The notes under the pieces: model-generated
Seen by the model: only the letters and a program-made list of their open reading frames with translations
What the model was told of the DNA's origin: nothing
Databases searched by the model: none
Assembly (NCBI RefSeq): GCF_024359545.1
Contig: NZ_JAKQZG010000012.1
Coordinates: 1-64,000 of the forward strand
DNA length: 64,000 nucleotides
Reading direction: 5' to 3'
Source of the DNA: Jiella marina
Lineage (GTDB): Bacteria > Pseudomonadota > Alphaproteobacteria > Rhizobiales > Rhizobiaceae
Shown here: positions 1 through 64,000 of the stretch, piece by piece
Layout of the letters: the number at the start of each line of letters is the position of its first letter
How positions within the stretch are numbered: position 1 is the first letter of the stretch
Translations under genes and position numbers: made by a program

Positions 1-47
1 GGCAGACATAATCCACTCCACTTGCAAGCCCCATTGGGGTGCACAAC

Positions 48-488
48 TTATAGAGTAGGTTTGGGGGTGTTGGCGGGCTTTGTAAACGGCGTTTCGTAGT
101 CCATGTCACACTCGCGGCCCTGCGCTTTGATCTCCCCGGTTCTTGGATCGCGACGAATCACCTGTGGTCCAAGTGATGGATCGCGGGGGCGACCAGCGAT
201 GTAAAACCGTTCCGAGGTATGAATACCGCTCTCCGTATTTCTGAAGACCGTCGCCGGGCCTGCGGTCCGGTGGAGTTCATCCTTATGATGCCATTCAAGT
301 TGTTGCGGCCGTCCAAGTTTGTCGAAGACGATCTCCGATGGTGAGTCATCGGGCGGGCTCTGCCGTAGTCCATTGAATGTGGTGCGCTGAAATGTCCGCA
401 AACCGGTATTTCGATCATACACGGTCTCGGTAACGTAAACATCCTCGCTGGGTTTAATGTATTTCACACTCAATGGTAGCGAATACAT
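48..488 (-). CDS. Hypothetical protein, 146 aa
   Basis: The frame opens with an ATG and codes for a hydrophilic 146-residue protein without a signal peptide or membrane segment. Its middle (about residues 60-100) has aromatic and charged repeats around EWHHKDELHRTAGPA and SERFYIAGRPRD. These loosely resemble the tryptophan/tyrosine-glycine repeat units of phage- and plasmid-borne proteins of unknown function. It is divergent from the next gene and lies inside the mobile element. I do not recognise a specific family. Confidence 0.5.
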   Translation of the reverse strand: MYSLPLSVKYIKPSEDVYVTETVYDRNTGLRTFQRTTFNGLRQSPPDDSPSEIVFDKLGRPQQLEWHHKDELHRTAGPATVFRNTESGIHTSERFYIAGRPRDPSLGPQVIRRDPRTGEIKAQGRECDMDYETPFTKPANTPKPTL

Positions 489-721
489 CTTAAAATTGCA
501 ATATTTGTCTCGTTCCCAACTATCTACGCAATTCTCAGCCGTTCCCCGGTCTTACCCGCTTTTTCCCTGACGGCTTGGGAAGCCTTTCGCTCGTCCTCCA
601 GCCACTCTCATCCTCGGACAGGCCGAGAACCCTGTCTGAGCAACGGGTTGGCCAATTCCCGCGAGACACGAAGCTAGCACCGAGAACGGGCCCGTTTTCT
701 CCAAACCCTCAGGAGAGAACG

Positions 722-1243
722 ATGGGGTACTGGAAAGACGAACATGAACTCAAGCGTGGACGCATTCTCCTGCCGGACGGGCAGTGGGTTCGCCCGGTTG
801 GGCCGATACTTAAGATTTGGGACGGCGATATCTGGTGCGATCCGAAGGAAGAAATCGATCAACCCACCTATGAACAGGGCCTCGCCCGCTTCATGGAGAC
901 GGTCGTGACGGCAGGCTATTGCGGACGCTCGGGAAGTGCGCGGTTTAATTTCGTGTATCAAAACGTCACTGACCGGGCGAAGGGAGACCTCTTCAATTGG
1001 GCGGAACGGTTTATCGACCGGGATGCGTTGCCGCGAAACCCGGAAGATGAAGTATCGATCTGCGACCGGTTCGGCTGCGCTCCGCGACGGACCATGAACC
1101 GACTGAAGGAGCGGATCGACGCGCCCAGGGAATATTTGCTTCAGGAGCGCGGTCTTTGGCGCATCTGCTATCTCTCGCTGGCGAGGAAGTGCTTCCTTGC
1201 TCGCATCGGGTATCCGGGCTTCTGCGTGCGGCAGATTTCCTAA
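722..1243 (+). CDS. Hypothetical protein, 173 aa
   Basis: An AGGAGA ribosome-binding site at about 711-716 selects the ATG at 722 over more upstream in-frame starts, giving 173 residues. The protein is rich in Trp, Arg and Asp with several Cys near the C-terminal half (ICDRFGCAPRR, ICYLSLARKCF). It has no clear membrane segment. It stands alone, followed by a terminator-like hairpin. No family is recognised; it probably belongs to the element's accessory cargo. Confidence 0.6.
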   Translation: MGYWKDEHELKRGRILLPDGQWVRPVGPILKIWDGDIWCDPKEEIDQPTYEQGLARFMETVVTAGYCGRSGSARFNFVYQNVTDRAKGDLFNWAERFIDRDALPRNPEDEVSICDRFGCAPRRTMNRLKERIDAPREYLLQERGLWRICYLSLARKCFLARIGYPGFCVRQIS

Positions 1244-1274
1244 GGTGTCTGGACTGACCGTTTAACAGGTCTTG

Positions 1275-1303
1275 GACCGGGCCGATCGTTGATTGGCCCG
1301 GTC
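1275..1303 (+). terminator. Terminator-like hairpin after 722-1243
   Basis: The arms 1275-1286 and 1292-1303 form a 12-bp stem (nine GC-rich pairs GACCGGGCC/GGCCCGGTC, extended by GAT/ATT with one G-U pair) around a five-base loop. A moderately T-rich stretch follows (GCTTCGTTCTC). The position, about 30 bases after a stop codon, fits an intrinsic terminator, although the T tract is poor. Confidence 0.55.
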
Positions 1304-1592
1304 GCTTCGTTCTCAGCTTGCTGTCCGTCCGGCCATTGGCATCGCGCATCACGATGTTCCTGTTCCCGCGAGTGGCCAGTTTGTGGATCAAACATCACGT
1401 TGTGGCAGGCAAGGCGGCACACACCGAAGACATGCTTGCCGACTGCGCGCTTCCGCCGGGGTTCGCGAGAACGCATTGGGGGTGCTGCTTCGAGCGAGTC
1501 GAAATCGAAGATAACGCCCGGACCGGGCCCTCAAGCATTCGCTGCCTCCTTCAAAGCCGGGGTCTCACCACCCCTAGGAAGGAGACAAGGAA
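1304..1592. other. Intergenic stretch without a supported gene
   Basis: Between the hairpin and the start at 1593 there are only overlapping short frames typical of GC-rich DNA. None has a convincing ribosome-binding site or protein-like composition. The last 20 bases carry the strong ribosome-binding site (AAGGAGACAAGGA) of the next gene. A promoter is likely here, but no good -35/-10 pair stands out. Confidence 0.5.
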
Positions 1593-2846
1593 ATGACTAC
1601 TGACGACAAGCCTAAGAAACCCGACCGGCTGAAGAAGCCCGAGCGCGCGCCCTATCTCAGTGCCGTTCTGGTGATCCTGCCGCTGATTTCCGCGATTATG
1701 CTTTGGACCGCGCTGCGCAATCTCGGCACCGCCGAGAGCGGGTTCACTGGCTTTCTGAAAACGCTGCTGCTGCCGCTGGCCGCGTTCATCGTGGCCTATG
1801 CGGTCTACCGCATGGCGATTGAGAAGGCGGCGACGCTCTTCTCCGTCGGTTATGTGTTGGCCGGGATCGTCGGACTCGTTTCGATTCTGATCGTCGGGGC
1901 GAGCCTCTTCATGGGGACGTTACCGGGCCTGATCATCAAGCAGGTGGAAGAGCGCCGACTGCAGGTCTACGCCTCCGAGACCGCGCGTTATTCCGACGTC
2001 CGGACGGCCCACGGAGCGCAGGCGGGGCGCGTCGTCCCGGTCGTCATGGCGATCGCTGCCGACCTCGATACCAAGACGGAATGCGAAAAGACGAGTTCCT
2101 GCGTGTCACTGCGCGGTTCCGGCGGCTATGGCAGCACGACACGGACGCTGGAAGCGCTCGCCAGCCGTGCGGCGGCGGTGCGGGACGAGGCTGCAGCCGG
2201 CCTCCAGCAACGTGATGCGGTGCGCGGCGAACTCGCGGATCATCTGGCGCGGATGGGAACTGTCCTCGCGGATGAAGACCGGGACGTCTGGGAGCGCCGG
2301 ATCGCCTTGCGGGAACTCGATGCCGGTCTCGAACAGCTGCTGAACCGTCTGGACGAAGCTGTTCCGACGGCCATGCTCGCCGCCTATGCCGGGGAGTTGC
2401 GGACAGGCGTGAACATTCCGGACCGGCCCGACGTCACGGCCCGCGTCAATGCTCTGCTGGCGGGCTATGCCGCGAACCTCGAAACTGTTCTGGGTCAGGC
2501 TGGAACCGGGGCCATTGAGCGGCCCGCGTTCCCGCCGCGCACAGGGGCCATCCAAACCTTGTCATACGTCGGCGAATTCGCACCGGTGGCATTGCTTGTT
2601 CTCAGTGTAGAGCTCGTATTTCCCCTGGTTCTTTGGGTTTATACGGTCCTCTCACTCCTGTGGGCACGGTATCAGGCCAACCCGGATGACAACGGCCCGG
2701 CGCCGCGCGAGAGCGATTTCGACGATCTAACCAATCTCCGCCCCATCGACGTGCCGAAGCGTCGCCGCGTGCGGAAACTCGTCGAATCCGACGACGATCA
2801 GGACGTAGATGACACGCCGCCGGTTCGCCGGGGCCGCGCCCGCTGA
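1593..2846 (+). CDS. Multi-spanning membrane protein with large loop, 417 aa
   Basis: The ATG follows a strong AAGGAG site. The N-terminus is Lys/Pro-rich and cytoplasmic in appearance, then hydrophobic segments occur near residues 22-43, 53-75 and 82-112. A long charged, helix-prone region follows (about 120-325). Another hydrophobic segment lies near 330-357, and the tail has a basic KRRRVRK cluster. The layout suggests an inner-membrane protein with a large extracytoplasmic coiled domain. It is the first gene of a row leading to a VirD4-like ATPase, so a role in DNA transfer or its envelope scaffold is inferred. No family name is recognised. Confidence 0.7.
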   Translation: MTTDDKPKKPDRLKKPERAPYLSAVLVILPLISAIMLWTALRNLGTAESGFTGFLKTLLLPLAAFIVAYAVYRMAIEKAATLFSVGYVLAGIVGLVSILIVGASLFMGTLPGLIIKQVEERRLQVYASETARYSDVRTAHGAQAGRVVPVVMAIAADLDTKTECEKTSSCVSLRGSGGYGSTTRTLEALASRAAAVRDEAAAGLQQRDAVRGELADHLARMGTVLADEDRDVWERRIALRELDAGLEQLLNRLDEAVPTAMLAAYAGELRTGVNIPDRPDVTARVNALLAGYAANLETVLGQAGTGAIERPAFPPRTGAIQTLSYVGEFAPVALLVLSVELVFPLVLWVYTVLSLLWARYQANPDDNGPAPRESDFDDLTNLRPIDVPKRRRVRKLVESDDDQDVDDTPPVRRGRAR

Positions 2847-2868
2847 GGCGATATTCGCGAAACTGCTT

Positions 2869-2895
2869 GATCGGGGGGCCTATGGCCCCCCGATC
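2869..2895 (+). terminator. Perfect 12-bp hairpin after 1593-2846
   Basis: GATCGGGGGGCC (2869-2880) pairs perfectly with GGCCCCCCGATC (2884-2895) around a TAT loop, 22 bases after the preceding stop codon. The following bases (TGCGTTTGG) are only weakly T-rich. It probably terminates or attenuates transcription between the large membrane protein and the T4CP gene row. Confidence 0.6.
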
Positions 2896-3035
2896 TGCGT
2901 TTGGCGTGAGGGTGGCCGGATGGCGCATTGCCAATTCCGCCCGAACCCCGCCGACGAGTGCTGACGAAACCTCCTAGCGATGACTAGCCGGGCAATGCGC
3001 GCGGTTTTTTTCAGTCATCAGGAAAGGCATTCGTC

Positions 3036-3578
3036 ATGCCCATTGATTTCTCCTCAATTCCCATTTCCGGCGGCGTCCTCGTCGCTGGAGCACTTTGGGC
3101 CGGGGCCTCCGCCTATGCCCTTGGTCCGCTGGTCGCCGAACGTAGCGCCGAACAAATCGGCTGGACGGCCGATTGCGAGCAGCGGATCGCGGCCGACATC
3201 AAGACCCGCCAGCCTGCACCGGAGCCCGGTTTCGCTTTCCAGTGCGGTGATCTGCTCGGCGGTCTGCCGGGTGAGCAGCGCCAGTTCCTCGACATGTTCG
3301 GCATGGGTATCGCCTGTGACGCCATGGATCGGGCGCAAGCCCGCAAACGCCATCTCGCGGAACTGAAGCGCCAGCGCATCGAACGCGCTGCTGCCGAGGC
3401 CGGATCGCGCTGCGCATGTGCCGTCTCGCACATGACGATGGTGAAGCGCTGGGACTTTGCCCTCGCCGCCGGGACCGCGCGGACAGTCGTCCCGTCGTCC
3501 GTCACCAATCTCCGCGCCTCGCTGCTCGAATCCCTCGCCAGCCCCGCCTGCGCGGGCGTCGCGAAACTGGAGGACTGA
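3036..3578 (+). CDS. Hypothetical exported or membrane-anchored protein, 180 aa
   Basis: The ATG is preceded by AGGAAAGG. A hydrophobic stretch near residues 11-32 could be a signal anchor. The remainder is hydrophilic and helix-prone, with six Cys residues (for example TADCEQR, FQCGDLL, GIACDAM and a CACAV pair) that could form disulfides in the periplasm. It ends three bases before the next ATG, so it is part of the compact gene row 3036-5945. No known family is recognised. Export and a role in the transfer complex are inferences from topology and context. Confidence 0.65.
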   Translation: MPIDFSSIPISGGVLVAGALWAGASAYALGPLVAERSAEQIGWTADCEQRIAADIKTRQPAPEPGFAFQCGDLLGGLPGEQRQFLDMFGMGIACDAMDRAQARKRHLAELKRQRIERAAAEAGSRCACAVSHMTMVKRWDFALAAGTARTVVPSSVTNLRASLLESLASPACAGVAKLED

Positions 3579-3581
3579 TCC

Positions 3582-3956
3582 ATGATCTTCGGCACTGTTT
3601 CCATCGACGGCCACGCCGTCCACACACACCGGGATACCTACCGGATCGCCGATCTCAGCGTGTTCTCGGTCCGTCGTCCGTTTCTCGCCGTCGGCGCGAC
3701 AATCGCAGCGGGGACGGCCGCCTTCGGTGTCGCCCATGCCGATCTGCTCTATCCGTCCGAATGGCTGGCGATCGTCGGCGTCTCGGTCGTTTCGCTCGCT
3801 TGCGGCTTGACCCTTGGGCAGCTGAAGCTTCTGAGCCGCGATCTGCGCGGCACGGAACTGACCGGTGCCATCTACGGCACCTATGGCCATCTCAACCGCG
3901 TGCGCAAAGAGGTGTTCTCCGTCCAGCTCAGCCTGCAGACGGGAGGCCGACCATGA
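3582..3956 (+). CDS. Small membrane protein with two TM segments, 124 aa
   Basis: The N-terminal 30 residues are polar, then two hydrophobic segments occur (about residues 32-52 and 58-80). The remainder is a basic, helix-prone cytoplasmic tail (LKLLSRDLRGTELTG...). It starts just after the stop of the upstream gene and overlaps the next start by 4 bases, so translation is probably coupled. Related in layout to the next gene. The function is unknown; context suggests an inner-membrane subunit working with the ATPase encoded two genes downstream. Confidence 0.65.
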   Translation: MIFGTVSIDGHAVHTHRDTYRIADLSVFSVRRPFLAVGATIAAGTAAFGVAHADLLYPSEWLAIVGVSVVSLACGLTLGQLKLLSRDLRGTELTGAIYGTYGHLNRVRKEVFSVQLSLQTGGRP

Positions 3957-4261
3957 TCCCCGGCGGTCCCAATCTCCGCGCCATCATCCGCATCAATGTC
4001 CAGATCGTCTTCGGTCTCGTCTTCGCGGGCGTGGCGTGGCTCTCCTGGCAGAATGTTTCGGTTCTCTGGTGGCAACTCGGCCTGATCGCGATCCTCACCG
4101 CTGCTGCGGCGGTGGGGCTGCTCACGACGGCCGTCGGCGAGATCAAAGGCTTCGTGATGCGCGACCTGCGCGTCAACGCCTATCGTCGCCAGGGCGCGAC
4201 GCCGAAGTCCGATGGCCTCGTTTCCTCCGACGCGCTGCGCAGCGAGGGGGTCATCAAATGA
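3953..4261 (+). CDS. Small two-TM membrane protein, possible detached T4CP anchor, 102 aa
   Basis: The ATG at 3953 follows GGGAGG and overlaps the previous stop. The product has two hydrophobic helices (about residues 13-33 and 38-62) joined by a short loop containing SWQNVSVLWWQ, then a basic cytoplasmic tail. This is the topology of the N-terminal anchor of VirD4/TraG coupling proteins. The downstream VirD4-like gene begins within this gene's stop codon (ATGA) and lacks such helices. I infer that the two genes together encode a coupling protein split into anchor and motor. No sequence family is recognised. Confidence 0.65.
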   Translation: MIPGGPNLRAIIRINVQIVFGLVFAGVAWLSWQNVSVLWWQLGLIAILTAAAAVGLLTTAVGEIKGFVMRDLRVNAYRRQGATPKSDGLVSSDALRSEGVIK

Positions 4262-5691
4262 GTTGGCCCTTCGGAAAATCCAAGCCGGTTCCGGCGACTG
4301 CCAGAGCCATCATCGATCCCGAGGGGCGGCGGCTCCTCGGGACGACGTTCGCAGGTGAGCCGATCTGGGCGCCAAAAGGACATTCGCTCCTTTTAAGTGC
4401 AAATGGTGGTGGAAAAACCACGTGCGGTGCGATGGTCTGGCTCTATTCTTTGCTGTCCTCGGTCAGTCGCCCTGCGATACTGGCATTCGATAGTAAAAAC
4501 GGCGAAATGGCTATGCAGGCCGCGCCGATGATTGCCGAGATGGGCATCCCTGTCGGAGTCATCGACGATACATTCGTGCTGGGCCCGGACTTTCCCTTCC
4601 GGGTTTCCCTGAACCCGTTCGGCGGGATCACCTCGGTCTATCAGCGGAACCGGGAAGACCTCGTCTTTTCCTCGGAAAACGCAAACCAGGCGCTCATTCC
4701 CGATCCACCGAATGATGCACGCAATCAGTACTTTAGGGATCAGCCGAGAACAATCATAGAGTTTGCGACCTACGCGCTGTTGAAGCGCAATGCCCGGCTC
4801 GCCACGCCCGGCGGCGTCTGGGGGCTGATTTCAAATCCGAAGATGCTCCTCAAGGTCGCGGCAGTCGAAGCCGACGAAGGCGAAGACATGCTCCAGGCTC
4901 TTGCCCTCGACGTGCTCGGCATGGCCGATCACGAGCACTGGCCGCAGCATAGGAGCGCTGCTCTGAAGTCTATGAGGGTGTTCGCCGCCGGATCGCGGCT
5001 CCATCGTGCCGGTCTCGATGCGGACACCACCCATGCCGATCTGATCCGCCAGCGTGCCGTTATCTTCCTCGTCGGTCCGCAGGCGTTCATGAACCGAATC
5101 GGCAACTATTACGCGCTTCATATCCTAAGCTTCTGCGAGGCGCTGTATGGTGGCGCGGGGCCGCTCACCATGATCGCGGACGAGTTCACGAATGCACCTC
5201 TGAAGCCACTGGTTGAATCGCTCACAACGCTACGCGCTTTTGGGGCAGAGTTCCACGGCATTGCGCAGAGCCGCTCGGAGATCGAACGACGGTTCGGACG
5301 CCTGGAAACCCAGACGATCGAAGAGAACGCCATCATCAAGCAGTGGTTCGGCTTCTCGTCCTTCGACGAAGCGGCCCGCGTCTCGAAGGCGATGGGCGAA
5401 GAGATCGTCGTCTCATCGAACTTGAGCGCCGGTCATCAGGATGTGCGGCTGCAAAGCACGTTCCAGACCAGCAAGGCGCCGGTGATGTCTGGGGCTGAAC
5501 TGATGGCAATGCAGCGCGGTCATTTTCTGTATCATGCCAAGGGTCTTGGCTTCGGCACGGGCTTGATGACGGGCATGCAGAATATCGATCCGTTCTGCCA
5601 CATGATCCGCCCCAATGATCTGGAAGGTGGTCGCCTGACGCCCGATCCGAAGTTCGTCTTCCGGATGCCGGGCCGGGAGGGCGAGCAATGA
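4258..5691 (+). CDS. TraG/VirD4-like type IV coupling protein ATPase
   Basis: This 477-residue protein has a P-loop (SANGGGKTTCG, about residues 48-58) and a Walker B-like strand ending in a DEF motif (PLTMIADEFTN, about residues 303-313). It then has the QSRSEIERRF segment typical of TraG/VirD4 ATPases, which pump DNA or protein into type IV secretion channels. Family members usually have about 550-700 residues with two N-terminal membrane helices. This one starts directly in the soluble part, and a separate two-helix protein is encoded immediately upstream with an ATGA overlap. The P-loop is unusual in having three consecutive Gly before Lys. Neither a relaxase nor VirB genes are visible in the window. 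Confidence 0.8.
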   Translation: MSWPFGKSKPVPATARAIIDPEGRRLLGTTFAGEPIWAPKGHSLLLSANGGGKTTCGAMVWLYSLLSSVSRPAILAFDSKNGEMAMQAAPMIAEMGIPVGVIDDTFVLGPDFPFRVSLNPFGGITSVYQRNREDLVFSSENANQALIPDPPNDARNQYFRDQPRTIIEFATYALLKRNARLATPGGVWGLISNPKMLLKVAAVEADEGEDMLQALALDVLGMADHEHWPQHRSAALKSMRVFAAGSRLHRAGLDADTTHADLIRQRAVIFLVGPQAFMNRIGNYYALHILSFCEALYGGAGPLTMIADEFTNAPLKPLVESLTTLRAFGAEFHGIAQSRSEIERRFGRLETQTIEENAIIKQWFGFSSFDEAARVSKAMGEEIVVSSNLSAGHQDVRLQSTFQTSKAPVMSGAELMAMQRGHFLYHAKGLGFGTGLMTGMQNIDPFCHMIRPNDLEGGRLTPDPKFVFRMPGREGEQ

Positions 5692-5945
5692 TCGTCCTTC
5701 GCTATCTCTCGCTCATTCTGTGGGTCGCCGCGCCAGCGGCGGCCCTCGGTATCTATGCCGGCTGGGGCGTGCCGCATGTCATCTTTCAGTACACCTACCG
5801 GGACAACGGCCATCCGCACGACCTGACCGTCCCCCGACATTATCTGACCTGCACCTTCGTCGGTCCCTACGGTGCCATCACCGTGGCGGCGGAAAGGGCA
5901 AAGTGCGGGTGGGTTCGCTTCTTCAAGGATAGTGCGGATCAGTGA
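5688..5945 (+). CDS. Small single-TM protein, 85 aa
   Basis: The ATG overlaps the T4CP stop codon (ATGA). Residues 4-25 are hydrophobic (signal peptide or single anchor), and the remainder is short and polar with two Cys (LTCTFVG and AKCGWVRFF) that may form a disulfide outside the membrane. It is the last gene of the tightly packed row from 3036. No family is recognised; co-translation with the ATPase suggests an accessory subunit or export-pathway component. Confidence 0.6.
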   Translation: MIVLRYLSLILWVAAPAAALGIYAGWGVPHVIFQYTYRDNGHPHDLTVPRHYLTCTFVGPYGAITVAAERAKCGWVRFFKDSADQ

Positions 5946-6190
5946 GGCGCGCCGGGCGGATGCCAGATCCGATGCTTCAAGCGGAAGATTTGGGTCAGCT
6001 CCGTCCGCGCCATGCCTTTCAAGACGTCGAGCACAAGGTCCTGCTCGACCTCGCGCCGCGCGATTTGCGCGTCGCAGAAAGCCCTGTCCTGCAGGACGAG
6101 CTGATACGGCCCAACCGCCTTCCAGAAAGCAGCATAGTCAAGCGGTTCGAGCCACTCGGTCACGTCTTCGATGTGTTCAAAGGCAGGCAT
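5939..6190 (-). CDS. Hypothetical protein, 83 aa, convergent
   Basis: The minus-strand frame beginning with ATG at 6190 codes for MPAFEHIEDVTEWLEPLDY and onward. The composition is acidic and aromatic, protein-like, with predicted helices. The opposite-strand frame over the same bases looks random. A GGGA motif precedes the ATG. A TTG farther upstream (6226) is possible but has no better signal. It converges with and slightly overlaps the end of the preceding plus-strand gene. Function unknown. Confidence 0.55.
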   Translation of the reverse strand: MPAFEHIEDVTEWLEPLDYAAFWKAVGPYQLVLQDRAFCDAQIARREVEQDLVLDVLKGMARTELTQIFRLKHRIWHPPGAPH

Positions 6191-6252
6191 GATCCCAGCG
6201 TACCAAAAGGCCGGATTCCAACGCAAATTTGTGACGAGAAGGAGCGCTTTCC

Positions 6253-6732
6253 TTGAGCGACGATCTGAGAAGCGAACTTGCCAAAGCGTTCGATGACGCC
6301 GTGCGCAAACACGAAGCGAAGGTCCTCAAAACCTCGCAGGATTGGCGCGCTTACCGCAAGATCGAGGAACGACACACTCGCGCCCGCGAAGATGCCGAGA
6401 GGCGCTACCGCGACGAATACGAGACGCGCGTCGAGAAGGCCCGGCGCGACATCATCGCGGAAAAGGCGACACCGGCCCACGAAATCCGCCCGCCTTTCGG
6501 AACCGATGAGTTCAAGAAGGAAGATATCGAGCTTCAGGCACACCGGCGTGTCCAGAAGGATCACGAGGTCATGCTGACGGGCATCGATCAGGCCGAGACG
6601 GCCGAAAAGGAAGCGTTGCTGGCCGAAGCCGCCGAACGGCGCAAGCTCGACGGTCAGTCAAAAGACCAGTTCGCGAAAGCCAGCGATCGCCGCTCCGGCC
6701 GCGATCGCCGCATCAGGCCGTCATTCAGCTGA
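6253..6732 (+). CDS. Coiled-coil hypothetical protein, 159 aa
   Basis: The product is very rich in Glu, Lys, Arg and Ala and should form long helices or coiled coils almost throughout (for example KIEERHTRAREDAERRYRDE). The start is a TTG at 6253 preceded by AAGGAG at about 6239-6244. There is no signal peptide or membrane segment. It is followed after 30 bases by another helical orphan gene. No family is recognised; similar charged proteins often sit beside relaxase or partition genes, but that is only context. Confidence 0.65.
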   Translation: MSDDLRSELAKAFDDAVRKHEAKVLKTSQDWRAYRKIEERHTRAREDAERRYRDEYETRVEKARRDIIAEKATPAHEIRPPFGTDEFKKEDIELQAHRRVQKDHEVMLTGIDQAETAEKEALLAEAAERRKLDGQSKDQFAKASDRRSGRDRRIRPSFS

Positions 6733-6762
6733 GCAAACGAACGGAGAAAGGGAGCATTTGAG

Positions 6763-7362
6763 ATGACTGAAGACGACAGCCGTATCACTGCCGCCCGGGA
6801 AAGCTTCACCGGCCGCAATCTCACCGGCAGCCAGTTCGACGAGGCGCACATGATCTGCGGGATCATCAAGCGCAGAATTGAGAAGGCCGGTTCCTTCCGT
6901 GAAGCGCTGACCGATTACGCTCATGCCTTCGCCCGCTCGGAGCGCTTCGACAGCGTGCAGGCCGAGACGGTTCTCCGCGACATGTTCAAGGCACTGAACG
7001 GCCAGACCATGAACGCCATGCGCGAGGGCCTCAAAGAGCGCGACGCTGAAATCGAGCGATCGCCGAGCGAAGACATTCACCTCCTGGCCCGCTCGATCCC
7101 GGATCGCATCAAGGACGGCCCGACCATGCCGTTCTACCGCGCCTATGACGAGGCAGGGCTGGAGCTCTCGCAAAAGCTCGGCATCACCGAGCAGACCGCC
7201 AAAGCGCTCATGAAGGAGACGTTCTATCAGGCCGAAGGCATGGACCTCTACGAGTTCTGCAAAGAAGTGGAGGAGGCCTATCACCGGCCCGTCCGCGAAG
7301 CCGAGCGCGGTGCCCGGAAGGCCGAAGCTGTGGAGAAGCGTCAGTTTTCGCCAACCCGCTAA
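6763..7362 (+). CDS. Hypothetical soluble protein, 199 aa
   Basis: The ATG is preceded by GAGAAAGGGAG. The protein is charged and mostly helical, with no membrane segment. It contains an extended region (SIPDRIKDGPTMPFYRAYDE, about 111-130) followed by a helix with LGITEQTAKALMKETF, which could be a small DNA-binding-like helical bundle. It lies between the T4CP row and the recombinase, inside the element. No family name can be given from the sequence alone. Confidence 0.65.
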   Translation: MTEDDSRITAARESFTGRNLTGSQFDEAHMICGIIKRRIEKAGSFREALTDYAHAFARSERFDSVQAETVLRDMFKALNGQTMNAMREGLKERDAEIERSPSEDIHLLARSIPDRIKDGPTMPFYRAYDEAGLELSQKLGITEQTAKALMKETFYQAEGMDLYEFCKEVEEAYHRPVREAERGARKAEAVEKRQFSPTR

Positions 7363-7415
7363 TCTAGCGTGGCGAAGATCATCTCCCGAGCGAACCAGTA
7401 ATAGGAACTATTTCC

Positions 7416-7445
7416 TTGACATTATCGGTCGACTTTCTGTAGAGT
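7416..7445 (+). promoter_or_regulatory. Sigma-70-type promoter for the recombinase operon
   Basis: TTGACA (7416-7421) and TAGAGT (7440-7445) are separated by 18 bases, and a T-rich run follows. The next gene starts about 75 bases downstream behind an AGAAGGAG site. The match to the -35 consensus is perfect. This should drive the 96-residue gene and the recombinase together. Confidence 0.65.
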
Positions 7446-7518
7446 GTTCTCTTTTTGTTCGAGATAGTAAATCGGACGCACAAAGGAGACGCCAGACGGA
7501 AGAAGGAGCAACAAGGCC

Positions 7519-7809
7519 ATGACGCATCCCCCCATATCACCAGACAGCACAGCGAAGCCGGACCTTTCCCTCTCCGTCGATTGGGAGCTCTACGCCTCCT
7601 ATCTCGAAGAGTCGGACGCCTCGGATGAAGACAAGCAGGCGCTGATCAAAAGCCTCTTTGCCATCGTCCTTGGTTTCGTCGATCTCGGCTTCCGGCTCAA
7701 TCCGGTCCAGCACTGTGGCGGTGACGGGGGCGAGGAGGCGCTCCGCCAAATCATTGCAGAGCATGCGCAAGAATCGGGTAAACTGCCCCAAGGAGATGCG
7801 CATGAGTGA
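7519..7809 (+). CDS. Small protein upstream of the recombinase, 96 aa
   Basis: The product is acidic and helical (SVDWELYASYLEESDASDEDKQALIKSLF is split by short turns) with a C-terminal GGDGGEEALRQ segment. It overlaps the start of the serine recombinase by 8 bases, so the two are probably translationally coupled. Small acidic genes in this position can act as recombination directionality factors, but nothing in the sequence proves this. An AGAAGGAG site precedes the ATG. Confidence 0.65.
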   Translation: MTHPPISPDSTAKPDLSLSVDWELYASYLEESDASDEDKQALIKSLFAIVLGFVDLGFRLNPVQHCGGDGGEEALRQIIAEHAQESGKLPQGDAHE

Positions 7810-9964
7810 AGACCAGCAAATGAAGGCGGTGATCTACTGCCGAGTATCCTCAAAAGGCCAGCAGGATGAAGGGCATGGCCTCGAAAGTCAGGAGACCCGC
7901 TGCCGTCAGTATGCGGCGCTAAAAGGCTATGAAGTCACCGCCGTTTTCCCTGACACGATCAGCGGCGGCGGTGACTTCATGAAGCGCCCCGGCATGAAGG
8001 CGCTTCTCGCCTTTCTCGATGCTCAGCCGGACGAGCGCTTCGTCGTCATCTTCGACGATCTGAAGCGCTTTGCTCGTGACACGCGGTTCCACTTCGATCT
8101 GCGCGACGCCTTCCGGCAACGCAAGGCGGTTATCGAATGCCTGAACTTCCGCCTCGACGACACGCCGGAAGGCGAGTTCATCGAGACGATCCTGGCGGCA
8201 CAAGGCGCGCTGGAGCGCAAGCAGAATGGCCGGCAGGTGGCGCAGAAGATGCGCGCCCGCATGGAAAACGGCTTTTGGACATTCAATTCCCCTGTCGGGT
8301 ATGTCTTCAAAACGATCAAAGGCCGGGGAAAAGTGCTAGTGCCGAGCGAGCCGCTCGCCGGCATCGTCCGCGAGGCCTTTGAAGGCTATGCCGCCGGGCG
8401 CTTCCAGTCACAGGCGGAGATCAAGCGCTTCTTCGAGAGCTTCCCGGAGTTTCCGCGCAATAAGGCGGGCGGAATCACGTTCCAGCGCGTCACCGACCTC
8501 CTTACCCAGCCGCTATACACCGGCTATATCTGCAACGAGACTTACGGCCTCAACTGGCTCAAGGGCCAGCACGAACCGCTGATCTCGATCGAGACCTTCG
8601 ACAAGGTCCAGGAGCGCCGCACAGGCCCGGCCAAACTGCCGATCCGCAAGGACATCGGTGACGACTTCGTCTTGCGCGGCTTTGTCGTCTGCGCGGATTG
8701 CAGTGTGCAGCTTCGCAGCTGCTGGACCACCGGCAACACCAAGCGCTATCCATATTATCTCTGTCAGACGAAGGGCTGCGAGAGCTACGGCAAGTCGATA
8801 CCCCGCGATAAGATCGAGGGCGACGTCGGACAACTCGTCCGGACCCTTGAGCCGAGCCAAAAGCTGTTCGACCTCGCCGCGCGGATGTTCCGCGATGCCT
8901 GGGCGCGGCGCGCCGCCCAAGCCGCCGAGATGGTCAAATCCGGCAAGGAGCAGCTACGCACTATCGACAAGCGGATCGACGGACTTCTCGGCCGTGTCGT
9001 CGAGGCAACCAATCCGGCGGTGATCAAAACCTATGAAGACAAGATCAGCGAGCTCGAACGTGATCGCTTGAGGCTGCGTGAACAAGTCGCCGGATTCGTG
9101 CCGGAGGATGGCAGGCTGGAAAATCTGCTAGAACTCTCCCTCCGCTTCCTCGCAAACCCTTGGAAACTCTGGGAAACGGGCAATATCACAGCCCGCAGAA
9201 TCGTGCTCAGATTGGCCTTCGTGGACCGTCTGGAATACGACCGGAAAACGGGTCCTAGAACCCCAAAAACCACCTTACCATTCAAGGTGTTAGAGGGGTT
9301 TTGCACTCCGCTTTTGGGAAATGGTGCGGGTGGTCGGACTCGAACCGACACTCTGTCACCAGAACCGGATTTTGAGTCCGGCGCGTCTACCGATTCCGCC
9401 ACACCCGCAGTCGCTTCGAAGCCTGTCGCCAAGACGCGTTGCGTCTCGTCCGAGCTTCGTCATCGGCGCATCCCCATCGCACAGTCGAGGCCGTGTCGTC
9501 CAGGGTTTATTCCGGCCCGCCCCTGCGCGCTGGCTCAGCGCTCGATCCGTGGCAGCAGAACCTTTGCGGACAGTCCGCCGAGTTCGGAGCGTGAGAGTTC
9601 CAGCCGGCCGCGATATTCTCCCGTGACGTCGCGCACGATGGAGAGCCCCAGCCCGCTGCCCGGAGTCGCCTCGTCCAGGCGCTTTCCGCGTTTCAGGGCT
9701 TCCCGGATTTCCGCGCCGGTCAGGCCCGGGCCGTCATCCTCGATCGTGACGGCGAATCGTTCGGCCTCTTCGGCGCGGCAGGTCAGTCGAATGCGCGACT
9801 TCGCCCATTTTCCGGCATTCTCCAGAAGGTTGCCGACCACTTCCTCCAGATCCTGGCGTTCGCCGGCGAAGACGATGTCGTCGGCCGCCTCGGCAACGAA
9901 CTCGACATCCAGATGCGGATTGAGCTTCGCGATGACGCGGACGATCCGCTCCAGGACGGGATGA
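7802..9964 (+). CDS. Large serine recombinase, read through the tRNA boundary
   Basis: The N-terminal resolvase domain has the catalytic Ser16 in YCRVSSKGQ, then FDDLKRFARDT with the catalytic arginines. A recombinase domain and a zinc ribbon (CADC near residue 298, then two more Cys around CQTKGC) follow, then a coiled coil at about 375-440. The ATG at 7802 is chosen for its AAGGAG spacing. The conserved protein ends near 9320. There is no stop at the element edge, so the frame continues as antisense of tRNA-Leu (GGRTRTD) and of the sensor kinase, adding about 210 random-looking residues up to 9964. In the excised circle the C-terminus would be different. Confidence 0.85.
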   Translation: MSEDQQMKAVIYCRVSSKGQQDEGHGLESQETRCRQYAALKGYEVTAVFPDTISGGGDFMKRPGMKALLAFLDAQPDERFVVIFDDLKRFARDTRFHFDLRDAFRQRKAVIECLNFRLDDTPEGEFIETILAAQGALERKQNGRQVAQKMRARMENGFWTFNSPVGYVFKTIKGRGKVLVPSEPLAGIVREAFEGYAAGRFQSQAEIKRFFESFPEFPRNKAGGITFQRVTDLLTQPLYTGYICNETYGLNWLKGQHEPLISIETFDKVQERRTGPAKLPIRKDIGDDFVLRGFVVCADCSVQLRSCWTTGNTKRYPYYLCQTKGCESYGKSIPRDKIEGDVGQLVRTLEPSQKLFDLAARMFRDAWARRAAQAAEMVKSGKEQLRTIDKRIDGLLGRVVEATNPAVIKTYEDKISELERDRLRLREQVAGFVPEDGRLENLLELSLRFLANPWKLWETGNITARRIVLRLAFVDRLEYDRKTGPRTPKTTLPFKVLEGFCTPLLGNGAGGRTRTDTLSPEPDFESGASTDSATPAVASKPVAKTRCVSSELRHRRIPIAQSRPCRPGFIPARPCALAQRSIRGSRTFADSPPSSERESSSRPRYSPVTSRTMESPSPLPGVASSRRFPRFRASRISAPVRPGPSSSIVTANRSASSARQVSRMRDFAHFPAFSRRLPTTSSRSWRSPAKTMSSAASATNSTSRCGLSFAMTRTIRSRTG
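9322..9408 (-). tRNA. tRNA-Leu (anticodon CAA)
   Basis: Read on the minus strand, the acceptor arms GCGGGTG and CACCCGC pair exactly, followed by A and an encoded CCA (9322-9324). The anticodon stem CCGGA/TCCGG encloses the loop CTCAAAA, giving anticodon CAA. A variable arm (about GTTCTGGTGAC) and a GGTTCGAGTCC T-arm are present, as expected for a class II leucine tRNA. Its 3' end is the attachment site of the element to the left. Confidence 0.95.
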
Positions 9965-10989
9965 ACCGGCGTACGGAAGACGATGCTCTGTCCCTGGGCC
10001 GCGACCCGCGCCCGATCGAGATAATGTTGCACCTGCTGGCGCATGCGCTCGGCCTGCTCGGTGACCACACGGTCCTTGCCGCCCTCCATCGCCCGTGCCT
10101 CGTTCATCAGGATCGCGATCGGGGTCTTCAGGGAATGGGCGAGATTGCCGACCTGGGTGCGCGAGCGCTCGACGATGCGCCGGTTGTTGTCGATCAGCGC
10201 ATTCATCTCCGCGGCGAGCGGTTCGATCTCGGCCGGGAAGCCCGTTTCGAGGCGCTCGGCCTCTCCTTCGCGCACGGCCGCGAGAGACCGCCTGACCCGT
10301 GCCAAGGGCCGCAAGGCGATCAGGATCACGAGCACATTGACCAGAATGGTGCCGAGTCCTACCCCGCCAAGATAAAGGAGCAGCGTCCGGTCGAAGGCTG
10401 CGATATCGTCCTCCACGGTCGCGAGGCTGCCCATGACGCGAAAGCGCGCGGCGTGGTTCTCGGCATCGAGAACCACCTCCGTCTCGGTCACGTGCAGGCG
10501 CTGCCGATCGGGGCCTTCGGTGACATAGCTTCGCCGGTACATGCGGTCGAAGGGTGCGCGCGAAAGCGGAAACTCGGGCACCGAAAGGCGCGCAAGGGAC
10601 GCAGACGACAGCCCACCGCTTGTGTTTGCACTGGCCGGCACGACCTCCCAGTACCAGCCGGAAAGCGGCTGAACGTAGCGAAGATCGCCGAGATCGGGCG
10701 TTCCCTGCAGTTCGCCTTCCTCGTCGACACTCACCGTATTGACGAGATTGTAGAGCTGCGCCGTCAGGAGGTTCTCGAAACCGCGCGTCGCCGTCCTTTC
10801 GTAGAGACCTGAAATCAGGCCCCCGACCACCACCAGCGCGACCATGACCCAGAGACTGGTGAGCAGGATGACGCGAAGCGTCAAAGACCGGCGCTGGAAC
10901 AGCGCGGAGATCGGCGCCAACCCCCGCTGCCTTGCCGGCCGCCCGGCCCGCCATTTCCGCAGCGTTTCGGCCGCGGCCCGTCCAACCAT
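9535..10989 (-). CDS. feuQ: Sensor histidine kinase, FeuQ/PhoQ-like
   Basis: The 484-residue protein has a basic N-terminus, a first membrane helix (about 36-62), a periplasmic domain (about 63-200), and a second helix (about 205-230). A HAMP-like region, the dimerisation box VGNLAHSLKTP with the phosphorylatable His, and a HATPase domain (N box VVGNLLENAGKW, then DDGPGL and GSGLGLSIV) follow. It autophosphorylates and passes phosphate to the regulator encoded just upstream, with which it shares a one-base TGATG overlap. The kinase/regulator/exported-protein order matches feuQ-feuP-feuN of Rhizobiales; the symbol is an inference from that. The antisense tail of the recombinase frame covers its 3' part. 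Confidence 0.85.
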   Translation of the reverse strand: MVGRAAAETLRKWRAGRPARQRGLAPISALFQRRSLTLRVILLTSLWVMVALVVVGGLISGLYERTATRGFENLLTAQLYNLVNTVSVDEEGELQGTPDLGDLRYVQPLSGWYWEVVPASANTSGGLSSASLARLSVPEFPLSRAPFDRMYRRSYVTEGPDRQRLHVTETEVVLDAENHAARFRVMGSLATVEDDIAAFDRTLLLYLGGVGLGTILVNVLVILIALRPLARVRRSLAAVREGEAERLETGFPAEIEPLAAEMNALIDNNRRIVERSRTQVGNLAHSLKTPIAILMNEARAMEGGKDRVVTEQAERMRQQVQHYLDRARVAAQGQSIVFRTPVHPVLERIVRVIAKLNPHLDVEFVAEAADDIVFAGERQDLEEVVGNLLENAGKWAKSRIRLTCRAEEAERFAVTIEDDGPGLTGAEIREALKRGKRLDEATPGSGLGLSIVRDVTGEYRGRLELSRSELGGLSAKVLLPRIER

Positions 10990-11660
10990 CAGCCTTCGCC
11001 GCCCGGATCGCGCATCCGGTAGCCCTGACCGCGGATCGTCTCGATGAGATCGACGCCGAGCTTCTTGCGCAAGCGCCCGACGAAGACCTCGATCGTATTG
11101 GAATCCCGATCGAAATCCTGATCGTAGAGATGCTCGATCAGCTCGGTCCGCGAGACCACGCGATCCTGATGATGCATCAGATAGTCGAGCAGGCGATATT
11201 CGTGGGAGGTCAGTTTCAGCGGCGTTCCGTCGACACTCACCCGGGACGAGCGCGTGTCCAGCCGTACGGGGCCGCAGAAGATCTCCGAGGACGCATGCCC
11301 GGCCGCCCGCCGGATCAGCGCGCGCACCCGTGCCAGGACTTCCTCGACATGGAAGGGCTTGGCGACATAGTCGTCAGCGCCGGCATCGATGCCGGCCACC
11401 TTGTCGCTCCAGCGATCGCGCGCGGTGAGGATGAGGACAGGCATCTGCCGGTTTTCCCGCCGCCATCGTTCCAGAACGCTGATGCCGTCGATCTGGGGCA
11501 GGCCGATGTCGAGGATGACCGCATCGTAAGGCTCCGTATCGCCGAGGAAATGCCCCTCCTCACCATCGAAGGCGCTATCGACGACATAGCCGGCGCCGGT
11601 CAGGGCCTCGGTCAACTGGCGGTTCAGGGTTTCGTCATCCTCGACGATCAGAACTCGCAT
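10989..11660 (-). CDS. feuP: OmpR-family response regulator, FeuP-like
   Basis: The receiver domain (1-115) has the acidic pocket VEDDE, the phospho-acceptor Asp in ILDIGLPQ, and the Lys in VAKPFHV. The winged-helix DNA-binding domain (130-220) ends in the typical LRKKLGVDLIETIRGQGYRM. It is translated with the downstream kinase gene (TGATG). In Sinorhizobium and Brucella the FeuPQ pair controls genes needed in low-osmolarity conditions, including cyclic glucan export; whether this holds here cannot be seen. Confidence 0.87.
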   Translation of the reverse strand: MRVLIVEDDETLNRQLTEALTGAGYVVDSAFDGEEGHFLGDTEPYDAVILDIGLPQIDGISVLERWRRENRQMPVLILTARDRWSDKVAGIDAGADDYVAKPFHVEEVLARVRALIRRAAGHASSEIFCGPVRLDTRSSRVSVDGTPLKLTSHEYRLLDYLMHHQDRVVSRTELIEHLYDQDFDRDSNTIEVFVGRLRKKLGVDLIETIRGQGYRMRDPGGEG

Positions 11661-11752
11661 GGATCAATTCCGTCCCTTCCGCCTACCGAATGTTCTGAAT
11701 TCCCAAACTGGACCGGCCATCCGAAACGCGTGCCGATGCGGCCAGTCGCTCG

Positions 11753-12037
11753 TCACGGCCGAATGGTGATCGTCCGCTTGCGCGGCCGTTCGTTGCCCTT
11801 GCCTGGCACCAGAACCGTGACGACGCAAACCATCTGACCGCCCTGGTTGCGCGTGGAAACGGACAGCACCTGGCCACCGGTCTGGCGGGCGGCGCGACTT
11901 GCCGCGCCGGAACAATCGCTGGCCGCCACGCGGAAAGGCGCATCGAAACCCAGATCCGCCCGCGCTGCCGCAGGCGCGGGCCCAAGGCCCATCGCGAGAA
12001 GAAGCATCAACGCCAGGGATCGTCTTGCGCGTGTCAT
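11753..12037 (-). CDS. Small exported PepSY-like protein, possible FeuN
   Basis: Residues 1-27 form a clear Sec signal peptide (RRSLALMLLLAMGLGPAPAAARA). The mature part of about 67 residues contains two Cys (ASDCSGA and MVCVVTV), a GGQVLSVS strand, and a terminal RKRTITIRP strand like PepSY modules. It lies directly upstream of the response regulator on the same strand. In Sinorhizobium the small periplasmic inhibitor FeuN is encoded at this position and restrains FeuQ, so this is a good candidate for its counterpart. Homology cannot be proven here. Confidence 0.7.
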   Translation of the reverse strand: MTRARRSLALMLLLAMGLGPAPAAARADLGFDAPFRVAASDCSGAASRAARQTGGQVLSVSTRNQGGQMVCVVTVLVPGKGNERPRKRTITIRP

Positions 12038-12175
12038 CCGAGTCCAATCGAGCGAGCAGGCGGTTTCATCATGGAAGAGACTGCTAGCAAATCCCGGCTG
12101 AATGACGAATGAACGTTTCGCGAGAAAGCCCGCCCGGCCCCGAACGGCAACCCTTCGCGCGGGAAGACTAGCCGC

Positions 12176-15100
12176 TCATCCCGGCCGAGAAAAGATCGCA
12201 TTGCGAGCCGTGCCGGCCCCCCAGACCGGGCTGATCTGTGCGACCGAGACTGCCAGGACAGTGGGAAGCGCACCAAAGGCGGACATCTGGTCATCGGCCG
12301 AAACGACAAGGCCGGCTTGCATCGATTCCGTCGTGACCGCGTTCGCACCCCCATCACCAATTGTGACACGGTAGCGCTCGGCCTCCTCGCCGAGCGGAAC
12401 ATCCCGTGCCGACCAATTGTCGCCGCCCACGCGCGTGCGCCTGATCCAGGACAGGGTCACGCTGCCACCCTCTGCGAAGGCCGCACGCAGATGCACGGGC
12501 GAGAGCGGCCGCACCGAACGCTCGCCCAACGCCTGCGTGAGGGTCAGGGAAGCCGGATTGTCCAGGCTGCGGCCGAAAGGGGCGACGACGAAGTCGAGCG
12601 CCCGGCCCACCTCGCCGGCCTCGATGCCGAGGGGCAGGCAGGCCTCGTCGAGAAGCGCAAAGAGCGCTCCCGGCGAGGCGCCGGCCGCCATCGCGTCCTC
12701 CGTGCCGCCCTGGGCGCGAAGCAGGCCGCGCAATCTGTATTCTCCCAGCGCCACTTCTTCCGCCGTCTCGAACTGCAAAACCTCCAGGGCGCCATTGTCG
12801 CAAAGAACCGCGCAGAGGTTGCCACCGGCATAAAGATGAGCGCGCGAAACCGAAGACAGGGTTCCCCGCGGCAACGCGACGTCGAGCGCGTTCATCCGGT
12901 CCAAACGACCCTCGGGCCCAGGACCGAGCGGCGCGGTCAGGCGGCCGAGCGTGCCGCGCCTGGTGACCCGCAATCTTTGCCGCAGCGTGCCGTCATCGGC
13001 GAGCGTGTCGATCTCGTAGCCCGGGAACGGGCTGGCGCTGAGGGCGACCCGGGCGCCCTCAGCCCCGGAGCCGCCCGGCGGCAGCGGCAGATCGAGAAAC
13101 GCCGCGAAGGGGCGTGAGGCCAAAGGCGGACGTGGATTCGACCCGACCACAGGCGCGCCCATGTCGATCCCGCCGCCGCGCCGTGGCGGAATCCGCCGCG
13201 CCGTGACGCGATGGGCCTCGCCTGTCTCGATCCGGATGACCAGCCATTCGCCTGGCCGGTCGCCGATCGTGACGGCATCACCCGCTTCGAGGACTAGGTC
13301 CGCGGCCTGCAGCGCAAAGGACGCCGTCTCGGAGGCGATCCCGCTTTCGCTCAGCATACTCGCCGCGAAGCTCTGTGCTGCCGCTTCGTCCATGACGGCC
13401 GGCAGGCTGACGATCTCTTGGCGCGGCGCCGGAACGCTCGCCCGGGTCGCCTCGGCGCTCCCGGTCTGATAGGCCCGCCAGGGGTCGAGAAAGTTCAGTG
13501 CCACGGCGTCCACCGTCTCGGCCGCTTCCGAGCGCCGCAATTCGACCAGCGGCTGATCGGCCTCGTCGACAAAGGTCGCGAGACTGCGCTCCGGCGAGAC
13601 CCGCGCGAGCGAGCGGGCGACCAGCGTGCCGTCGGTGACATGGGCGATCGCACCGGTCAGGCGGAAAAGGCTCTCCAGCGAATCCCGCGCCGAGGCCGGT
13701 GCGTTCTCGACCCAGCCGCCCAGCGTGGCTTCGAGCCCGGTCAGATCAATGTCGGCGATCTCGTGCGCGCCAAGGATCTCGGCAACCAGCCGGTCGAGCG
13801 GTGCATTCGCCAGGCGGCCGCTCAGCCAGTGGCCGAGGCGCCAATTGTCCCCGTCGCTCCAGACGCCGGTGCGGGTGGGAAAGGCCGGAAACGGGCGCGC
13901 ATCCCAGGTCCAGACATGAATCGCATCCGGGTCGACCATACGGCCGCCATAAACCGTCGAGACCGGGTTTGCCGCCTCATCGAACGCCTCGTCTTCCGGG
14001 TCCCAATAGGCGAGATGGGTTTCGAGAAAGCGCCTCTGGACGAGATCGTCCCGCCCGACGGTCGAGAAATGCGGGATGTCGCTTTCCGACGATTTCGGAT
14101 CGACGAAGAGGTTCGGCTGATTGGCGCCCTTGTCGATCGCCGGACAGCCGAGTTCGGCGAGCCAGATGGGCTTGGCCATGGGCTGATAGGTGGTCGGGGT
14201 GGCCAGTTCGGTGCCGTTCCGACGTTCGTGGTGCGGGTTCGACCACCAGCCGACGAGATCCTTCGGCCGGAAGACCCAGGGCTTTCCGTGGGCGCCATCG
14301 CTGATCGGCGCACGGTTCCTGAGCGCGCGATCCGTCTCGCTCGGATAGTACCAGTCGAAATACTCGCCGCCGGCGATGCCGGCCCGCAAGCCGTTGCGAT
14401 CGTAGATCGAGGGAGCGTCCGGGTCGCTGTCGCCGTCGCGCCAGTCGGTCAGGGGCAGGTAGTCGTCGATGGCGATCACGTCGATCGCCGGAGACGCCCA
14501 GAGCGGATCGAGGTTGAAGAAGACGTCGCCCGAGCCGTCGTCGGGGTGATAGCCGAAATACTCGCTCCAATCGGCCGAATAGGATACGACCCCTTCGGGC
14601 ATCAGCGCCTTCACGGCTTCGGCGATCGCGATCAGCCCCTCGACGAACGGAAAGCGGCCTTGATCGTCGCGCACCCGCGTGAGCCCGCGCATCTCGGAAC
14701 CGATGAAGAAGGCGTCCACACCGGCTTTCGCCGCCAGATGCGCCTGATGGAAGATCATGCGGCGGTAGGACCATTCGTTCGGTCCCGTGTAGAACAGTCG
14801 TCCGCCGACCCAGGAGAAGTCGTCCGGCGTGGCATCGCCCAAGAAACTCTCGATCGCCTGCCGTGCGGCGGCCGTGCCATCCGCGCTGCCGGCCGCGCCG
14901 ACGGCGATATCGAGCGTGATCCGCCCGCGCCAGGGGAAAGCCGCCTGCTCGGTTCCGCCATAAGGGTCCGGCAGACCGTTCCCTTCGCCGATCTCCATGA
15001 GGATGAAGGGATAATAGGTGACCTTCAGTCCCCGCGCCTTCAGATCGGCGATCGCCCGCAAGACGCCCTGGTCGCTCGGCGTTCCGCCATAGGCCGGCCC

Positions 15101-16057
15101 GCCGTCGCGATAGGCGATGCGCTCGGCGGAGGCCCGGCCGAGCGGCCCGACATGCCAGTCCTCGGTCTCGTCGCGATCGTCGATCTCCACCTTGGGCTTG
15201 AACCGGCAGGATCCGGCCCGAAGGTCGTCGCCGAACCAGGCGACCACCAGGGCCGCGCGTTTCAGCGCGGGGCAGAGCGCCGTCAATTCGTTCATGGAAG
15301 CGGTGAAATCGCTCTCGCCATGGAGGATATTCCGGTTCAGAAGCGCATCTTCGCCTTCCGAGATCCGCTCGCGCACGACCTCGGGATCGAGGCCGTGTTC
15401 GCTCGCGCCGGGAATGACGGTGATCGCCCGGATCTGGCCTTCCAGCTCGCCGATCGGCCGCAGAACCTCGCAACTGATCTGCGGAATGCGATTGCCGTAG
15501 CGTTCGAGCGCCAGCCGCTCGAAGACGATATAGGCGAGGCCGCGATAGGCCGGCGCATTGCCCGCGCCCTGCCTCGCCTCGATCAGCGGATCGGGATCTT
15601 GCGTCTCGTTGCCGAGATAGACGCGGAAATTCACCTCGGTGAGGTCCATTTCCTCGCCATCGGCCCAGATCCGGCGGATGCCGGCGATCGGCCCCTCGCA
15701 GAGGCCAAGGGCGACATTGCCGAAATAGCTGTAGGTGGTGACCTCCACAGTCGGCTGAGCCGACTTGCCACCCTGGCGTTCGGTGTTGACCTCCTCCTCG
15801 AATCGGGTGGTCCAGATCACCTGCCCGGCGATCCGCGCGGTGCCGTAGATGCGGGGAATGCCTGTGCCTTCTTCCGCCGCCATGATGCGCAGGCTTTCGA
15901 GCCGCGCGCCTTCGATCCGCCGGGTCTCGCCGAAGAGAGACTGGTCGATCGCCGCGCCCGCGAGCGCACCGGCCGCACGGCCGAGAACCGCGCCGAAGGG
16001 ACCGCCGATGAAGCTGCCGAGCACCGTGCCGGCAGCCTGCAGAACAAGAGTCGCCAT
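12176..16057 (-). CDS. GTA tail-tip protein with TIM-barrel domain (g15)
   Basis: This 1293-residue protein starts with a Gly/Ala-rich hydrophobic stretch (AGTVLGSFIGGPFGAVLGRA), as in RcGTA Rcc01698. The central part is a glycoside-hydrolase-like TIM barrel (for example VDAFFIGSEMRGLTRV, VIAIDDYLPLTDW and WLAELGCPAIDKG), followed by phage-tail and receptor-binding regions. The length is typical for the family. It forms the host-facing tip of the GTA tail. It is the last gene of the cluster, 3 bases after g14. Confidence 0.93.
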   Translation of the reverse strand: MATLVLQAAGTVLGSFIGGPFGAVLGRAAGALAGAAIDQSLFGETRRIEGARLESLRIMAAEEGTGIPRIYGTARIAGQVIWTTRFEEEVNTERQGGKSAQPTVEVTTYSYFGNVALGLCEGPIAGIRRIWADGEEMDLTEVNFRVYLGNETQDPDPLIEARQGAGNAPAYRGLAYIVFERLALERYGNRIPQISCEVLRPIGELEGQIRAITVIPGASEHGLDPEVVRERISEGEDALLNRNILHGESDFTASMNELTALCPALKRAALVVAWFGDDLRAGSCRFKPKVEIDDRDETEDWHVGPLGRASAERIAYRDGGPAYGGTPSDQGVLRAIADLKARGLKVTYYPFILMEIGEGNGLPDPYGGTEQAAFPWRGRITLDIAVGAAGSADGTAAARQAIESFLGDATPDDFSWVGGRLFYTGPNEWSYRRMIFHQAHLAAKAGVDAFFIGSEMRGLTRVRDDQGRFPFVEGLIAIAEAVKALMPEGVVSYSADWSEYFGYHPDDGSGDVFFNLDPLWASPAIDVIAIDDYLPLTDWRDGDSDPDAPSIYDRNGLRAGIAGGEYFDWYYPSETDRALRNRAPISDGAHGKPWVFRPKDLVGWWSNPHHERRNGTELATPTTYQPMAKPIWLAELGCPAIDKGANQPNLFVDPKSSESDIPHFSTVGRDDLVQRRFLETHLAYWDPEDEAFDEAANPVSTVYGGRMVDPDAIHVWTWDARPFPAFPTRTGVWSDGDNWRLGHWLSGRLANAPLDRLVAEILGAHEIADIDLTGLEATLGGWVENAPASARDSLESLFRLTGAIAHVTDGTLVARSLARVSPERSLATFVDEADQPLVELRRSEAAETVDAVALNFLDPWRAYQTGSAEATRASVPAPRQEIVSLPAVMDEAAAQSFAASMLSESGIASETASFALQAADLVLEAGDAVTIGDRPGEWLVIRIETGEAHRVTARRIPPRRGGGIDMGAPVVGSNPRPPLASRPFAAFLDLPLPPGGSGAEGARVALSASPFPGYEIDTLADDGTLRQRLRVTRRGTLGRLTAPLGPGPEGRLDRMNALDVALPRGTLSSVSRAHLYAGGNLCAVLCDNGALEVLQFETAEEVALGEYRLRGLLRAQGGTEDAMAAGASPGALFALLDEACLPLGIEAGEVGRALDFVVAPFGRSLDNPASLTLTQALGERSVRPLSPVHLRAAFAEGGSVTLSWIRRTRVGGDNWSARDVPLGEEAERYRVTIGDGGANAVTTESMQAGLVVSADDQMSAFGALPTVLAVSVAQISPVWGAGTARNAIFSRPG

Positions 16058-16060
16058 CGA

Positions 16061-16492
16061 TCACTCCGGAAAGCGGAAAGAGCCGGAAAGCCGAGCGCGC
16101 CAGGCCTTCGGAAAAGCGGAGGAGACAACCGCCGCGCCTTGATAGGCGTGGATGATGCGCTCGCCTTCGTCGAGGATCGCGCAATGGGTTGCCGGCGCGC
16201 CCCGCCGCCAGCGAAACAGGAGGACGTCGCCTGGCAGCGCATCAGCGAGATCGATTCTGTGGAGATGCCGTTCGGCCGCTTCCGTCAGCCGATCCGCCCC
16301 GCTGCGCAGGCTCCAAGTCACAGCATAGGCGCCGGGCGTTTCGGGCTCGCAGCCGTAAAGTTCACGCCACACGCCCCGGATCAGGCCGAGGCAATCGCAG
16401 CCGATGCCCCTGGTCGAGCCCTGATGCCGGTAGGGCGTGCCGAGAAACGCGCGAGCAGCGAGAAGCACTCGCGTTCCGACATCGTCCCTCAT
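16061..16492 (-). CDS. GTA NlpC/P60-type peptidase (g14)
   Basis: The 143-residue protein shows the NlpC/P60 catalytic layout: Cys in GCDCLGLIRGVW and His in APATHCAILDEG. GTA g14 proteins sit in the tail tip and cut cell-wall peptides while DNA enters the recipient. The start overlaps the end of g13 by 4 bases. Length and order match the RcGTA gene. Confidence 0.92.
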   Translation of the reverse strand: MRDDVGTRVLLAARAFLGTPYRHQGSTRGIGCDCLGLIRGVWRELYGCEPETPGAYAVTWSLRSGADRLTEAAERHLHRIDLADALPGDVLLFRWRRGAPATHCAILDEGERIIHAYQGAAVVSSAFPKAWRARLSGSFRFPE

Positions 16493-17379
16493 GGCACCAC
16501 CGGCGACCCGTCATGCAGATTGCCGGACTTGGCGACGGCGAGCACCGCGTCGTTTCCGGGGATATGGGGAAACCCGCGAAAGTTCTGCCGGTTGGCGAAG
16601 CGGTCCCGGCAGGTGGAAAAGCGCTTGTCGCAGCCCTGGACCAGACGGAACCGATCGCCGGCCTCGATCTCCGCGACGACCGGCTCGGCGAGGATCAGAC
16701 GAACCGTCCCGGCCCCCGTGGCCGCAGCCGAGGCGATGTCGGCGCCGAGGCCCGCCGCCTTGCCGTCGAGGATCACGGCTCGGCCGAAGAAATAGCAATC
16801 GGGAGCGGCCCCCAGCGGCGTCGCCGTCTCAATCGTCTGGCCATCGGCAGAAGACACGACGCATTCGACGGTGTAGGGAGCAGGCGAGAGGTCGAAGCCG
16901 CAGCGCGTATCGCCCAGAACGGCATCGCAGCGGCGGCGGTAAAGCCGCCCGCGCACGGCATCGAGCTTCGTCGCCAGGCTGCGGAGTTCGGCGGTGAAGG
17001 CGACCGCGCTGCGCTTGACCTCTCCGATCTGCGAGACATCGACGCGCAGATGCGCTGCAGGATTTCGCCAGTCGACGACGAAGGTCTCGACCTTTGCCCC
17101 ATCATAGCGCCCGGCGGCGATGTCCGCCTCGGTGATGGCTACAGAACTCAGGGCGCCCTCCACTTCCCGCGTGGTCGGGCCGAGACCCAGGGCCGCTTCC
17201 GCCTCGCTCGCGCTCAGCCCTGAGGTCGCCTCGAACCGCGTGCCGTCGAATTCGAGCAGCCCGTCATGGTCGGTGAAACCGAAAACGACGCCGTCCTTGC
17301 GGGTCAGTCGCCAGCAATGGCTGAGCGTCGTCACCGGGCCGGCGGTCGCCGCCAGCATGTCCGGCGAAAGCGTTCTCAT
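16489..17379 (-). CDS. GTA baseplate hub protein, DUF2163 (g13)
   Basis: The 296-residue protein has the typical N-terminal CWRLTRKDGVVFGFTDHD motif and the C-terminal RFRLVQGCDKRFSTCRDRF region, with Cys clusters (RRRCDAVLGDTRCGFDL) expected for the iron-sulfur-containing hub protein of RcGTA. It overlaps g12 and g14 by a few bases each, so the three are co-translated. It forms part of the tail baseplate. Confidence 0.9.
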   Translation of the reverse strand: MRTLSPDMLAATAGPVTTLSHCWRLTRKDGVVFGFTDHDGLLEFDGTRFEATSGLSASEAEAALGLGPTTREVEGALSSVAITEADIAAGRYDGAKVETFVVDWRNPAAHLRVDVSQIGEVKRSAVAFTAELRSLATKLDAVRGRLYRRRCDAVLGDTRCGFDLSPAPYTVECVVSSADGQTIETATPLGAAPDCYFFGRAVILDGKAAGLGADIASAAATGAGTVRLILAEPVVAEIEAGDRFRLVQGCDKRFSTCRDRFANRQNFRGFPHIPGNDAVLAVAKSGNLHDGSPVVP

Positions 17380-18011
17380 GGCCGTACCTCGATCAGGGGA
17401 ATGCTGGGAATGTCGCCGGCCTCGAAGGCAGCGATGTTGATGGCGAGCTGATCGAGATCGAAGCGCACCGGCACGTCGAATTCGAACCCTGCCGTGATCG
17501 AGGCCGACATCGGCGGCGGCGCGTCGAAGCTCACGATCCCGGTGGCCGCATCCACCGTGACGCCGCTCGCCACAGCCACTCCGTCGATGGCGATCGTCAC
17601 CGTCCCTGCAACGGGCTTTTCGATCGGCCGGCGATAGGCCCCTTCTCCGCTCCCATAGGACTTCAGGAGCTGGAACTCCGTCGTCGTTCCGTCGCCGGCA
17701 CCGATCGCCTGGTCGAGGGGCGACTGCGCCTGTCCGAACGGCGCGGAGGAATGGTCGAGCGGGTCGCGAAAGCGAAAACCGGTGAACTTGCCGCGCCGCG
17801 CTTCGAAGAACTCGGCGACGGCCACCAGATCGGCCAGGCTCTTCAGCCCCGAACCCGCATCATAGCGATGGACGGAGCGGGCATGGCGCTGATTGCGATG
17901 TTCGAAGCCGGTAGACAGCCGCACGATCTCGGTCAGACGTTCCGGTCCGCCGGTGGTGCCGAAGGCGATGCGCAGCGGAAAGCGCTCCTCGCTGAAGCTC
18001 TCGATCGCCAT
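17376..18011 (-). CDS. GTA distal tail protein, DUF2460 (g12)
   Basis: The ATG at 18011 gives MAIESFSEERFPLRIAFG, the usual start of the family, so the longer frame upstream is discarded. Conserved blocks include EFFEARRGKFTGFRFRDPLD and the C-terminal DLDQLAINIAAFEAGDIPSI. The length of 211 residues matches RcGTA g12. It connects tail tube and hub. It begins 4 bases after the g11 stop codon. Confidence 0.92.
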   Translation of the reverse strand: MAIESFSEERFPLRIAFGTTGGPERLTEIVRLSTGFEHRNQRHARSVHRYDAGSGLKSLADLVAVAEFFEARRGKFTGFRFRDPLDHSSAPFGQAQSPLDQAIGAGDGTTTEFQLLKSYGSGEGAYRRPIEKPVAGTVTIAIDGVAVASGVTVDAATGIVSFDAPPPMSASITAGFEFDVPVRFDLDQLAINIAAFEAGDIPSIPLIEVRP

Positions 18012-18015
18012 CGCC

Positions 18016-18606
18016 TCACACTCCCCGGCGCCCGCGCACGGCCGCACGGGCCAGCATCGCCTGGATCTGGGCTTCCGCCCGCCGGAAGCTTGGGGCGTCG
18101 GGGGTGGCAACGTTGAAGATGATGTTCGGCGCTTCGCGGGAAGCCGGCGCCGCCACGCCCAGCGTTCCGTCGACGCCCCGGCTCAGAGGCAGGATCGCCT
18201 CGGCACCCGCCTCCCCCATCAGTCCGGTCTTGCCGCCCACCGGGAAGTAGCTCGGCGTCGAGACCACACCGCCCTTGGCGAAAGGCAGGATGGATCCCGA
18301 TCCCGAGGCCGCCGATGCTCCTGTCAGTCCCGAAAACAGCTGGCCGATCGCGTTGGAGGCGAGATCGCCCAGGGGTTTGAGTGCGGCGTCGAGCGCGATC
18401 GACGAAAGCCGCATGGCGAGCTGGCGCAGCACCCCGTCGAGCGACCGGCTACCGGTGACGGCACTCGCGAAGGCCGACGTCAGGGCGGAGCCAAAGCTCT
18501 CGGCCCGTTTCGAAAGGTCGCCCAGCGCCTTGTCGAGTCCGGTCATATCCGCGCGGATCGCGACGGTGAACGTTTCGTCTTCTTCCATCGTGTTGGAATC
18601 CGTCAT
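18016..18606 (-). CDS. GTA tail tape-measure protein (g11)
   Basis: The 196-residue protein has a charged N-terminal helix (TGLDKALGDLSKRAESFG), a hydrophobic Ala/Gly/Leu-rich middle, and the C-terminal block FAKGGVVSTPSYFPVGGKTGLMGEAGAEAILPL. That block is diagnostic of tape-measure proteins. Such short tape measures are normal for RcGTA-type short tails and contrast with the >700 residues of most siphophages. The start overlaps the g10.1 stop (ATGA). Confidence 0.9.
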   Translation of the reverse strand: MTDSNTMEEDETFTVAIRADMTGLDKALGDLSKRAESFGSALTSAFASAVTGSRSLDGVLRQLAMRLSSIALDAALKPLGDLASNAIGQLFSGLTGASAASGSGSILPFAKGGVVSTPSYFPVGGKTGLMGEAGAEAILPLSRGVDGTLGVAAPASREAPNIIFNVATPDAPSFRRAEAQIQAMLARAAVRGRRGV

Positions 18607-18878
18607 TGAGGATCGTTTGGCGAGCGCCGGTGTCCAAGGGGCTCGCCGATCGCGGAGGAATCAGGAAAGCGCGCCATCAACCGCTCGAACTCCGAGCGCG
18701 AAGGCAGGGGCCCGGCCGTGGCGATCCGCGGACCAAGAACGCTTGCCAGTTCGCGCGGCGTCATCCGCCAGAAGGCCTCGGACGAAAGCTTGAGGAGGCC
18801 GAAACCGACCGCCATTGCCTCGTCCCAGGGAAACGCTGCACTTCCCTCTTCTGCCGCCCGACGCGGCGGCCCGCTCAA
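18603..18878 (-). CDS. GTA tail assembly chaperone (g10.1)
   Basis: This 91-residue protein contains FPWDEAMAVGFGLLKLSSEAFWRMTPREL, quoted here as two overlapping blocks FPWDEAMAVGFG and EAFWRMTPREL, the signature of the phage tail assembly chaperone family found between g10 and g11. The start is a TTG at 18878 overlapping the g10 stop. A later ATG at 18815 would cut off the conserved FPWDEAM block, so TTG is preferred. Confidence 0.85.
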   Translation of the reverse strand: MSGPPRRAAEEGSAAFPWDEAMAVGFGLLKLSSEAFWRMTPRELASVLGPRIATAGPLPSRSEFERLMARFPDSSAIGEPLGHRRSPNDPQ

Positions 18879-19222
18879 GGGTTTGCGGTGCCTGCGCCGG
18901 CCGCCTCCTCGCCGCTGCCGAAGGCCGCCGAGAGAAGTTCCGCTGCAAGCGCAGCCGCCCCGGCAGCCGCCCCGTCGATCCGCATCCTCTCGACCTCGGC
19001 ATCCTTCACCTCGGCCCCACCCCCGCGAAGGCCCGCGCCGATGATGCGGATGAGATCGCGAGCCGAGAGCCGGCCCGACTGGAACCGCTCCGCAAGCGCG
19101 CCGAGATTGTCGGCGGCAAAGGCGTCTTCCAGTTCGGCGAGCGCGCCCAGCGTCAGGCAGAGCCGGCGCTCCGTACCGTCGATGATCGCGGAGACCTCGC
19201 CGCGTCGTCTGTTCACCGCCAT
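18875..19222 (-). CDS. GTA tail tube assembly chaperone (g10)
   Basis: The protein (115 residues from ATG 19222) starts with NRRRGEVSAIIDGTERRLCLT, and contains LGALAELEDAFAADNLGALA and SARDLIRIIGAGLRGGG. These are hallmark blocks of the GTA g10 family. A TTG at 19228 overlapping the g9 stop is an alternative start. It is needed for assembly of the tail tube rather than being a particle component. Confidence 0.88.
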   Translation of the reverse strand: MAVNRRRGEVSAIIDGTERRLCLTLGALAELEDAFAADNLGALAERFQSGRLSARDLIRIIGAGLRGGGAEVKDAEVERMRIDGAAAGAAALAAELLSAAFGSGEEAAGAGTANP

Positions 19223-19224
19223 TG

Positions 19225-19638
19225 TCAAAGCGCCGCGAAGGTCAGTGCGCCGGCAGATTCGAAGGTCGCCTCGAAGGTGACTTCGCCATCATGCTCGCCG
19301 CCATATTCGAGCGCCGTCACCTGGAACGGTCCTTCGATCGTGCCGAAATCGGGGATCACCGCCTGAAAGGCGGCAATTCGCGATTCGAAGAAGAGCTGTC
19401 GTAGCTCGGCATCCGAGGTCGCATCCTTGAAGATGCCGCCGCCGGAAAGCGAAGCCCGCTGCACCCCAGCCCCGCCCAAAAGCTCGCGCCAGCGGCCCGC
19501 ACTTTCGCTGTCGGTGATATCCACCGTCTGGGCATTGAAGGCGATCCGACGGGCGCGAAGCCCGGCGATCGTCTGGAAACTGCCGTCTCCATCCGCGTCC
19601 AGCTTGAGAAGAAGATCCTTGCCGCGTTGCGCGCTCAT
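19225..19638 (-). CDS. GTA major tail protein, TP901-1 type (g9)
   Basis: The ATG at 19638 (MSAQRGKDLLLKLD) is chosen because the GGGAGAGG site lies just upstream, inside the slightly longer frame. Conserved parts are the KDATSDAELRQLFF segment and the C-terminal YGGEHDGEVTFEATFESAG. The product of 137 residues polymerises into the tail tube. It is separated from g8 by 157 bases containing a terminator-like hairpin. Confidence 0.9.
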   Translation of the reverse strand: MSAQRGKDLLLKLDADGDGSFQTIAGLRARRIAFNAQTVDITDSESAGRWRELLGGAGVQRASLSGGGIFKDATSDAELRQLFFESRIAAFQAVIPDFGTIEGPFQVTALEYGGEHDGEVTFEATFESAGALTFAAL

Positions 19639-19682
19639 CTCGAACAGCCTCTCCCTCACGGCAAAGTCTTGCCGCGGCCAAT

Positions 19683-19706
19683 AAAAAAGCGGCCCCGAAG
19701 GACCGC
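19683..19706 (-). terminator. Intrinsic terminator between GTA g8 and g9
   Basis: On the minus strand GCGGTCC (19706-19700) and GGGCCGC (19695-19689) form a 7-bp stem closed by a stable TTCG tetraloop. Six T residues (19688-19683) follow directly. This is a textbook rho-independent terminator, oriented with the GTA genes and located inside the cluster. Confidence 0.8.
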
Positions 19707-19795
19707 CGGTTCATGTGTCGATTGTGATGTCGGTCGAAGTCGCGCCCGACCGGCCTCCGTTCAGAGGCTCAGTCTCGGGCCCGTCATCCCTGCGA

Positions 19796-20209
19796 TCAGG
19801 AGGCGAGCGGCTCCGTGACTGCCCGGAACCGCAGAATGCCATGATAGGTGGCCGTGTCCGTCTCGCGCCGCGCCTCGGCGAATTGCAGCCGCAGATTCAC
19901 CAGCTGATGGCCTTCGAGGGTCAGATGCGCGTCGTTCAGCCGTTCCGAGATCTTGTCCATGATCTCGTAGGTCTCGGCCTTGCCGCCACCCTTCGCCCAG
20001 ACATGGAGCGTCAGAATATGCTCGGCGCCGTCCTCGGTGCCGGTCGACCAGTCGACCACCGCCGTGCGGCCGAAGGTCAGATAGGGAAAGCTTGCCCGCT
20101 CCGGCCGCCGATCGAACACCTTGGGCCCGCCGAGAAGCGCCGTCAGCGCCGGGTCGGAGGTGAGTGTCGAAAAGATTGTTTCCTGAAGTTCAGCGCTGGG
20201 ATGCGCCAT
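19796..20209 (-). CDS. GTA tail terminator protein, DUF3168 (g8)
   Basis: The 137-residue protein shows ELQETIFSTLTSDPALTAL at the N-terminus, SFPYLTFGRTAVVDWST in the middle, and LTLHVWAKGGGKAETYEI. These are the conserved blocks of the DUF3168 family. It caps the tail tube at the head junction. The start is a normal ATG. A gap of about 85 bases separates it from the small extra ORF upstream. Confidence 0.9.
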   Translation of the reverse strand: MAHPSAELQETIFSTLTSDPALTALLGGPKVFDRRPERASFPYLTFGRTAVVDWSTGTEDGAEHILTLHVWAKGGGKAETYEIMDKISERLNDAHLTLEGHQLVNLRLQFAEARRETDTATYHGILRFRAVTEPLAS

Positions 20210-20294
20210 TGGACCGGTCCTCGCTCACGGGATCCTACACTATGAAATATAAGTCGAAACGAACGCCTCGTCACGCGGTTCGAGCGTTCCTCGA

Positions 20295-20537
20295 TCAAGT
20301 TTTTGCGTGATCGCCATTTCCGGCCGAACCGCTCTCTTGCCATGCCGCTTCGTCATCGTCCCACGGATTGGCGAAAAGCGCCGCAATCGTCCGGTCTCGG
20401 TCGAGATTGGAGGTGGAGGGCAGTCCATCGATTGGCCGGCTCCGGCCGGTTCTCGCCATCCGCGCCACCGCCTTTTCCACCCGCCGGCGGAATCCGCGGC
20501 TGAGGCCTGCGGTGTCGATCGACACGCTCAACCGCAT
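20295..20537 (-). CDS. Small extra ORF between GTA g7 and g8
   Basis: The frame codes for 80 residues from the ATG at 20537 (or 83 from a TTG at 20546 that overlaps the g7 stop). It is basic at the N-terminus (GFRRRVEKAVARMART) with an acidic, Trp-containing C-terminal part (NPWDDDEAAWQESG). RcGTA has no gene here, and no family is recognised. Tight coupling to g7 and a protein-like second half support it, but it could be a remnant of a tail-completion (HK97 gp10-like) gene. Confidence 0.4.
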   Translation of the reverse strand: MRLSVSIDTAGLSRGFRRRVEKAVARMARTGRSRPIDGLPSTSNLDRDRTIAALFANPWDDDEAAWQESGSAGNGDHAKT

Positions 20538-20542
20538 CGGTC

Positions 20543-20875
20543 TCAACGCTCCTCTTCGCAGCGGCAGACGAGATAGCGTCCCGTTTCGTCGGGATCATGC
20601 ACCGAGAGGATCACGAGCCGCCTCGACCCGATCCGCAGCGACATGCCCCGCATCACGTCCCCATTCGCCCGGCAGATCACCCGATGGGTCACGAGCGCCT
20701 CACGCTGGTCGAAACGCTCCCGGGAGACGACGGAGACGGGCTCGACGTGAACCGAGAGCTCCCGCACCTCCTGCCAGCTCGTCTCGCCGCCGCCTGCCCC
20801 ATCATCGCCGATCACCGCCTGGTCGAGCGCCACTTGGCGGTTCAACATCCCGGGGTCCAGAAAGAGCGGCGCCAT
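20543..20875 (-). CDS. GTA head closure (head-tail adaptor) protein (g7)
   Basis: The 110-residue protein has FLDPGMLNRQVALDQAV at the start, then GGETSWQEVRELSVHVEPVS and VICRANGDVMRGMSLRIG. This is the layout of phage head-tail joining proteins of the SPP1 gp16 type. It plugs the connector after DNA packaging. It overlaps the g6 stop by one base, so translation is coupled. Confidence 0.9.
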   Translation of the reverse strand: MAPLFLDPGMLNRQVALDQAVIGDDGAGGGETSWQEVRELSVHVEPVSVVSRERFDQREALVTHRVICRANGDVMRGMSLRIGSRRLVILSVHDPDETGRYLVCRCEEER

Positions 20876-21432
20876 CAGAGCCGCACCCGGCGATAGGGCG
20901 CGATCAAATGCTCGGCGAGCGCTGGCCTCAGCGCCGGCTGCATGTCGCGGGAAACCAGAGCGCGCGCCTCGTAGCTCGTTGCCACCAGCATCTTCAACGC
21001 CAGCACCAGATCGGACGGGCGATCCGCATCGGCAAAGCCCGCCTGAAAGGTGATCTCGACGCCGTTCGCCGCGCCCTGGATGACCGGCTCGGCCAGACGA
21101 AACGCCTCCGTTCCGCGCGGCCGTTCGGCGATCGCCTCTTCCGCCGTGTAGACGGTGGGCGTACCGTCGGCCGCATAGGCGGTTACGGATTCCACGGTGA
21201 TCAGCGGCCGCCTGGTGGCGACGATCCAGCCGTCGAGCGGCACCGGATCGAGGATCAGCCGAAAGCTGCGGACCATCAAGGCAAGTTGCGTCTCGCGTTC
21301 GATCGCCTCGCGGCCGGCTCGAATGAGGTCAGCGATCAGGTCGTCCTCGTCGTCGCGCTCGATCCGCGCCCAGCTCTTCGCGTCGGCAAGACTCAGCGGC
21401 TCCTCGGCGCCGCCGAGATCGATGGTCGTCAT
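20875..21432 (-). CDS. GTA head-tail connector protein (g6)
   Basis: The 185-residue protein begins with a conserved LSLADAKSWARIERDDEDDL segment, characteristic of the phiE125 gp8/HK97 gp6-like connector family, and ends with RPALAEHLIAPYRRVRL. It forms the ring below the portal. A hairpin with a T-rich tail separates it from the capsid gene upstream, so its expression level may be lower than that of the capsid. Confidence 0.9.
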   Translation of the reverse strand: MTTIDLGGAEEPLSLADAKSWARIERDDEDDLIADLIRAGREAIERETQLALMVRSFRLILDPVPLDGWIVATRRPLITVESVTAYAADGTPTVYTAEEAIAERPRGTEAFRLAEPVIQGAANGVEITFQAGFADADRPSDLVLALKMLVATSYEARALVSRDMQPALRPALAEHLIAPYRRVRL

Positions 21433-21455
21433 GGAGGGGCCTCCGAAAAGAGAAA

Positions 21456-21477
21456 GGCCCGGCGCAAAGGCCGGGCC
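21456..21477 (-). terminator. Terminator-like hairpin after the GTA capsid gene
   Basis: On the minus strand GGCCCGGC and GCCGGGCC form an 8-bp stem around a six-base CTTTGC loop, followed by TTTCTCTTTT. It starts about 25 bases after the capsid stop codon and precedes g6. Read on the plus strand it is followed, after a gap of 8 bases, by T6, so it may act in both directions. Confidence 0.65.
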
Positions 21478-21504
21478 CGACAGGTTTTTTGAGCGAATCG
21501 CGGA

Positions 21505-22749
21505 TCAGGCGGAGAAGTCGAGGAACTTCGCCGCGTCGAAATCCTGGATGCCGCCGCCCACGCGCTTGGTCGTGTAGAAGAGGACGTAGGGTTTCGCCGA
21601 ATACGGATCGCGCAGCACCCGCACCCCCTGGCGGTCGACCACGAGATAGAAGCGGGCGAAGTCGCCAAAGGCGATCGCATGCGCTCCGGTGGCGATATCG
21701 GGCATGTCCTCGGCCTCGACCAGCGGGAAGCCCATCAGCGTCGCCCGCGCGCCGGCCGAGGCCGGCGGCTGCCAGAGATAATTGCCGTCGGTGTCCTTCA
21801 GCTTGCGCACCGTGGCCTGCGTCCGGCGGTTCATGACGAAGCTCGCATTCTGGCGGTAGCCCGCCTTCAGCGCATAGACGAGGTCCACCAGGGCATCGGC
21901 AGCCTCGCCGGTGGAAAAGGCCCCGTCGGTCCCGGTCGACACGGTGCCCACCGAACCCCAGGCCCAACTCGCCTCGTCGACGGTCGGATAGGTCATGAAC
22001 CCCCGGGGCTTGCTCGACCCGTCGCCGGTGACGAAGGCCGCGCCCTCCTGGGCGGCGAAGGCCTGCTCCACCTCCTCGCCGATCCAGCGATCGATATCGA
22101 CTGCCGCGTCGTCGAGAAGGGCCGCCGTCGCCGCCGGCATGGCGTAGAGTTCCATCGTCGGGAAGGAGAGTTCGGCAAGCTGCGGCGCAGTGGTCTGCGG
22201 TCGCGCCGCGGTCTCCGTCACCCAGCCGGTCTGCGCGCCGGAGATGGCAAACGGCTTCTTCAGAACCGCGGTCGAGACAGTCCGCACCGTCGCGATCGAG
22301 CGGATCGGCGAGACCGCCGTCAGCCGGCGGCCGATTTCAGTCTCGGTCTCGTCGGGCACCAGGAAGCCGCCATCGGCCCCGGTGAGGCTCGACATCGCCT
22401 TTTCCTCGAAGCGCCGCAGCGGCCCTTCGTCTCCGCCCCGAACATAGCGCTCGAAGGCGCTCTTGTGCTCGCTGAAAGGCTGGCCGCGCCGCTCGCCGCC
22501 GCCCAGCGCCGGGCGCATCTCTTTCAGGGTCAGCCGCTCGATCCGCCGGTTCTGGCTGTCCAGCGCTTCGGCGATCCGGTCCACCTTGTCGCGGCTGACG
22601 ACGTCGGACTGCATGCGCTGTTCGAGTTCGGCAAGCCGCGCATCGTTCGCCTCGCGAAAGCTCTCGAAGGTGCGCATCATCTCGTCGTGCAGCCCGGCGG
22701 CTTCCGGCTCGATCGTCTTCGTCTCGAACCCGATGGCGTTGTCGTCCAT
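21505..22749 (-). CDS. GTA major capsid protein, HK97 fold (g5)
   Basis: The ATG at 22749 follows AGGAG, giving 414 residues; the longer open frame upstream lies over the g4 end and is rejected. Residues 1-100 form a charged, coiled-coil scaffold-like delta domain that the prohead protease should remove. The mature part then has MSSLTGADGGFLVPDE, TGDGSSKPRGFMTYP and YRQNASFVMNRRTQATVRKL, all typical of HK97 capsids. It builds the GTA head. Confidence 0.94.
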   Translation of the reverse strand: MDDNAIGFETKTIEPEAAGLHDEMMRTFESFREANDARLAELEQRMQSDVVSRDKVDRIAEALDSQNRRIERLTLKEMRPALGGGERRGQPFSEHKSAFERYVRGGDEGPLRRFEEKAMSSLTGADGGFLVPDETETEIGRRLTAVSPIRSIATVRTVSTAVLKKPFAISGAQTGWVTETAARPQTTAPQLAELSFPTMELYAMPAATAALLDDAAVDIDRWIGEEVEQAFAAQEGAAFVTGDGSSKPRGFMTYPTVDEASWAWGSVGTVSTGTDGAFSTGEAADALVDLVYALKAGYRQNASFVMNRRTQATVRKLKDTDGNYLWQPPASAGARATLMGFPLVEAEDMPDIATGAHAIAFGDFARFYLVVDRQGVRVLRDPYSAKPYVLFYTTKRVGGGIQDFDAAKFLDFSA

Positions 22750-22805
22750 GTCATATCTCCTGATTGGAAAGATCTGAATTGCTCGAAAGCCGGCCCGCTC
22801 GGCCT

Positions 22806-23282
22806 TCAGGCTGCCGCGAGCCGGCCGGCAGACCGGGGAAGCCGGGCCCGCACCGCCCCGGGCGTGATCCGGGCGCGCTCCTGCATCGGAAAGGTCACGA
22901 GCGAGACCTCCCACAAATCGACGGTGACGAGGCGCCGGGCCGCCCTGCCCTGGCCGCGCCGCGCAAGCCGGGTGCGAAACCCGATGGACAGGCCGTCCAG
23001 CGCCCCGGCCGCGACCAGCGCGGCCGCCTCGCGCCCGCCCTGGGTGTCGAGAGCGAATGCGCCGTGCACCTTCAGCCCCGTCCGGTCCTCGGCGATGTCG
23101 AGCCAGCGGCCAATCGGACGACCGGGATCATGCTGCCACAGCATGCGGATATCCCCTGCCCGGCGCCTCATCAGCGAAGCGGCGAAGGCGCCGGGTTCGA
23201 TCGTGTCGCCGGACAGGTCCGGCGTTCCGAAGATCGCGGCATAGCCGGTGAAGCGAGAGGGCAGATCAACGCTGGACGCCAT
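22806..23282 (-). CDS. GTA prohead protease, HK97 family (g4)
   Basis: The 158-residue protein contains FTGYAAIFGTPDLSGDTIEP and the catalytic blocks MLWQHDPGRPIG (His) and GALDGLSIGFRT (Ser). These match the HK97 family of Ser/His prohead proteases. It cleaves the capsid N-terminal domain during head maturation. Its start overlaps the portal gene end by about 17 bases. Confidence 0.93.
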   Translation of the reverse strand: MASSVDLPSRFTGYAAIFGTPDLSGDTIEPGAFAASLMRRRAGDIRMLWQHDPGRPIGRWLDIAEDRTGLKVHGAFALDTQGGREAAALVAAGALDGLSIGFRTRLARRGQGRAARRLVTVDLWEVSLVTFPMQERARITPGAVRARLPRSAGRLAAA

Positions 23283-24483
23283 AACCCACCGCCTCCCGCT
23301 TCTCGTCCCGTGTCAGGAAATCTGCCGCACCGACCCGCGCCCACAGTGCCTCGCGTTCGGCGCTCAGCCCCTCGACCTGGTCGAGATCGATGGAAAGCTT
23401 CAGTTTGGGAGAACCCGCGTGGGCCGCCAACCAGTCGCCCAAGGGGCCGATGATGCGCTTGATCATCGGCAGGACCGTCAGCCGGTAGAGCGCCCGGTTC
23501 GCCTCCTGGTAATTGCTGTAGGTCGCATCGCCCGGAATCCCGAGCAGCATGGGCGGCACGCCGAAGGCGAGCGCGATGTCGCGCGCCGCGCCATTGCGGG
23601 CTTCGACGAAGTCCATATCCTTCGGCGAAAGGGCCATCGCCTTCCAGTCCAGGCCCCCTTCGAGCAGAAGGGGTCTGCCTGCGCGTGCCGCCCCGGAATA
23701 GCCTGTCTCGAGCTCGGTCTTCAGCCGGTCGAACTGATCGGGCGAGAGATTCCCGCCGCCCTCGGTCTTGTAGATCAGCGCGCCGGACGGCCGCGCCGAA
23801 TTGTCGAGCAGCGCCTTGTTCCAGAGCGCCGCCGAATTGTGCAGGTCGAGCGCCGTCTGTGCCGCGGCGAGCGGCGGATAGCCCTCATGGTCGGCCAGCG
23901 GGTGAAACAGTTTGAGCGCCAGCAGCCTTGCCGGCGCGTCGCCGGCCGCCTCGGCCGGGATGCGCCGAAGGGCCGCCCCGACCCGATACTCATAGGCCTC
24001 CGGCCAGCCGTCAGGGTCCTCGATCACCCGCACCCGGTCGGGGCGCAAGACGTGGAGAGCCTTGAGCGCCCCCTCCAGCACGACCGCTTCGACATAGGCC
24101 TCGCCGGAGAGGAGCAGGTGGCCGCAGACCGTCTCGATGAAGGCCGCACCGTCGCTCGTCGGGTTCGGTTGCCGCATGAGATCGAGAAGCGGATGATCGG
24201 CGACTTCCTTCTCCTCCTCGTAGAGAAGCAGCGGAATCGCCGCCGCCGCCTCGCTGATCAGCCGGACCGAGCGATAGACGATCGGGTTGCGCATGAAGCC
24301 CGAGCGCGAGAGCGCCGAATAGGAGCGCTGCGTCCAGGTGCCGTCGCCGGCTCCCGTGAAGACCAGAGCACCGGCCACCGTCCCCATGGATTTCTGCTCG
24401 TCCGGTCGGGCCACGCTCGAAGAAGCGGGCAGCCGCGCTGGCCCGCCGCCGAGCCAGCCGGCGATGGATCGCACCAATCCCAT
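23266..24483 (-). CDS. GTA portal protein, HK97 family (g3)
   Basis: The 405-residue protein has the family blocks YRSVRLISEAAAAIPLLLYE, NPTSDGAAFIETVCGHLLLSG and RDIALAFGVPPMLLGIPGDATYSNYQEANR, cited here in part (FGVPPMLLGIPGDATYSNY). It forms the dodecameric DNA entry ring at one head vertex. It starts 49 bases after the terminase stop. The length is typical. Confidence 0.94.
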   Translation of the reverse strand: MGLVRSIAGWLGGGPARLPASSSVARPDEQKSMGTVAGALVFTGAGDGTWTQRSYSALSRSGFMRNPIVYRSVRLISEAAAAIPLLLYEEEKEVADHPLLDLMRQPNPTSDGAAFIETVCGHLLLSGEAYVEAVVLEGALKALHVLRPDRVRVIEDPDGWPEAYEYRVGAALRRIPAEAAGDAPARLLALKLFHPLADHEGYPPLAAAQTALDLHNSAALWNKALLDNSARPSGALIYKTEGGGNLSPDQFDRLKTELETGYSGAARAGRPLLLEGGLDWKAMALSPKDMDFVEARNGAARDIALAFGVPPMLLGIPGDATYSNYQEANRALYRLTVLPMIKRIIGPLGDWLAAHAGSPKLKLSIDLDQVEGLSAEREALWARVGAADFLTRDEKREAVGYGVQR

Positions 24484-24532
24484 GCGTGTCTCCTGATTGT
24501 CGTGAAGAAGGCGGCCACGACCGCCAGTCTCG

Positions 24533-25885
24533 CTAAAGCCCGCGAATGCGGGGTTCCTCGCCGCGCCCGGAAAGCGCCGTCACGGCCCAGACCAGCGCGT
24601 CCAGCCGGTCGGGCGATCGCCCGCCGCTCAAACCATCCGGACCGAAATCCGCCATCTCGTCTTCGAGTTCGGGAAACCGGCCAGCATGGCGCACCCGACC
24701 CTGCTGATAGAGGGCGGCGACGGGCTCCGCCCGCACCCACTTCCCCCGGCTTGCCCGCACCGCCTGAAACGGGATCGTGGACGCTGCGGCCCTGAGCACC
24801 GCTTCCACCATGTCGCCGCCCTGGTTCACCTCGGCGACGATCCGGTCGGCTTCGAGTTCGTCATGGAGCGCGACCGCCGCGCTCGCCCATTCATGCGGCT
24901 TCGCGCGCTGTCGGCTCCGGTCCGCGAGAACGAAGATGGTCCCTTCGCCGTCGCGGCCCGCCGCGACGATGCCGCAGGCGTCCGAGCGCCTGGTGGCGCT
25001 CGCCGGCGGATCGATCGCCACCACGATCCGGCGAAGCTCGGGGGCCGCGTCGCAGCGATGCCGCTCGATGAGCTCCAGGTCGAACAGCGCGTCCTGGCGC
25101 GCCGAGAGGATCACCCCGTCGAGTTCCTGCCGCCCGAGCCGCGTCCCGCCATATCGTTCCCGCATGGCGGCCATGAAGCCGGGCGCCAGATGGGCGGCGT
25201 TCTCCTCGGTGCGCATATGCGCCGTGACCGTCGCCGGATCGTCCATCAACCGCTTCAAGAGCGGGATCGGCCGCGGCGTCGTGGTGAACAGCACGCGCGG
25301 CCGTTCGCCCAGCCGCAGCCCGAATTGCAGATTGTCGTAGCAGGCCTCGCCATGCACCCATTTCGCCAGTTCGTCGCCCCAAGCGAGATCGAACTGATAG
25401 CCGCGCAGCGCATCGGGGTCTTCCGACGAAAAGATCTGGGCAATCGCACCGTTGGAAAACACCAACCGCCGCCGGCTCGCCTCGAAAACCGGCTTGAGAC
25501 TGCGCGAGACCGCCAGAAGCCCGCTTTCGCCGTCGATCATGACTTCCCGGGCATCGGCCAGGGTCTCCGCGATCAGGCCGACGCGCCCGTGCGGCCGGGT
25601 GGCGAACGGCGCCTCCCCCGCCACCATGGCCTTCACCCACTCCGCCCCGGCGCGCGTCTTGCCGGAGCCGCGCCCGCCGATGATCAGCCATTGCCGCCAG
25701 TCTCCCGCGGGCGGAAGCTGTGCCGGCCGCGCCAGCGCCGTCCAGGGCGGCGAAGCCATGGCCAGCACCGACGCCTCATACTGCCCGACGATTTCACCCG
25801 CTTGCTTCCAGAATTCGGCGTCGCTCAGCCTCTCCGCCGGACATATCCCGCCCGAATCCTCTTCCATCCCCTGTTTCGTCGTCAT
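24533..25885 (-). CDS. GTA large terminase subunit (g2)
   Basis: The 450-residue packaging motor has a P-loop (IIGGRGSGKTRAGAEW, about 68-83), a Walker B strand (YQFDLAWGDELAKW), and a C-terminal nuclease domain with acidic residues in IVVAIDPPAS and IVAEVNQGGDM. In GTAs it packages headfuls of host DNA with little sequence preference. The ATG at 25885 overlaps the g1 stop. A later ATG at 25867 is possible. Confidence 0.93.
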   Translation of the reverse strand: MTTKQGMEEDSGGICPAERLSDAEFWKQAGEIVGQYEASVLAMASPPWTALARPAQLPPAGDWRQWLIIGGRGSGKTRAGAEWVKAMVAGEAPFATRPHGRVGLIAETLADAREVMIDGESGLLAVSRSLKPVFEASRRRLVFSNGAIAQIFSSEDPDALRGYQFDLAWGDELAKWVHGEACYDNLQFGLRLGERPRVLFTTTPRPIPLLKRLMDDPATVTAHMRTEENAAHLAPGFMAAMRERYGGTRLGRQELDGVILSARQDALFDLELIERHRCDAAPELRRIVVAIDPPASATRRSDACGIVAAGRDGEGTIFVLADRSRQRAKPHEWASAAVALHDELEADRIVAEVNQGGDMVEAVLRAAASTIPFQAVRASRGKWVRAEPVAALYQQGRVRHAGRFPELEDEMADFGPDGLSGGRSPDRLDALVWAVTALSGRGEEPRIRGL

Positions 25886-26289
25886 CCGCGCCGTGTCCGA
25901 CCAGCCGTCGGGGCCGTCCGCGACCGCCGCCGGGCCGGAGCCTTGCCATCAGCGGTATTCCCGCCGAACAGACCGCCGCGCTCCTTTCGCCGCGCATCGA
26001 GTTGCTTGAGCCGTACCAGCAATTCGTCGCGCAAGCGTAGCGTCTCCGCTTCGCTGCCCTCGTCCGTCTCGCCCTCCTGGCGCCGGAGTTCCAAGAGCTT
26101 TTCCAGAGCGCGGGTGAGCAGGATCAGCGCATCAGCGCGCTCCTTCAGCCCGGCCTTCGGCCGCGACACGCCCTCGATAGGATGAAAGTCTCCAACCTGC
26201 TGCAATTCCAGATGCGCGATTTCCTTTTCCAGAAAGGTGAAAAGCCGGTCCGACAAGAGCGCCGCCATCTGACCCCCGAACGCCTTCAT
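25882..26289 (-). CDS. GTA small terminase-like protein (g1)
   Basis: The protein has about 135 residues from the ATG at 26289 (128 from a second ATG at 26265). It is helical and charged (LKERADALILLTRALEKLLEL, RLRDELLVRLKQLDARRKE) with a basic C-terminal tail. RcGTA g1 is a small terminase-like adaptor of the same size and helical character that feeds DNA to the large subunit. The assignment rests on position and helical profile, since this gene is poorly conserved. Confidence 0.75.
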   Translation of the reverse strand: MKAFGGQMAALLSDRLFTFLEKEIAHLELQQVGDFHPIEGVSRPKAGLKERADALILLTRALEKLLELRRQEGETDEGSEAETLRLRDELLVRLKQLDARRKERGGLFGGNTADGKAPARRRSRTAPTAGRTRRG

Positions 26290-26335
26290 GCACAAGCGCC
26301 CCACTGCGATCCGAAGACCGCGGCCGCCAGACATG

Positions 26336-26365
26336 AAAAAAGCGGCCCGGAGAACTCCGTGCCGC
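26336..26365 (-). terminator. Strong terminator just before GTA g1
   Basis: On the minus strand GCGGC and CGGAG (separated by an A) pair with CTCCG and GCCGC (separated by a G) around a TT loop. Six T residues (26341-26336) follow at once. It lies between a promoter-like pair at 26390-26418 and the g1 start at 26289. It could end a tiny leader RNA or shield g1 from upstream transcription. Confidence 0.75.
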
Positions 26366-26389
26366 CGACAATTTTTCGACTATGCCTGA

Positions 26390-26418
26390 ACCCTATCCGA
26401 AGACCGCGACGCAGTCAA
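26390..26418 (-). promoter_or_regulatory. Putative promoter upstream of the GTA cluster
   Basis: Read on the minus strand, TTGACT (26418-26413) and TAGGGT (26395-26390) are separated by 17 bases in an AT-rich surrounding. Transcription would begin near 26383 and meet the terminator after about 45 bases. It may be the GTA promoter or the promoter of a short leader RNA. GTA expression in related bacteria depends on the activator GafA, whose site is not defined well enough to call here. Confidence 0.45.
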
Positions 26419-26584
26419 GGCATATTTTCCCAATTATATACGTGACAAAGCATGAGTGATTCGATGGTTGGCTAGCATGACAGGCCGGAGAGTGAAGGCG
26501 CACTTCAAATCGATGAAGCGCAGGGTGAGCTTGCGGCAGAAGTCGCAAGGATGCTTCCTGAGTGAGAGGATCGCGACGAGCTGT

Positions 26585-27025
26585 CTACCGCGTTTTCTTA
26601 TCGTTTGATTCAAAAAATTCTGCAATTCCAAGAGAGGCTTCGTTTACCCATTTAAATACGCGGCCTGCCAGTTCCTCTGCATCTTTTGCGGCACTTAAGA
26701 TTGTTCGCGTAGTTATATTTATCTCTTTTTGATTTAGATTCATGCCGCCATGTAGGAAACGGATTAGTTGGTGACTGTCTGCGCCCTCGGCGCGCTTGAG
26801 AAGGATGCCGTGCACAATGTCGTGCCGGGTTTCGGATTGAGCCCTAATTTCGCTGAACAGGCGTTCATAGTTCAAGGCGCCGTCATCTGGCATGTTGAGA
26901 GAACGAAAGAACCTCTTTAAATAGCCGAGCTTACACTTAAGAGCTCACGGGCGTTCTGGCTCCATGTAAGCCCCGCCGACTTGGTGGATTATGCCAACCA
27001 TCATATCGAGCCCGGATTCTAAGTG
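26585..27025 (-). pseudogene. Broken gene for a helical protein, one in-frame stop
   Basis: The open part (ATG 26893 to 26585) codes for 102 residues including AQSETRHDIVHGILL. The same frame continues upstream as readable protein, with GHLESGLDMMVGIIHQVGGA then EPERP, a TGA at 26945-26947, then ALKCKLGYLKRFFRSLN. This shows that one stop codon (perhaps CGA to TGA) interrupts an older, longer gene. Homology seems to fade near 27025, so the N-terminus may be lost too. The R-x4-H in RHDIVH resembles the HEPN nuclease motif, but that is weak evidence. Confidence 0.6.
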
Positions 27026-27064
27026 CCCCGTGCAACTGTTGGTCGGCCGACAGACGCGAAGAAC

Positions 27065-27265
27065 ATGATCTCATCAAAATCTAACGGGTCCGACAAAGAT
27101 GGCTCCTGGAGGGATGATGAGCGGCGCGACGAAGTTTTAAAGCGGATGCTGGAAACGCCACCGCAGCCAAAGAGTGGTGACAAAGAGAAGTCAGCTATTG
27201 AAAAGCGAGAGGTCGCCGGGAGCCAACGAAAAAAAATGGGGCCCCTTGGATCGTCTGAAGATTAG
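27065..27265 (+). CDS. Small hydrophilic protein, 66 aa
   Basis: From the ATG at 27065 the protein is very polar. Its central block DDERRDEVLKRMLETPPQPK resembles a recurrent motif of small uncharacterised alphaproteobacterial proteins. An upstream in-frame ATG at 27023 is possible. The last 71 bases overlap the end of the opposite-strand gene, so the true C-terminus may have been changed by the junction. Function unknown. Confidence 0.5.
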   Translation: MISSKSNGSDKDGSWRDDERRDEVLKRMLETPPQPKSGDKEKSAIEKREVAGSQRKKMGPLGSSED

Positions 27266-27902
27266 AATGTGAAACAGAAGTTTGCGGGGGTAAGTTTTTT
27301 GGAGTGAATGGAATATCGGCGGCGGCCAAAGCCCTTGCCAAGTGTGTTTCCTGCGAGACCCATATACCAAACGCAAGGAAGTTTCCCGGTTTCGTTGACC
27401 CCATCGCAACGTTCCACCCAGAATCGTTAAGAACCCTTCCAATTTGTAAGGCAAAGTAAAGAGCTTCAGGGTCTCCATCCATGAATCGCAAGTTCACCGA
27501 CCCTGTGTTAATTTTGAGGGATGAAGATAGACTTCTAACTTGATTCGCCGTCAAGGCTCTCCAAGCAACAGATTTTTTGATTCTCTCTGCCTCTAGCTGC
27601 GCAAATTTTGCTTCTTTCTCAAGAATTGCGGATCGCTCGTTGGCCTCTGCCGCGCGTGCCCCAGCAACCGCAGCGGCTTCTTGCGCAGACGATATCTCAG
27701 CCTGCGCGGCAGTCCTGAATTCTGCGATCTGCCGGTCCTTCTCAGCTGAGATCTTTGCGGAGACCGCAAAGATGAGGACGCTGCACACGGCCGCAATGGC
27801 CACAGAGCTTAGGTAAATACCATTTACCCAAGAGTTGATTGTCTCAAGGTTGAGCCCGAACATGCTTCCAGGTTGGTTCATATTGGCTGGTGTCTGCATC
27901 AT
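27195..27902 (-). CDS. Membrane-anchored coiled-coil protein, 235 aa
   Basis: After a short polar N-terminus, a membrane helix lies at about residues 29-50 (YLSSVAIAAVCSVLIFAVSA). A coiled coil then runs from about 52 to 110 (AEKDRQIAEFRTAAQAEISS and onward), followed by a globular domain (about 120-220) with no recognisable catalytic motif. Proteins of this layout occur as orphan genes in accessory regions of Rhizobiales. The base composition is lower in GC than the flanking core genes, suggesting transfer. Function unknown. Confidence 0.65.
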   Translation of the reverse strand: MMQTPANMNQPGSMFGLNLETINSWVNGIYLSSVAIAAVCSVLIFAVSAKISAEKDRQIAEFRTAAQAEISSAQEAAAVAGARAAEANERSAILEKEAKFAQLEAERIKKSVAWRALTANQVRSLSSSLKINTGSVNLRFMDGDPEALYFALQIGRVLNDSGWNVAMGSTKPGNFLAFGIWVSQETHLARALAAADIPFTPKNLPPQTSVSHSNLQTIQGAPFFFVGSRRPLAFQ

Positions 27903-27973
27903 ATTGGCAGCATCAGCGTTCCATGTCGTCCTGATTTTTTCGCTTTAATCGCAAAATTTTGCGCGTCTTCTGC

Positions 27974-28200
27974 TTAGGCGTGTGCGCTTTCGTCAGGCCG
28001 CCGATAGGTAAGGCGCTTGCCTTCGATACCAGGAAGGGCAGCATCGCGGCGCTGGATATCGGTGACGCCCAGCTTGACGCGGTGGTTATAGCGGAAATCG
28101 AATTCCGCGAGATAGCGGTGGGTATGGGCTTCCTCGCAGTGGTGATAGCCGCCCGTCATGCCGCGCTTGTTTCGCACAATGGCCGCGAAAGCGCGTAGTC
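27974..28200 (-). pseudogene. ISXO2/IS1595-type transposase C-terminal remnant
   Basis: Only about 75 C-terminal residues remain. The frame contains RYLAEFDFRYNHRVKLG and ends with IEGKRLTYRR and a stop soon after, matching the conserved C-terminus of ISXO2-like DDE transposases. The catalytic part and inverted repeats are absent. The remnant abuts the stop codon of the YcgN-type gene. Confidence 0.75.
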
Positions 28201-28663
28201 AAGCCGGCTCCTCCTCCGGCCACTCGACGATATGGTCTTCGAACTCCTCGAGCGGCATGCCCTCTTCGCTGACCGTACGACCCTTCACGGAGATTCCGGC
28301 CTGATGCACCGTCTCCCGGTCGCCGGAGACGAGATAATGCCACCAATAGAGATCACGCTCTTCGGCAACGAGGCGATAGGCGCAGGTCGGCGGGAGCCAG
28401 GTGAGGCTGCGAACCGTCTCGGGCGTCAGGCCGACGCAGTCGGGAACCACCTCCTGGCGAGTCTCGTACTGCCGGCAGGAGCACTTGTCGTCGTCGAGCA
28501 GCCGGCAGGCGACGTTCGTCCAGGCGATTTCGCCCGTGTCCCAGTCTTCCAGCTTGTTCAGGCAGCAGCGCCCGCATCCGTCGCAGAGCGCTTCCCACTC
28601 GCTGGCGGACAGCTCTTCGAGCGATTTCACCTTCCAGAAGGGCGGGTCGGAAATTTCGGACAT
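28199..28663 (-). CDS. YcgN-family cysteine cluster protein
   Basis: The 154-residue protein has a dense cysteine cluster [15 protein letters not shown], further Cys in [18 protein letters not shown] and PDCVGL, and a C-terminal [16 protein letters not shown]. These are the hallmarks of the UPF0260/YcgN family (a zinc- or iron-chelating fold, biochemical role uncertain). The ATG at 28663 is used; a TTG just before it is less likely. The gene is chromosomal core, divergent from the penicillin-binding protein gene. Confidence 0.9.
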
Positions 28664-28824
28664 CAAGAAACAGTGTCGTGATTCTTCAAGATTTTTCCAC
28701 GGCGTCGTTCTATAACCCGCGCGCTCTCTGACCTAGGATGGTACAAGACGGCACGCAAGGGACGAATGCGGCTCGACGCTAGGCACCTGAGAGGGCGGCG
28801 CGGGCCACGAGAACAGGCTGGACC

Positions 28825-30984
28825 GTGCAGGACGAATCGAAACCCCTTCGCAAGCGCAGGCAGCCATCGCGGCTGATCGAGGTCGATGCGTGGATCGACT
28901 CCAGCATCTGGCGCGCGTTTCATTCGTTTTCCGCCTGGTGGGAAAGCGTCACGATCTTTTCCCGCCGGTTCCGGGCCCGCGGCTTCAACCGGGTTCTGGT
29001 GGAACTCTCCTGCGAGGGGCTGACGCTTGGTCTCGCCGGCTTCGTCCTGCTCCTCGCGCTCGCCCAGCCGGCAATCGAGGTGACGCGCGACGGTCTGCCG
29101 CAGGAATCGGAATACTCGGTTTCGTTCCTCGACCGGCATGGCGAGGAGATCGGCCGACGCGGCATCCTGCGGGCGGCGGCCGTTCCGATCGACGAACTGC
29201 CTGACCATTTCATCAAGGCGGTGCTCGCTACCGAGGATCGCCGCTTCTTCGACCATTTCGGCATCGATTTCTTCGGTCTCGTGCGGGCCATGACCGAGAA
29301 TGCGCGCGCCGGCGGCGTGGTCCAGGGTGGTTCGACCCTGACCCAGCAGCTCGCCAAGAACCTGTTCCTGTCCAATGAGCGCACGCTCGACCGCAAGATT
29401 AAGGAAGCCTTCCTGTCGCTCTGGCTGGAATCGCATCTGACGAAGCGCGAGATCCTCGCGATGTATCTCGACCGCGCCTATATGGGCGGCGGCAGTTTCG
29501 GCGCACCCGCAGCGGCCGAGTTCTATTTCGGCAAGAACATCCGCGACGTCTCCCTGTCCGAAGCCGCGATGCTTGCGGGCCTCTTCAAGGCGCCGGCCAA
29601 ATACGCCCCCCACATCAATCTTCCTGCGGCCCGTGCCCGCGCCAACGAAGTCCTGACCAACATGGTCCAGGCGAATTTCGCGACCGAGGGCCAGGTCATC
29701 GCCGCGCGGCGCAATCCGGCGGTCGCCGTCGACCGCTCGGTGACCCAGTCGCCGGATTATTTCCTCGACTTCGCCTTCGAGGACGTTCAGCGCATCGCCA
29801 GGGAAGCGGGGATCAAGACACGCAATCTCACGGCCCGCACGACGATTGACCTGGAACTCCAGAAACTCGCCGACGAATCGATCGAGTACCATCTTCGCCA
29901 GTTCGGCAAGACCTACAATGTCGGCGAGGGTGCGATGGTCGTGCTGTCGTCCGACGGCAGCGTGCGCGCGATTGTCGGCGGACGGGATTACGGTGTCTCG
30001 CAGTTCAATCGCGCCACCAACGCGCTGCGCCAACCCGGCTCGTCCTTCAAGGTCTATGTTTACGCCACGGCGATGCAGCAGGGCATGAAGCCGTCCGACA
30101 CGATCCTCGACTCGCCGATCACCATCGGCCGCTGGTCGCCGCAGAACTACGGCCGCTCCTTCTCCGGCCGGGTAACGCTGTCGAACGCCCTGCGGCGTTC
30201 CCTCAACGTGCCGGCGGTGCGCCTCTATCAGAAGGTCGGTTTCGAGAATACGGTCGAAATGGCGAAGGCGATGGGCGTCGAGTCGCCGCTTAGAGGCGAC
30301 AAGACGATGGCGCTCGGCACCAGCGAGGTCACGGTCCTTGATCAGGCGACGGCCTACACCGTGTTCGCCAATGGCGGCCTGAGCTCGAACCGCCACGCGA
30401 CCCAGCAACTCCTCGACGCCCAGGGCAATGTCGTGTGGGACGCCCGCCGGGACATGCCGCCGCAAAAACGCGTCTTGAGCGAGGAAGCCACCAAGTCGAT
30501 GAACGAGATGCTGGTCAGCGTGACCGAGGCAGGGACGGCAAGGCGCGCCCAGCTTCCCATGACGAAGGTCGGCGGCAAGACGGGCACGACCCAGTCCTAT
30601 CGCGACGGCTGGTTCGTCGGCTTCACCGGCAATTATGTCGGCGCGGTCTGGTTCGGCAACGACAGTTTCGGCCCGACCAACAAGCTGACCGGCGGTTCGC
30701 TCCCGGCCATGACCTGGCAGCGTTTCATGGAAGCGGCCCACAAGAACATCGACCTGAAACCGATCCCCTATATCGACAACCCCTTCCCCGATTCGAGCGG
30801 CAATGTCGCCGCCAGTGAAGGAAATGGCGAGGGGCCGCCGGCCCCCGAATCCCTGAATCGCAGAACGCAGGAGGTCCTTTCCGACATCGCGAAACGGTTG
30901 GAAGATCTGTCTCCGCTCGATCCCTCGCAAGTCGCCTCGGCCGACACGTCCCTCACGGGCGGACCGCCCAGCCGGTCACGATAA
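28825..30984 (+). CDS. Penicillin-binding protein 1A
   Basis: The bifunctional enzyme (719 residues, GTG start) has an N-terminal cytoplasmic region, one membrane helix (about 62-85), and a glycosyltransferase domain with EDRRFFDHFGID and QGGSTLTQQLAKNLFL. The transpeptidase domain has the active Ser in QPGSSFKVYVYA, the SLN motif, and KTGTTQSYRDGWFVGF. It polymerises glycan strands and cross-links peptides in the periplasm. The Ser/Pro-rich tail is unremarkable. The two following genes read in the same direction. Confidence 0.95.
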   Translation: MQDESKPLRKRRQPSRLIEVDAWIDSSIWRAFHSFSAWWESVTIFSRRFRARGFNRVLVELSCEGLTLGLAGFVLLLALAQPAIEVTRDGLPQESEYSVSFLDRHGEEIGRRGILRAAAVPIDELPDHFIKAVLATEDRRFFDHFGIDFFGLVRAMTENARAGGVVQGGSTLTQQLAKNLFLSNERTLDRKIKEAFLSLWLESHLTKREILAMYLDRAYMGGGSFGAPAAAEFYFGKNIRDVSLSEAAMLAGLFKAPAKYAPHINLPAARARANEVLTNMVQANFATEGQVIAARRNPAVAVDRSVTQSPDYFLDFAFEDVQRIAREAGIKTRNLTARTTIDLELQKLADESIEYHLRQFGKTYNVGEGAMVVLSSDGSVRAIVGGRDYGVSQFNRATNALRQPGSSFKVYVYATAMQQGMKPSDTILDSPITIGRWSPQNYGRSFSGRVTLSNALRRSLNVPAVRLYQKVGFENTVEMAKAMGVESPLRGDKTMALGTSEVTVLDQATAYTVFANGGLSSNRHATQQLLDAQGNVVWDARRDMPPQKRVLSEEATKSMNEMLVSVTEAGTARRAQLPMTKVGGKTGTTQSYRDGWFVGFTGNYVGAVWFGNDSFGPTNKLTGGSLPAMTWQRFMEAAHKNIDLKPIPYIDNPFPDSSGNVAASEGNGEGPPAPESLNRRTQEVLSDIAKRLEDLSPLDPSQVASADTSLTGGPPSRSR

Positions 30985-31005
30985 GCCTGCGATCGGGTCG
31001 ACGTC

Positions 31006-31590
31006 ATGCGTTTCACGATTCTGGTCATCATCGCCGTTGCCACGGCGCTCTATCTTGGAGGGTGGACGGCCGCCTGGGCGGTTCGCGAGTCGAGTGAGAT
31101 CGGCACGGTGAGTGTCGGTGCCTGGGTCGCCAATCCCTTCGCCGGCGCGCCCGATGCCGACCCCTATTCCAAGGCCCGGCTGGCCAAGGTCGGCAACCTT
31201 ACCCTCGGCATTGGAGAGGGCGTCCTGTTTCGGGCCGAAGAGGATGACAACGGCCAGCCACTCCGGCGCGAATGCAGCTATCTCATCGAAGGAACGACGC
31301 CGCCTGCCCGCGTCTTCACCCTGGTTCCCTTTACGCCGGACGGCCGGCTCGTGCGTCCGCCCAGCGGGCAGCCGGGCTGGCTGACCTCGAACAATCTGAT
31401 GCGCGAGGAGGACAATTCCTTCGCCATTGCCGTCGGCCCGAGAGCGCGAGCCGGCAACTGGCTCGCCACCCAGGGCGAGGGCCCGCTGGTGCTGACGCTT
31501 TCGCTCTACGACACGCCTGTCAGTTCGGCCAGCGGTGCCGCGAGCCTGAGACTGCCGAGCCTCGTGCGGAAAGGCTGCCTCGATGGGTAA
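31006..31590 (+). CDS. DUF1214 domain protein
   Basis: An N-terminal signal anchor (residues 1-25) precedes a periplasmic-type domain with RRECSYLIEGTTPPARVFTL, WLTSNNLMREEDNSFAIAVG and PLVLTLSLYDTP, matching DUF1214. It overlaps the next gene by 8 bases. The pair DUF1214-DUF1254 commonly follows the penicillin-binding protein gene in Rhizobiales. The biochemical function is unknown. Confidence 0.85.
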   Translation: MRFTILVIIAVATALYLGGWTAAWAVRESSEIGTVSVGAWVANPFAGAPDADPYSKARLAKVGNLTLGIGEGVLFRAEEDDNGQPLRRECSYLIEGTTPPARVFTLVPFTPDGRLVRPPSGQPGWLTSNNLMREEDNSFAIAVGPRARAGNWLATQGEGPLVLTLSLYDTPVSSASGAASLRLPSLVRKGCLDG

Positions 31591-32176
31591 GCTGGTTCTG
31601 TCGCTTCTCATCGGTCTCGTCGGGGCGGGGCTCGTCCATATTGCCGTGATCTTCGCCATGCCCTCGGTTGCCGAGCGCAATGCCTGGAGCCGACTTGCCG
31701 ATCTCGGCGAGCCCTACGCCCTCGTCCGTGTCCAGCCGCTCGAAAGCGAACCCGGCACGGTCTCTGCCTCGACGGATGCGCCGGTCGGCGACTTCGCCTT
31801 CGTCGATCCCGCCTTCATTACTGCCGGTTGCCGCTTTTCGCTCGAACGCGGTCCGGTTCGCATCTATGCCCGCGAGCGCAACATCACCTTCTGGTCGGCC
31901 TCGATCTACAATCGCCAGGGTGACAATCTCTACAGTATCAACGACCGGGCAGCGATCGACGGTATCGTGGACCTTCTCGTCGGCACCCGCGACCAGATCG
32001 TCGATGCCGAGGCAGAGAACGAAACGGGAGGCAGCCGCATCCCGGTCGAGGTCGAGACGGTCGAAGGCTACATGACCATTCGCGCCCTCGTCGACGAAGA
32101 GAGCAAACGGCCCTTCGTCGACTCCTTCATCCAGTCGGTGCAATGCGAAGCGGCCGAAGAACTCGCCGGCCGATAG
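31583..32176 (+). CDS. DUF1254 domain protein
   Basis: A hydrophobic N-terminus (residues 3-27) anchors or exports the protein. The remainder shows CRFSLERGPVRIYARERN and ITFWSASIYNRQGDNLYSIN, typical for DUF1254. It is translationally coupled to the DUF1214 gene and is the end of this operon. No catalytic residues are evident. A role in the envelope is inferred from export and neighbours. Confidence 0.85.
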   Translation: MGKLVLSLLIGLVGAGLVHIAVIFAMPSVAERNAWSRLADLGEPYALVRVQPLESEPGTVSASTDAPVGDFAFVDPAFITAGCRFSLERGPVRIYARERNITFWSASIYNRQGDNLYSINDRAAIDGIVDLLVGTRDQIVDAEAENETGGSRIPVEVETVEGYMTIRALVDEESKRPFVDSFIQSVQCEAAEELAGR

Positions 32177-32242
32177 ACGCCTTCGGCTCATCGAGCCGCA
32201 AGGACCCGTGGAGCCGGCCGCGAACAAAACCCGGGCGATCGA

Positions 32243-32470
32243 TCACCCTGCAGCGAGATCGATGTCGTCCGAGCGGTTGAATTCCGAAGCCGCCGATCGT
32301 CGGGCAGACAAGCGCGGCTGATCTCCCCGACGCGACCGCCCAGCGGCTTCGATCGTCTCGTAACGCACGCACGGCAGGATCACGATCTCCGCACCGTCGG
32401 CCTCTTCTGCCGATGGCGACGGTCTTCGCATCCGGTGCGATTGCAACTCGAACTGCAACACAACTCCCAT
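32243..32470 (-). CDS. Small hypothetical protein, 75 aa
   Basis: The N-terminal half reads MGVVLQFELQSHRMRRP, then GAEIVILPCVRYE, similar to a pattern (short basic peptide followed by GEIVIFPGVRIE) seen in small orphan proteins of Rhizobiales. The second half is polar and disordered-looking. A GGGGCAGGA stretch precedes the ATG. The gene is isolated between converging operons, and its function is unknown. Confidence 0.55.
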   Translation of the reverse strand: MGVVLQFELQSHRMRRPSPSAEEADGAEIVILPCVRYETIEAAGRSRRGDQPRLSARRSAASEFNRSDDIDLAAG

Positions 32471-32732
32471 GGTCCTGCCCCCTGACCATTTTCATCAATC
32501 CCCGGCGAGAGCCTGTTGCTTCGCGTCTGGCTGACGACAACCGAGGAGAGTTAACAGCTTGCTAAGAAATCTTTCGTAAACCTATCCATAGCCGTCGAAT
32601 TCACGTGCTCGTGAAGCCAACCGGGCCGCTAGTGTGCCGAATGTATCACAACCGGAAGCCGAACGGCTCGGATGATATCGGTCTGGCGTCTCCGGTCTGG
32701 CTCCGAGCCTCGCAGCCGGATGGACCGACTGA

Positions 32733-33812
32733 ATGCCGCGCATCTTCCGAACGCTTGAGAATCGTGGGGACCGCAGCGGCTTCGATACGATCATGCTGGC
32801 CGCCGTCACGAGCTTCGCCGAGCTTCGCCGGCCGACCCCGGCGCATATGGCCGATCTCTCCCGTCTGGTCTCCCCGCTCTGGGACAAGCTCGGCCATTCC
32901 GCCAAGCGCGCGATCGTCGTCACGCTCTCCCGCTCGCCGCAAGTGCCCCGTCCGATCGTCGAACGCATCCTCGCCGAACCGGCCGAGATCGCGGCGCCGT
33001 TTCTCCTGAGCAGCCCCTGCCTGACGGCGGACGATCTGGAACGTTCCGCCGCCAAGCTGGACGGGCACCTGCAGACCCACCCATCCGACATGGCATCGCC
33101 GCCAGAAAATCAGACGCCCGTGGCCACGACACCGCTGCCGGAGGCTTCCTCGAGAAAGGCCCAGTCGGGCTCCTCGCAGGCACCGCTGGAAAGTGCTGCG
33201 GCGGCAAGAGACGCGCTGCGGGCCTTGGCGGCCCGCTCCACCCGCCGGCCGGTCTCTCGACCGGAATTGCCAAAGGCGCCAGCCCCGGAGATGCACGACC
33301 CTAGGGCACACGAGCCACAAGCTCTGGCACCGAAAGCCCACGGACCGATCAACGCCGAGATGTTCCTGGGGCAAGCCAGAAGCGGGAACCGTGCCGCCGT
33401 CTGTCAGCTATTGGTCGACTCGCTGGGTCTCGCTCCCGCGACCGCGACATTGATCGAAGCCGATGGCGATGGCCGTAGACTGGCCGAAGCGCTGAAGGCG
33501 CTCGACCTCCCAGAGGCAGATGCCATGACCATCATCATGCTTCTCTGCCACCCGGTCGGCCACGACTATAAGGCGTTCGAACGCTTGCGGGAGGAGTTCG
33601 CAACGATGACGGTCGCCGAGTGCCGAACCCGCCTCGGCCTTCCCGCAACCGCTTCACCGGCCAGCACCGCCTCCGGCAGATCGACTGGCGCGCAACACCA
33701 GTCCCAATTCATGGAGGCAAGACGGCGGGAGCCCGCCGCTCCGCCGCGCGCTGTCTCCTTCGGGCGGCGCTCGGCTGCGCCCGGTTCTGGCAAGCGCCTC
33801 GGCAACGGCTGA
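32733..33812 (+). CDS. DUF2336 domain protein, 359 aa
   Basis: The N-terminal helical repeat region (about 10-110) includes SRLVSPLWDKLGHSAKRAIV, ALSRSPQVPRPIVERIL-like and FLLSSPCLTADDL blocks, and the C-terminal part has FERLREEFATMTVAECRTRL. These match DUF2336-type proteins, which consist of helical repeats. A Pro/Ser/Ala-rich linker (about 115-205) separates the two halves. Regulatory or stress roles have been proposed for the family, but nothing can be concluded from sequence. The 260 bases upstream contain no gene. Confidence 0.75.
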   Translation: MPRIFRTLENRGDRSGFDTIMLAAVTSFAELRRPTPAHMADLSRLVSPLWDKLGHSAKRAIVVTLSRSPQVPRPIVERILAEPAEIAAPFLLSSPCLTADDLERSAAKLDGHLQTHPSDMASPPENQTPVATTPLPEASSRKAQSGSSQAPLESAAAARDALRALAARSTRRPVSRPELPKAPAPEMHDPRAHEPQALAPKAHGPINAEMFLGQARSGNRAAVCQLLVDSLGLAPATATLIEADGDGRRLAEALKALDLPEADAMTIIMLLCHPVGHDYKAFERLREEFATMTVAECRTRLGLPATASPASTASGRSTGAQHQSQFMEARRREPAAPPRAVSFGRRSAAPGSGKRLGNG

Positions 33813-33828
33813 ATCGCTTCGGACCGGA

Positions 33829-34821
33829 TCAGCTCTGGATGGCGAGAATCATGGCCAGGGCAATGAGTGCGGTCACGATCGCCATCGCCCGATCGAAGGC
33901 CGCGATCGCCCGGTCGAGATCGTCCGGTGTCAGGTCACGGCGACCAGCCGGGTTCAGGAGCGGCGCGTCGACGATCAACTCACCATAACGGCGTGGACCG
34001 CCGAGCGACACGTCGAGCCCGACGGCCATCGCCACCTCGGGCCATCCGGCATTGGGCGAGCGATGCTTCGGTGCATCCCGCCGCGACACGGCCATCGTTT
34101 CCCGAAAGCCCGGCGGGCGCCCCTGCCCCATGATCCGCACCAGCGTCGATGCGGCCGCGAACAGAACCGCGGTCGCGCGCGCCGGGATGAAATTCATGAG
34201 ATCGTCGAGCTTCGCCGAAGCATAGCCGAAATCGCTGTAGCGCGAGTTCATATGGCCGATCATCGAATCGGCCGTGTTCACGACCTTGTAGGCGAGAAGC
34301 CCCGGCAAACCGAAGACGAGATACCAGAGAACTGGCGCAATCACGCCGTCCGAGGCGTTCTCGGCCAGACTTTCGAGCGCGGCTCGAACGACACCGGACG
34401 CATCGAGCCCTTCCGGATCCCGCCCGACGATCTGCGACACTGCCTGACGACCCGCCGGCAGCCCACCCGTGCGAAGCGCCGTCGCCACCGCCCGGACATG
34501 ATCGACCAGACTCTTCTGCGCCAGAAACACCGCCACAATCAGCGCCTCGACCACCATGCCGACAAAGCCGAAGGCGTCGGCAAGCGCCGCGACAAAATTG
34601 CCGAGGATAAGCGCGCCCAGAAGCAAGAGGCCAAGCGCGAAGAAACCGGCGCGCCGGCGCGTCTCCGGCGTGAAGTCCGGTCGGTTGAGCCGCCGGTCGA
34701 GTCCGTCCATCGCCCAGCCGATCACGACGACGGGATGGGACACGCGCTTCCACAGCGCCGGCGGATCGCCCACCAGACGATCGAGGATCAATCCGGTCAA
34801 CAGAATCCCCAGGCGTTCCAT
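33829..34821 (-). CDS. cobD: Adenosylcobinamide-phosphate synthase CobD/CbiB
   Basis: The 330-residue integral membrane protein starts with ERLGILLTGLILDRLVGDPP, a family signature. It then has AALESLAENASDGVIAPVLW, NTADSMIGHMNSRYSDFGYA and MAVSRRDAPKHRSPNAGWPE. It attaches aminopropanol to adenosylcobyric acid in cobalamin synthesis. A TTGGAGA site favours the ATG at 34821 over the one at 34848. It is co-directional with cobB upstream. Confidence 0.93.
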   Translation of the reverse strand: MERLGILLTGLILDRLVGDPPALWKRVSHPVVVIGWAMDGLDRRLNRPDFTPETRRRAGFFALGLLLLGALILGNFVAALADAFGFVGMVVEALIVAVFLAQKSLVDHVRAVATALRTGGLPAGRQAVSQIVGRDPEGLDASGVVRAALESLAENASDGVIAPVLWYLVFGLPGLLAYKVVNTADSMIGHMNSRYSDFGYASAKLDDLMNFIPARATAVLFAAASTLVRIMGQGRPPGFRETMAVSRRDAPKHRSPNAGWPEVAMAVGLDVSLGGPRRYGELIVDAPLLNPAGRRDLTPDDLDRAIAAFDRAMAIVTALIALAMILAIQS

Positions 34822-34909
34822 CAGATGGTCTCCAACCGTTCGGAGCATACGCGGCCAAGCCGGCCGGTCCCCGCCTGAAGTCGGAGGCCCGGCTTGTCGA
34901 AATCCTTGC

Positions 34910-36214
34910 TCATCGCCGATCGATCACATGGCAGAACGAGCCCATGACCGAGCCCCGCCTGAGCCCGGTCACACCCAGATCCGTCCCCAACGCGTCCCGT
35001 GCAGCGAAAAGCGACGAAACGCCTGTATCCTCGGCCGCCTCGCGCAGAGTGACTGAATAATGGAACTCGTGCCCCATCAACTCTCCCTCGAAGGGCGCTC
35101 CTGCCAACGGCCGAAGCCGGCGATAACCGAGATGGAGCCGCCTTTCGGCAAAGCTCGTGACGAGCGGCAGAAGCCCGGTCATCGCGTGGGCCTCGCCCGC
35201 GGCATCCACGAGCTCTTCGCCAAGCACCATGTAGCCGCCACACTCACCGTAGATCAGCACGCCCCGCTCCGCCGCCGTTCGCATCCCGGCCTTGAACTTT
35301 CCCGCCGCAGCGAGGCTTCCACCATGAAGCTCCGGATAGCCGCCCGGCAGGAAGATCGCGTCGGCTTCCCTCGTTGGCGCTTCGTCGGCAAGCGGCGAAA
35401 AGAAGGACAATTCGGCGCCCTGCTCCGCCCAGCCCTTGAGCATGTGCGGATAGGCAAATGCGAAGGCCGCGTCCCGGGCGATGGCGATCCGCTGCCCCAG
35501 TGGCCGGAGCATGCGAACGCCCGGGCTTTCCTGGCCCGATCCCGGTGCCCCGAGCGCGGCGAGCCCGTCGAGTTCGGCATTCTCCGTCATCCATCGGGCC
35601 GCCGTCTCCAGGAAAGCGGAAAGGTCGCGATGCTCTCCAGCCTGAACGAGACCGAGATGCCGCTCCGGCAAGGCGAGTTCGTCGCGGCGCGGCAGAATTG
35701 CCAGAATCGGGATGCCGAGCGGTTCAAGCGCATTGCGCAGCATCGCCCCATGGCGCGGCGAGCCCACGCGGTTCAGGATCAACCCGGCGACACGCGTATC
35801 GGCACGAAAGCTGTGAAACCCCGAGACGAGGGCCGCGACCGAATGGGACTGCCGCGCGCAATCGACCACCAATGCGATGTTCAAGCCGAGCCGGGCGGCG
35901 AGGTCGGCGGCCGAACCGGTCCCGTCGGCCGCGCCGTCGAACAGGCCCATCATCGCCTCGACGATGAAGGCGTCCGCGCCTCGCGCCTGCTCCGCCCCCA
36001 ACGCTTCGAGGAGTTCCGGCCGCATGGCGAAGGCATCGAGATTGATGCAGGGTTCACCGCTGGCCGCTGCATGAAACGCCGGGTCGATATAATCCGGCCC
36101 GGCCTTGGCCGACCGAACGCGGCGCCCGCTGGCGCGCAGGGCCGCGATCAGGGCAAGCGTCACGGTCGTCTTGCCGGTGCCGGAGGCCGGTGCTGCAATC
36201 ATCAGGCCGGCCAA
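34910..36214 (-). CDS. cobB: Cobyrinate a,c-diamide synthase
   Basis: The N-terminal ATP-dependent synthetase domain begins with LMIAAPASGTGKTTVTLAL and has KAGPDYIDPAFH. The C-terminal class I glutamine amidotransferase-like domain has the active Cys in LIYGECGGYMVLG and a late MGHEFHYS. It amidates the a and c side chains of hydrogenobyrinate/cobyrinate. The TTG at 36214 behind GGAGGG is used, with an ATG four codons later as the alternative. Confidence 0.93.
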   Translation of the reverse strand: MAGLMIAAPASGTGKTTVTLALIAALRASGRRVRSAKAGPDYIDPAFHAAASGEPCINLDAFAMRPELLEALGAEQARGADAFIVEAMMGLFDGAADGTGSAADLAARLGLNIALVVDCARQSHSVAALVSGFHSFRADTRVAGLILNRVGSPRHGAMLRNALEPLGIPILAILPRRDELALPERHLGLVQAGEHRDLSAFLETAARWMTENAELDGLAALGAPGSGQESPGVRMLRPLGQRIAIARDAAFAFAYPHMLKGWAEQGAELSFFSPLADEAPTREADAIFLPGGYPELHGGSLAAAGKFKAGMRTAAERGVLIYGECGGYMVLGEELVDAAGEAHAMTGLLPLVTSFAERRLHLGYRRLRPLAGAPFEGELMGHEFHYSVTLREAAEDTGVSSLFAARDALGTDLGVTGLRRGSVMGSFCHVIDRR

Positions 36215-36331
36215 ACGCGCCCTCCGTGCTCAACACCCGCAATCATACTCAAACCCGTCGCCTCGCCCGTTTCTCGCCCGGTCATCGCGTCACGCGATGT
36301 CCTCTTATCAGAACTTGGCTATAAGCGCGCA

Positions 36332-37441
36332 ATGGGCCACAACCTCGAACCCGAAGGCAGAAAACCGAAGGACCGGCCGCTCAGGCGCGGCTGGACGACC
36401 GGCGCCTGCGCAACAGCGGCGACGAAGGCGGCGCTGACGGCGCTTCTCACGGGGGAATTCCCCGATCCCGTCGCCATCCGCCTCCCTAAGGGCGAAGAGC
36501 CGACCTTCGCCCTCAACCGGGAAACGCTGACGCGCGAGACCGCGATAGCCGCCATCGTCAAGGATGCCGGCGACGATCCGGACGTGACCCATCGCGCGGA
36601 AATCGTCTCCACCGTCCGCTTCGGCCCGGTCGGCTCGGGGCTCCGCTTCACCGCCGGCGCCGGAGTCGGCACGGTGACCCGCGCCGGCCTGCCGATCCCG
36701 CCGGGCGAGCCGGCCATCAATCCGGTGCCCCGCCAGATGATGCGCGACGTGGTCGAAACCCTCTGCGCCGCTCATGGCCGACCGGCCGATGTGATCGTCG
36801 AAATCGGCGTCACCCATGGCGACGAGCTGGCCCGCCAGACCTGGAACCCCCGCCTCGGCATCGTCGGCGGCCTCTCGATCCTCGGCACGACGGGAATCGT
36901 CCACCCCTTTTCCTGCTCGGCCTGGATCCACTCGATCCATCGCGGCATCGACGTCGCCCGCGCCGCTGGCCTTCGTCACGTGGTCGGCTCGACAGGCTCG
37001 GCCAGCGAATCGCTCGCCCGTTCGCTGTTTCCGGACCTGCCGGAAATCGCCTATCTCGACATGGGCGATTTCGCCGGCGGGCTGATGAAATATCTGCGCC
37101 AGCATCCGATTGAGCAACTCACGATCGCCGGTGGCTTCGCCAAGCTGACGAAGCTGGCACAGGGAGCGATGGACCTTCATTCCGGCCGGAGCCAGGTGGA
37201 TTTGGCGTTTCTGGCCGAACTCGCGTCTGCACAGGGCGGCGATGCAGCGCTGAGCCGCCGTATCGAGGCGGCCAACACAGCCAAGGAAGCGCTCGAAATC
37301 GCGCAAACAGAAGGCATCGAGCTGGCCCAGGCGGTCGCCCTGGCAGCCCGGACGGCCGCGACGCAAGTGCTCGCTGATTCAGGTGTCAGCGTCGGTATTG
37401 TGGTCGCCGACCGGGCCGGAGGTCTCCTGGCTCATGTCTGA
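36332..37441 (+). CDS. cbiD: Cobalt-precorrin-5B C1-methyltransferase CbiD
   Basis: The 369-residue protein has the CbiD signature RRGWTTGACATAATKAALTA near the N-terminus and later VGSTGSASESLARSLFP and GGFAKLTKLAQGAMDLHSGR. It methylates C1 and removes the C2 fragment during ring contraction in corrin synthesis. The open frame extends far upstream, but only as antisense of cobB, so the ATG at 36332 is used. It overlaps cobK by 8 bases. Confidence 0.93.
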   Translation: MGHNLEPEGRKPKDRPLRRGWTTGACATAATKAALTALLTGEFPDPVAIRLPKGEEPTFALNRETLTRETAIAAIVKDAGDDPDVTHRAEIVSTVRFGPVGSGLRFTAGAGVGTVTRAGLPIPPGEPAINPVPRQMMRDVVETLCAAHGRPADVIVEIGVTHGDELARQTWNPRLGIVGGLSILGTTGIVHPFSCSAWIHSIHRGIDVARAAGLRHVVGSTGSASESLARSLFPDLPEIAYLDMGDFAGGLMKYLRQHPIEQLTIAGGFAKLTKLAQGAMDLHSGRSQVDLAFLAELASAQGGDAALSRRIEAANTAKEALEIAQTEGIELAQAVALAARTAATQVLADSGVSVGIVVADRAGGLLAHV

Positions 37442-38207
37442 GCTTCCCGCTTTAGATCCGTCCATCCTGCTTCTTGGCGGCACCGCCGACGCCAACCGGC
37501 TCGCCGAAGCCCTCGTCGAACGCTTCGGCCCCGGATCCATCATCTTCTCTCTCGCGGGACGAACCGAAACGCCGAGAATGCCGGCCGATGTCGAGATCCG
37601 TGTCGGCGGATTCGGCGGCGCGTCCGGCCTGGCCGCTTTCCTGATCGAACACCGCATCGACCTCCTCATCGACGCGACGCATCCGTTTGCCGCCGGCATC
37701 GCCCGCAACGCCGCCAAAGCCGCCGACGAGGCTGGCGTCCGCCGCGTCAAGCTCATGCGTCCGCCTTGGACCGCGAAGGCCGGCGACGACTGGCGCCAGG
37801 TCTCCTGCCTCGCAGAGGCACGTGATGCACTGCCTCCCGGTGCGCGACCGTTTCTGGCGCTCGGCCGGCAGCACCTCTCCCCCTTCATGAAGCGCCAGGA
37901 CCTCCGGCCGCTCGCCCGGATGATCGAGCGGCCCGACCCGCCGCTGCCGGATCATTGGACGCTGGTGCTTACCCGCCCTTCGCCTGAGTGGCCGGACGAA
38001 GCCGAGCTGATGGAACGGCACGGCGTGACCTATCTCGTCTCGCGCAATTCCGGCGGCACGGCCTCCTACGCCAAGATCGAAGCTGCGCGCCGGCTGGGGC
38101 TTCCGGTCGTCATGATCGAACGCCCGTCCTCGGTCCCCGGCGAGACTGCGACGAACATCGAAGAGGTGATGGCGCGGCTCGAAACCCGGCCAGCAGCGAG
38201 GACCTGA
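37434..38207 (+). CDS. cobK: Precorrin-6A reductase CobK/CbiJ
   Basis: The protein starts with SILLLGGTADANRLAEALVE, the typical nucleotide-binding first strand of CobK. It continues with LLIDATHPFAAGIARNAAKA and the C-terminal YLVSRNSGGTASYAKIEAAR followed by LPVVMIERP. It reduces precorrin-6A with NADPH. The ATG at 37434 lies inside the cbiD end, so translation is coupled. It converges with cobM, the two stop codons being adjacent. Confidence 0.93.
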   Translation: MSELPALDPSILLLGGTADANRLAEALVERFGPGSIIFSLAGRTETPRMPADVEIRVGGFGGASGLAAFLIEHRIDLLIDATHPFAAGIARNAAKAADEAGVRRVKLMRPPWTAKAGDDWRQVSCLAEARDALPPGARPFLALGRQHLSPFMKRQDLRPLARMIERPDPPLPDHWTLVLTRPSPEWPDEAELMERHGVTYLVSRNSGGTASYAKIEAARRLGLPVVMIERPSSVPGETATNIEEVMARLETRPAART

Positions 38208-38990
38208 CTAAACCGCGGGCGCAGCTTTGCGCTTCGGCCGCAGAATATGGACGTGCCCCGCATCGTAAAGCTTCGAATCGATGAAGTCCCTGGCGCCCAG
38301 CCCGCGTCCGACGAAGATCAGCGCGGTGCGGGTGAGCTTGGCCTCACGGGCCGCGCGATGCACCTCGCCAAGCGTCGAACGAATGAAGGCCTCGTCCGGC
38401 CATCCGACCCGATAGGCGATGATCGCCGGGCAATCCGACCCATAGGCTTCGAGCGGGAGAAGCTCGCGCTGAATATGCGGGATGTTGCGGATGGAAAGAT
38501 GGATCGCCAGCGTCGCGCCGCTCTGACCCAATGTCGACAGCGCCTCGCCCTCGGGCATGGAGGAGGATTTCATCGCCGTACGCGTGAGGATCACCGTCTG
38601 GCAGATCTCCGGAACCGTCAGCTCCGTCTTCAGCGCCGCCGCCGCGGCCGCAAAGGCCGGCACGCCGGGCGTGATCTCGTAGGGAATCGACAGCGCGTCC
38701 AGCCGCCGCATCTGCTCGGCGATCGCGCCATAGAGCGACGGGTCGCCGGAATGAACCCGCGCCACGTCCTCGCCGCGCTCCTCGGCCGCCACGATCTCGG
38801 CGATGATCTCGTCGAGCGTCATCGGCGCCGTGTCGAGCACCCGGGCACCCTCCGGCGCGGCCGCAACCACCTCCTGCGGCACAAGCGAGCCGGCATAAAG
38901 GCAGACCGGACAGCGCTCGATCAGCCGCAGTCCGCGCACGGTGATGAGATCGGGAGCGCCGGGCCCCGCGCCGATGAAATGAACCGTCAT
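38208..38990 (-). CDS. cobM: Precorrin-4 C11-methyltransferase CobM/CbiF
   Basis: The 260-residue SAM-dependent methyltransferase starts with MTVHFIGAGPGAPDLITVRG, has CLYAGSLVP, VARVHSGDPSLYGAIAEQMR and YEITPGVPAFAAAAAAL. These are the tetrapyrrole methylase blocks with CobM-specific YAGSLV. It methylates C11 of precorrin-4. The ATG at 38990 matches the conserved start; the longer frame upstream is not conserved-looking. It is divergent from bchI with a 203-base spacer. Confidence 0.93.
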   Translation of the reverse strand: MTVHFIGAGPGAPDLITVRGLRLIERCPVCLYAGSLVPQEVVAAAPEGARVLDTAPMTLDEIIAEIVAAEERGEDVARVHSGDPSLYGAIAEQMRRLDALSIPYEITPGVPAFAAAAAALKTELTVPEICQTVILTRTAMKSSSMPEGEALSTLGQSGATLAIHLSIRNIPHIQRELLPLEAYGSDCPAIIAYRVGWPDEAFIRSTLGEVHRAAREAKLTRTALIFVGRGLGARDFIDSKLYDAGHVHILRPKRKAAPAV

Positions 38991-39193
38991 GAGCCGCTTC
39001 GTCCTGCTTGCATCGATGGAATTCTGTCGAAGTGATCGGCTTTCGAGCACAGAAGCGGAGAGCTCACAAGCAGCCATACCGCCGCGATGTCGGTCGAAGT
39101 GTCCGCCAGCGCGACGTCGGACAGGCCGGATCGCTCTCTTGGAGAGCGGTAACGGCTTCTCATCGCAGCCGAAACTGGGTAGCCTCCCGGATT

Positions 39194-40219
39194 ATGAAAA
39201 TCGCCTTCCCCTTCGCTGCCATTGTCGGCCAGGATTCCATGAAGCTGGCGCTTCAGATCGCCGCCGTCGATCCGGCCGTCGGCGGCGTGCTCGTCTTTGG
39301 CGATCGCGGCACCGGAAAATCCACGGCCGTTCGCGCGCTGGCTGCCGTGCTTCCCGAAATGACGGCCGCCACCTGCCCCTATCATTGCGATCCCGCCCGC
39401 CCCGAAGAGGCTTGCGAGAGCTGCCTGGCCAGGCATGCAGCGGGCGAAAGCCCGGATACCCATGTCCTGCCCGTGCCCGTGGTCGATCTGCCGCTGGGGG
39501 CGACGGAAGACCGGATCGCCGGCGCCCTTGATCTGGAACGCGCGCTCTCGGCCGGCGAGAAGCGATTCGAGCCCGGCCTTCTGGCCAAGGCCCATCGCGG
39601 ATTTCTCTATATCGACGAAATCAATCTGCTCGAGGATCACCTCGTCGATCTTCTGCTCGACGTCGCGGCGTCAGGCGAAAACGTCGTGGAGCGCGAGGGC
39701 CTCAGCGTCCGACATCCGGCGCGGTTCGTCCTGATCGGCAGCGGCAATCCGGAGGAAGGCGAGCTTCGCCCTCAGCTTCTCGACCGGTTCGGCCTTTCGG
39801 TCGAGGTCACGACGCCGGAGGATCTGAAGACCCGGATCGAGGTGGTGAAACGTCGTGACGCCTTCGAGCGCGACCCCGTAAAATTCGCCGATCTCTATGA
39901 GGCGGGCAACGCGGCCATTCGCGACAGTATCATCGCCGCCAGGAGCCGCCTCGCCGATATCGTGGTCCCCGACTCTGCCCTCGAAAAGGCGGCCCAACTG
40001 TGCATACGGTTGGGTACGGACGGTCTGCGCGGCGAACTGACCCTGATGCGTGCGGCCCGCGCCTACGCCGCTCTCCAAGGCGACACGGAGGTCGTCTGGT
40101 CCCATCTCGCCCGGCTTGCGCCGCTTGCGCTTTCCCATCGCCTGCGCCGCGATCCGCTCGACGAGGCGGGCTCCGTGTCTCGCGTCGCACGGGCGGTGGA
40201 CGAACTGGAAGCCGCATAG
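39194..40219 (+). CDS. bchI: Magnesium chelatase ATPase subunit I
   Basis: The 341-residue AAA+ protein begins with AFPFAAIVGQDSMKLAL and has Walker A GDRGTGKSTAV, Walker B GFLYIDEINLLEDH and the sensor block IGSGNPEEGELRPQLLDRFG. It powers Mg insertion into protoporphyrin IX together with BchD and BchH, the first committed step of bacteriochlorophyll synthesis. An acidic/Cys-bearing insert (EEACESCLARHAAGES) near residue 70 is normal for BchI. No TGT-N12-ACA repressor site was found upstream. Confidence 0.96.
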   Translation: MKIAFPFAAIVGQDSMKLALQIAAVDPAVGGVLVFGDRGTGKSTAVRALAAVLPEMTAATCPYHCDPARPEEACESCLARHAAGESPDTHVLPVPVVDLPLGATEDRIAGALDLERALSAGEKRFEPGLLAKAHRGFLYIDEINLLEDHLVDLLLDVAASGENVVEREGLSVRHPARFVLIGSGNPEEGELRPQLLDRFGLSVEVTTPEDLKTRIEVVKRRDAFERDPVKFADLYEAGNAAIRDSIIAARSRLADIVVPDSALEKAAQLCIRLGTDGLRGELTLMRAARAYAALQGDTEVVWSHLARLAPLALSHRLRRDPLDEAGSVSRVARAVDELEAA

Positions 40220-40230
40220 CGAAAGGTTCG

Positions 40231-42078
40231 ATGGTGGCCGCGCCCTCCTCCTCGACTGCTGCGGCCAATGACGACACGGCCGACGACGCCCCGCCCGACG
40301 ATTGGCGCGACGTCGAAACGGCCCTCGCCCTTTTCGCGACGTCACCCTCCATCGGCCTGCGCCTTGCCGCACGGCCGGGTCCCGCGCGAGACGCGGCCAT
40401 TGCACTCCTCAAGGGCTGGCTGCCCGCGGGTGATCCGTTTCGGCGAATGCCTGCCACCATTTCCGAGGCTGCCCTCATCGGCGGGCTCGATCTTGCGGCC
40501 TCCCTCGACGCCGGCCAGCCGGTCCTGGAGCGGGGATTGCTGGCCTCGGCCGATGGCGGGGTCGTGCTTGCAACGATGGCCGAGCGCATGCCGGGCGAAA
40601 CCGCCACTCTCGTCGCGCACGCTCTCGACACCGGCGCGATCCGCGTCGAGCGGGACGGCCTCTCCGCAGATCTTCCGTCGCGTGTCGGCGTCGTCGCGCT
40701 GGACGAGTCGATGGAAGCCGACGAGGCACCGCCCGAAGCGCTGAGCGAACGTCTTGGCCTTTGGCTCGCCCTTGATGGGGCTGATCCGCGCAAGACCTCC
40801 GACCGATCCCTCACGGCGGAAGCGATCGCCGCGGCGCGACGTCGGCTTGCCGCGGTCGAGACCGACGACGCTGCCATCGAGATTCTCTGCCAGGCCGCGG
40901 CAGCATTCGGAATCGTGTCCCTGCGCGCGCCGACACTGGCTCTTCGAACCGCGCGCGCTTCGGCCGCCCTTGCGGGGCGGGTGCAGGTAGCGGAACAGGA
41001 TGTGGAGACGGCGATCCGCCACGTATTGGCGCCGCGCGCCACACGTCTGCCGACCCCGCCCGAGGAGCCCGATCACGATCCGTTGCCGGACGAAGAAACA
41101 GACGATCGCGACGCCGACACGCCGCCCGAGCAGGATCGTTCCGCCGAACTGCAGCCTGAGGCGGGTCTTGCGGACCCACCCGAGGACATGACCGTCGAAA
41201 CGACGAACATGGCCCTGCCCGACGATCTCCTGCGCCGTCTCGCGGCCATGCTGCGGGCGCCGCAGAAGCTTGCGGGTTCGGGGCGCGCCGGCGGACACAG
41301 CAAATCGGTGAGACGCGGCCGTGTGGTCGGCACCCGCCCGGGCGATCCGCGCCGCGACCGCCTCGACCTCGTGGCGACGCTGCGCGCAGCCGCCCCCTGG
41401 CAGGGCTTGCGACAGAGCGAGACGGAAGCACCCAGCCGTGGCAGTCTGCAGGTCCGCTCATCGGACCTCCGCATCAGGCGCTATCGCGGCAAGTCGGAAA
41501 CGGCGACGATCTTCGCCGTCGACGCCTCCGGTTCCGCCGCCCTCGCCCGGCTTTCCGAGGCCAAGGGTGCGGTGGAGCGCATCCTCGCGGAATGCTATGT
41601 CCGGCGCGATCGGGTTGCCCTCGTCGCCTTTCGCGGCAGCCGGGCCGACGTGCTGCTTCCCGAAACCAAGTCCCTGACCCGCGCCAAGCGCTGCCTGTCG
41701 GCGCTGCCAGCCGGCGGAGGAACCCCGCTCGCCAGCGGCATCCTGGCCGCGTTGGCCCTCGCCCGCGCTTCGGCCCGCGAAGGCCGGACGCCCCTCATCA
41801 CCCTTCTGACCGATGGACGCGCCAATATCGGCAAGGATGGGGCCGCCGGCCGCCCCGCGGCCATGGCGGACGCCCGTGAGGCGGCCATCGCGGTCAGGAA
41901 AGCGGGCATCGCCGCCCTCGTCGTGGATCTCGCCCAACGGCCGAGCGAGGCGGCGCGGGAAATCGCCGAGACGATGGGCGCCACCTATCTGGCCCTGCCG
42001 CGAGCCGACTCCGCCGCGCTGTCCAATGCTGTCGCCAGCGTGTCGCGAACGCCCGCCGCGTCGACTGCGCACCGATGA
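40231..42078 (+). CDS. bchD: Magnesium chelatase subunit D
   Basis: The 615-residue protein has a degenerate AAA+ domain (about 20-330), an acidic Pro-rich linker (PPEEPDHDPLPDEETDDRD), and a C-terminal integrin-I domain. The metal-site motif of that domain is DASGSAALAR, with TPLASGILAALALA and LLTDGRANIGKDG following. It bridges BchI and BchH. The ATG at 40231 lies 11 bases after bchI; the frame upstream is antisense-like. It overlaps bchO by 4 bases. Confidence 0.95.
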   Translation: MVAAPSSSTAAANDDTADDAPPDDWRDVETALALFATSPSIGLRLAARPGPARDAAIALLKGWLPAGDPFRRMPATISEAALIGGLDLAASLDAGQPVLERGLLASADGGVVLATMAERMPGETATLVAHALDTGAIRVERDGLSADLPSRVGVVALDESMEADEAPPEALSERLGLWLALDGADPRKTSDRSLTAEAIAAARRRLAAVETDDAAIEILCQAAAAFGIVSLRAPTLALRTARASAALAGRVQVAEQDVETAIRHVLAPRATRLPTPPEEPDHDPLPDEETDDRDADTPPEQDRSAELQPEAGLADPPEDMTVETTNMALPDDLLRRLAAMLRAPQKLAGSGRAGGHSKSVRRGRVVGTRPGDPRRDRLDLVATLRAAAPWQGLRQSETEAPSRGSLQVRSSDLRIRRYRGKSETATIFAVDASGSAALARLSEAKGAVERILAECYVRRDRVALVAFRGSRADVLLPETKSLTRAKRCLSALPAGGGTPLASGILAALALARASAREGRTPLITLLTDGRANIGKDGAAGRPAAMADAREAAIAVRKAGIAALVVDLAQRPSEAAREIAETMGATYLALPRADSAALSNAVASVSRTPAASTAHR

Positions 42079-42962
42079 GTCGCGCACTCGACTTCGACCG
42101 CGACGGCCGCGACTGGCCCCATCGGGAGACGAGCCGCTTCGTCGATGCGGGAGGGACGCGGTTTCACGTGCAGATTCTGGGCCCCGAAGACGCGCCGCCG
42201 CTTCTTCTGCTGCACGGCACCGGCGCCTCGACCCATTCCTTCCGTGATCTCGCCCCCCTTATGGCTGGACACTACCGGGTCGTCATGCTCGACCTGCCCG
42301 GCCACGGCTTCACCGGCCGGCCGCGCTGGCGCCGCCCGTCGATCACCGGTATGGCCGCGGCCATCGCCGATCTCATGGCCGCGCTCGAAATCTCGCCGCG
42401 CTACGCCGCCGGCCATTCGGCGGGCGCCGCGATCCTTCTGCGCATGGCACTCGACGGCCAGCTCGCGCCCGAGCGGATCGTCTCGCTCAACGGCGCGCTG
42501 TTGCCCTTCCCGGGTGTCGCGGCCCATCTCTTTCCCGGCCTTGCCAAGCTTCTCTTCCTCAATCCCCTCGCCCCGCGCTTCTTTTCCTGGCGCGCCCGCG
42601 GCGGCAACGCGGTGTCGCGGCTCATGGAAGGCACAGGCTCCAACATCTCGTGGGAAGGCATCGCTTTCTATGAGCGCCTGCTGGCCTCGCCCGAGCATGT
42701 GGATGCTGCCCTGTCGATGATGGCGAACTGGGATCTGGAAAGCCTGCGACGCGACCTTCCCCGGCTCGCCGTGCCGCTGACCCTCGTCGTCGGCACCAGG
42801 GATCGAGCCGTGCCGCCAGACGTGTCCGAGCGCGTCGCCCGCATGGTGCGCCGAAGCGAGGTCGTGCCCCTGCCCGGCCTCGGCCATCTCGCTCACGAGG
42901 AAGCGCCGGAGAGGGTGGCCGAACTGATGGAAAAGGCCCTGAATCCGCATCCGGCAGAATAA
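42075..42962 (+). CDS. bchO: BchO, alpha/beta hydrolase accessory to Mg chelatase
   Basis: The 295-residue alpha/beta hydrolase has the oxyanion block LLLLHGTGASTHSFRDLAP, the nucleophile elbow GHSAGAAI with Ser, and the late histidine in LPGLGHLAHEEAPE. BchO is always encoded after bchID, and its exact biochemical role is still unclear. The ATG overlaps the bchD stop. About 230 bases without a gene follow before the YjhX-type gene. Confidence 0.93.
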   Translation: MSRALDFDRDGRDWPHRETSRFVDAGGTRFHVQILGPEDAPPLLLLHGTGASTHSFRDLAPLMAGHYRVVMLDLPGHGFTGRPRWRRPSITGMAAAIADLMAALEISPRYAAGHSAGAAILLRMALDGQLAPERIVSLNGALLPFPGVAAHLFPGLAKLLFLNPLAPRFFSWRARGGNAVSRLMEGTGSNISWEGIAFYERLLASPEHVDAALSMMANWDLESLRRDLPRLAVPLTLVVGTRDRAVPPDVSERVARMVRRSEVVPLPGLGHLAHEEAPERVAELMEKALNPHPAE

Positions 42963-43192
42963 TGATTGCCCCGGCCGCCCCCTGCTTGCGCGGTCCGGGA
43001 CAATGGCTATGATCTGCCGACCATCGGAGGTTTGATGTTCCACCTATTGTCCGAGGCCCGGTAGGCACCCTGTCGGCGCGTCGCCCAGCCACGCGAAGAC
43101 AGGGCCGATCGTGAGCAGCCGCGGCGGAAATCCGCCAGCGGCAGAACGGTCACGGCTGCCATTGCGGCAGCGCCCAACGGACATCACGAACA

Positions 43193-43453
43193 ATGGACAT
43201 TTCGCGCGACGAACAGCGCATCCTGCACCTTCTGGCGCAGGGCGGACGCATCGAACTGGTCCGCAATGACATCAACCGCAAGATCGAGGCGATCCACTGC
43301 TATACGCGGGAGGGGTGGCTCTATCCCGGCCTCGATCTCTTTCTGTTTCGCAAGCTCAAACGGCGAAAGGCAATCTCGTCGAGACGGAGCGAACCGTATC
43401 GAATCACCGAGAGGGGGCTTCGCCTCGTGAGGGCGCAACTCGACAACAGATAG
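43193..43453 (+). CDS. YjhX family protein (UPF0386)
   Basis: The 86-residue protein reads MDISRDEQRILHLLAQGGRI at the start, has IEAIHCYTREGW in the middle and ends with SEPYRITERGLRLVRAQLDN. This matches the YjhX/UPF0386 family of winged-helix-like proteins. In E. coli YjhX is annotated as a putative toxin with a neighbouring antitoxin; no partner gene is visible here. The gene sits between bchO and crtC, which is not part of the usual photosynthesis cluster. A hairpin follows. Confidence 0.88.
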   Translation: MDISRDEQRILHLLAQGGRIELVRNDINRKIEAIHCYTREGWLYPGLDLFLFRKLKRRKAISSRRSEPYRITERGLRLVRAQLDNR

Positions 43454-43463
43454 ACCGGACACC

Positions 43464-43506
43464 TTCGATCTCGGCCCCGGGGAAACAGCCTCCCCGGGGC
43501 ATCGAA
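43464..43506. terminator. Bidirectional terminator between YjhX gene and crtC
   Basis: GCCCCGGGGA and TCCCCGGGGC form a perfect 10-bp stem around a seven-base loop, and the outer arms TTCGAT and ATCGAA pair as well. It lies between two converging genes (stops at 43453 and 43521), so it can serve both. T tracts are short on either side. Confidence 0.65.
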
Positions 43507-43520
43507 CCGCAACCCGCCGC

Positions 43521-44390
43521 CTACAGGAACCGCCGCGGCATCCGATAGGGCAGCATCCATTGCACGACCGGATTGGCGAAGCGGTCGAGATCGAGGCTCT
43601 CGTGGATCGCCGTCACGTCCCGGCCGAGCAGCCGGCTCGCCACCACCGAACGCGTGTAGAACGGCGAATCTTCCAGAGTTTCCAGCACTTTTGCCTCAGC
43701 GCCGCGTTCGCATCGGGTGGAACGGCGCATGCGCCAGAAGCTGCGATCGAGACGCGCCGGCGGCGGTGGTTCGAAATCGGTGACGCCGGTCTTCGGATCG
43801 AACTTGATCGCCAGCGAGCAGGACTGGTCGTCGCGGTCGAGGAGGTCGTAGAGCACGACCGTTCCCTCCGGCACGTTCGCACGGCACCAGTTCCAGCGGT
43901 GGAAGGTCTCTTCCAGAGGAACCTCGCCGGTATTGAAGTCGAAATAGCCGCTCCCCGACCAGGACAAGGAGGGCTGTTCGAGTTCCACTTCTACTCGCGC
44001 GCAGGGGGCGATCGGCCACCAGCAATGCCGCGCATCGGCATCGAGCGCCACCGGATGATTGACCACCGCTTCGGGGTAGAGCCGCACGGTGCCCTTCACC
44101 CGTTTGGGAATCAGCGGCGTAATCTCGTCGATCGAAACGGTTAGGCTCGTGCCGTCCCAGCGCATGGCGCTGGGCCCCACGGACAGCGTACCGGCGTCGC
44201 GATGGAGCGCGTTCGCTCGCCGCTCGGTCATCGTCCAGCGCTTGCCGCGCGAACCGGTCAGCGCGACATTGATCGAGACGTGATTTTCCGGCGCGCTGCG
44301 CCCCGCGAAGCGGTAATAGGGCGAAAACACGCTGCCGACGAAGCCGATCAGCGTGAGCGAGTACGCGCCGTCTGCCGAAAGCGCGTCCAC
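43521..44390 (-). CDS. crtC: Carotenoid 1,2-hydratase CrtC
   Basis: Conserved blocks are GFVGSVFSPYYRFAGR, ENHVSINVALTG, KRWTMTERRANALHRDAGTL and FNTGEVPLEETFHRWNWCRA, which identify CrtC. It adds water to the C1,2 double bond of neurosporene or lycopene. The GTG at 44390 gives 289 residues, near the size of the Rhodobacter enzyme, and overlaps crtD by 43 bases. The same frame upstream still reads the conserved FDQTVPPGGYAWWYVDALSAD, but the next possible start (ATG 44729) is far inside crtD. The true start is therefore uncertain. Confidence 0.9.
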   Translation of the reverse strand: MDALSADGAYSLTLIGFVGSVFSPYYRFAGRSAPENHVSINVALTGSRGKRWTMTERRANALHRDAGTLSVGPSAMRWDGTSLTVSIDEITPLIPKRVKGTVRLYPEAVVNHPVALDADARHCWWPIAPCARVEVELEQPSLSWSGSGYFDFNTGEVPLEETFHRWNWCRANVPEGTVVLYDLLDRDDQSCSLAIKFDPKTGVTDFEPPPPARLDRSFWRMRRSTRCERGAEAKVLETLEDSPFYTRSVVASRLLGRDVTAIHESLDLDRFANPVVQWMLPYRMPRRFL

Positions 44391-45931
44391 ATACCACCAG
44401 GCATAGCCCCCGGGCGGGACGGTCTGGTCGAAGCGCGGTCCGCCAGGATGGCCTCTGCTGCGAGCTTGCCGGAAAGCGCCGCCATCGGAAGCCCGGCCCC
44501 GGGGTGGACGCTGCCGCCGCAGAGATAAAGGCCGGGGAGCTTCGTTCGGGCGCCCGGGCGCTGGAACGAAGCCGTCGACCCATGCGAGGCCCGCCCGTAG
44601 AGCGCTCCGCCCGTCCCCGGAAAACGCCTCTCGAAATCTGAGGGCGTCGAAACGTCCATCGCTTCCCAGTCCGGTCGTGCCACCTGCAAGCCCGAGGCTG
44701 CGAGTCGGGAAAATGCCGCCGTCACGCATCGTTCGACCTCCTCCTTGTCGAATGTTCTGGTGTCGCCGTCGGCCGGCGCGTTGATGATGAGAAACAGCCG
44801 CTCGCGGCGCCCGTAAGTGTCTTCGAGGTCGAGACGGCCGGTATCGTCACGGTCCTCGGCACAGACATAGACGGTCGGATCATCGGGCAGCCGTCGCTCG
44901 ATGAGGATCTGATCGAACTCGCGGGCATAGTTGGCGGAAAAGAAGACGTTGTGCCGGAAGAGCGTGGCGCCCCTCACCTCCGCCTGCAGCGCGACCGTCA
45001 GGGCCGAGAGCGAGCGCTCGGCCGGCGCGAGCGGAGGGTCGACCGCCCTTCGCGCAGCCTCGCCGAAACACCCTCCCGCCAGTGCTGCGACGTCGCAATT
45101 GGCCAGCACCGTGTCGACCTCGATCCGCTCGCCGCTTGCGAGCGTGACGCCACTCGCCCGCCCGTTTGCATTCTCGATCGATGCCACCGCCGCGCCGTAT
45201 CTGATGCGCGTGCCCTTTCGTTCCGCGAGATCGGAGAGCACCCGGGCGAGGCGATGCATGCCGCCCTCGACCAGCCAGACGCCTGCCTGCTCGACATGGG
45301 CGATCAGCATCAGAGTCGCCGGCGCGAGAAAGGGCGACGAGCCGTTATAGGTCGCATAGCGCCCGAAGAGCTGCCGCAGGCGCGGATCGGAGAACTGCGC
45401 CGTCAGCGCCTTCCAGAGCGTCGTCTGCGCACCGATACGCATGATGGCCGGCAGCCCCGCCGGCCCCGCCCGCGCGACGAGCCCCAAGGGGCCAGCCGGG
45501 CGCTCGGCCCGCATGAAGATCGACGACAGCGTTTCGCAGACATCCCGGCTGCGCGCGCAGAAGTCCCGAAACTCGCGCGCCGAACGCGCTCCGGAAAACG
45601 CCGCGATCGCTGCTTCCGAGCGCGCCTGGTCGGTGAAGAGGTCGAGCCAGCTTCCGTCGGAGAAGGCATGGCGCGCGATCGTCTGGGACGGACGAAGGTC
45701 GAGATGATCGTCCAGCCGCTCCCCGGCCTCGCGGAAAATTTCTTCAAAGACGTCGCGAAGGGTGAGGACGGTGGGGCCCACATCGACGGCGCGGCCTTCA
45801 ACTTCCGTTTCGGAAAGCTTGCCGCCCGGGGCTTTGGCCGCCTCCAGCAGGGTCACGTCGGCGCCGCGGGACGCCAGCCGAACAGCCGCCGCAAGCCCTC
45901 CTATACCGCTGCCGATGATCGCCACATGCAT
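44348..45931 (-). CDS. crtD: Methoxy/hydroxyneurosporene desaturase CrtD
   Basis: The FAD-dependent 527-residue desaturase starts with the dinucleotide-binding motif MHVAIIGSGIGGLAAAVRLA. It has RLRQLFGRYATYNGSSPFLAP and the C-terminal GLYLCGGSVHPGAGLPMAAL of CrtI/CrtD enzymes. It inserts the C3,4 double bond after hydration and methylation. The last 30 or so residues (ASTRPSRPGAMPGGM...) are a by-product of the overlap with crtC. The gene is divergent from crtF across a repressor-site region. Confidence 0.93.
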   Translation of the reverse strand: MHVAIIGSGIGGLAAAVRLASRGADVTLLEAAKAPGGKLSETEVEGRAVDVGPTVLTLRDVFEEIFREAGERLDDHLDLRPSQTIARHAFSDGSWLDLFTDQARSEAAIAAFSGARSAREFRDFCARSRDVCETLSSIFMRAERPAGPLGLVARAGPAGLPAIMRIGAQTTLWKALTAQFSDPRLRQLFGRYATYNGSSPFLAPATLMLIAHVEQAGVWLVEGGMHRLARVLSDLAERKGTRIRYGAAVASIENANGRASGVTLASGERIEVDTVLANCDVAALAGGCFGEAARRAVDPPLAPAERSLSALTVALQAEVRGATLFRHNVFFSANYAREFDQILIERRLPDDPTVYVCAEDRDDTGRLDLEDTYGRRERLFLIINAPADGDTRTFDKEEVERCVTAAFSRLAASGLQVARPDWEAMDVSTPSDFERRFPGTGGALYGRASHGSTASFQRPGARTKLPGLYLCGGSVHPGAGLPMAALSGKLAAEAILADRASTRPSRPGAMPGGMWTRFRQTARTRSR

Positions 45932-45982
45932 TCGATCGTCCTCGGAACCTTTCGAAGAAGATTGACATGAGCGCCATCTGGT

Positions 45983-46000
45983 TGTCCAATAAAATTGACA
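45983..46000. promoter_or_regulatory. PpsR/CrtJ repressor site, crtD-crtF region
   Basis: TGT-N12-ACA at 45983-46000 is an exact match to the PpsR/CrtJ palindrome. It lies between the divergent starts of crtD (45931) and crtF (46030), so repression of both directions under oxygen can be inferred. A degenerate copy TTT-N12-ACA lies at 45950-45967. Confidence 0.75.
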
Positions 46001-46008
46001 GTAAGACC

Positions 46009-46026
46009 TGTCCAGAAGGATTGACG
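46009..46026. promoter_or_regulatory. Second, imperfect PpsR/CrtJ site before crtF
   Basis: TGT-N12-ACG at 46009-46026 has one mismatch to TGT-N12-ACA. It is exactly 8 bases from the perfect site at 45983-46000, which is the spacing of cooperative tandem CrtJ sites. It overlaps the ribosome-binding site of crtF. Confidence 0.5.
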
Positions 46027-46029
46027 ATC

Positions 46030-47262
46030 ATGTCGGCCACTGATTCAGCACCGCCCTCCCACGCCTCCGAACGGCCTTCAGGATGGGCGGCCCCTTGGCG
46101 GGAAATCCGGCGCTTCTTCAAACCCACGCGGGAATGGTGGCAACAGACGCGAAACCGCCGCCTCGCCGATCGGGACTTCCAGCGAAGCGCTGCAAACTTC
46201 TGGCTGACCCGGCCGATCGCACGGCGCAATTCCCGCCGCCTGTTCGATCTCGTCGCCGGTTTCGTCTACTCTCAGGTCCTGACCGCCGGGGTGGAATTGA
46301 AGCTGTTCGATCGGCTGTCGGAGCGCCCGCGCACCCTGTCGGAAGTCGCCTTTGCCACGGGGCTGAGCGAAGATGCGGCGCGCCGCCTGTTGCGCGCCTC
46401 GGCCGCGCTCGATCTGGTCGAGATCGACGACACGGAAGACGAGACGCTCTATGCGCTCGGTCCCCTCGGTGCCGCACTGATCGCCAATCCCGGTGCCCAG
46501 GCGATGATCCGCCATCATGGGGCGGTCTACGAAGACCTGAAGGATCCGGTCGCGCTTCTTAAGGGCGAGCGGAAGGCGACCGCTTTGTCGAAGCTCTGGC
46601 CCTATGCCGGCAGTGAAGACGGAACCGGCTCGGCTGACTTCGACGTCGCCGCCTATACCGATCTCATGTCGACCAGCCAGGAGATCGTGGCCGACGAGAT
46701 CCTCGAATCCTACGACATGTCCTGGTCGAAGCGGATGCTCGATCTGGGTGGCGGCGACGGCCGCTTCCTGGCCAAGGTCGCGAAGAAATATCCCGACATC
46801 GACCTCCACCTTTTCGACCTCCCTCCGGTTGCGGAAATCGCGCGCAAGCGGCTTGCCGACTCCCGCTTCGGTCGCCGGATCACCGTCCATGCCGGCAATT
46901 TCTTCACCGATCCGTTTCCTGAAGGCTACGACTTCGTCAGCCTCGTGCGCATTCTGCACGACCATGACGATGAGGCCGCGATCCGCCTGTTGACGAAAAT
47001 CCGCGAGGGATTGCAGCCCGGCGGGGTCGTGATGATTGCCGAACCCATGGCGGGCAACCGCCACTCGGCGCCGATCGCCGACGCCTATTTCGGCTTCTAC
47101 CTCCTCGCAATGGGCCGCGGCCGGGCCCGGACGCCCGAGGAAATCGGCGATCTCATGAATGCCGCCGGCATCTATCGCGTCCGGGAGGTAACCACCGCGC
47201 TACCGGTCGCCACCCGCATCGTCATGGGCGAAATTCCGCGCCGCAATGTCGAGTTTTCTTGA
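46030..47262 (+). CDS. crtF: Demethylspheroidene O-methyltransferase CrtF
   Basis: The 410-residue enzyme has an N-terminal winged-helix dimerisation domain (LFDRLSERPRTLSEVAFATG) and a SAM-binding domain with MLDLGGGDGRFLAKVA and VRILHDHDDEAAIRLL. It methylates the C1 hydroxyl of spheroidene precursors. The ATG at 46030 follows AGAAGGA; an in-frame ATG at 45967 would lie upstream of the repressor sites and is rejected. Its end contains the first PpsR site of bchC. Confidence 0.93.
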   Translation: MSATDSAPPSHASERPSGWAAPWREIRRFFKPTREWWQQTRNRRLADRDFQRSAANFWLTRPIARRNSRRLFDLVAGFVYSQVLTAGVELKLFDRLSERPRTLSEVAFATGLSEDAARRLLRASAALDLVEIDDTEDETLYALGPLGAALIANPGAQAMIRHHGAVYEDLKDPVALLKGERKATALSKLWPYAGSEDGTGSADFDVAAYTDLMSTSQEIVADEILESYDMSWSKRMLDLGGGDGRFLAKVAKKYPDIDLHLFDLPPVAEIARKRLADSRFGRRITVHAGNFFTDPFPEGYDFVSLVRILHDHDDEAAIRLLTKIREGLQPGGVVMIAEPMAGNRHSAPIADAYFGFYLLAMGRGRARTPEEIGDLMNAAGIYRVREVTTALPVATRIVMGEIPRRNVEFS

Positions 47263-47264
47263 CA
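47247..47264. promoter_or_regulatory. PpsR/CrtJ site 1 before bchC
   Basis: TGT-N12-ACA at 47247-47264 is exact and overlaps the last codons of crtF. Its right half TTGACA (47259-47264) also matches a sigma-70 -35 box; TAAGTT at 47281-47286 is a possible -10 with a 16-base spacer. Repressor binding would cover the promoter. Confidence 0.8.
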
Positions 47265-47272
47265 GTTAATGC

Positions 47273-47290
47273 TGTAAAGTTAAGTTTACA
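47273..47290. promoter_or_regulatory. PpsR/CrtJ site 2 before bchC
   Basis: A second exact TGT-N12-ACA lies at 47273-47290, 8 bases after site 1 and 22 bases before the bchC start. The tandem arrangement is that of the classical bchC promoter of Rhodobacter, where CrtJ binds both sites cooperatively. Confidence 0.8.
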
Positions 47291-47311
47291 CCGCATCCAA
47301 GGAGTCGCCTC

Positions 47312-48250
47312 GTGGGAATGCCCTCAACCGCCATCGTCTTTTCCGAGCCGCACGCCATCGCCGTGCGTGACCTCGCCCTGGCGGATCGCCAGGCGGACGA
47401 TGTGCTGGTGGAGATCGAGGCCTCCGGCATCTCCACGGGCACCGAACGCCTCTTGTGGAGCGGCGAGATGCCGCCCTTCCCCGGCATGGGTTATCCGCTG
47501 GTCCCGGGCTACGAAGCGGTGGGCCGCGTCGTCGACGCCGGCGATCGCTCGGTTCTTCAGGAAGGCGCACGGGTCTTCGTGCCCGGATCGAACGGTTTTC
47601 GCGAAGCCCGCGGCCTATTCGGCGCTTCTGCATCCATGCTGCAACTGCCGGAAACCCGGCTCGTCTCCGTGCCTCGGAAACTTGAGGACGAAGCCGTTCT
47701 CCTCGCCCTGTCGGCAACGGCCTACCATGCCGTCGCAGCGTCCGACGCGCTGCCCGAGCTGGTCGTCGGCCATGGCGTCCTTGGACGACTGGCCTCCCGG
47801 ATCGTCGTCGCCCTGGGCGGCAAGCCGTGTGTCTGGGAGACCGCCGAAACGCGGCGGAGCGGCGCGCAGGGTTACGAAGTGATCGACCCGGCAATGGAAG
47901 ATCGTCGCGACTATCGGAGCATTCTCGATGTGAGCGGCGATGCCGCGATCATCGATGCCCTCGTGCCGCATCTCGCCCGTTCGGGCGAGATCGTTCTCGC
48001 CGGCTTCTACAAGGAGCCGGTGGGCTTTGCCTTTCCCCCCGCCTTCATGCGCGAGGCGCGCTTCCGCATTGCCGCAGAGTGGCAGCCGCAAGACATGGCT
48101 GCCGTCCTCGAACTGATCGAACAGGACCGCCTCGATCTCGGTGGCCTCCTGACCCATACGGCGCGCCCGGTCGAAGCCGAAGCGGCCTATCGCACGGCGT
48201 TCGAAGACGCCGACTGCCTGAAAATGATCCTGGATTGGAGAGCGATGTGA
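47312..48250 (+). CDS. bchC: Bacteriochlorophyllide a dehydrogenase BchC
   Basis: The 312-residue protein of the zinc-free medium-chain dehydrogenase type has EIEASGISTGTERLLWSGEM and PPFPGMGYPLVPGYEAVGRV near the N-terminus and LVVGHGVLGRLASRIVVALG as the NAD-binding site. It oxidises the C3 hydroxyethyl group to acetyl. The GTG at 47312 has AAGGAG 6 bases away; an ATG two codons later is possible. It overlaps bchX (ATGTGA). Confidence 0.94.
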   Translation: MGMPSTAIVFSEPHAIAVRDLALADRQADDVLVEIEASGISTGTERLLWSGEMPPFPGMGYPLVPGYEAVGRVVDAGDRSVLQEGARVFVPGSNGFREARGLFGASASMLQLPETRLVSVPRKLEDEAVLLALSATAYHAVAASDALPELVVGHGVLGRLASRIVVALGGKPCVWETAETRRSGAQGYEVIDPAMEDRRDYRSILDVSGDAAIIDALVPHLARSGEIVLAGFYKEPVGFAFPPAFMREARFRIAAEWQPQDMAAVLELIEQDRLDLGGLLTHTARPVEAEAAYRTAFEDADCLKMILDWRAM

Positions 48251-49272
48251 CCAACGCTCTGAAGAACATGACCCCCATCGCGAACGGCTCGACCGAAGAC
48301 ATGGTCCAGCGGCTGAGAGCCGAAGCCGCCGAGGGCCCGGATGGCGTCTCGACCGCCCCGGTCACCAAGGAAACCCAGATCATCGCGATCTACGGCAAGG
48401 GCGGCATCGGCAAGTCGTTCACGCTGGCCAACCTCTCCTACATGATGGCGAGCCAGGGCAAGCGGGTGCTGCTCATCGGCTGCGACCCGAAATCCGACAC
48501 CACCTCGCTGCTCTTCGGCGGCAAGGCATGCCCGACCATCATCCAGACCTCGTCGGCCAAGAAGGCCGCCGGCGAGGAAGTCGACATCTCCGACGTCTGC
48601 TTCAAGCGCGACGGCGTCTTCGCCATGGAGCTCGGTGGGCCGGAAGTCGGCCGCGGCTGCGGCGGGCGCGGCATCATCCACGGTTTCGAACTCCTGGAAA
48701 AGCTGGGCTTTCACGAGTGGGGCTTCGACTACGTCCTGCTCGACTTCCTGGGCGACGTGGTCTGTGGCGGCTTCGGCCTGCCGATCGCCCGCGACATGTG
48801 CCAGAAGGTCATCGTCGTCGGCGCCAACGATCTCCAGTCTCTCTATGTCGCCAACAATGTCTGCTCGGCGGTCGAATACTTCCGTAAGCTCGGCGGCAAT
48901 GTCGGCGTCGCCGGCATGGTGGTGAACAAGGATGACGGCACCGGCGAGGCGGAAGCCTTCGCCAAATCGGTCGGCATCCCGGTTCTCTCCGCGATCCCCG
49001 CCGACGAGGACATCCGCCGCAAGAGCGCGAATTACCAGATCGTCGGCAAGCCCGGCGGACGCTGGGCACCGCTCTTCGAGGAGCTGGCGACCAATGTCGC
49101 CGAAGCCCCGCCGCTGCATCCGACCCCGCTCGACCAGGACGGTCTGCTCGCGCTCTTCGACGATGAGGAGACCGGCCGCGAAGTCGTACTCTCCCCGGCG
49201 AGCCAGGAAGACATGCTTGGCCGACCCGTGCCGACGCGGCCTTCCCTCGAAGTCGTCTACGACAACGCTTGA
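48247..49272 (+). CDS. bchX: Chlorophyllide a reductase iron protein BchX
   Basis: This 341-residue nitrogenase-like Fe protein has the P-loop AIYGKGGIGKSFTLANLSYM and the two cluster-ligating Cys in GRGCGGRGI and DVVCGGFGLPIARDMC. As a dimer it passes electrons from its 4Fe-4S cluster to BchYZ in an ATP-dependent way. The GTG at 48247 overlaps the bchC stop codon; an ATG at 48268 is an alternative. Confidence 0.95.
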   Translation: MTNALKNMTPIANGSTEDMVQRLRAEAAEGPDGVSTAPVTKETQIIAIYGKGGIGKSFTLANLSYMMASQGKRVLLIGCDPKSDTTSLLFGGKACPTIIQTSSAKKAAGEEVDISDVCFKRDGVFAMELGGPEVGRGCGGRGIIHGFELLEKLGFHEWGFDYVLLDFLGDVVCGGFGLPIARDMCQKVIVVGANDLQSLYVANNVCSAVEYFRKLGGNVGVAGMVVNKDDGTGEAEAFAKSVGIPVLSAIPADEDIRRKSANYQIVGKPGGRWAPLFEELATNVAEAPPLHPTPLDQDGLLALFDDEETGREVVLSPASQEDMLGRPVPTRPSLEVVYDNA

Positions 49273-49282
49273 GGCCGGCCCG

Positions 49283-50857
49283 ATGGATTTCTCCGACACC
49301 GATCTGAGGCGTGACGATGGCGGCGGCGCACATGCCGAAGCCCCCGCGCCGGCCAATCCCGCGCCCCGCGAAGGCGATGCCTCCTGCCACGCCGGCAAGG
49401 CGGAGATGCGGGCCGCGGCCCAGAAGGCCGGCCAGAGCGAGATCCTGGACCGCTACGCCAAGGACTATCCGACCGGTCCCCACGACCAGCCGCAATCCAT
49501 GTGTCCGGCGTTCGGCTCGCTGCGCGTCGGCCTGCGGATGCGGCGCACCGCGACGGTTCTCTCCGGCTCGGCCTGCTGCGTCTACGGCCTGACCTTCACA
49601 TCGCATTTCTACGGCGCACGGCGCACCGTCGGCTATGTCCCGTTCAATTCCGAGACACTCGTGACCGGAAAACTGTTCGAGGACATCCGCGACGCCGTCC
49701 ACGAGCTCGCCGATCCCGAGCACTACGACGCCATCGTCGTGACCAATCTCTGTGTGCCGACCGCTTCGGGTGTGCCGCTTCGGCTGCTGCCGAAGGAAAT
49801 CAATGGCGTGCGCATCATCGGGATAGACGTGCCGGGCTTCGGGGTGCCAACCCATGCCGAGGCCAAGGATATCCTCGCCGGCGCGATGCTCACCCGCGCC
49901 CGCTCGGAAGCCGAATCCGGTCCCGTCGCCGCGCCGAGCGGCCCGCGTGCCGACCGGCCGACCATTGCGCTCCTGGGCGAGATGTTCCCCGCCGATCCGA
50001 TGGTAATTGGCGCGTTGCTCGAACCGATGGGCCTCGCCGCCGGACCTGTGGTCCCGACGCGGGAGTGGCGCGAACTCTACGCAGCGCTCGACTGCACGGT
50101 CGCCGCCGCAATCCATCCCTTCTACACGGCATCCATTCGAGAATTCGAGGCGGCCGGTCGGTCGGTGGTGGGCTCCGCTCCCGTGGGAGTGGAAGGCACG
50201 GCCAACTGGCTAACTCGGATCGGCGAGGCCGCCGCCGTACCGGCGAGTCGCGTGGCGGCCGCCCAGAACGCCGTCCTCCCGGCGATCCGGGGAGCGCTCG
50301 CCGGGGCCCCGGTGAAGGGTCGCATCACCCTGTCGGGCTATGAAGGCTCGGAGCTCCTGGTGGCGCGGCTGCTGGTCGAGAGCGGGGCCGACGTTCGCTA
50401 TGTCGGAACCGCCTGCCCGAAAACCCGCTGGTCGGATCACGACCGCGAATGGCTGGAGGCCAAGGGCGTTCATGTGAAATTCCGCGCCTCGCTGGAAGAC
50501 GATCTGGCGGCCTTCGAGGAATTCTCGCCGGACCTCGCCATCGGCACCACTCCGGTGGTCCAGAAGGCCAAGCAATCGGCGACGCCGGCGCTCTACTTCA
50601 CCAATCTGATCTCCTCGCGCCCGCTGATGGGGCCGGCCGGCGCCGGGTCCCTGGCCGAGGTCGTCAACGGCGCGATCGGCTCGAAACCTCGCTTCGACAC
50701 GATGAAGGCGTTCTTCGAAGGCGTCGGCGAGGGCTATGCCGCGGGTGTCTGGGAAGACGTTCCGCAAGAACCCAAACCGGCCAAACGCCGGACCGACGTG
50801 CCCGTCCGCGCAACCGGCAAGACCGCGTCCTACGACGCCGGCATGGGGGACGTCTGA
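49283..50857 (+). CDS. bchY: Chlorophyllide a reductase subunit Y
   Basis: The 524-residue protein has cluster-binding cysteines in [27 protein letters not shown] and [17 protein letters not shown], followed by [20 protein letters not shown]. It forms the catalytic heterotetramer with BchZ that reduces ring B of chlorophyllide. The N-terminal 50 residues are Ala/Pro-rich. The ATG at 49283 lies 10 bases after bchX. Confidence 0.95.
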
Positions 50858-50858
50858 C

Positions 50859-52310
50859 ATGCTCGTCCTCGACCACGACAGAGCCGGCGGCTATTGGGGT
50901 GCAGTCTATGTCTTCACCGCGGTGAAGGGGCTGCAGGTCGTCATCGACGGCCCGGTCGGCTGCGAAAACCTGCCTGTCACGTCGGTGCTGCACTACACCG
51001 ACGCCCTGCCGCCGCATGAGTTGCCGATCGTCGTCACCGGCCTGGCGGAAGAGAATCTCGGCCAGACCGGCACCGAAGGCGCGATGAAGCGTGCCCATTT
51101 GACGCTCGATCCAACCCAGCCTTCGGTCGTCGTTACCGGCTCGATCGCCGAGATGATCGGCGGCGGCGTCACGCCGGAGGGCACGAACCTCAAGCGCTTC
51201 CTGCCCCGCACGATCGACGAGGACCAGTGGCAGTGCGCCGACCGGGCGCTGAAGTGGCTGTTCACCGAATATGGCCCGAAGAAGGGCAAGGTCCCCGCTC
51301 CCAAGGAGCGCAAGGAGGGCGAGAAGCCGAAGGTCAACATCATCGGCCCCGCCTACGGCATGTTCAACATGCCCTCCGACCTTACCGAAATCCGCCGGCT
51401 GATCGAGGGCATCGGCGCCGAGGTGAATCTGGTGTTTCCGCTCGGCGCCCATCTGAAGGACGTGCCGAAGCTGACCCTGGCCGAGGCCAACGTCTGCCTT
51501 TACCGCGAATACGGTCGGCAGCTCTGCGAGGCGCTGGAGCGCCCCTATCTGCAGGCGCCCATCGGCCTTCATTCGACCACCGCCTTCCTGCGGAAGCTTG
51601 GCGAAATGCTCGGCCTTGATCCCGAGCCCTTCATCGAGCGCGAGAAGCACACCACGATCAAGCCCCTATGGGATCTGTGGCGCTCGGTGACGCAGGATTT
51701 CTTCGGCACCGCGAGCTTCGCGATCGTCGCCAACGAGACCTATGCCCGAGGCGTCCGCCATTTTCTCGAAGACGAGATGGGCCTGCCCTGTCGCTTCGCG
51801 GTCTCCCGGCTGGCCGGCAAGAAGACCTTGAACGATGAGGTCCGCCAGAACGTGAAGGACACCCCGCCCCTCGTCCTCTTCGGCTCCTACAACGAGCGCA
51901 TGTATCTAGCGGAGACGGGCGGACGCGGCACATTCATCCCAGCGTCTTTCCCCGGCGCCGCCATCCGCCGCCACACGGGGACGCCCTTCATGGGCTACTC
52001 CGGCGCGACCTATCTCGTCCAGGAAGTCTGCAATTCGCTGTTTGACGCGCTGTTCCACATCCTGCCGCTCGGCTCGGACATGGACAGGATCGCGCCGACA
52101 CCCGCCAGACGACACGACGAACTCACCTGGTCGAAGACCGCAAACGAGGCGTTGCAGGCCGCGCTCGAGCGCGAACCGGTCCTCATTCGCATTTCCGCCG
52201 CGCGCCGGCTTCGCGACGCGGCCGAAGCGGCCGCCCGCCGCGAACGCTCCGAGAGGGTCGAGATCCGCCACATCAAGGCGCTGACGCCTGCCGAGGAGGC
52301 CCTGACATGA
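50859..52310 (+). CDS. bchZ: Chlorophyllide a reductase subunit Z
   Basis: The 483-residue protein begins with [20 protein letters not shown] and has [20 protein letters not shown] with a cluster-region cysteine, [20 protein letters not shown], and a C-terminal [20 protein letters not shown]. It pairs with BchY around the substrate. It starts almost directly after the bchY stop. In related cluster layouts the puf promoter lies within its 3' part, but no repressor palindrome was recognised there. Confidence 0.95.
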
Positions 52311-52371
52311 TGTCCGGCCTTCCATCCCTTCCGCATGACGACCCGCACAGGACAACCAGGGAGACTGCCCC

Positions 52372-52599
52372 ATGAGCCTCGTCCAACGTCACGGCCTGTC
52401 CCTCTTCCGCGCCGAGAAGCAGGAATACCGGATGGTCTACGCGCTGACCTTCCCGCTGTTCTTCGCAGTCGCGCTTGTCTCGCGGGTTCTGCCCGCTCGC
52501 CTGCGGCCCATCCCGTTCGGCAATGGCGGTTTCTTCGCCGTCTTCCGGGATGCGAGAGCCGCCGCCCATTCCGTCCTTCCCTACGCCTTCATGCGATAG
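52372..52599 (+). CDS. pufQ: PufQ
   Basis: The 75-residue protein has EYRMVYALTFPLFFAVALVSRVLP with one membrane helix (quoted in part as EYRMVYALTFPLFFAVAL), then the amphipathic C-terminus with DARAAAHSVLPYAFMR. These are PufQ signatures. PufQ promotes bacteriochlorophyll delivery and complex formation in purple bacteria. It is placed at the start of the puf operon, 61 bases after bchZ. Confidence 0.92.
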   Translation: MSLVQRHGLSLFRAEKQEYRMVYALTFPLFFAVALVSRVLPARLRPIPFGNGGFFAVFRDARAAAHSVLPYAFMR

Positions 52600-52683
52600 C
52601 GCGCGGGGGAAAGAAGCTTCGGAGGCGCCCCGCACTTTCCCGCGCGGCCGGCCCGGAGAACCTGGAAACAAGGAGAAAGGAAC

Positions 52684-52908
52684 ATGGCAGAAAACCTAAC
52701 CGGCCGGGAAGCGGGAACGCTGTCCGGTCTGACCGAGAGAGAGGCGCAGGAGTTCAACGGGCTCTTCATTACCTCCTTTCTCGTCTTCACGGGTGTGGCG
52801 ATCGTCGCACACATCCTCGTCTGGGCCTGGCGACCCTGGCTGCAGACGCCCGAGGTGAGCTCGGCGGCTCTCGATGTCGCCCAGCCCTTTCTCACGTTGA
52901 TCGGCTAA
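52684..52908 (+). CDS. pufB: Light-harvesting LH1 beta subunit
   Basis: The 74-residue protein has one membrane helix with the bacteriochlorophyll-ligating His43 in [12 protein letters not shown]. The usual EFH motif 18 residues before that His reads EFN (Asn25) here. After WRPW, 22 more residues follow ([20 protein letters not shown] and two more), longer than in most LH1 beta chains. An AAGGAGAAAGGA site precedes the ATG. It forms the ring antenna with PufA. Confidence 0.94.
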
Positions 52909-52921
52909 GGAGGCTGACCCC

Positions 52922-53110
52922 ATGTGGAGAGTTTGGCTTCTCTTCGATCCGCGCCGGGCCCTGATCGGGCTTTTCACCTTTCTCTTGGTGCTGGCGCTCC
53001 TGATCCACTTCATCCTGTTGTCGACCGCGCGCTTCAACTGGCTGGCCAATCCCAATCCGCCGGACGGGACCCAGGTCAGCCAGATCGAACTGCCGATCCA
53101 CTTCGCCTGA
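52922..53110 (+). CDS. pufA: Light-harvesting LH1 alpha subunit
   Basis: The 62-residue protein starts with [18 protein letters not shown], has the bacteriochlorophyll-ligating His29 in [10 protein letters not shown] and Trp40 at +11 (ARFNW), as in typical red-absorbing LH1. A short C-terminal tail rich in Pro and Asn follows. It is separated from pufB by 13 bases and from pufL by a strong hairpin. Confidence 0.95.
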
Positions 53111-53128
53111 AGCGATCCAATCAAGAAT

Positions 53129-53153
53129 CGGGACGGCGACCGTCGCCGTCCCG
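53129..53153 (+). promoter_or_regulatory. pufA-pufL intercistronic hairpin
   Basis: GGGACGGCGA (53130-53139) pairs perfectly with TCGCCGTCCC (53143-53152), plus an outer C-G pair, around a three-base loop. In Rhodobacter a hairpin at this position protects the pufBA segment from 3' decay, raising LH1 over reaction-centre mRNA. No T tract follows, so it is not a strong terminator. Confidence 0.8.
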
Positions 53154-53187
53154 GAATCGGCCTTCACCCAGAGGGGAGTGACTTGAC

Positions 53188-54030
53188 ATGGCGATGCTCT
53201 CATTCGAGCGGAAATATCGTGTGCGAGGAGGCACGCTCATCGGCGGCGATCTCTTCGATTTCTGGGTGGGCCCGTTTTATGTCGGCTTTTTCGGCGTCAC
53301 GGCGGTGTTCTGCGCCCTGCTCGGCTCGCTCCTGATCTTCTACGACGTCAGCCAGAGCAATGCCGGCATGAACGTCTTTGCCTGGTCGGTGAATCCGCCA
53401 TCGATCGAATACGGTCTCGGGCTCGCCCCGCTCGATCAGGGCGGCACCTGGCAGCTCGTCACCATCCTCGCCTGCGGCGCCTTCTTCTCTTGGGTCCTGC
53501 GCGAGATCGAGATCTGCCGAAAGCTCGGCATCGGCTGGCACGTGCCGATCGCCTATTCCTTCGCTGTCCTCGCCTATGTCTCGTTGGTGGTCATTCGCCC
53601 GCTGCTCCTGGGCGCCTGGGGCCACGGATTCCCTTACGGGATCATGTCGCATCTCGATTGGGTGTCGAACGTCGGCTACCAGTTCCTGCACTTCCACTAC
53701 AATCCCGCGCACATGCTGGCGGTGACCTTCTTCTTCACCACCACGATGTTCCTCGGCCTCCATGCCGGCGTCATTCTGGGCGCGGTCAATCCGGGCAAGG
53801 GCGAGACGGTCAAGTATGGCGAGCACGAGAACGCCTATTTCCGCGACTTCATCTGCTACTCGATCGGCCCTTACGGCATTCACCGTCTCGGTCTGTTCTT
53901 CGCGCTGAACGCCGGCTTCTGGAGCGCGGTCTGCATCATCATTTCCGGTCCCTTCTGGGACAAGGGCTGGCCGTATTTCTTCGACTTCTACCTGAAGACG
54001 CCTGCCGCCATCGGCAACGTTGCTTACTAA
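53188..54030 (+). CDS. pufL: Reaction centre L subunit
   Basis: The 280-residue protein begins with [20 protein letters not shown] and [13 protein letters not shown], has five membrane helices, and carries the His-bearing blocks [20 protein letters not shown] and [16 protein letters not shown] that bind the special pair and the iron. A GAGGGGAG site precedes the ATG. With PufM it holds the bacteriochlorophylls, bacteriopheophytins and quinones. Confidence 0.97.
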
Positions 54031-54042
54031 GGAGGCGGCACG

Positions 54043-55026
54043 ATGGGTACCTATTCCTCGATCTACAACCGCATTCAGATCCGCGGACCGTTCGATCCCG
54101 GCGTCCCGCTGAGAAACTCCAGCGACACGCGGATCCAGACCAAGACCTTCTCCTACTGGCTGGGAAAGATCGGCGATCCGCAGGTCGGACCGCTCTATCT
54201 CGGCTGGTCGGGGGCGGCGTCCCTCGCCTTCGGCTTCATCGCCATCGAGATCATCGGTCTCAACATGTGGGCCTCGGTCAACTGGGACCCCTACGCCTTC
54301 ATCCGCAACCTCGCCTTCCTGTCCCTCGATCCGCCGCCGGCGGAGTACGGGCTCAACCCGCTGGTCCCGCTCGGCGATGGCGGCTGGTGGATCCTCGCCG
54401 GCTTCTTCCTGACCACCTCGATCATCCTGTGGTGGGTCAGAAGCTATACCCGGGCTCGGGCCCTGGGCATGGGCACCCATACGTCCTGGGCCTTCGCCTC
54501 GGCGATCTTCCTCTACCTCTCGCTCGGCCTGTTCCGGCCGATCCTGATGGGCTCGTGGTCGGAGGCCGTGCCCTTCGGCATCATCACCCATCTGAACTGG
54601 ACCGCCTCGGTCTCGGTGCTTTACGGCAACTGGTACTACAACCCCTTCCACATGCTCTCGATCGTCTTCCTCTATGGCTCCACCATGCTGTTCGCGATGC
54701 ATGGCGCGACGATCCTGGCCGTGTCCCGCTTCGGCGGCGAGCGCGAGGCCGAAGAGATCGTCGATCGCGGCACGGCCGCCGAACGCGGCGCGCTGTTCTG
54801 GCGCTGGACGATGGGCTTCAACGCCACCTTCGAGTCGATCCACCGCTGGGCCTGGTGGTTCGCCGTACTGACGACCTTCACCGGCGCGATCGGCGTCCTC
54901 CTCACGGGAACGGTGGTCGACAACTGGTACCTGTGGGGCGTCAAGCATGGCATCGCGCCCGAATACCCCTCGGTCTATCCGGCCTATCCGATCCCTGACG
55001 AAGCAGTGCGGAGTATGGTCCAATGA
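54043..55026 (+). CDS. pufM: Reaction centre M subunit
   Basis: The 327-residue protein has [16 protein letters not shown] near the start, five helices, [20 protein letters not shown] and [19 protein letters not shown], then [20 protein letters not shown] with the iron-ligating His. It overlaps pufC by 4 bases, so there is no room for pufX. Expression follows pufL in the operon. Confidence 0.97.
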
Positions 55027-56606
55027 GCGCCCGTTACACACGCAACAGCCCCATCATCGTGGGCGTCCTCGCGGCCGCGCTCGTTCTCATCGGCCTTGCC
55101 GTGCCACCCTGGGTCTTTCCCCCGATCAAATCGGTGGAGACCGGGCCCGCAGCGATTGAAATGGTCCAGTTCATCGACGCCGATCGCGAACTGCCGTACG
55201 ACTTCCGCCCGGAACCTCTGGAGCCGGCCGATAACACCGACAGCCCTTTGGCCAGCGAGGTCTACCAGAACGTCCAGGTACTGGGAGAATTGACGGACGC
55301 GGAATTTACCCGCCTCATGCTCGCCATCACCGAATGGGTGTCTCCCGAGCAGGGTTGCGAATACTGCCATGATCTGACGTCGGAAGAGGGCTTTGCCAGC
55401 GACGACGTCTATACCAAAGTGGTGGCGCGCAACATGCTGCAGATGGTCCGCCACATCAACACGAACTGGCCCGAGCACGTCGCCCCGTCAGGCGTCACCT
55501 GCTACACCTGCCACCGCGGCCAGAATGTCCCGCCCTGGAGTTGGTACGACCAGAACCGGCCCGGCGGCGACCAGTTCATGGGCAAGCCCCGGCCCTGGCA
55601 TCTCGAGGCCAAGACCATCCGCCAGTTCTTCCCGACGGTTCCTTACGCGGAATATCTGATGGAAGAACATGCGAGCGCTCAGATCCAGTCGGCGGATCCG
55701 CTCGTCTCTCGCACCGGCGGGGCCGAGGTCGCGTTGGAGCAGCAGGCCGAGGATCTCTATCTCTTCATGATGCAGATGGCGAACTCGATGAACGTCAACT
55801 GCACCTACTGTCACAATTCCCGCGCCTTCCGCGACTGGTCGCAGTCCACCCCCTATCGCTGGATCGCCTATTGGGGCATCCGGATGACGCGGGACATCAA
55901 TTCCAACTACATCCAGCCCTTGGCGTCGGTGTTCCCCGACAACAGGCTCGGGCCCCTCGGCGATCCGGCCAAGGCCCATTGCGGCACCTGCCACCTCGGC
56001 AACAACAAACCGCTCGGCGGCTATGAACTGCTGGATCATTATCTCGTCGGTCTGACCGAAAACGGCGAAGCGCCGGATCCGGCACCGAAACAGGCGATCA
56101 TCCTCGGCGAGGCGCAACCGACGGCGGTCACCGGCGAAAACCAGACCGCCGAAGAGCCGGCACCGGCACCGGTCTCCGAGGAGGCGATCGAGCAGTCCGT
56201 CGCTCCGGGCGAAGGCGGGAGCGGCCAGGGCGACGGGGTAGACTACAACTCGCAGGAACAGCCGGCAGATACCGGGGGCAACACCGATCTCGGTGGAACC
56301 GTCGAACCGATCCCCCAGGACGAAAGCGTCAATCCGCCGTCCTCCGAACCGACCGGGACGGAGGCACCGCAGGGCGCAGCGCCGAGCCAGGTCGACCCGG
56401 ATTCGCCGGATGCGACGATGGAAGGCGAAGGCACGGCGGATGCTCCTTCGACCGGCCAGCCGCCGAGCAACCCGCTGCCCGAGGACAGCGCACCTGCGAG
56501 GACCGAGCCTGAGCCTGCCAGTGGCGAGGGCGAGACCTCCGACAGTGCAGGTCAAGCCGCCACGACCCGCGGCCCTGCACAGGGAACCACGACCCGGTTC
56601 GACTGA
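55023..56606 (+). CDS. pufC: Reaction centre tetraheme cytochrome with long C-terminal extension
   Basis: Four heme sites are visible: CEYCH (about residue 111), CYTCH (about 160), CTYCH (about 260) and CGTCH (about 320), matching the PufC plan that reduces the oxidised special pair. The N-terminal helix (about 10-30) has no lipobox Cys, so it should act as an uncleaved anchor. From about residue 345 to 527 follows a Pro/Glu/Gly/Thr-rich, acidic, disordered-looking tail. Family members usually end near 340-370 residues. It probably extends into the periplasm. Confidence 0.94.
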
Positions 56607-56638
56607 CGGCCTCGGAAAACCATACGATCCTCTGGAAT

Positions 56639-56664
56639 GGCCGGGCCGCCATAGCGGTCCGGCC
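56639..56664 (+). terminator. Terminator after pufC
   Basis: GGCCGGGCCGC (56639-56649) pairs with GCGGTCCGGCC (56654-56664), with one G-U pair, around a CATA loop, followed by TTCCTTGT. It lies 33 bases after the pufC stop and likely ends the puf operon transcript. Confidence 0.7.
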
Positions 56665-56830
56665 TTCCTTGTAACGGCAGGTCTTGGATCGCAGGAAAAG
56701 GCGACCGGTCCCTGTGTCCGCCGTAACGGGCTCCGTTCCGGGTCATGGTCGGAAGAACTTGGGCCCCTATGATTCCGACTCGTTCCCGCGGTCGCTCGGC
56801 CACGAGGTCGGGCTTTCGAGCAGGCTTCCC

Positions 56831-58204
56831 ATGAATCTGCGCCGACACCTGAAATCGCTGAAGACCGCCGTCGGCGTCGAAGAGAGCCCCGCGCAGATCT
56901 CCAAGGAGCGATCAAGTCCCGCCAAGCTCCTTCTGCTCGGCTATCTTTCCTATGTCGTCGCAGGCTGGATAGTCCTCAGCCTGCCCATCTCGCAGGCCCA
57001 ACCGCTCGGTTCGCTCGACACGCTGTTCACGGCGGTCTCGGCGGTCTCGACAACAGGCCTGACCTCGATCGACACCGGCGCCAGCTACACGCTGATCGGC
57101 CAGGTCGCGATTCTTCTGATGTTCCAACTCGGCGGCATCGGCTACATGACCGTCAGTTCCTTCGCCTTTCTCTCGGTCAGCGATCGGCTCAATCAGACCC
57201 AGGAACAGACCGCGCGAACAGCCTACTCCCTGCCGAACTGGCTTTCATCGAAGCTGTTCATCCGATCCGTGGTGCTGTTCACGCTCGGCTGCGAAGCCGC
57301 CGGGGCGCTGGCGCTCTTTCTGCTGCTGCGCGATGCGGGTGATCCCGCGCCGATCTGGAGCGCCATCTTCCATGCGGTCTCGGCGTTTTGCACTGCCGGC
57401 TTCAGCCTCAACGCGGAAAGTTTCGTCCCCTATGCCGACGACGTCGGCATCAATCTGGTGCTGTCCATCCTCAGCATACTGGGCGCCATGGGCTTCATCG
57501 TTGTCGCCGATGTCATGCGACGGATCGGCGGCAATGCGCGGCATTTCGGCTTCACCACCAAGATCATCGTCCGCACGACGCTCCTGCTACTGCTGATCGG
57601 AACAGTCCTGATCTTTCTGGCGGAGCCCATGCTCGACACGGTTGCCCCTGCGGACCGTCTGCTCATCGCCTTCTTCCAGGCGATGACCGCTTCGACAACT
57701 GTCGGCTTCAACACGATCGACATCTCGGGCATCGGCAATGCGACCGCCATGGTGCTGATGGTCCTGATGCTCATCGGCGCCTCACCCGCCGGAACGGGCG
57801 GTGGCATCAAGACCACGTCCTTTGCCGCGATGCTGGCTCTCGCCCATTCGACCCTGAAGGGCCGTGATGCGGTCATGTTCTTCGGCCGAAAGATGCTCCC
57901 GGCCCAGGTTCAGGCCGCGGCCACGACCTTCATCTCCTATATCGGCATGCTCTGCGTCGCGCTGTTCTTCCTGTCCCTCACGGAACACGGCGTGCGCTTC
58001 GAGATTGTCGCCTTCGAAGCGGTGTCGGCGATCGGCACGGTCGGGCTTTCCATGGGCCTGACGGACGAGCTCTCCGTCCTCGGCAAGCTGATCATCATCC
58101 TGCTGATGTTCGCAGGCCGCCTGGGCATCCTGACCTTCGGTCTGGCCTTGACCGTTCCCGATGACGGCGAGGAGACGAAGGGCGACAACGAACTCGCGCT
58201 GTGA
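56831..58204 (+). CDS. TrkH/KtrB-type potassium transporter
   Basis: The protein (457 residues from the ATG at 56831) has about eight to ten membrane helices and the four selectivity-filter loops of the Trk/Ktr superfamily: VSTTGLTS, FCTAGFSL, STTVGFNT and IGTVGLSM. A GASPAGTGGGIKTTSFAAML block between the third and fourth repeats is typical of KtrB. It takes up K+ (or Na+/K+) at the inner membrane with a TrkA/KtrA partner encoded elsewhere. The frame upstream of 56831 is not protein-like. Confidence 0.9.
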   Translation: MNLRRHLKSLKTAVGVEESPAQISKERSSPAKLLLLGYLSYVVAGWIVLSLPISQAQPLGSLDTLFTAVSAVSTTGLTSIDTGASYTLIGQVAILLMFQLGGIGYMTVSSFAFLSVSDRLNQTQEQTARTAYSLPNWLSSKLFIRSVVLFTLGCEAAGALALFLLLRDAGDPAPIWSAIFHAVSAFCTAGFSLNAESFVPYADDVGINLVLSILSILGAMGFIVVADVMRRIGGNARHFGFTTKIIVRTTLLLLLIGTVLIFLAEPMLDTVAPADRLLIAFFQAMTASTTVGFNTIDISGIGNATAMVLMVLMLIGASPAGTGGGIKTTSFAAMLALAHSTLKGRDAVMFFGRKMLPAQVQAAATTFISYIGMLCVALFFLSLTEHGVRFEIVAFEAVSAIGTVGLSMGLTDELSVLGKLIIILLMFAGRLGILTFGLALTVPDDGEETKGDNELAL

Positions 58205-58222
58205 CCATCTCGCCGCCCGGCG

Positions 58223-59881
58223 TCACTCGATCGGCACCACCACGAAGCGGACATCGCCATTCGGCGCCTGAAGCAGCAGGAGGGCGTTCCGCCGACCCTC
58301 CTCTTTCAGCTTGGCGATCTTCTCCTCAACCTCCGCTGCGCTCGAAACGGTTTCCTGCGCGACTTCGGTGATCAGCATGCCGGCTTCGACGCCCTTTTCG
58401 GCCGCGCCGGAATTCGCTGCCACGTCGGTCACCACGACGCCGGTCGCGTCAGCGGCCAGCTTGAACTCGGCCCGCAGTTCCTCATCGAGATCGGCGAGCG
58501 TCATGCCAAGCGTCTGGATTCCGCCCTCGGCGTCCGTGTCTTCGGCGGTCGCGCTCTCGTCGCCGCCATCGGCCTCGGCCAGCAGCTTCTCGCCATCTTC
58601 GAGACGACCCAGCGTGACCTCCACCTCGCGCTCGCGCGCCGGTTCGCTGCGCGATTCCTTGCGCAGGATCTTGATCGTCACGGTCTTGCCGACCGGTGTC
58701 TCCGCCACCATACGAGGCAGGTCGTTGGAGCCTTCGACCGGACGCCCGTCGAAGGCCACGATCACGTCGCCGACCTTCAGGCTGCCATTGTCCGAAGGGC
58801 CCCCGTCGACCACGCCCATCACCACGGCACCCTGGGCATCCTCGATGCCGAGGCCTCGGGCGATATTGTCGTTCAGGGCCTGTAGACGAATGCCCAGCCA
58901 GCCCCGACGGGTCTCGCCGAATTCGCGCAGCTGGTTGACGACATTGACCGCGAGCTTGGACGGGATCGAAAAGCCGATGCCAATCGAGCCCCCGGTCGGC
59001 GAGATGATCGCCGTATTGATGCCGATGACGTCGCCATTCATGTCGAACAGCGGGCCGCCCGAATTGCCTCGATTGATCGCCGCGTCCGTCTGGATGAAAT
59101 TGTCGTAGGGCCCAGCATTGATGTTGCGGCCCCGCGCCGAGACGATCCCGACCGAGACGGAACCGCCCAGACCGAAGGGATTGCCGATCGCCATCACCCA
59201 GTCGCCGATGCGAAGACTTTCCGAATCGCCGAACTTCACGAAGGGCAGCGGCTCCTCGGACTCGACCTTCAGCACGGCGATGTCGGTCTTCGGGTCCGTG
59301 CCCAGCAATTCGGCGTCGAGCTGGTCGCCATTGGCGAAATTCACCGTAATCGTGTCGGCGTCGCCGATGACGTGGTTGTTGGTGATGACGATGCCGGACG
59401 GATCGATGACGAAGCCGGAGCCTAGGGACTGGGCGCGACGCTCGCCCGGCCCCCGCCTGTCGCGCAGGAGGTCGTCGAAGAAGTCCTGGAGCGGGGAACC
59501 TTCCGGCGCTTCGAGAGGCGGAATGCCGCGACCCGGACGCTCCACGCCCTGGGCTGTCGAGACGTTGACCACCGCATCGAGAAGCGATTCGGCAAGATCG
59601 GCGACCGAGACCGGTCCATGTTTTGCCGAGGGCGATGTCTGGATCGTCGTTGGCGCCGTCGCGGCTGAATCGGGCAACGGTTCGGGATCCTGAGGCTCCT
59701 GCGCCTCGCCGGTCTCCCCATCCGTCGGCGGGACCGGCAGGACGGGCACATCCTCGGCCGTCCCCGCCTCCGGGGCGGGCGTGTCCGGTTCAACCGTCTG
59801 AGCGTTGGCAAGAGAAGCCATGGAAAGGAGCAGGCTGGCCGTCAAGACGGAGATCGACGCTCGCGCGCGCTGGGCAATCAT
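58223..59881 (-). CDS. DegP/HtrA-type periplasmic serine protease
   Basis: A signal peptide (about 1-27, ending LANA) is followed by an acidic Pro-rich linker (about 28-85). The trypsin-like domain has the triad His in ITNNHVIG, Asp in PKTDIAVL and Ser in GNSGGPLF. Two PDZ domains follow (about 315-410 and 455-545). Do-like proteases degrade misfolded envelope proteins. The linker is longer than usual. An AAGGA site precedes the ATG. It converges with the potassium transporter gene. Confidence 0.92.
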   Translation of the reverse strand: MIAQRARASISVLTASLLLSMASLANAQTVEPDTPAPEAGTAEDVPVLPVPPTDGETGEAQEPQDPEPLPDSAATAPTTIQTSPSAKHGPVSVADLAESLLDAVVNVSTAQGVERPGRGIPPLEAPEGSPLQDFFDDLLRDRRGPGERRAQSLGSGFVIDPSGIVITNNHVIGDADTITVNFANGDQLDAELLGTDPKTDIAVLKVESEEPLPFVKFGDSESLRIGDWVMAIGNPFGLGGSVSVGIVSARGRNINAGPYDNFIQTDAAINRGNSGGPLFDMNGDVIGINTAIISPTGGSIGIGFSIPSKLAVNVVNQLREFGETRRGWLGIRLQALNDNIARGLGIEDAQGAVVMGVVDGGPSDNGSLKVGDVIVAFDGRPVEGSNDLPRMVAETPVGKTVTIKILRKESRSEPAREREVEVTLGRLEDGEKLLAEADGGDESATAEDTDAEGGIQTLGMTLADLDEELRAEFKLAADATGVVVTDVAANSGAAEKGVEAGMLITEVAQETVSSAAEVEEKIAKLKEEGRRNALLLLQAPNGDVRFVVVPIE

Positions 59882-60098
59882 CGCGAATCCTTAATCGTCA
59901 TGCCGCTTGAACGACCTCGCGTCGCACTTGCGGCCGGTAACCATCACGGGAGCGGAGAATTGAGACTGAATCAAGGGGCTTTGCCGCCGCTTGAGAAATG
60001 GTGATCGCTTCCGAGCGTGCGAACAGGCTCATCTGCGGCAGGAACGCCCGCCCTTTCGCGAAAGACCTGCGCTTCTTCGCCGCGCATCCGACTTTCGC

Positions 60099-60284
60099 TC
60101 ACCCTCGAACGATCCACACGACGCCGACCCCGAGACACACCGCGACCAGGCCTCCGATTCGCAGGCGGTCGGGAGAGGCTTGCGAGGCCGCTTCGGCCAT
60201 CCTGCGGGCCAGCCCGGGAAACAGGCAATAGACGATGCCCTCGATCACGAGAAGGAGACCGAGGGCATCGAAGAAGTCGCGCAT
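60099..60284 (-). CDS. DUF2065 small membrane protein
   Basis: The 61-residue protein has two membrane helices (MRDFFDALGLLLVIEGIVYC and a second ending GLVAVCLGVGVVWIVRG), the pattern of DUF2065. It starts one base after the hflC stop. In alphaproteobacteria and gammaproteobacteria this gene accompanies hflKC. The function is unknown. Confidence 0.88.
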   Translation of the reverse strand: MRDFFDALGLLLVIEGIVYCLFPGLARRMAEAASQASPDRLRIGGLVAVCLGVGVVWIVRG

Positions 60285-61517
60285 CTACTGAACCGCGGTG
60301 CTGGCCGTGTCGTTGTTCGCGGCTTCCGCCTGGCCGCTATTCGCGGTCGGATCCGGCTCGCTCGCCGGCTCCGCAGCGGCGGCGGCCTCCGGCTCCGTCG
60401 CTGGCTCTCCAGCGTCGGCCGATTGCGGTTCGGGTGCGGGCTCCGAAATGGACGAGTCCGGCTCGGTGGCCTCCGGCACATTCAGCGTACCCTGAACCGG
60501 TTCCTCGGCATCAGGCTGCGCCGCATCCCCCGCCGATTGCGCCGCGTCGGGCTGGCTGGCAGCCGCGCCACCGCCATCCGGACTGGTCGCTTCCGGCTCG
60601 GCGAGCCCCGGAATCTGAGAGGGAACGCCCTCCGGCAGATCCTCGCGATCGCGCTTGAAGTAGCGGAAGAATTCCGAATCCGGCGAAAGCACCATGGTCG
60701 TACCGGAATTCTGCAGCGCGGTGCGATAGGCCTGCATCGAGCGGTAGAAGTCGAAGAATTCCGGATCGCGACCAAAGGATTCGGCGAAGATGCGGTTGCG
60801 CTCGGCGTCGCCCTCACCCTTCAGGATCTCTGCGTCCTTGCGCGCGGCCGAAACCGTCTCGACGACCTCGCGGTCGGCAGCGGCCCGGATTTCACGCGCC
60901 GCGACCTGGCCACGTGCACGAAGCCGCTCGGCTTCAGCCAGACGCTCGGCCTGCATGCGCTCATAGGTCTGCTGCGAGACTTCCTGAGTGAGGTCCGTAC
61001 GCCTGATGCGAACGTCGTCGATTTCGATTCCGAGACTTCCCGCATCGGCCCGGATCTGATCGCGCACCTGGCGCATCATCTCGCCGCGCTCATCGGACAA
61101 CGCCGCTTCGAAACCGCGCAGACCGTAGACCCGGCGAAGGGCAGCGTCGAGGCGGGTCCGCAGGCGCTGCTCAGCCTGCAGTATCGAGCCCGACACCGTC
61201 TGACGGAATTGTGCCGCATCCGCGATGTTGTAGACCACGAACGCGTCGACCTCATAGAACTTGCCGCCGGACACCTGGACGCGGATATCGTCCAGATCGA
61301 AACGCAGGAGCCGGTCCGGCAGTTTCTGGACGTTGTCTGCGCCAGCAAACGAGAATGGCAGCTTGAAGTACAGACCGGGATCGTCGACGACGCGGCGGAT
61401 CTCGCCGAAGCGCAGAACGATCGCCTGCTCCTTTTCATTGACCACGAAGATCGCGTTCCACAGAAGCAGGACGCCGATCGCCGCGGCAATGATTATGGCG
61501 TAGAAGCGGTTGGCCAT
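60285..61517 (-). CDS. hflC: HflC, FtsH protease modulator
   Basis: After a membrane helix (about 5-25) the SPFH domain has VVNEKEQAIVLRFGEIRRVV, LRFDLDDIRVQVSGGKFYEV and GIEIDDVRIRRTDLTQEVSQ. Together with HflK it forms cage-like complexes around FtsH at the inner membrane. The usual HflC length is about 300 residues. Here residues about 300-410 add a Pro/Ala/Glu/Ser-rich acidic tail on the periplasmic side. Start and hflK stop overlap. Confidence 0.92.
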   Translation of the reverse strand: MANRFYAIIIAAAIGVLLLWNAIFVVNEKEQAIVLRFGEIRRVVDDPGLYFKLPFSFAGADNVQKLPDRLLRFDLDDIRVQVSGGKFYEVDAFVVYNIADAAQFRQTVSGSILQAEQRLRTRLDAALRRVYGLRGFEAALSDERGEMMRQVRDQIRADAGSLGIEIDDVRIRRTDLTQEVSQQTYERMQAERLAEAERLRARGQVAAREIRAAADREVVETVSAARKDAEILKGEGDAERNRIFAESFGRDPEFFDFYRSMQAYRTALQNSGTTMVLSPDSEFFRYFKRDREDLPEGVPSQIPGLAEPEATSPDGGGAAASQPDAAQSAGDAAQPDAEEPVQGTLNVPEATEPDSSISEPAPEPQSADAGEPATEPEAAAAAEPASEPDPTANSGQAEAANNDTASTAVQ

Positions 61518-62653
61518 CAGTTGCTCCCTCCCTGGTTCGCAACGCCCTGCCGGCTCGAGTTGCGGCCAAGTTCGTTCAGCGGGAGATAGGGAACGACGCC
61601 CTGTCCTTCGCCGTCCACGTTGCGCTCGAGAATGACCTTGTCGGATTCGCGCAAGACGTTCTCCATCGTTTCGAGGAACAGGCGCTTGCGCGTCACGTCC
61701 GGCGCCTTGGCATACTGGTCGAGGATCAGCGAGAAGCGCTGCGCCTCACCGGACGCTTCCTGCACCACGCGGTCCTTGTATGCGGCCGCATCTTCGCGGA
61801 TCTGGGCCGCTTCACCGCGCGCCTGACCGGTCTGCTGGTTGCGGTAGCGATTGGCCTCTTCGACGAACCGGTCCTCGTCCTGCTCGGCACGCTGCACCTC
61901 GTCGAAGGCGTCGGCGACCTGCGTGGGCGGCGCGGCATCCTCGATCGAGATCGCGTTGATCCGCACGCCTGCGCCATATTCGTTGAGCGTGTCCTGGGTG
62001 ATTTCCCGGACTTCCTCGGCGATTCCGGCGCGGTCGTCGCGGAAGACGTCCTGCACAGGGCGACGGCCGACCACTTCGCGCATGGCGCTTTCGGAAACCT
62101 GCTGCACCATCGCCACCGGATCGTCGACGTTGAACAGGAAGTTCTTCGGGTCGTCGACCTGATAGAGCACGGCGAACTGGACATCGACGATGTTCTGGTC
62201 GCCCGACAGCATCAGGCCGGAATTGTCGCCGCGCTGGTTCGAGCCGAGCGTGATCTGGCTCTCGACGACCGGGACGGTATCCACCGTCTCGAACGGCCAG
62301 AGCAGGAAGTGGAGACCCGGTCCGGACAATTCGGTCTTCGGCTTGCCGAAAAGCATCTCGACACCGACCTCGTCCGGCTGAACGGTGTAGACCGCCTTGA
62401 ACAGCCAGAGCACCGCGGCACCGATGATGATGAGGAAAACCCAGCCGAAATTCGCAGCCCCGCCGCCGGACGAACCGCCGCCACCGGGCATGGCCCGCCG
62501 CAGTCGATCCTGGCCGCGCCGCAGAATATCCTCGAGGTCGGGCGAGTTGTTCCCGCCGCCGGTCGGGCGCGGTCCCTGCGGGCGCTGGCCCCAGGGTCCG
62601 CCATTGCCGCCGCCTTTCCAACCGCCGTTGCCGGTCTGATTGCTCCAGGGCAT
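61517..62653 (-). CDS. hflK: HflK, FtsH protease modulator
   Basis: The N-terminus is very Gly/Pro/Asn-rich (about 1-65), then a membrane helix (about 70-90) and the SPFH domain with TVQPDEVGVEMLFGKPKTEL, GPGLHFLLWPFETVDTVPV and NEYGAGVRINAISIEDAAPP follow. The layout is standard for HflK. It is the first gene of hflK-hflC-DUF2065-degP, which follows folA. Confidence 0.93.
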   Translation of the reverse strand: MPWSNQTGNGGWKGGGNGGPWGQRPQGPRPTGGGNNSPDLEDILRRGQDRLRRAMPGGGGSSGGGAANFGWVFLIIIGAAVLWLFKAVYTVQPDEVGVEMLFGKPKTELSGPGLHFLLWPFETVDTVPVVESQITLGSNQRGDNSGLMLSGDQNIVDVQFAVLYQVDDPKNFLFNVDDPVAMVQQVSESAMREVVGRRPVQDVFRDDRAGIAEEVREITQDTLNEYGAGVRINAISIEDAAPPTQVADAFDEVQRAEQDEDRFVEEANRYRNQQTGQARGEAAQIREDAAAYKDRVVQEASGEAQRFSLILDQYAKAPDVTRKRLFLETMENVLRESDKVILERNVDGEGQGVVPYLPLNELGRNSSRQGVANQGGSN

Positions 62654-62817
62654 CGATGTCCTTTCAATGTACCGGGAAGAGCGAGTATCGAGCCTTTCGG
62701 AACTCGCGCTTGATATGTCTCAGCCCTTATAAGAACTGCGAAATTGGCTTTCAACGCATCCGCGACCTTTTCGCACTCGATGATCAGACTTCGCCGCAGG
62801 ATCGCGTTGCATTTGGC

Positions 62818-63360
62818 TCAATTTGTGGACCTGCTGGCCGGAGTATTGCGTCGCCGATAGACGACGAAGCGCGTCTCGGCACTGTCACGCTCCCCGCGTT
62901 CGAGCGTTTCGGAACGGATTTCGTCCCATTCGGCCGGATCGATTGCCGGAAAGGTCGCGTCTCCCTTGGGCGAGGTCATGACTTCGGTGACGTAGAGTGT
63001 CTCGATCTCGTCGAAGAATAGCCGGTAGATCTCTCCGCCCCCGGCGATCACGATTTCGTCGGCGCCACGTGTTTCCGCGCAGGCCCGGGCGATCGCGAGC
63101 GCCTCCGTCGCCGTAGCGGCAAGGTGGGCGCCTTCGAACACGCCCTTGCCCTGTCGAGACAGGACGATCGTGTCCCGGCCGTCCAGCACCCGGCCGATCG
63201 AATCAAGCGTCTTGCGCCCCATGATCATCGGCTTGCCCATGGTCAGGCGGCGATACCGCTTGAGATCGCTCGGCACGCGCCATGGCATCTCTCCACCGCT
63301 GCCGATCACGCGGTTTTCGGCCATGGCCACGACCGCGACCAGAGGAATCGTATCGCTCAA
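62818..63360 (-). CDS. folA: Dihydrofolate reductase
   Basis: The TTG at 63360 overlaps the thyA stop codon and gives 180 residues starting [20 protein letters not shown], as in Rhizobiales. [33 protein letters not shown] and [20 protein letters not shown] are the classical substrate- and NADPH-binding blocks. It regenerates tetrahydrofolate after thymidylate synthase. Chromosomal housekeeping gene. Confidence 0.93.
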
Positions 63361-64000
63361 ACCGCCACCTGCGCCTTGATATGCGGATGCGCCTCGTAGC
63401 CTTCGATGGCGATGTCTTCGAAGCGAAAGCCGAACAGATCGGTCACCCCCGGATCGAGCTTGAGCCGCGGCAGGGGCAAGGGCTCGCGGGAGAGCTGCAA
63501 TCGCGCCTGGTCGAAATGATTGTTGTAGAGATGGGCATCGCCCAGCGTGTGGACAAAATCGCCCGGCTCCAGTTCGCAGACCTGCGCGACCATGGCGGTC
63601 AGCAGCGCATAGGAGGCGATGTTGAACGGAACACCGAGAAAGATGTCGGCCGAACGCTGGTAGAGCTGGCACGACAGCCGACCATCCGCCACGTAGAACT
63701 GGAACAGGCAGTGGCACGGTGGCAGCGCCATCTCGTCGACCAGCGCCGGGTTCCAGGCCGAAACGATCAGCCGGCGTGAATTGGGCGTGGTGCGAATGGA
63801 CTCGACCACCTTGGCGATCTGATCGATATGGCCACCATGATAATCGGGCCAGGAACGCCACTGCGCGCCGTAGACCGGGCCGAGGTCACCGTTCTCGTCC
63901 GCCCATTCGTCCCATATGCGCACGCCGTTTTCCTTGAGATAGGCGATATTGGTGTCGCCGTTCAGGAACCAGAGAAGCTCATGGATGATGGAGCGCAGGT
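63357..64000 (-). CDS. thyA: Thymidylate synthase, C-terminal part (cut by window edge)
   Basis: The visible part, about 213 residues, contains [20 protein letters not shown] near the edge, [20 protein letters not shown], the active Cys in [12 protein letters not shown], and the nucleotide/folate-binding [19 protein letters not shown]. It methylates dUMP to dTMP. Its start lies beyond position 64000. The stop overlaps the folA start (TTGA). Confidence 0.95.

Follow-up and report, generated by a model that had tools for sequence, protein, structure and literature searches.

The first genes of the DNA analysed here very probably form the coupling-protein module of an integrative mobilizable element, in which a single-chain VirD4-type coupling protein (T4CP) has been broken into a membrane anchor, a soluble ATPase and, probably, a third small protein, p85. 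By computation, the parts are homologous to one chain, they are constantly adjacent, they stand in an island setting, and no VirB4 or VirB10 gene lies near them.

The window, i.e. the whole stretch of 64 kb that was analysed, opens contig C4 of the genome. Since it starts at base 1 of the contig, the element is truncated there. A scan of genome contigs gave 57 related loci, 58 with the window, and these are the basis of the counts below. The genes of the element and the tRNA gene at its right end are:

1593 to 2846, forward strand: p417, a membrane protein with several hydrophobic stretches (cluster in 32 of 58 loci).
3036 to 3578, forward strand: p180, a protein with one hydrophobic stretch and a domain containing cysteine (cluster in 38 of 58 loci).
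3582 to 3956, forward strand: p124, a two-helix membrane protein with an ATGA overlap with the anchor gene.
3953 to 4261, forward strand: the anchor, a two-helix membrane protein of 102 aa whose profile aligns with the N-terminal end of fused T4CPs.
4258 to 5691, forward strand: the ATPase, soluble, VirD4/TraG-type, 477 aa, assigned by Pfam domains and predicted fold.
5688 to 5945, forward strand: p85, one membrane helix and a short domain with two cysteines (profile match in 56 of 58 loci).
5939 to 6226, reverse strand: a conserved small gene of 83-95 aa with the motif EWLEPLDY (matches in 42 of 57 loci).
6253 to 6732, forward strand: p159, conserved (family in 7 of 10 stretches compared).
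6763 to 7362, forward strand: p199, conserved (cluster in 48 of 58 loci).
7519 to 7809, forward strand: p96, conserved, just before the recombinase (cluster in 47 of 58 loci).
7802 to 9964, forward strand: a large serine recombinase with Resolvase, Recombinase and Zn_ribbon_recom domains (matches in 49 of 57 loci).
9322 to 9408, reverse strand: tRNA-Leu (CAA), on the host side of the right end of the island.

Searches of Pfam and NCBIfam with p417 gave nothing above cut-off.

The original prediction described a two-helix gene fused by an ATGA overlap to the gene of a VirD4/TraG-like ATPase, and this is what the coordinates give, with the ATGA at 4258. It stopped at these two genes; the overlap run also takes in p124 and p85, and has three ATGA junctions, at 3953, 4258 and 5688. 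Across the loci, and counted from the start codon closest to each junction, which biases the counts towards overlaps, the p124-anchor junction is exactly ATGA in 36 of 39 cases, the anchor-ATPase junction in 25 of 50 and the ATPase-p85 junction in 41 of 56. For anchor and ATPase some overlap is present in 42 of 50 loci and a gap in 7, and in one no start was called. The overlapping stop and start codons suggest that the run may be translated in a coupled manner.

The ATPase had been said to begin near its P-loop without membrane helices. Indeed, Walker A (NGGGKTT) occupies residues 49-55, and no 19-residue stretch exceeds 1.35 on the Kyte-Doolittle scale, i.e. there is no membrane helix. Pfam assigned TraG-D_C (PF12696) at 56.6 bits (cut-off 22), T4SS-DNA_transf at 30.4 (cut-off 20.1) and TrwB_AAD_bind at 25 (cut-off 20.5). 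The Walker A and B residues G50, K53, T54, D308 and E309 are invariant in 27 of 27 aligned ATPases; the alignment holds 27 rows of the 34 planned, with L034 (stop codon in range), L036, L050, L054, L055, L076 and L082 left out. A profile of 15 homologues matched Cag5 of Helicobacter pylori in the PDB with an E-value of 5e-11 and TrwB weakly (E 0.13), and a phmmer search of the PDB with the single ATPase gave nothing up to E 1. PHROGs gave three weak matches, all of unknown function.

The predicted structure of the ATPase (pLDDT 89, pTM 0.86) aligned best with Cagbeta (Z 26.7, 415 residues, 3.5 A) and TrwB (Z 24.0 to 24.9, 366 to 372 residues, 3.8 A). As to the all-alpha domain of T4CPs, which may be present, the model has helices at 122-264, and the 415 residues aligned with Cagbeta are counted over the whole chain. 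Model residues 18-454 fall on TrwB 104-502; with residue 18 at TrwB 104, and TrwB solved without its first 70 residues, the ATPase chain begins past the membrane domain. The next fold matches were the C-domain of DndH (Z 23.3), VirB4 and the Legionella coupling complex (21.0) and HerA (Z 16 to 19.7), some of the HerA matches being parts of anti-phage complexes. DndH is a defence protein. As the T4CPs lead DndH in fold by a small margin, we base the family assignment on fold, Pfam domain and genomic setting together, and on this joint basis the ATPase is a coupling protein of the VirD4/TraG type. Its chain has no N-terminal membrane domain of the T4CP kind, which the neighbouring gene encodes.

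The anchor has hydrophobic stretches at residues 10-28 and 43-61, and its model shows a two-helix hairpin (helices 8-33 and 40-80; pLDDT 83) with a short third helix. The two helices of the original prediction are thus present, and the tail, which it called basic, is only mildly so, with 8 K/R against 5 D/E in residues 61-102. Conservation is weak, with a mean column identity of 37%. In hhalign, a profile of 35 anchors aligned with the N-terminal part of five single-chain T4CPs. In one of these, L019, the anchor match covers residues 61-142 (probability 77, E 2e-5) and is followed by the ATPase profile at 145-590 (E 1e-53). As a control, the two-helix neighbour p124 did not match the T4CPs in the same comparison (probability 0.3). 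We count the hhalign link at probability 77 as moderate in strength. By eye, the conserved anchor tail, PKSxxLASxDxLKxAGMI, corresponds to a stretch of the fused proteins with a sequence like GSARFSNxxELKxxG. In hmmsearch the anchor profile matched 2 of 33 other T4CP loci (L125 and L126) and none of L019-L024. The fold search returned common helical hairpins alone among the best 50 matches, which is little informative for so small a hairpin. That the anchor corresponds to the N-terminal membrane domain and juxtamembrane segment missing from the ATPase is a well supported reading of these sequence comparisons.

Profile searches found the anchor gene directly 5' of the ATPase gene in 50 of 58 loci. 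The remaining eight (L045, L058, L061, L074, L080, L084, L087 and L088) do not include the 5' part of the ATPase, on the contig or in the gene. Two anchor profiles were used, one built from 8 anchors and the other from 35, of which 34 come from the 58 loci; as the profiles contain anchors of the same loci, the count of 50 states presence and is not an independent discovery. No locus with the ATPase 5' part was found to go without the adjacent two-helix gene, the finding that the original prediction had named as refuting it, and no anchor-ATPase fusion occurs inside the split clade (0 of 50 loci). In the clustering of the loci, the ATPase cluster merged with its neighbours through overlapping frames, and its count was not used.

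Within the order, 25 of 297 genomes match the ATPase at E-values up to 1e-6, weaker matches being other T4CPs, and among the 12 other genomes listed for the family of the window there was no match. Such a patchy spread of the ATPase family is as expected for a mobile element. A search of 72,556 plasmid records, from which the records of this genome were possibly excluded, gave no match for the ATPase (E up to 1e-5) or the anchor (E up to 1). Among viral contigs, 561 candidate stretches were found and none was confirmed.

Fused homologues, which the original prediction had proposed to look for, do exist. A profile search over 385 genomes of the class gave 40 genomes with a match, and two loci, L125/L153 and L126/L154, carry the anchor (domain E 3e-7 and 3e-9) and then the ATPase profile end to end in one ORF. 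The proposal that anchor and ATPase together equal the usual single T4CP agrees with this end-to-end order; its extent would have to be revised, as L154 points to a split that was probably three-way and included p85. Both fused proteins stand in similar islands, with a serine recombinase reading over a tRNA gene, p96, p124, p180 and p85. The p124 and p180 matches in these islands are weak, for p180 in both L153 and L154.

The p85 profile matches the C-terminus of the fused ORF in L154 (residues 630-694, E 5e-6 in 396,501 residues), and a weak C-terminal match was found in L157 (E 0.03, domain E 0.1). L153 encodes p85 in a gene of its own that follows the fused anchor-ATPase, and p85 is also separate beside the single-chain T4CP of L159, which the anchor profile does not match. 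From one clear fusion and one weak one, p85 is probably the third part of the coupling protein. Its separate position in L153 and beside L159 means that p85, instead of having been a domain from the start, may be a constant partner that joined the chain in L154.

In a tree of 76 ATPase domains, all 54 split ones form one clade with a support of 100, placed among the fused ones. The tree was built from 81 rows, of which L047, L080, L084, L085 and L086 were dropped as too short, and L087 and L088 were outside the set. A second tree, of 34 rows picked from the 76 and rooted on ordinary T4CPs, was made without the other split type (L102, L022, L025 and L026). Here, all 22 split ATPases fall into a single clade (100/100), with the fused pair L153 and L154 as its sister (joint clade 100/96), and the next branches are fused too, one of them with weaker support (87/76). 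The 76-row tree gave a long-branch warning for L153 with L154 and for L025/L026; the long branches of L153, L154 and L157 call for some caution with the trees. The topology points to one origin of the split. As the split clade is nested among fused branches, the fused T4CP is probably the older state.

The setting is that of an integrated island. The open frame of the serine recombinase continues through the antisense of a tRNA gene. Such an overlap of the end of the frame with a tRNA gene on the opposite strand is seen in the window and in all 15 loci that were scanned, a hand-chosen set from the 57. For candidate att sites we took the longest word that the end of the tRNA gene shares with the 3 kb preceding MobC in six elements, with 100 shuffles each. 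The word was longer than in all 100 shuffles in two of them (14 bases in G000 and 12 bases in StapS), and in the other four its length was reached by 21 to 95 of the 100.

The upstream genes of related islands include one that resembles NikA/MobC and one for a VirD2-like relaxase (PF03432), which has a RecD-like helicase part in some cases and lacks it in others. In 19 of 21 split loci (17 genomes) the relaxase is encoded 13 to 89 kb upstream of the ATPase, on its contig and strand; the one in G298 is a fragment and the one in G302 is cut by the contig edge. In the two loci without a linked relaxase, G299 and G301, the ATPase is within 13 and 9 kb of the contig end. This count excludes two further matches, in G309 (a fragment of 389 aa) and in G297 (a divergent frame of 573 aa). 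In the genome of the window the relaxase closest to that of Notoacmeibacter (69%) is found on another contig (C23:25159-26535) and reads towards C23:1. The gene family beside the end of C23 (fam 22) and that of the gene with which the window begins (fam 17) adjoin in Notoacmeibacter and Stappia, and from this adjacency C23 probably continues the island of the window, which would then measure about 36 kb overall.

Mating-pair genes were sought in sets of 14 and 18 genomes, chosen for carrying the island and thus no random sample. VirB4 (PF03135) was found in 6 of 14 genomes and in none of the 14 on the contig of the ATPase. VirB10 (PF03743) was found in 7 of 18 genomes and is absent from the other 11; it shares a contig with the ATPase solely in the single-contig genome G080, at a distance of 260 kb. 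TraC_F_IV was found in 0 of 18. Absence of VirB genes was judged per contig in draft genomes, and several islands are cut by contig ends. The islands also carry anti-restriction, and perhaps defence, cargo, and the island family spans many alphaproteobacterial families. In sum, the traits of an integrative mobilizable element that we found are an integrase at a tRNA gene, an own relaxase (in the relatives) and no complete mating-pair system.

Could the two-helix protein be an unrelated partner, for instance a VirB3-like one, beside a naturally soluble ATPase, so that nothing was ever split? The weak conservation of the anchor, the uninformative hairpin search, the hmmsearch matches of its profile in just 2 of 33 other T4CP loci and the presence of a second small two-helix protein, p124, next to it would fit such a view. 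We nevertheless consider it unlikely, as the anchor profile matches the N-termini of single-chain T4CPs at the right place and that of p124 does not, and as fused proteins occur in similar islands. A further reading takes the split for decay, i.e. a frameshifted T4CP gene in a dying island. Broken copies do occur, for instance with an in-frame TAA in G303 or TAG in G306, or with the ATPase divided into two pieces in G080. Against this, all 50 loci that include the 5' part of the ATPase share one break point, the Walker residues are invariant throughout the alignment, the split ATPases form one well-supported clade, and the arrangement is conserved over many alphaproteobacterial families, which makes decay extremely improbable.

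The function of the ATPase also has to be weighed. Its resemblance to DndH and HerA, the anti-restriction and perhaps defence cargo and the absence of VirB genes nearby would agree with a translocase of the HerA/FtsK/DndH kind, serving, for instance, defence or island maintenance and not conjugation. We hold this to be very unlikely: Cagbeta and TrwB rank on top, if by a small lead over DndH, the ATPase has a TraG-D_C domain, relaxase and MobC are encoded in the same islands, and the anchor is homologous to T4CP N-termini. Finally, the membrane module of p417, p180, p124, anchor, ATPase and p85 might be a minimal self-contained DNA-transfer machine without a VirB4/VirB core, in which the split T4CP and its small partners would form the gate. 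The 11 of 18 island-carrying genomes without any VirB10 speak for this idea, which we regard as improbable.

For the split coupling protein of a mobilizable element, we suggest the following course. A once single-chain VirD4-type coupling protein would have been broken at its domain borders. The anchor tail and p85 would hold the ATPase at the inner membrane, as a complex, and the ATPase would form the usual ring. It would take the relaxase-bound strand, readied by the MobC and VirD2-like relaxase of the element itself, and pump it into a channel belonging to a helper conjugative system. As the element is without VirB genes, the channel would be supplied by such a helper.

A two-part motor is unusual, as the original prediction had it, but it is not without precedent. 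For TraI/TraJ of pIP501 a two-protein coupling protein has been proposed, with a VirD4-like ATPase that has no membrane domain and a small membrane protein encoded just upstream, the proposed anchor (PMC4981023, PMC7434980, PMC12857230). A review likewise recognises a subfamily of T4CPs lacking the transmembrane domain (PMC7434980). By gene arrangement, the present system is like that of pIP501: wherever the 5' part of the ATPase gene is present (50 loci), a gene for a small membrane protein immediately precedes this VirD4-like ATPase, which has no membrane domain itself. However, pIP501 is a Gram-positive conjugative plasmid with its own type IV secretion system, whereas the present case concerns Gram-negative islands without detected mating-pair genes. 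Added here are the probable third part p85, the gene overlaps and the fused homologues that reveal the fission.

With VirD4, TraG, TrwB and Cagbeta the system shares the ATPase fold, the TraG-D_C domain, the Walker motifs and a relaxase in the same element, but here the membrane domain sits in a separate gene. PMC5704250 and PMC8627217 describe integrative and mobilizable elements that carry a T4CP of their own. Like these, the present islands have an integrase, a relaxase, their own coupling protein, no mating-pair genes and a tRNA site; unlike these, they have a serine recombinase whose frame extends into the tRNA gene, and their coupling protein is split and lies inside a conserved operon of membrane proteins. 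In TraG-TraJ pairs, according to the review (PMC7434980), the coupling protein acts with a membrane protein encoded alongside. The likeness is again that of a coupling protein and a membrane protein from an adjacent gene, but there the T4CP is itself a membrane protein and here the ATPase is soluble. Among the literature matches listed, whose scope takes in few subscription journals, we found neither a split T4CP outside pIP501-type systems nor a description of this island family. As far as these matches show, three things are new: the family of Gram-negative islands, the third part, which is a probable one, and the fused relatives showing fission.

The membrane domain of T4CPs is reported to be important for ring formation and docking (PMC7434980), and communication between anchor and motor is hard to test in a single-chain T4CP. 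Here, one island family keeps both split and fused forms, so that anchor, motor and p85 could be deleted, swapped or fused separately. As the family had no match in the plasmid collection searched, plasmid-based surveys could miss it. It brings its own relaxase, coupling protein and integrase and occurs in many alphaproteobacterial families, and a mating channel was not among the genes detected with them.

The genome of Jiella marina encodes, apart from the split coupling protein of the window, a second T4CP-like ATPase, located on contig C18 (locus L102). In brief, this region of C18 comprises:

1185-3122 (negative strand): MobA/MobL relaxase, adjoining the pair below
4127-4657: separate gene 5' of the ATPase, encoding 176 aa with three hydrophobic stretches
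4674-6215: T4CP-like ATPase of 513 aa, without an N-terminal membrane helix

In L102 the juxtamembrane motif stays on the ATPase side of the break, and the split is of a different kind from that between anchor and ATPase in the window. Locus L022 resembles the L102 arrangement, and L025 and L026 cluster with L102 in the tree of 76 ATPase domains.

Four loci with an ATPase of the window's type are found in genome G080, which is a single contig (C1 1097210, 1708064, 3517658 and 4631748); at one of these the ATPase is broken into two pieces. The ATPase is also encoded on contigs binned as Gammaproteobacteria (L039), Bacteroidetes (L082) and Planctomycetaceae (L088). Since L039 and L082 are placed within the alphaproteobacterial clade of the tree, an error in binning is likely.

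The recombinase frame of the window (7802-9964) has no stop ahead of the tRNA gene (9322-9408) and continues across the tRNA antisense into host DNA; the C-terminus of the recombinase is thus set by the integration site. In all five relatives checked, the frame likewise enters or passes the tRNA. Beyond the island, a large ORF (12176-16057, negative strand) presumably encodes a product similar to the large tail protein known from gene transfer agents.

A 14-base repeat, shared by window positions 9298-9311 and contig C23 approximately 0.2 kb upstream of mobC, is a candidate attachment core. Its length was matched in none of 100 shuffles. The repeat search gave nothing above chance in four of the six elements tested.

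A small opposite-strand gene (5939-6226, negative strand) lies within the gene run of the window and has matches in 42 of 57 loci. Island cargo was considered for four loci, L047, L104, L107 and L115, and includes patatin-like genes, assigned by eye from 'LDGGG'. Based on Pfam, the cargo encodes:

L047: ParB_N
L107: ArdA
L115: ArdC and Sel1 repeats

These genes point to anti-restriction functions of the island cargo and perhaps to defence.
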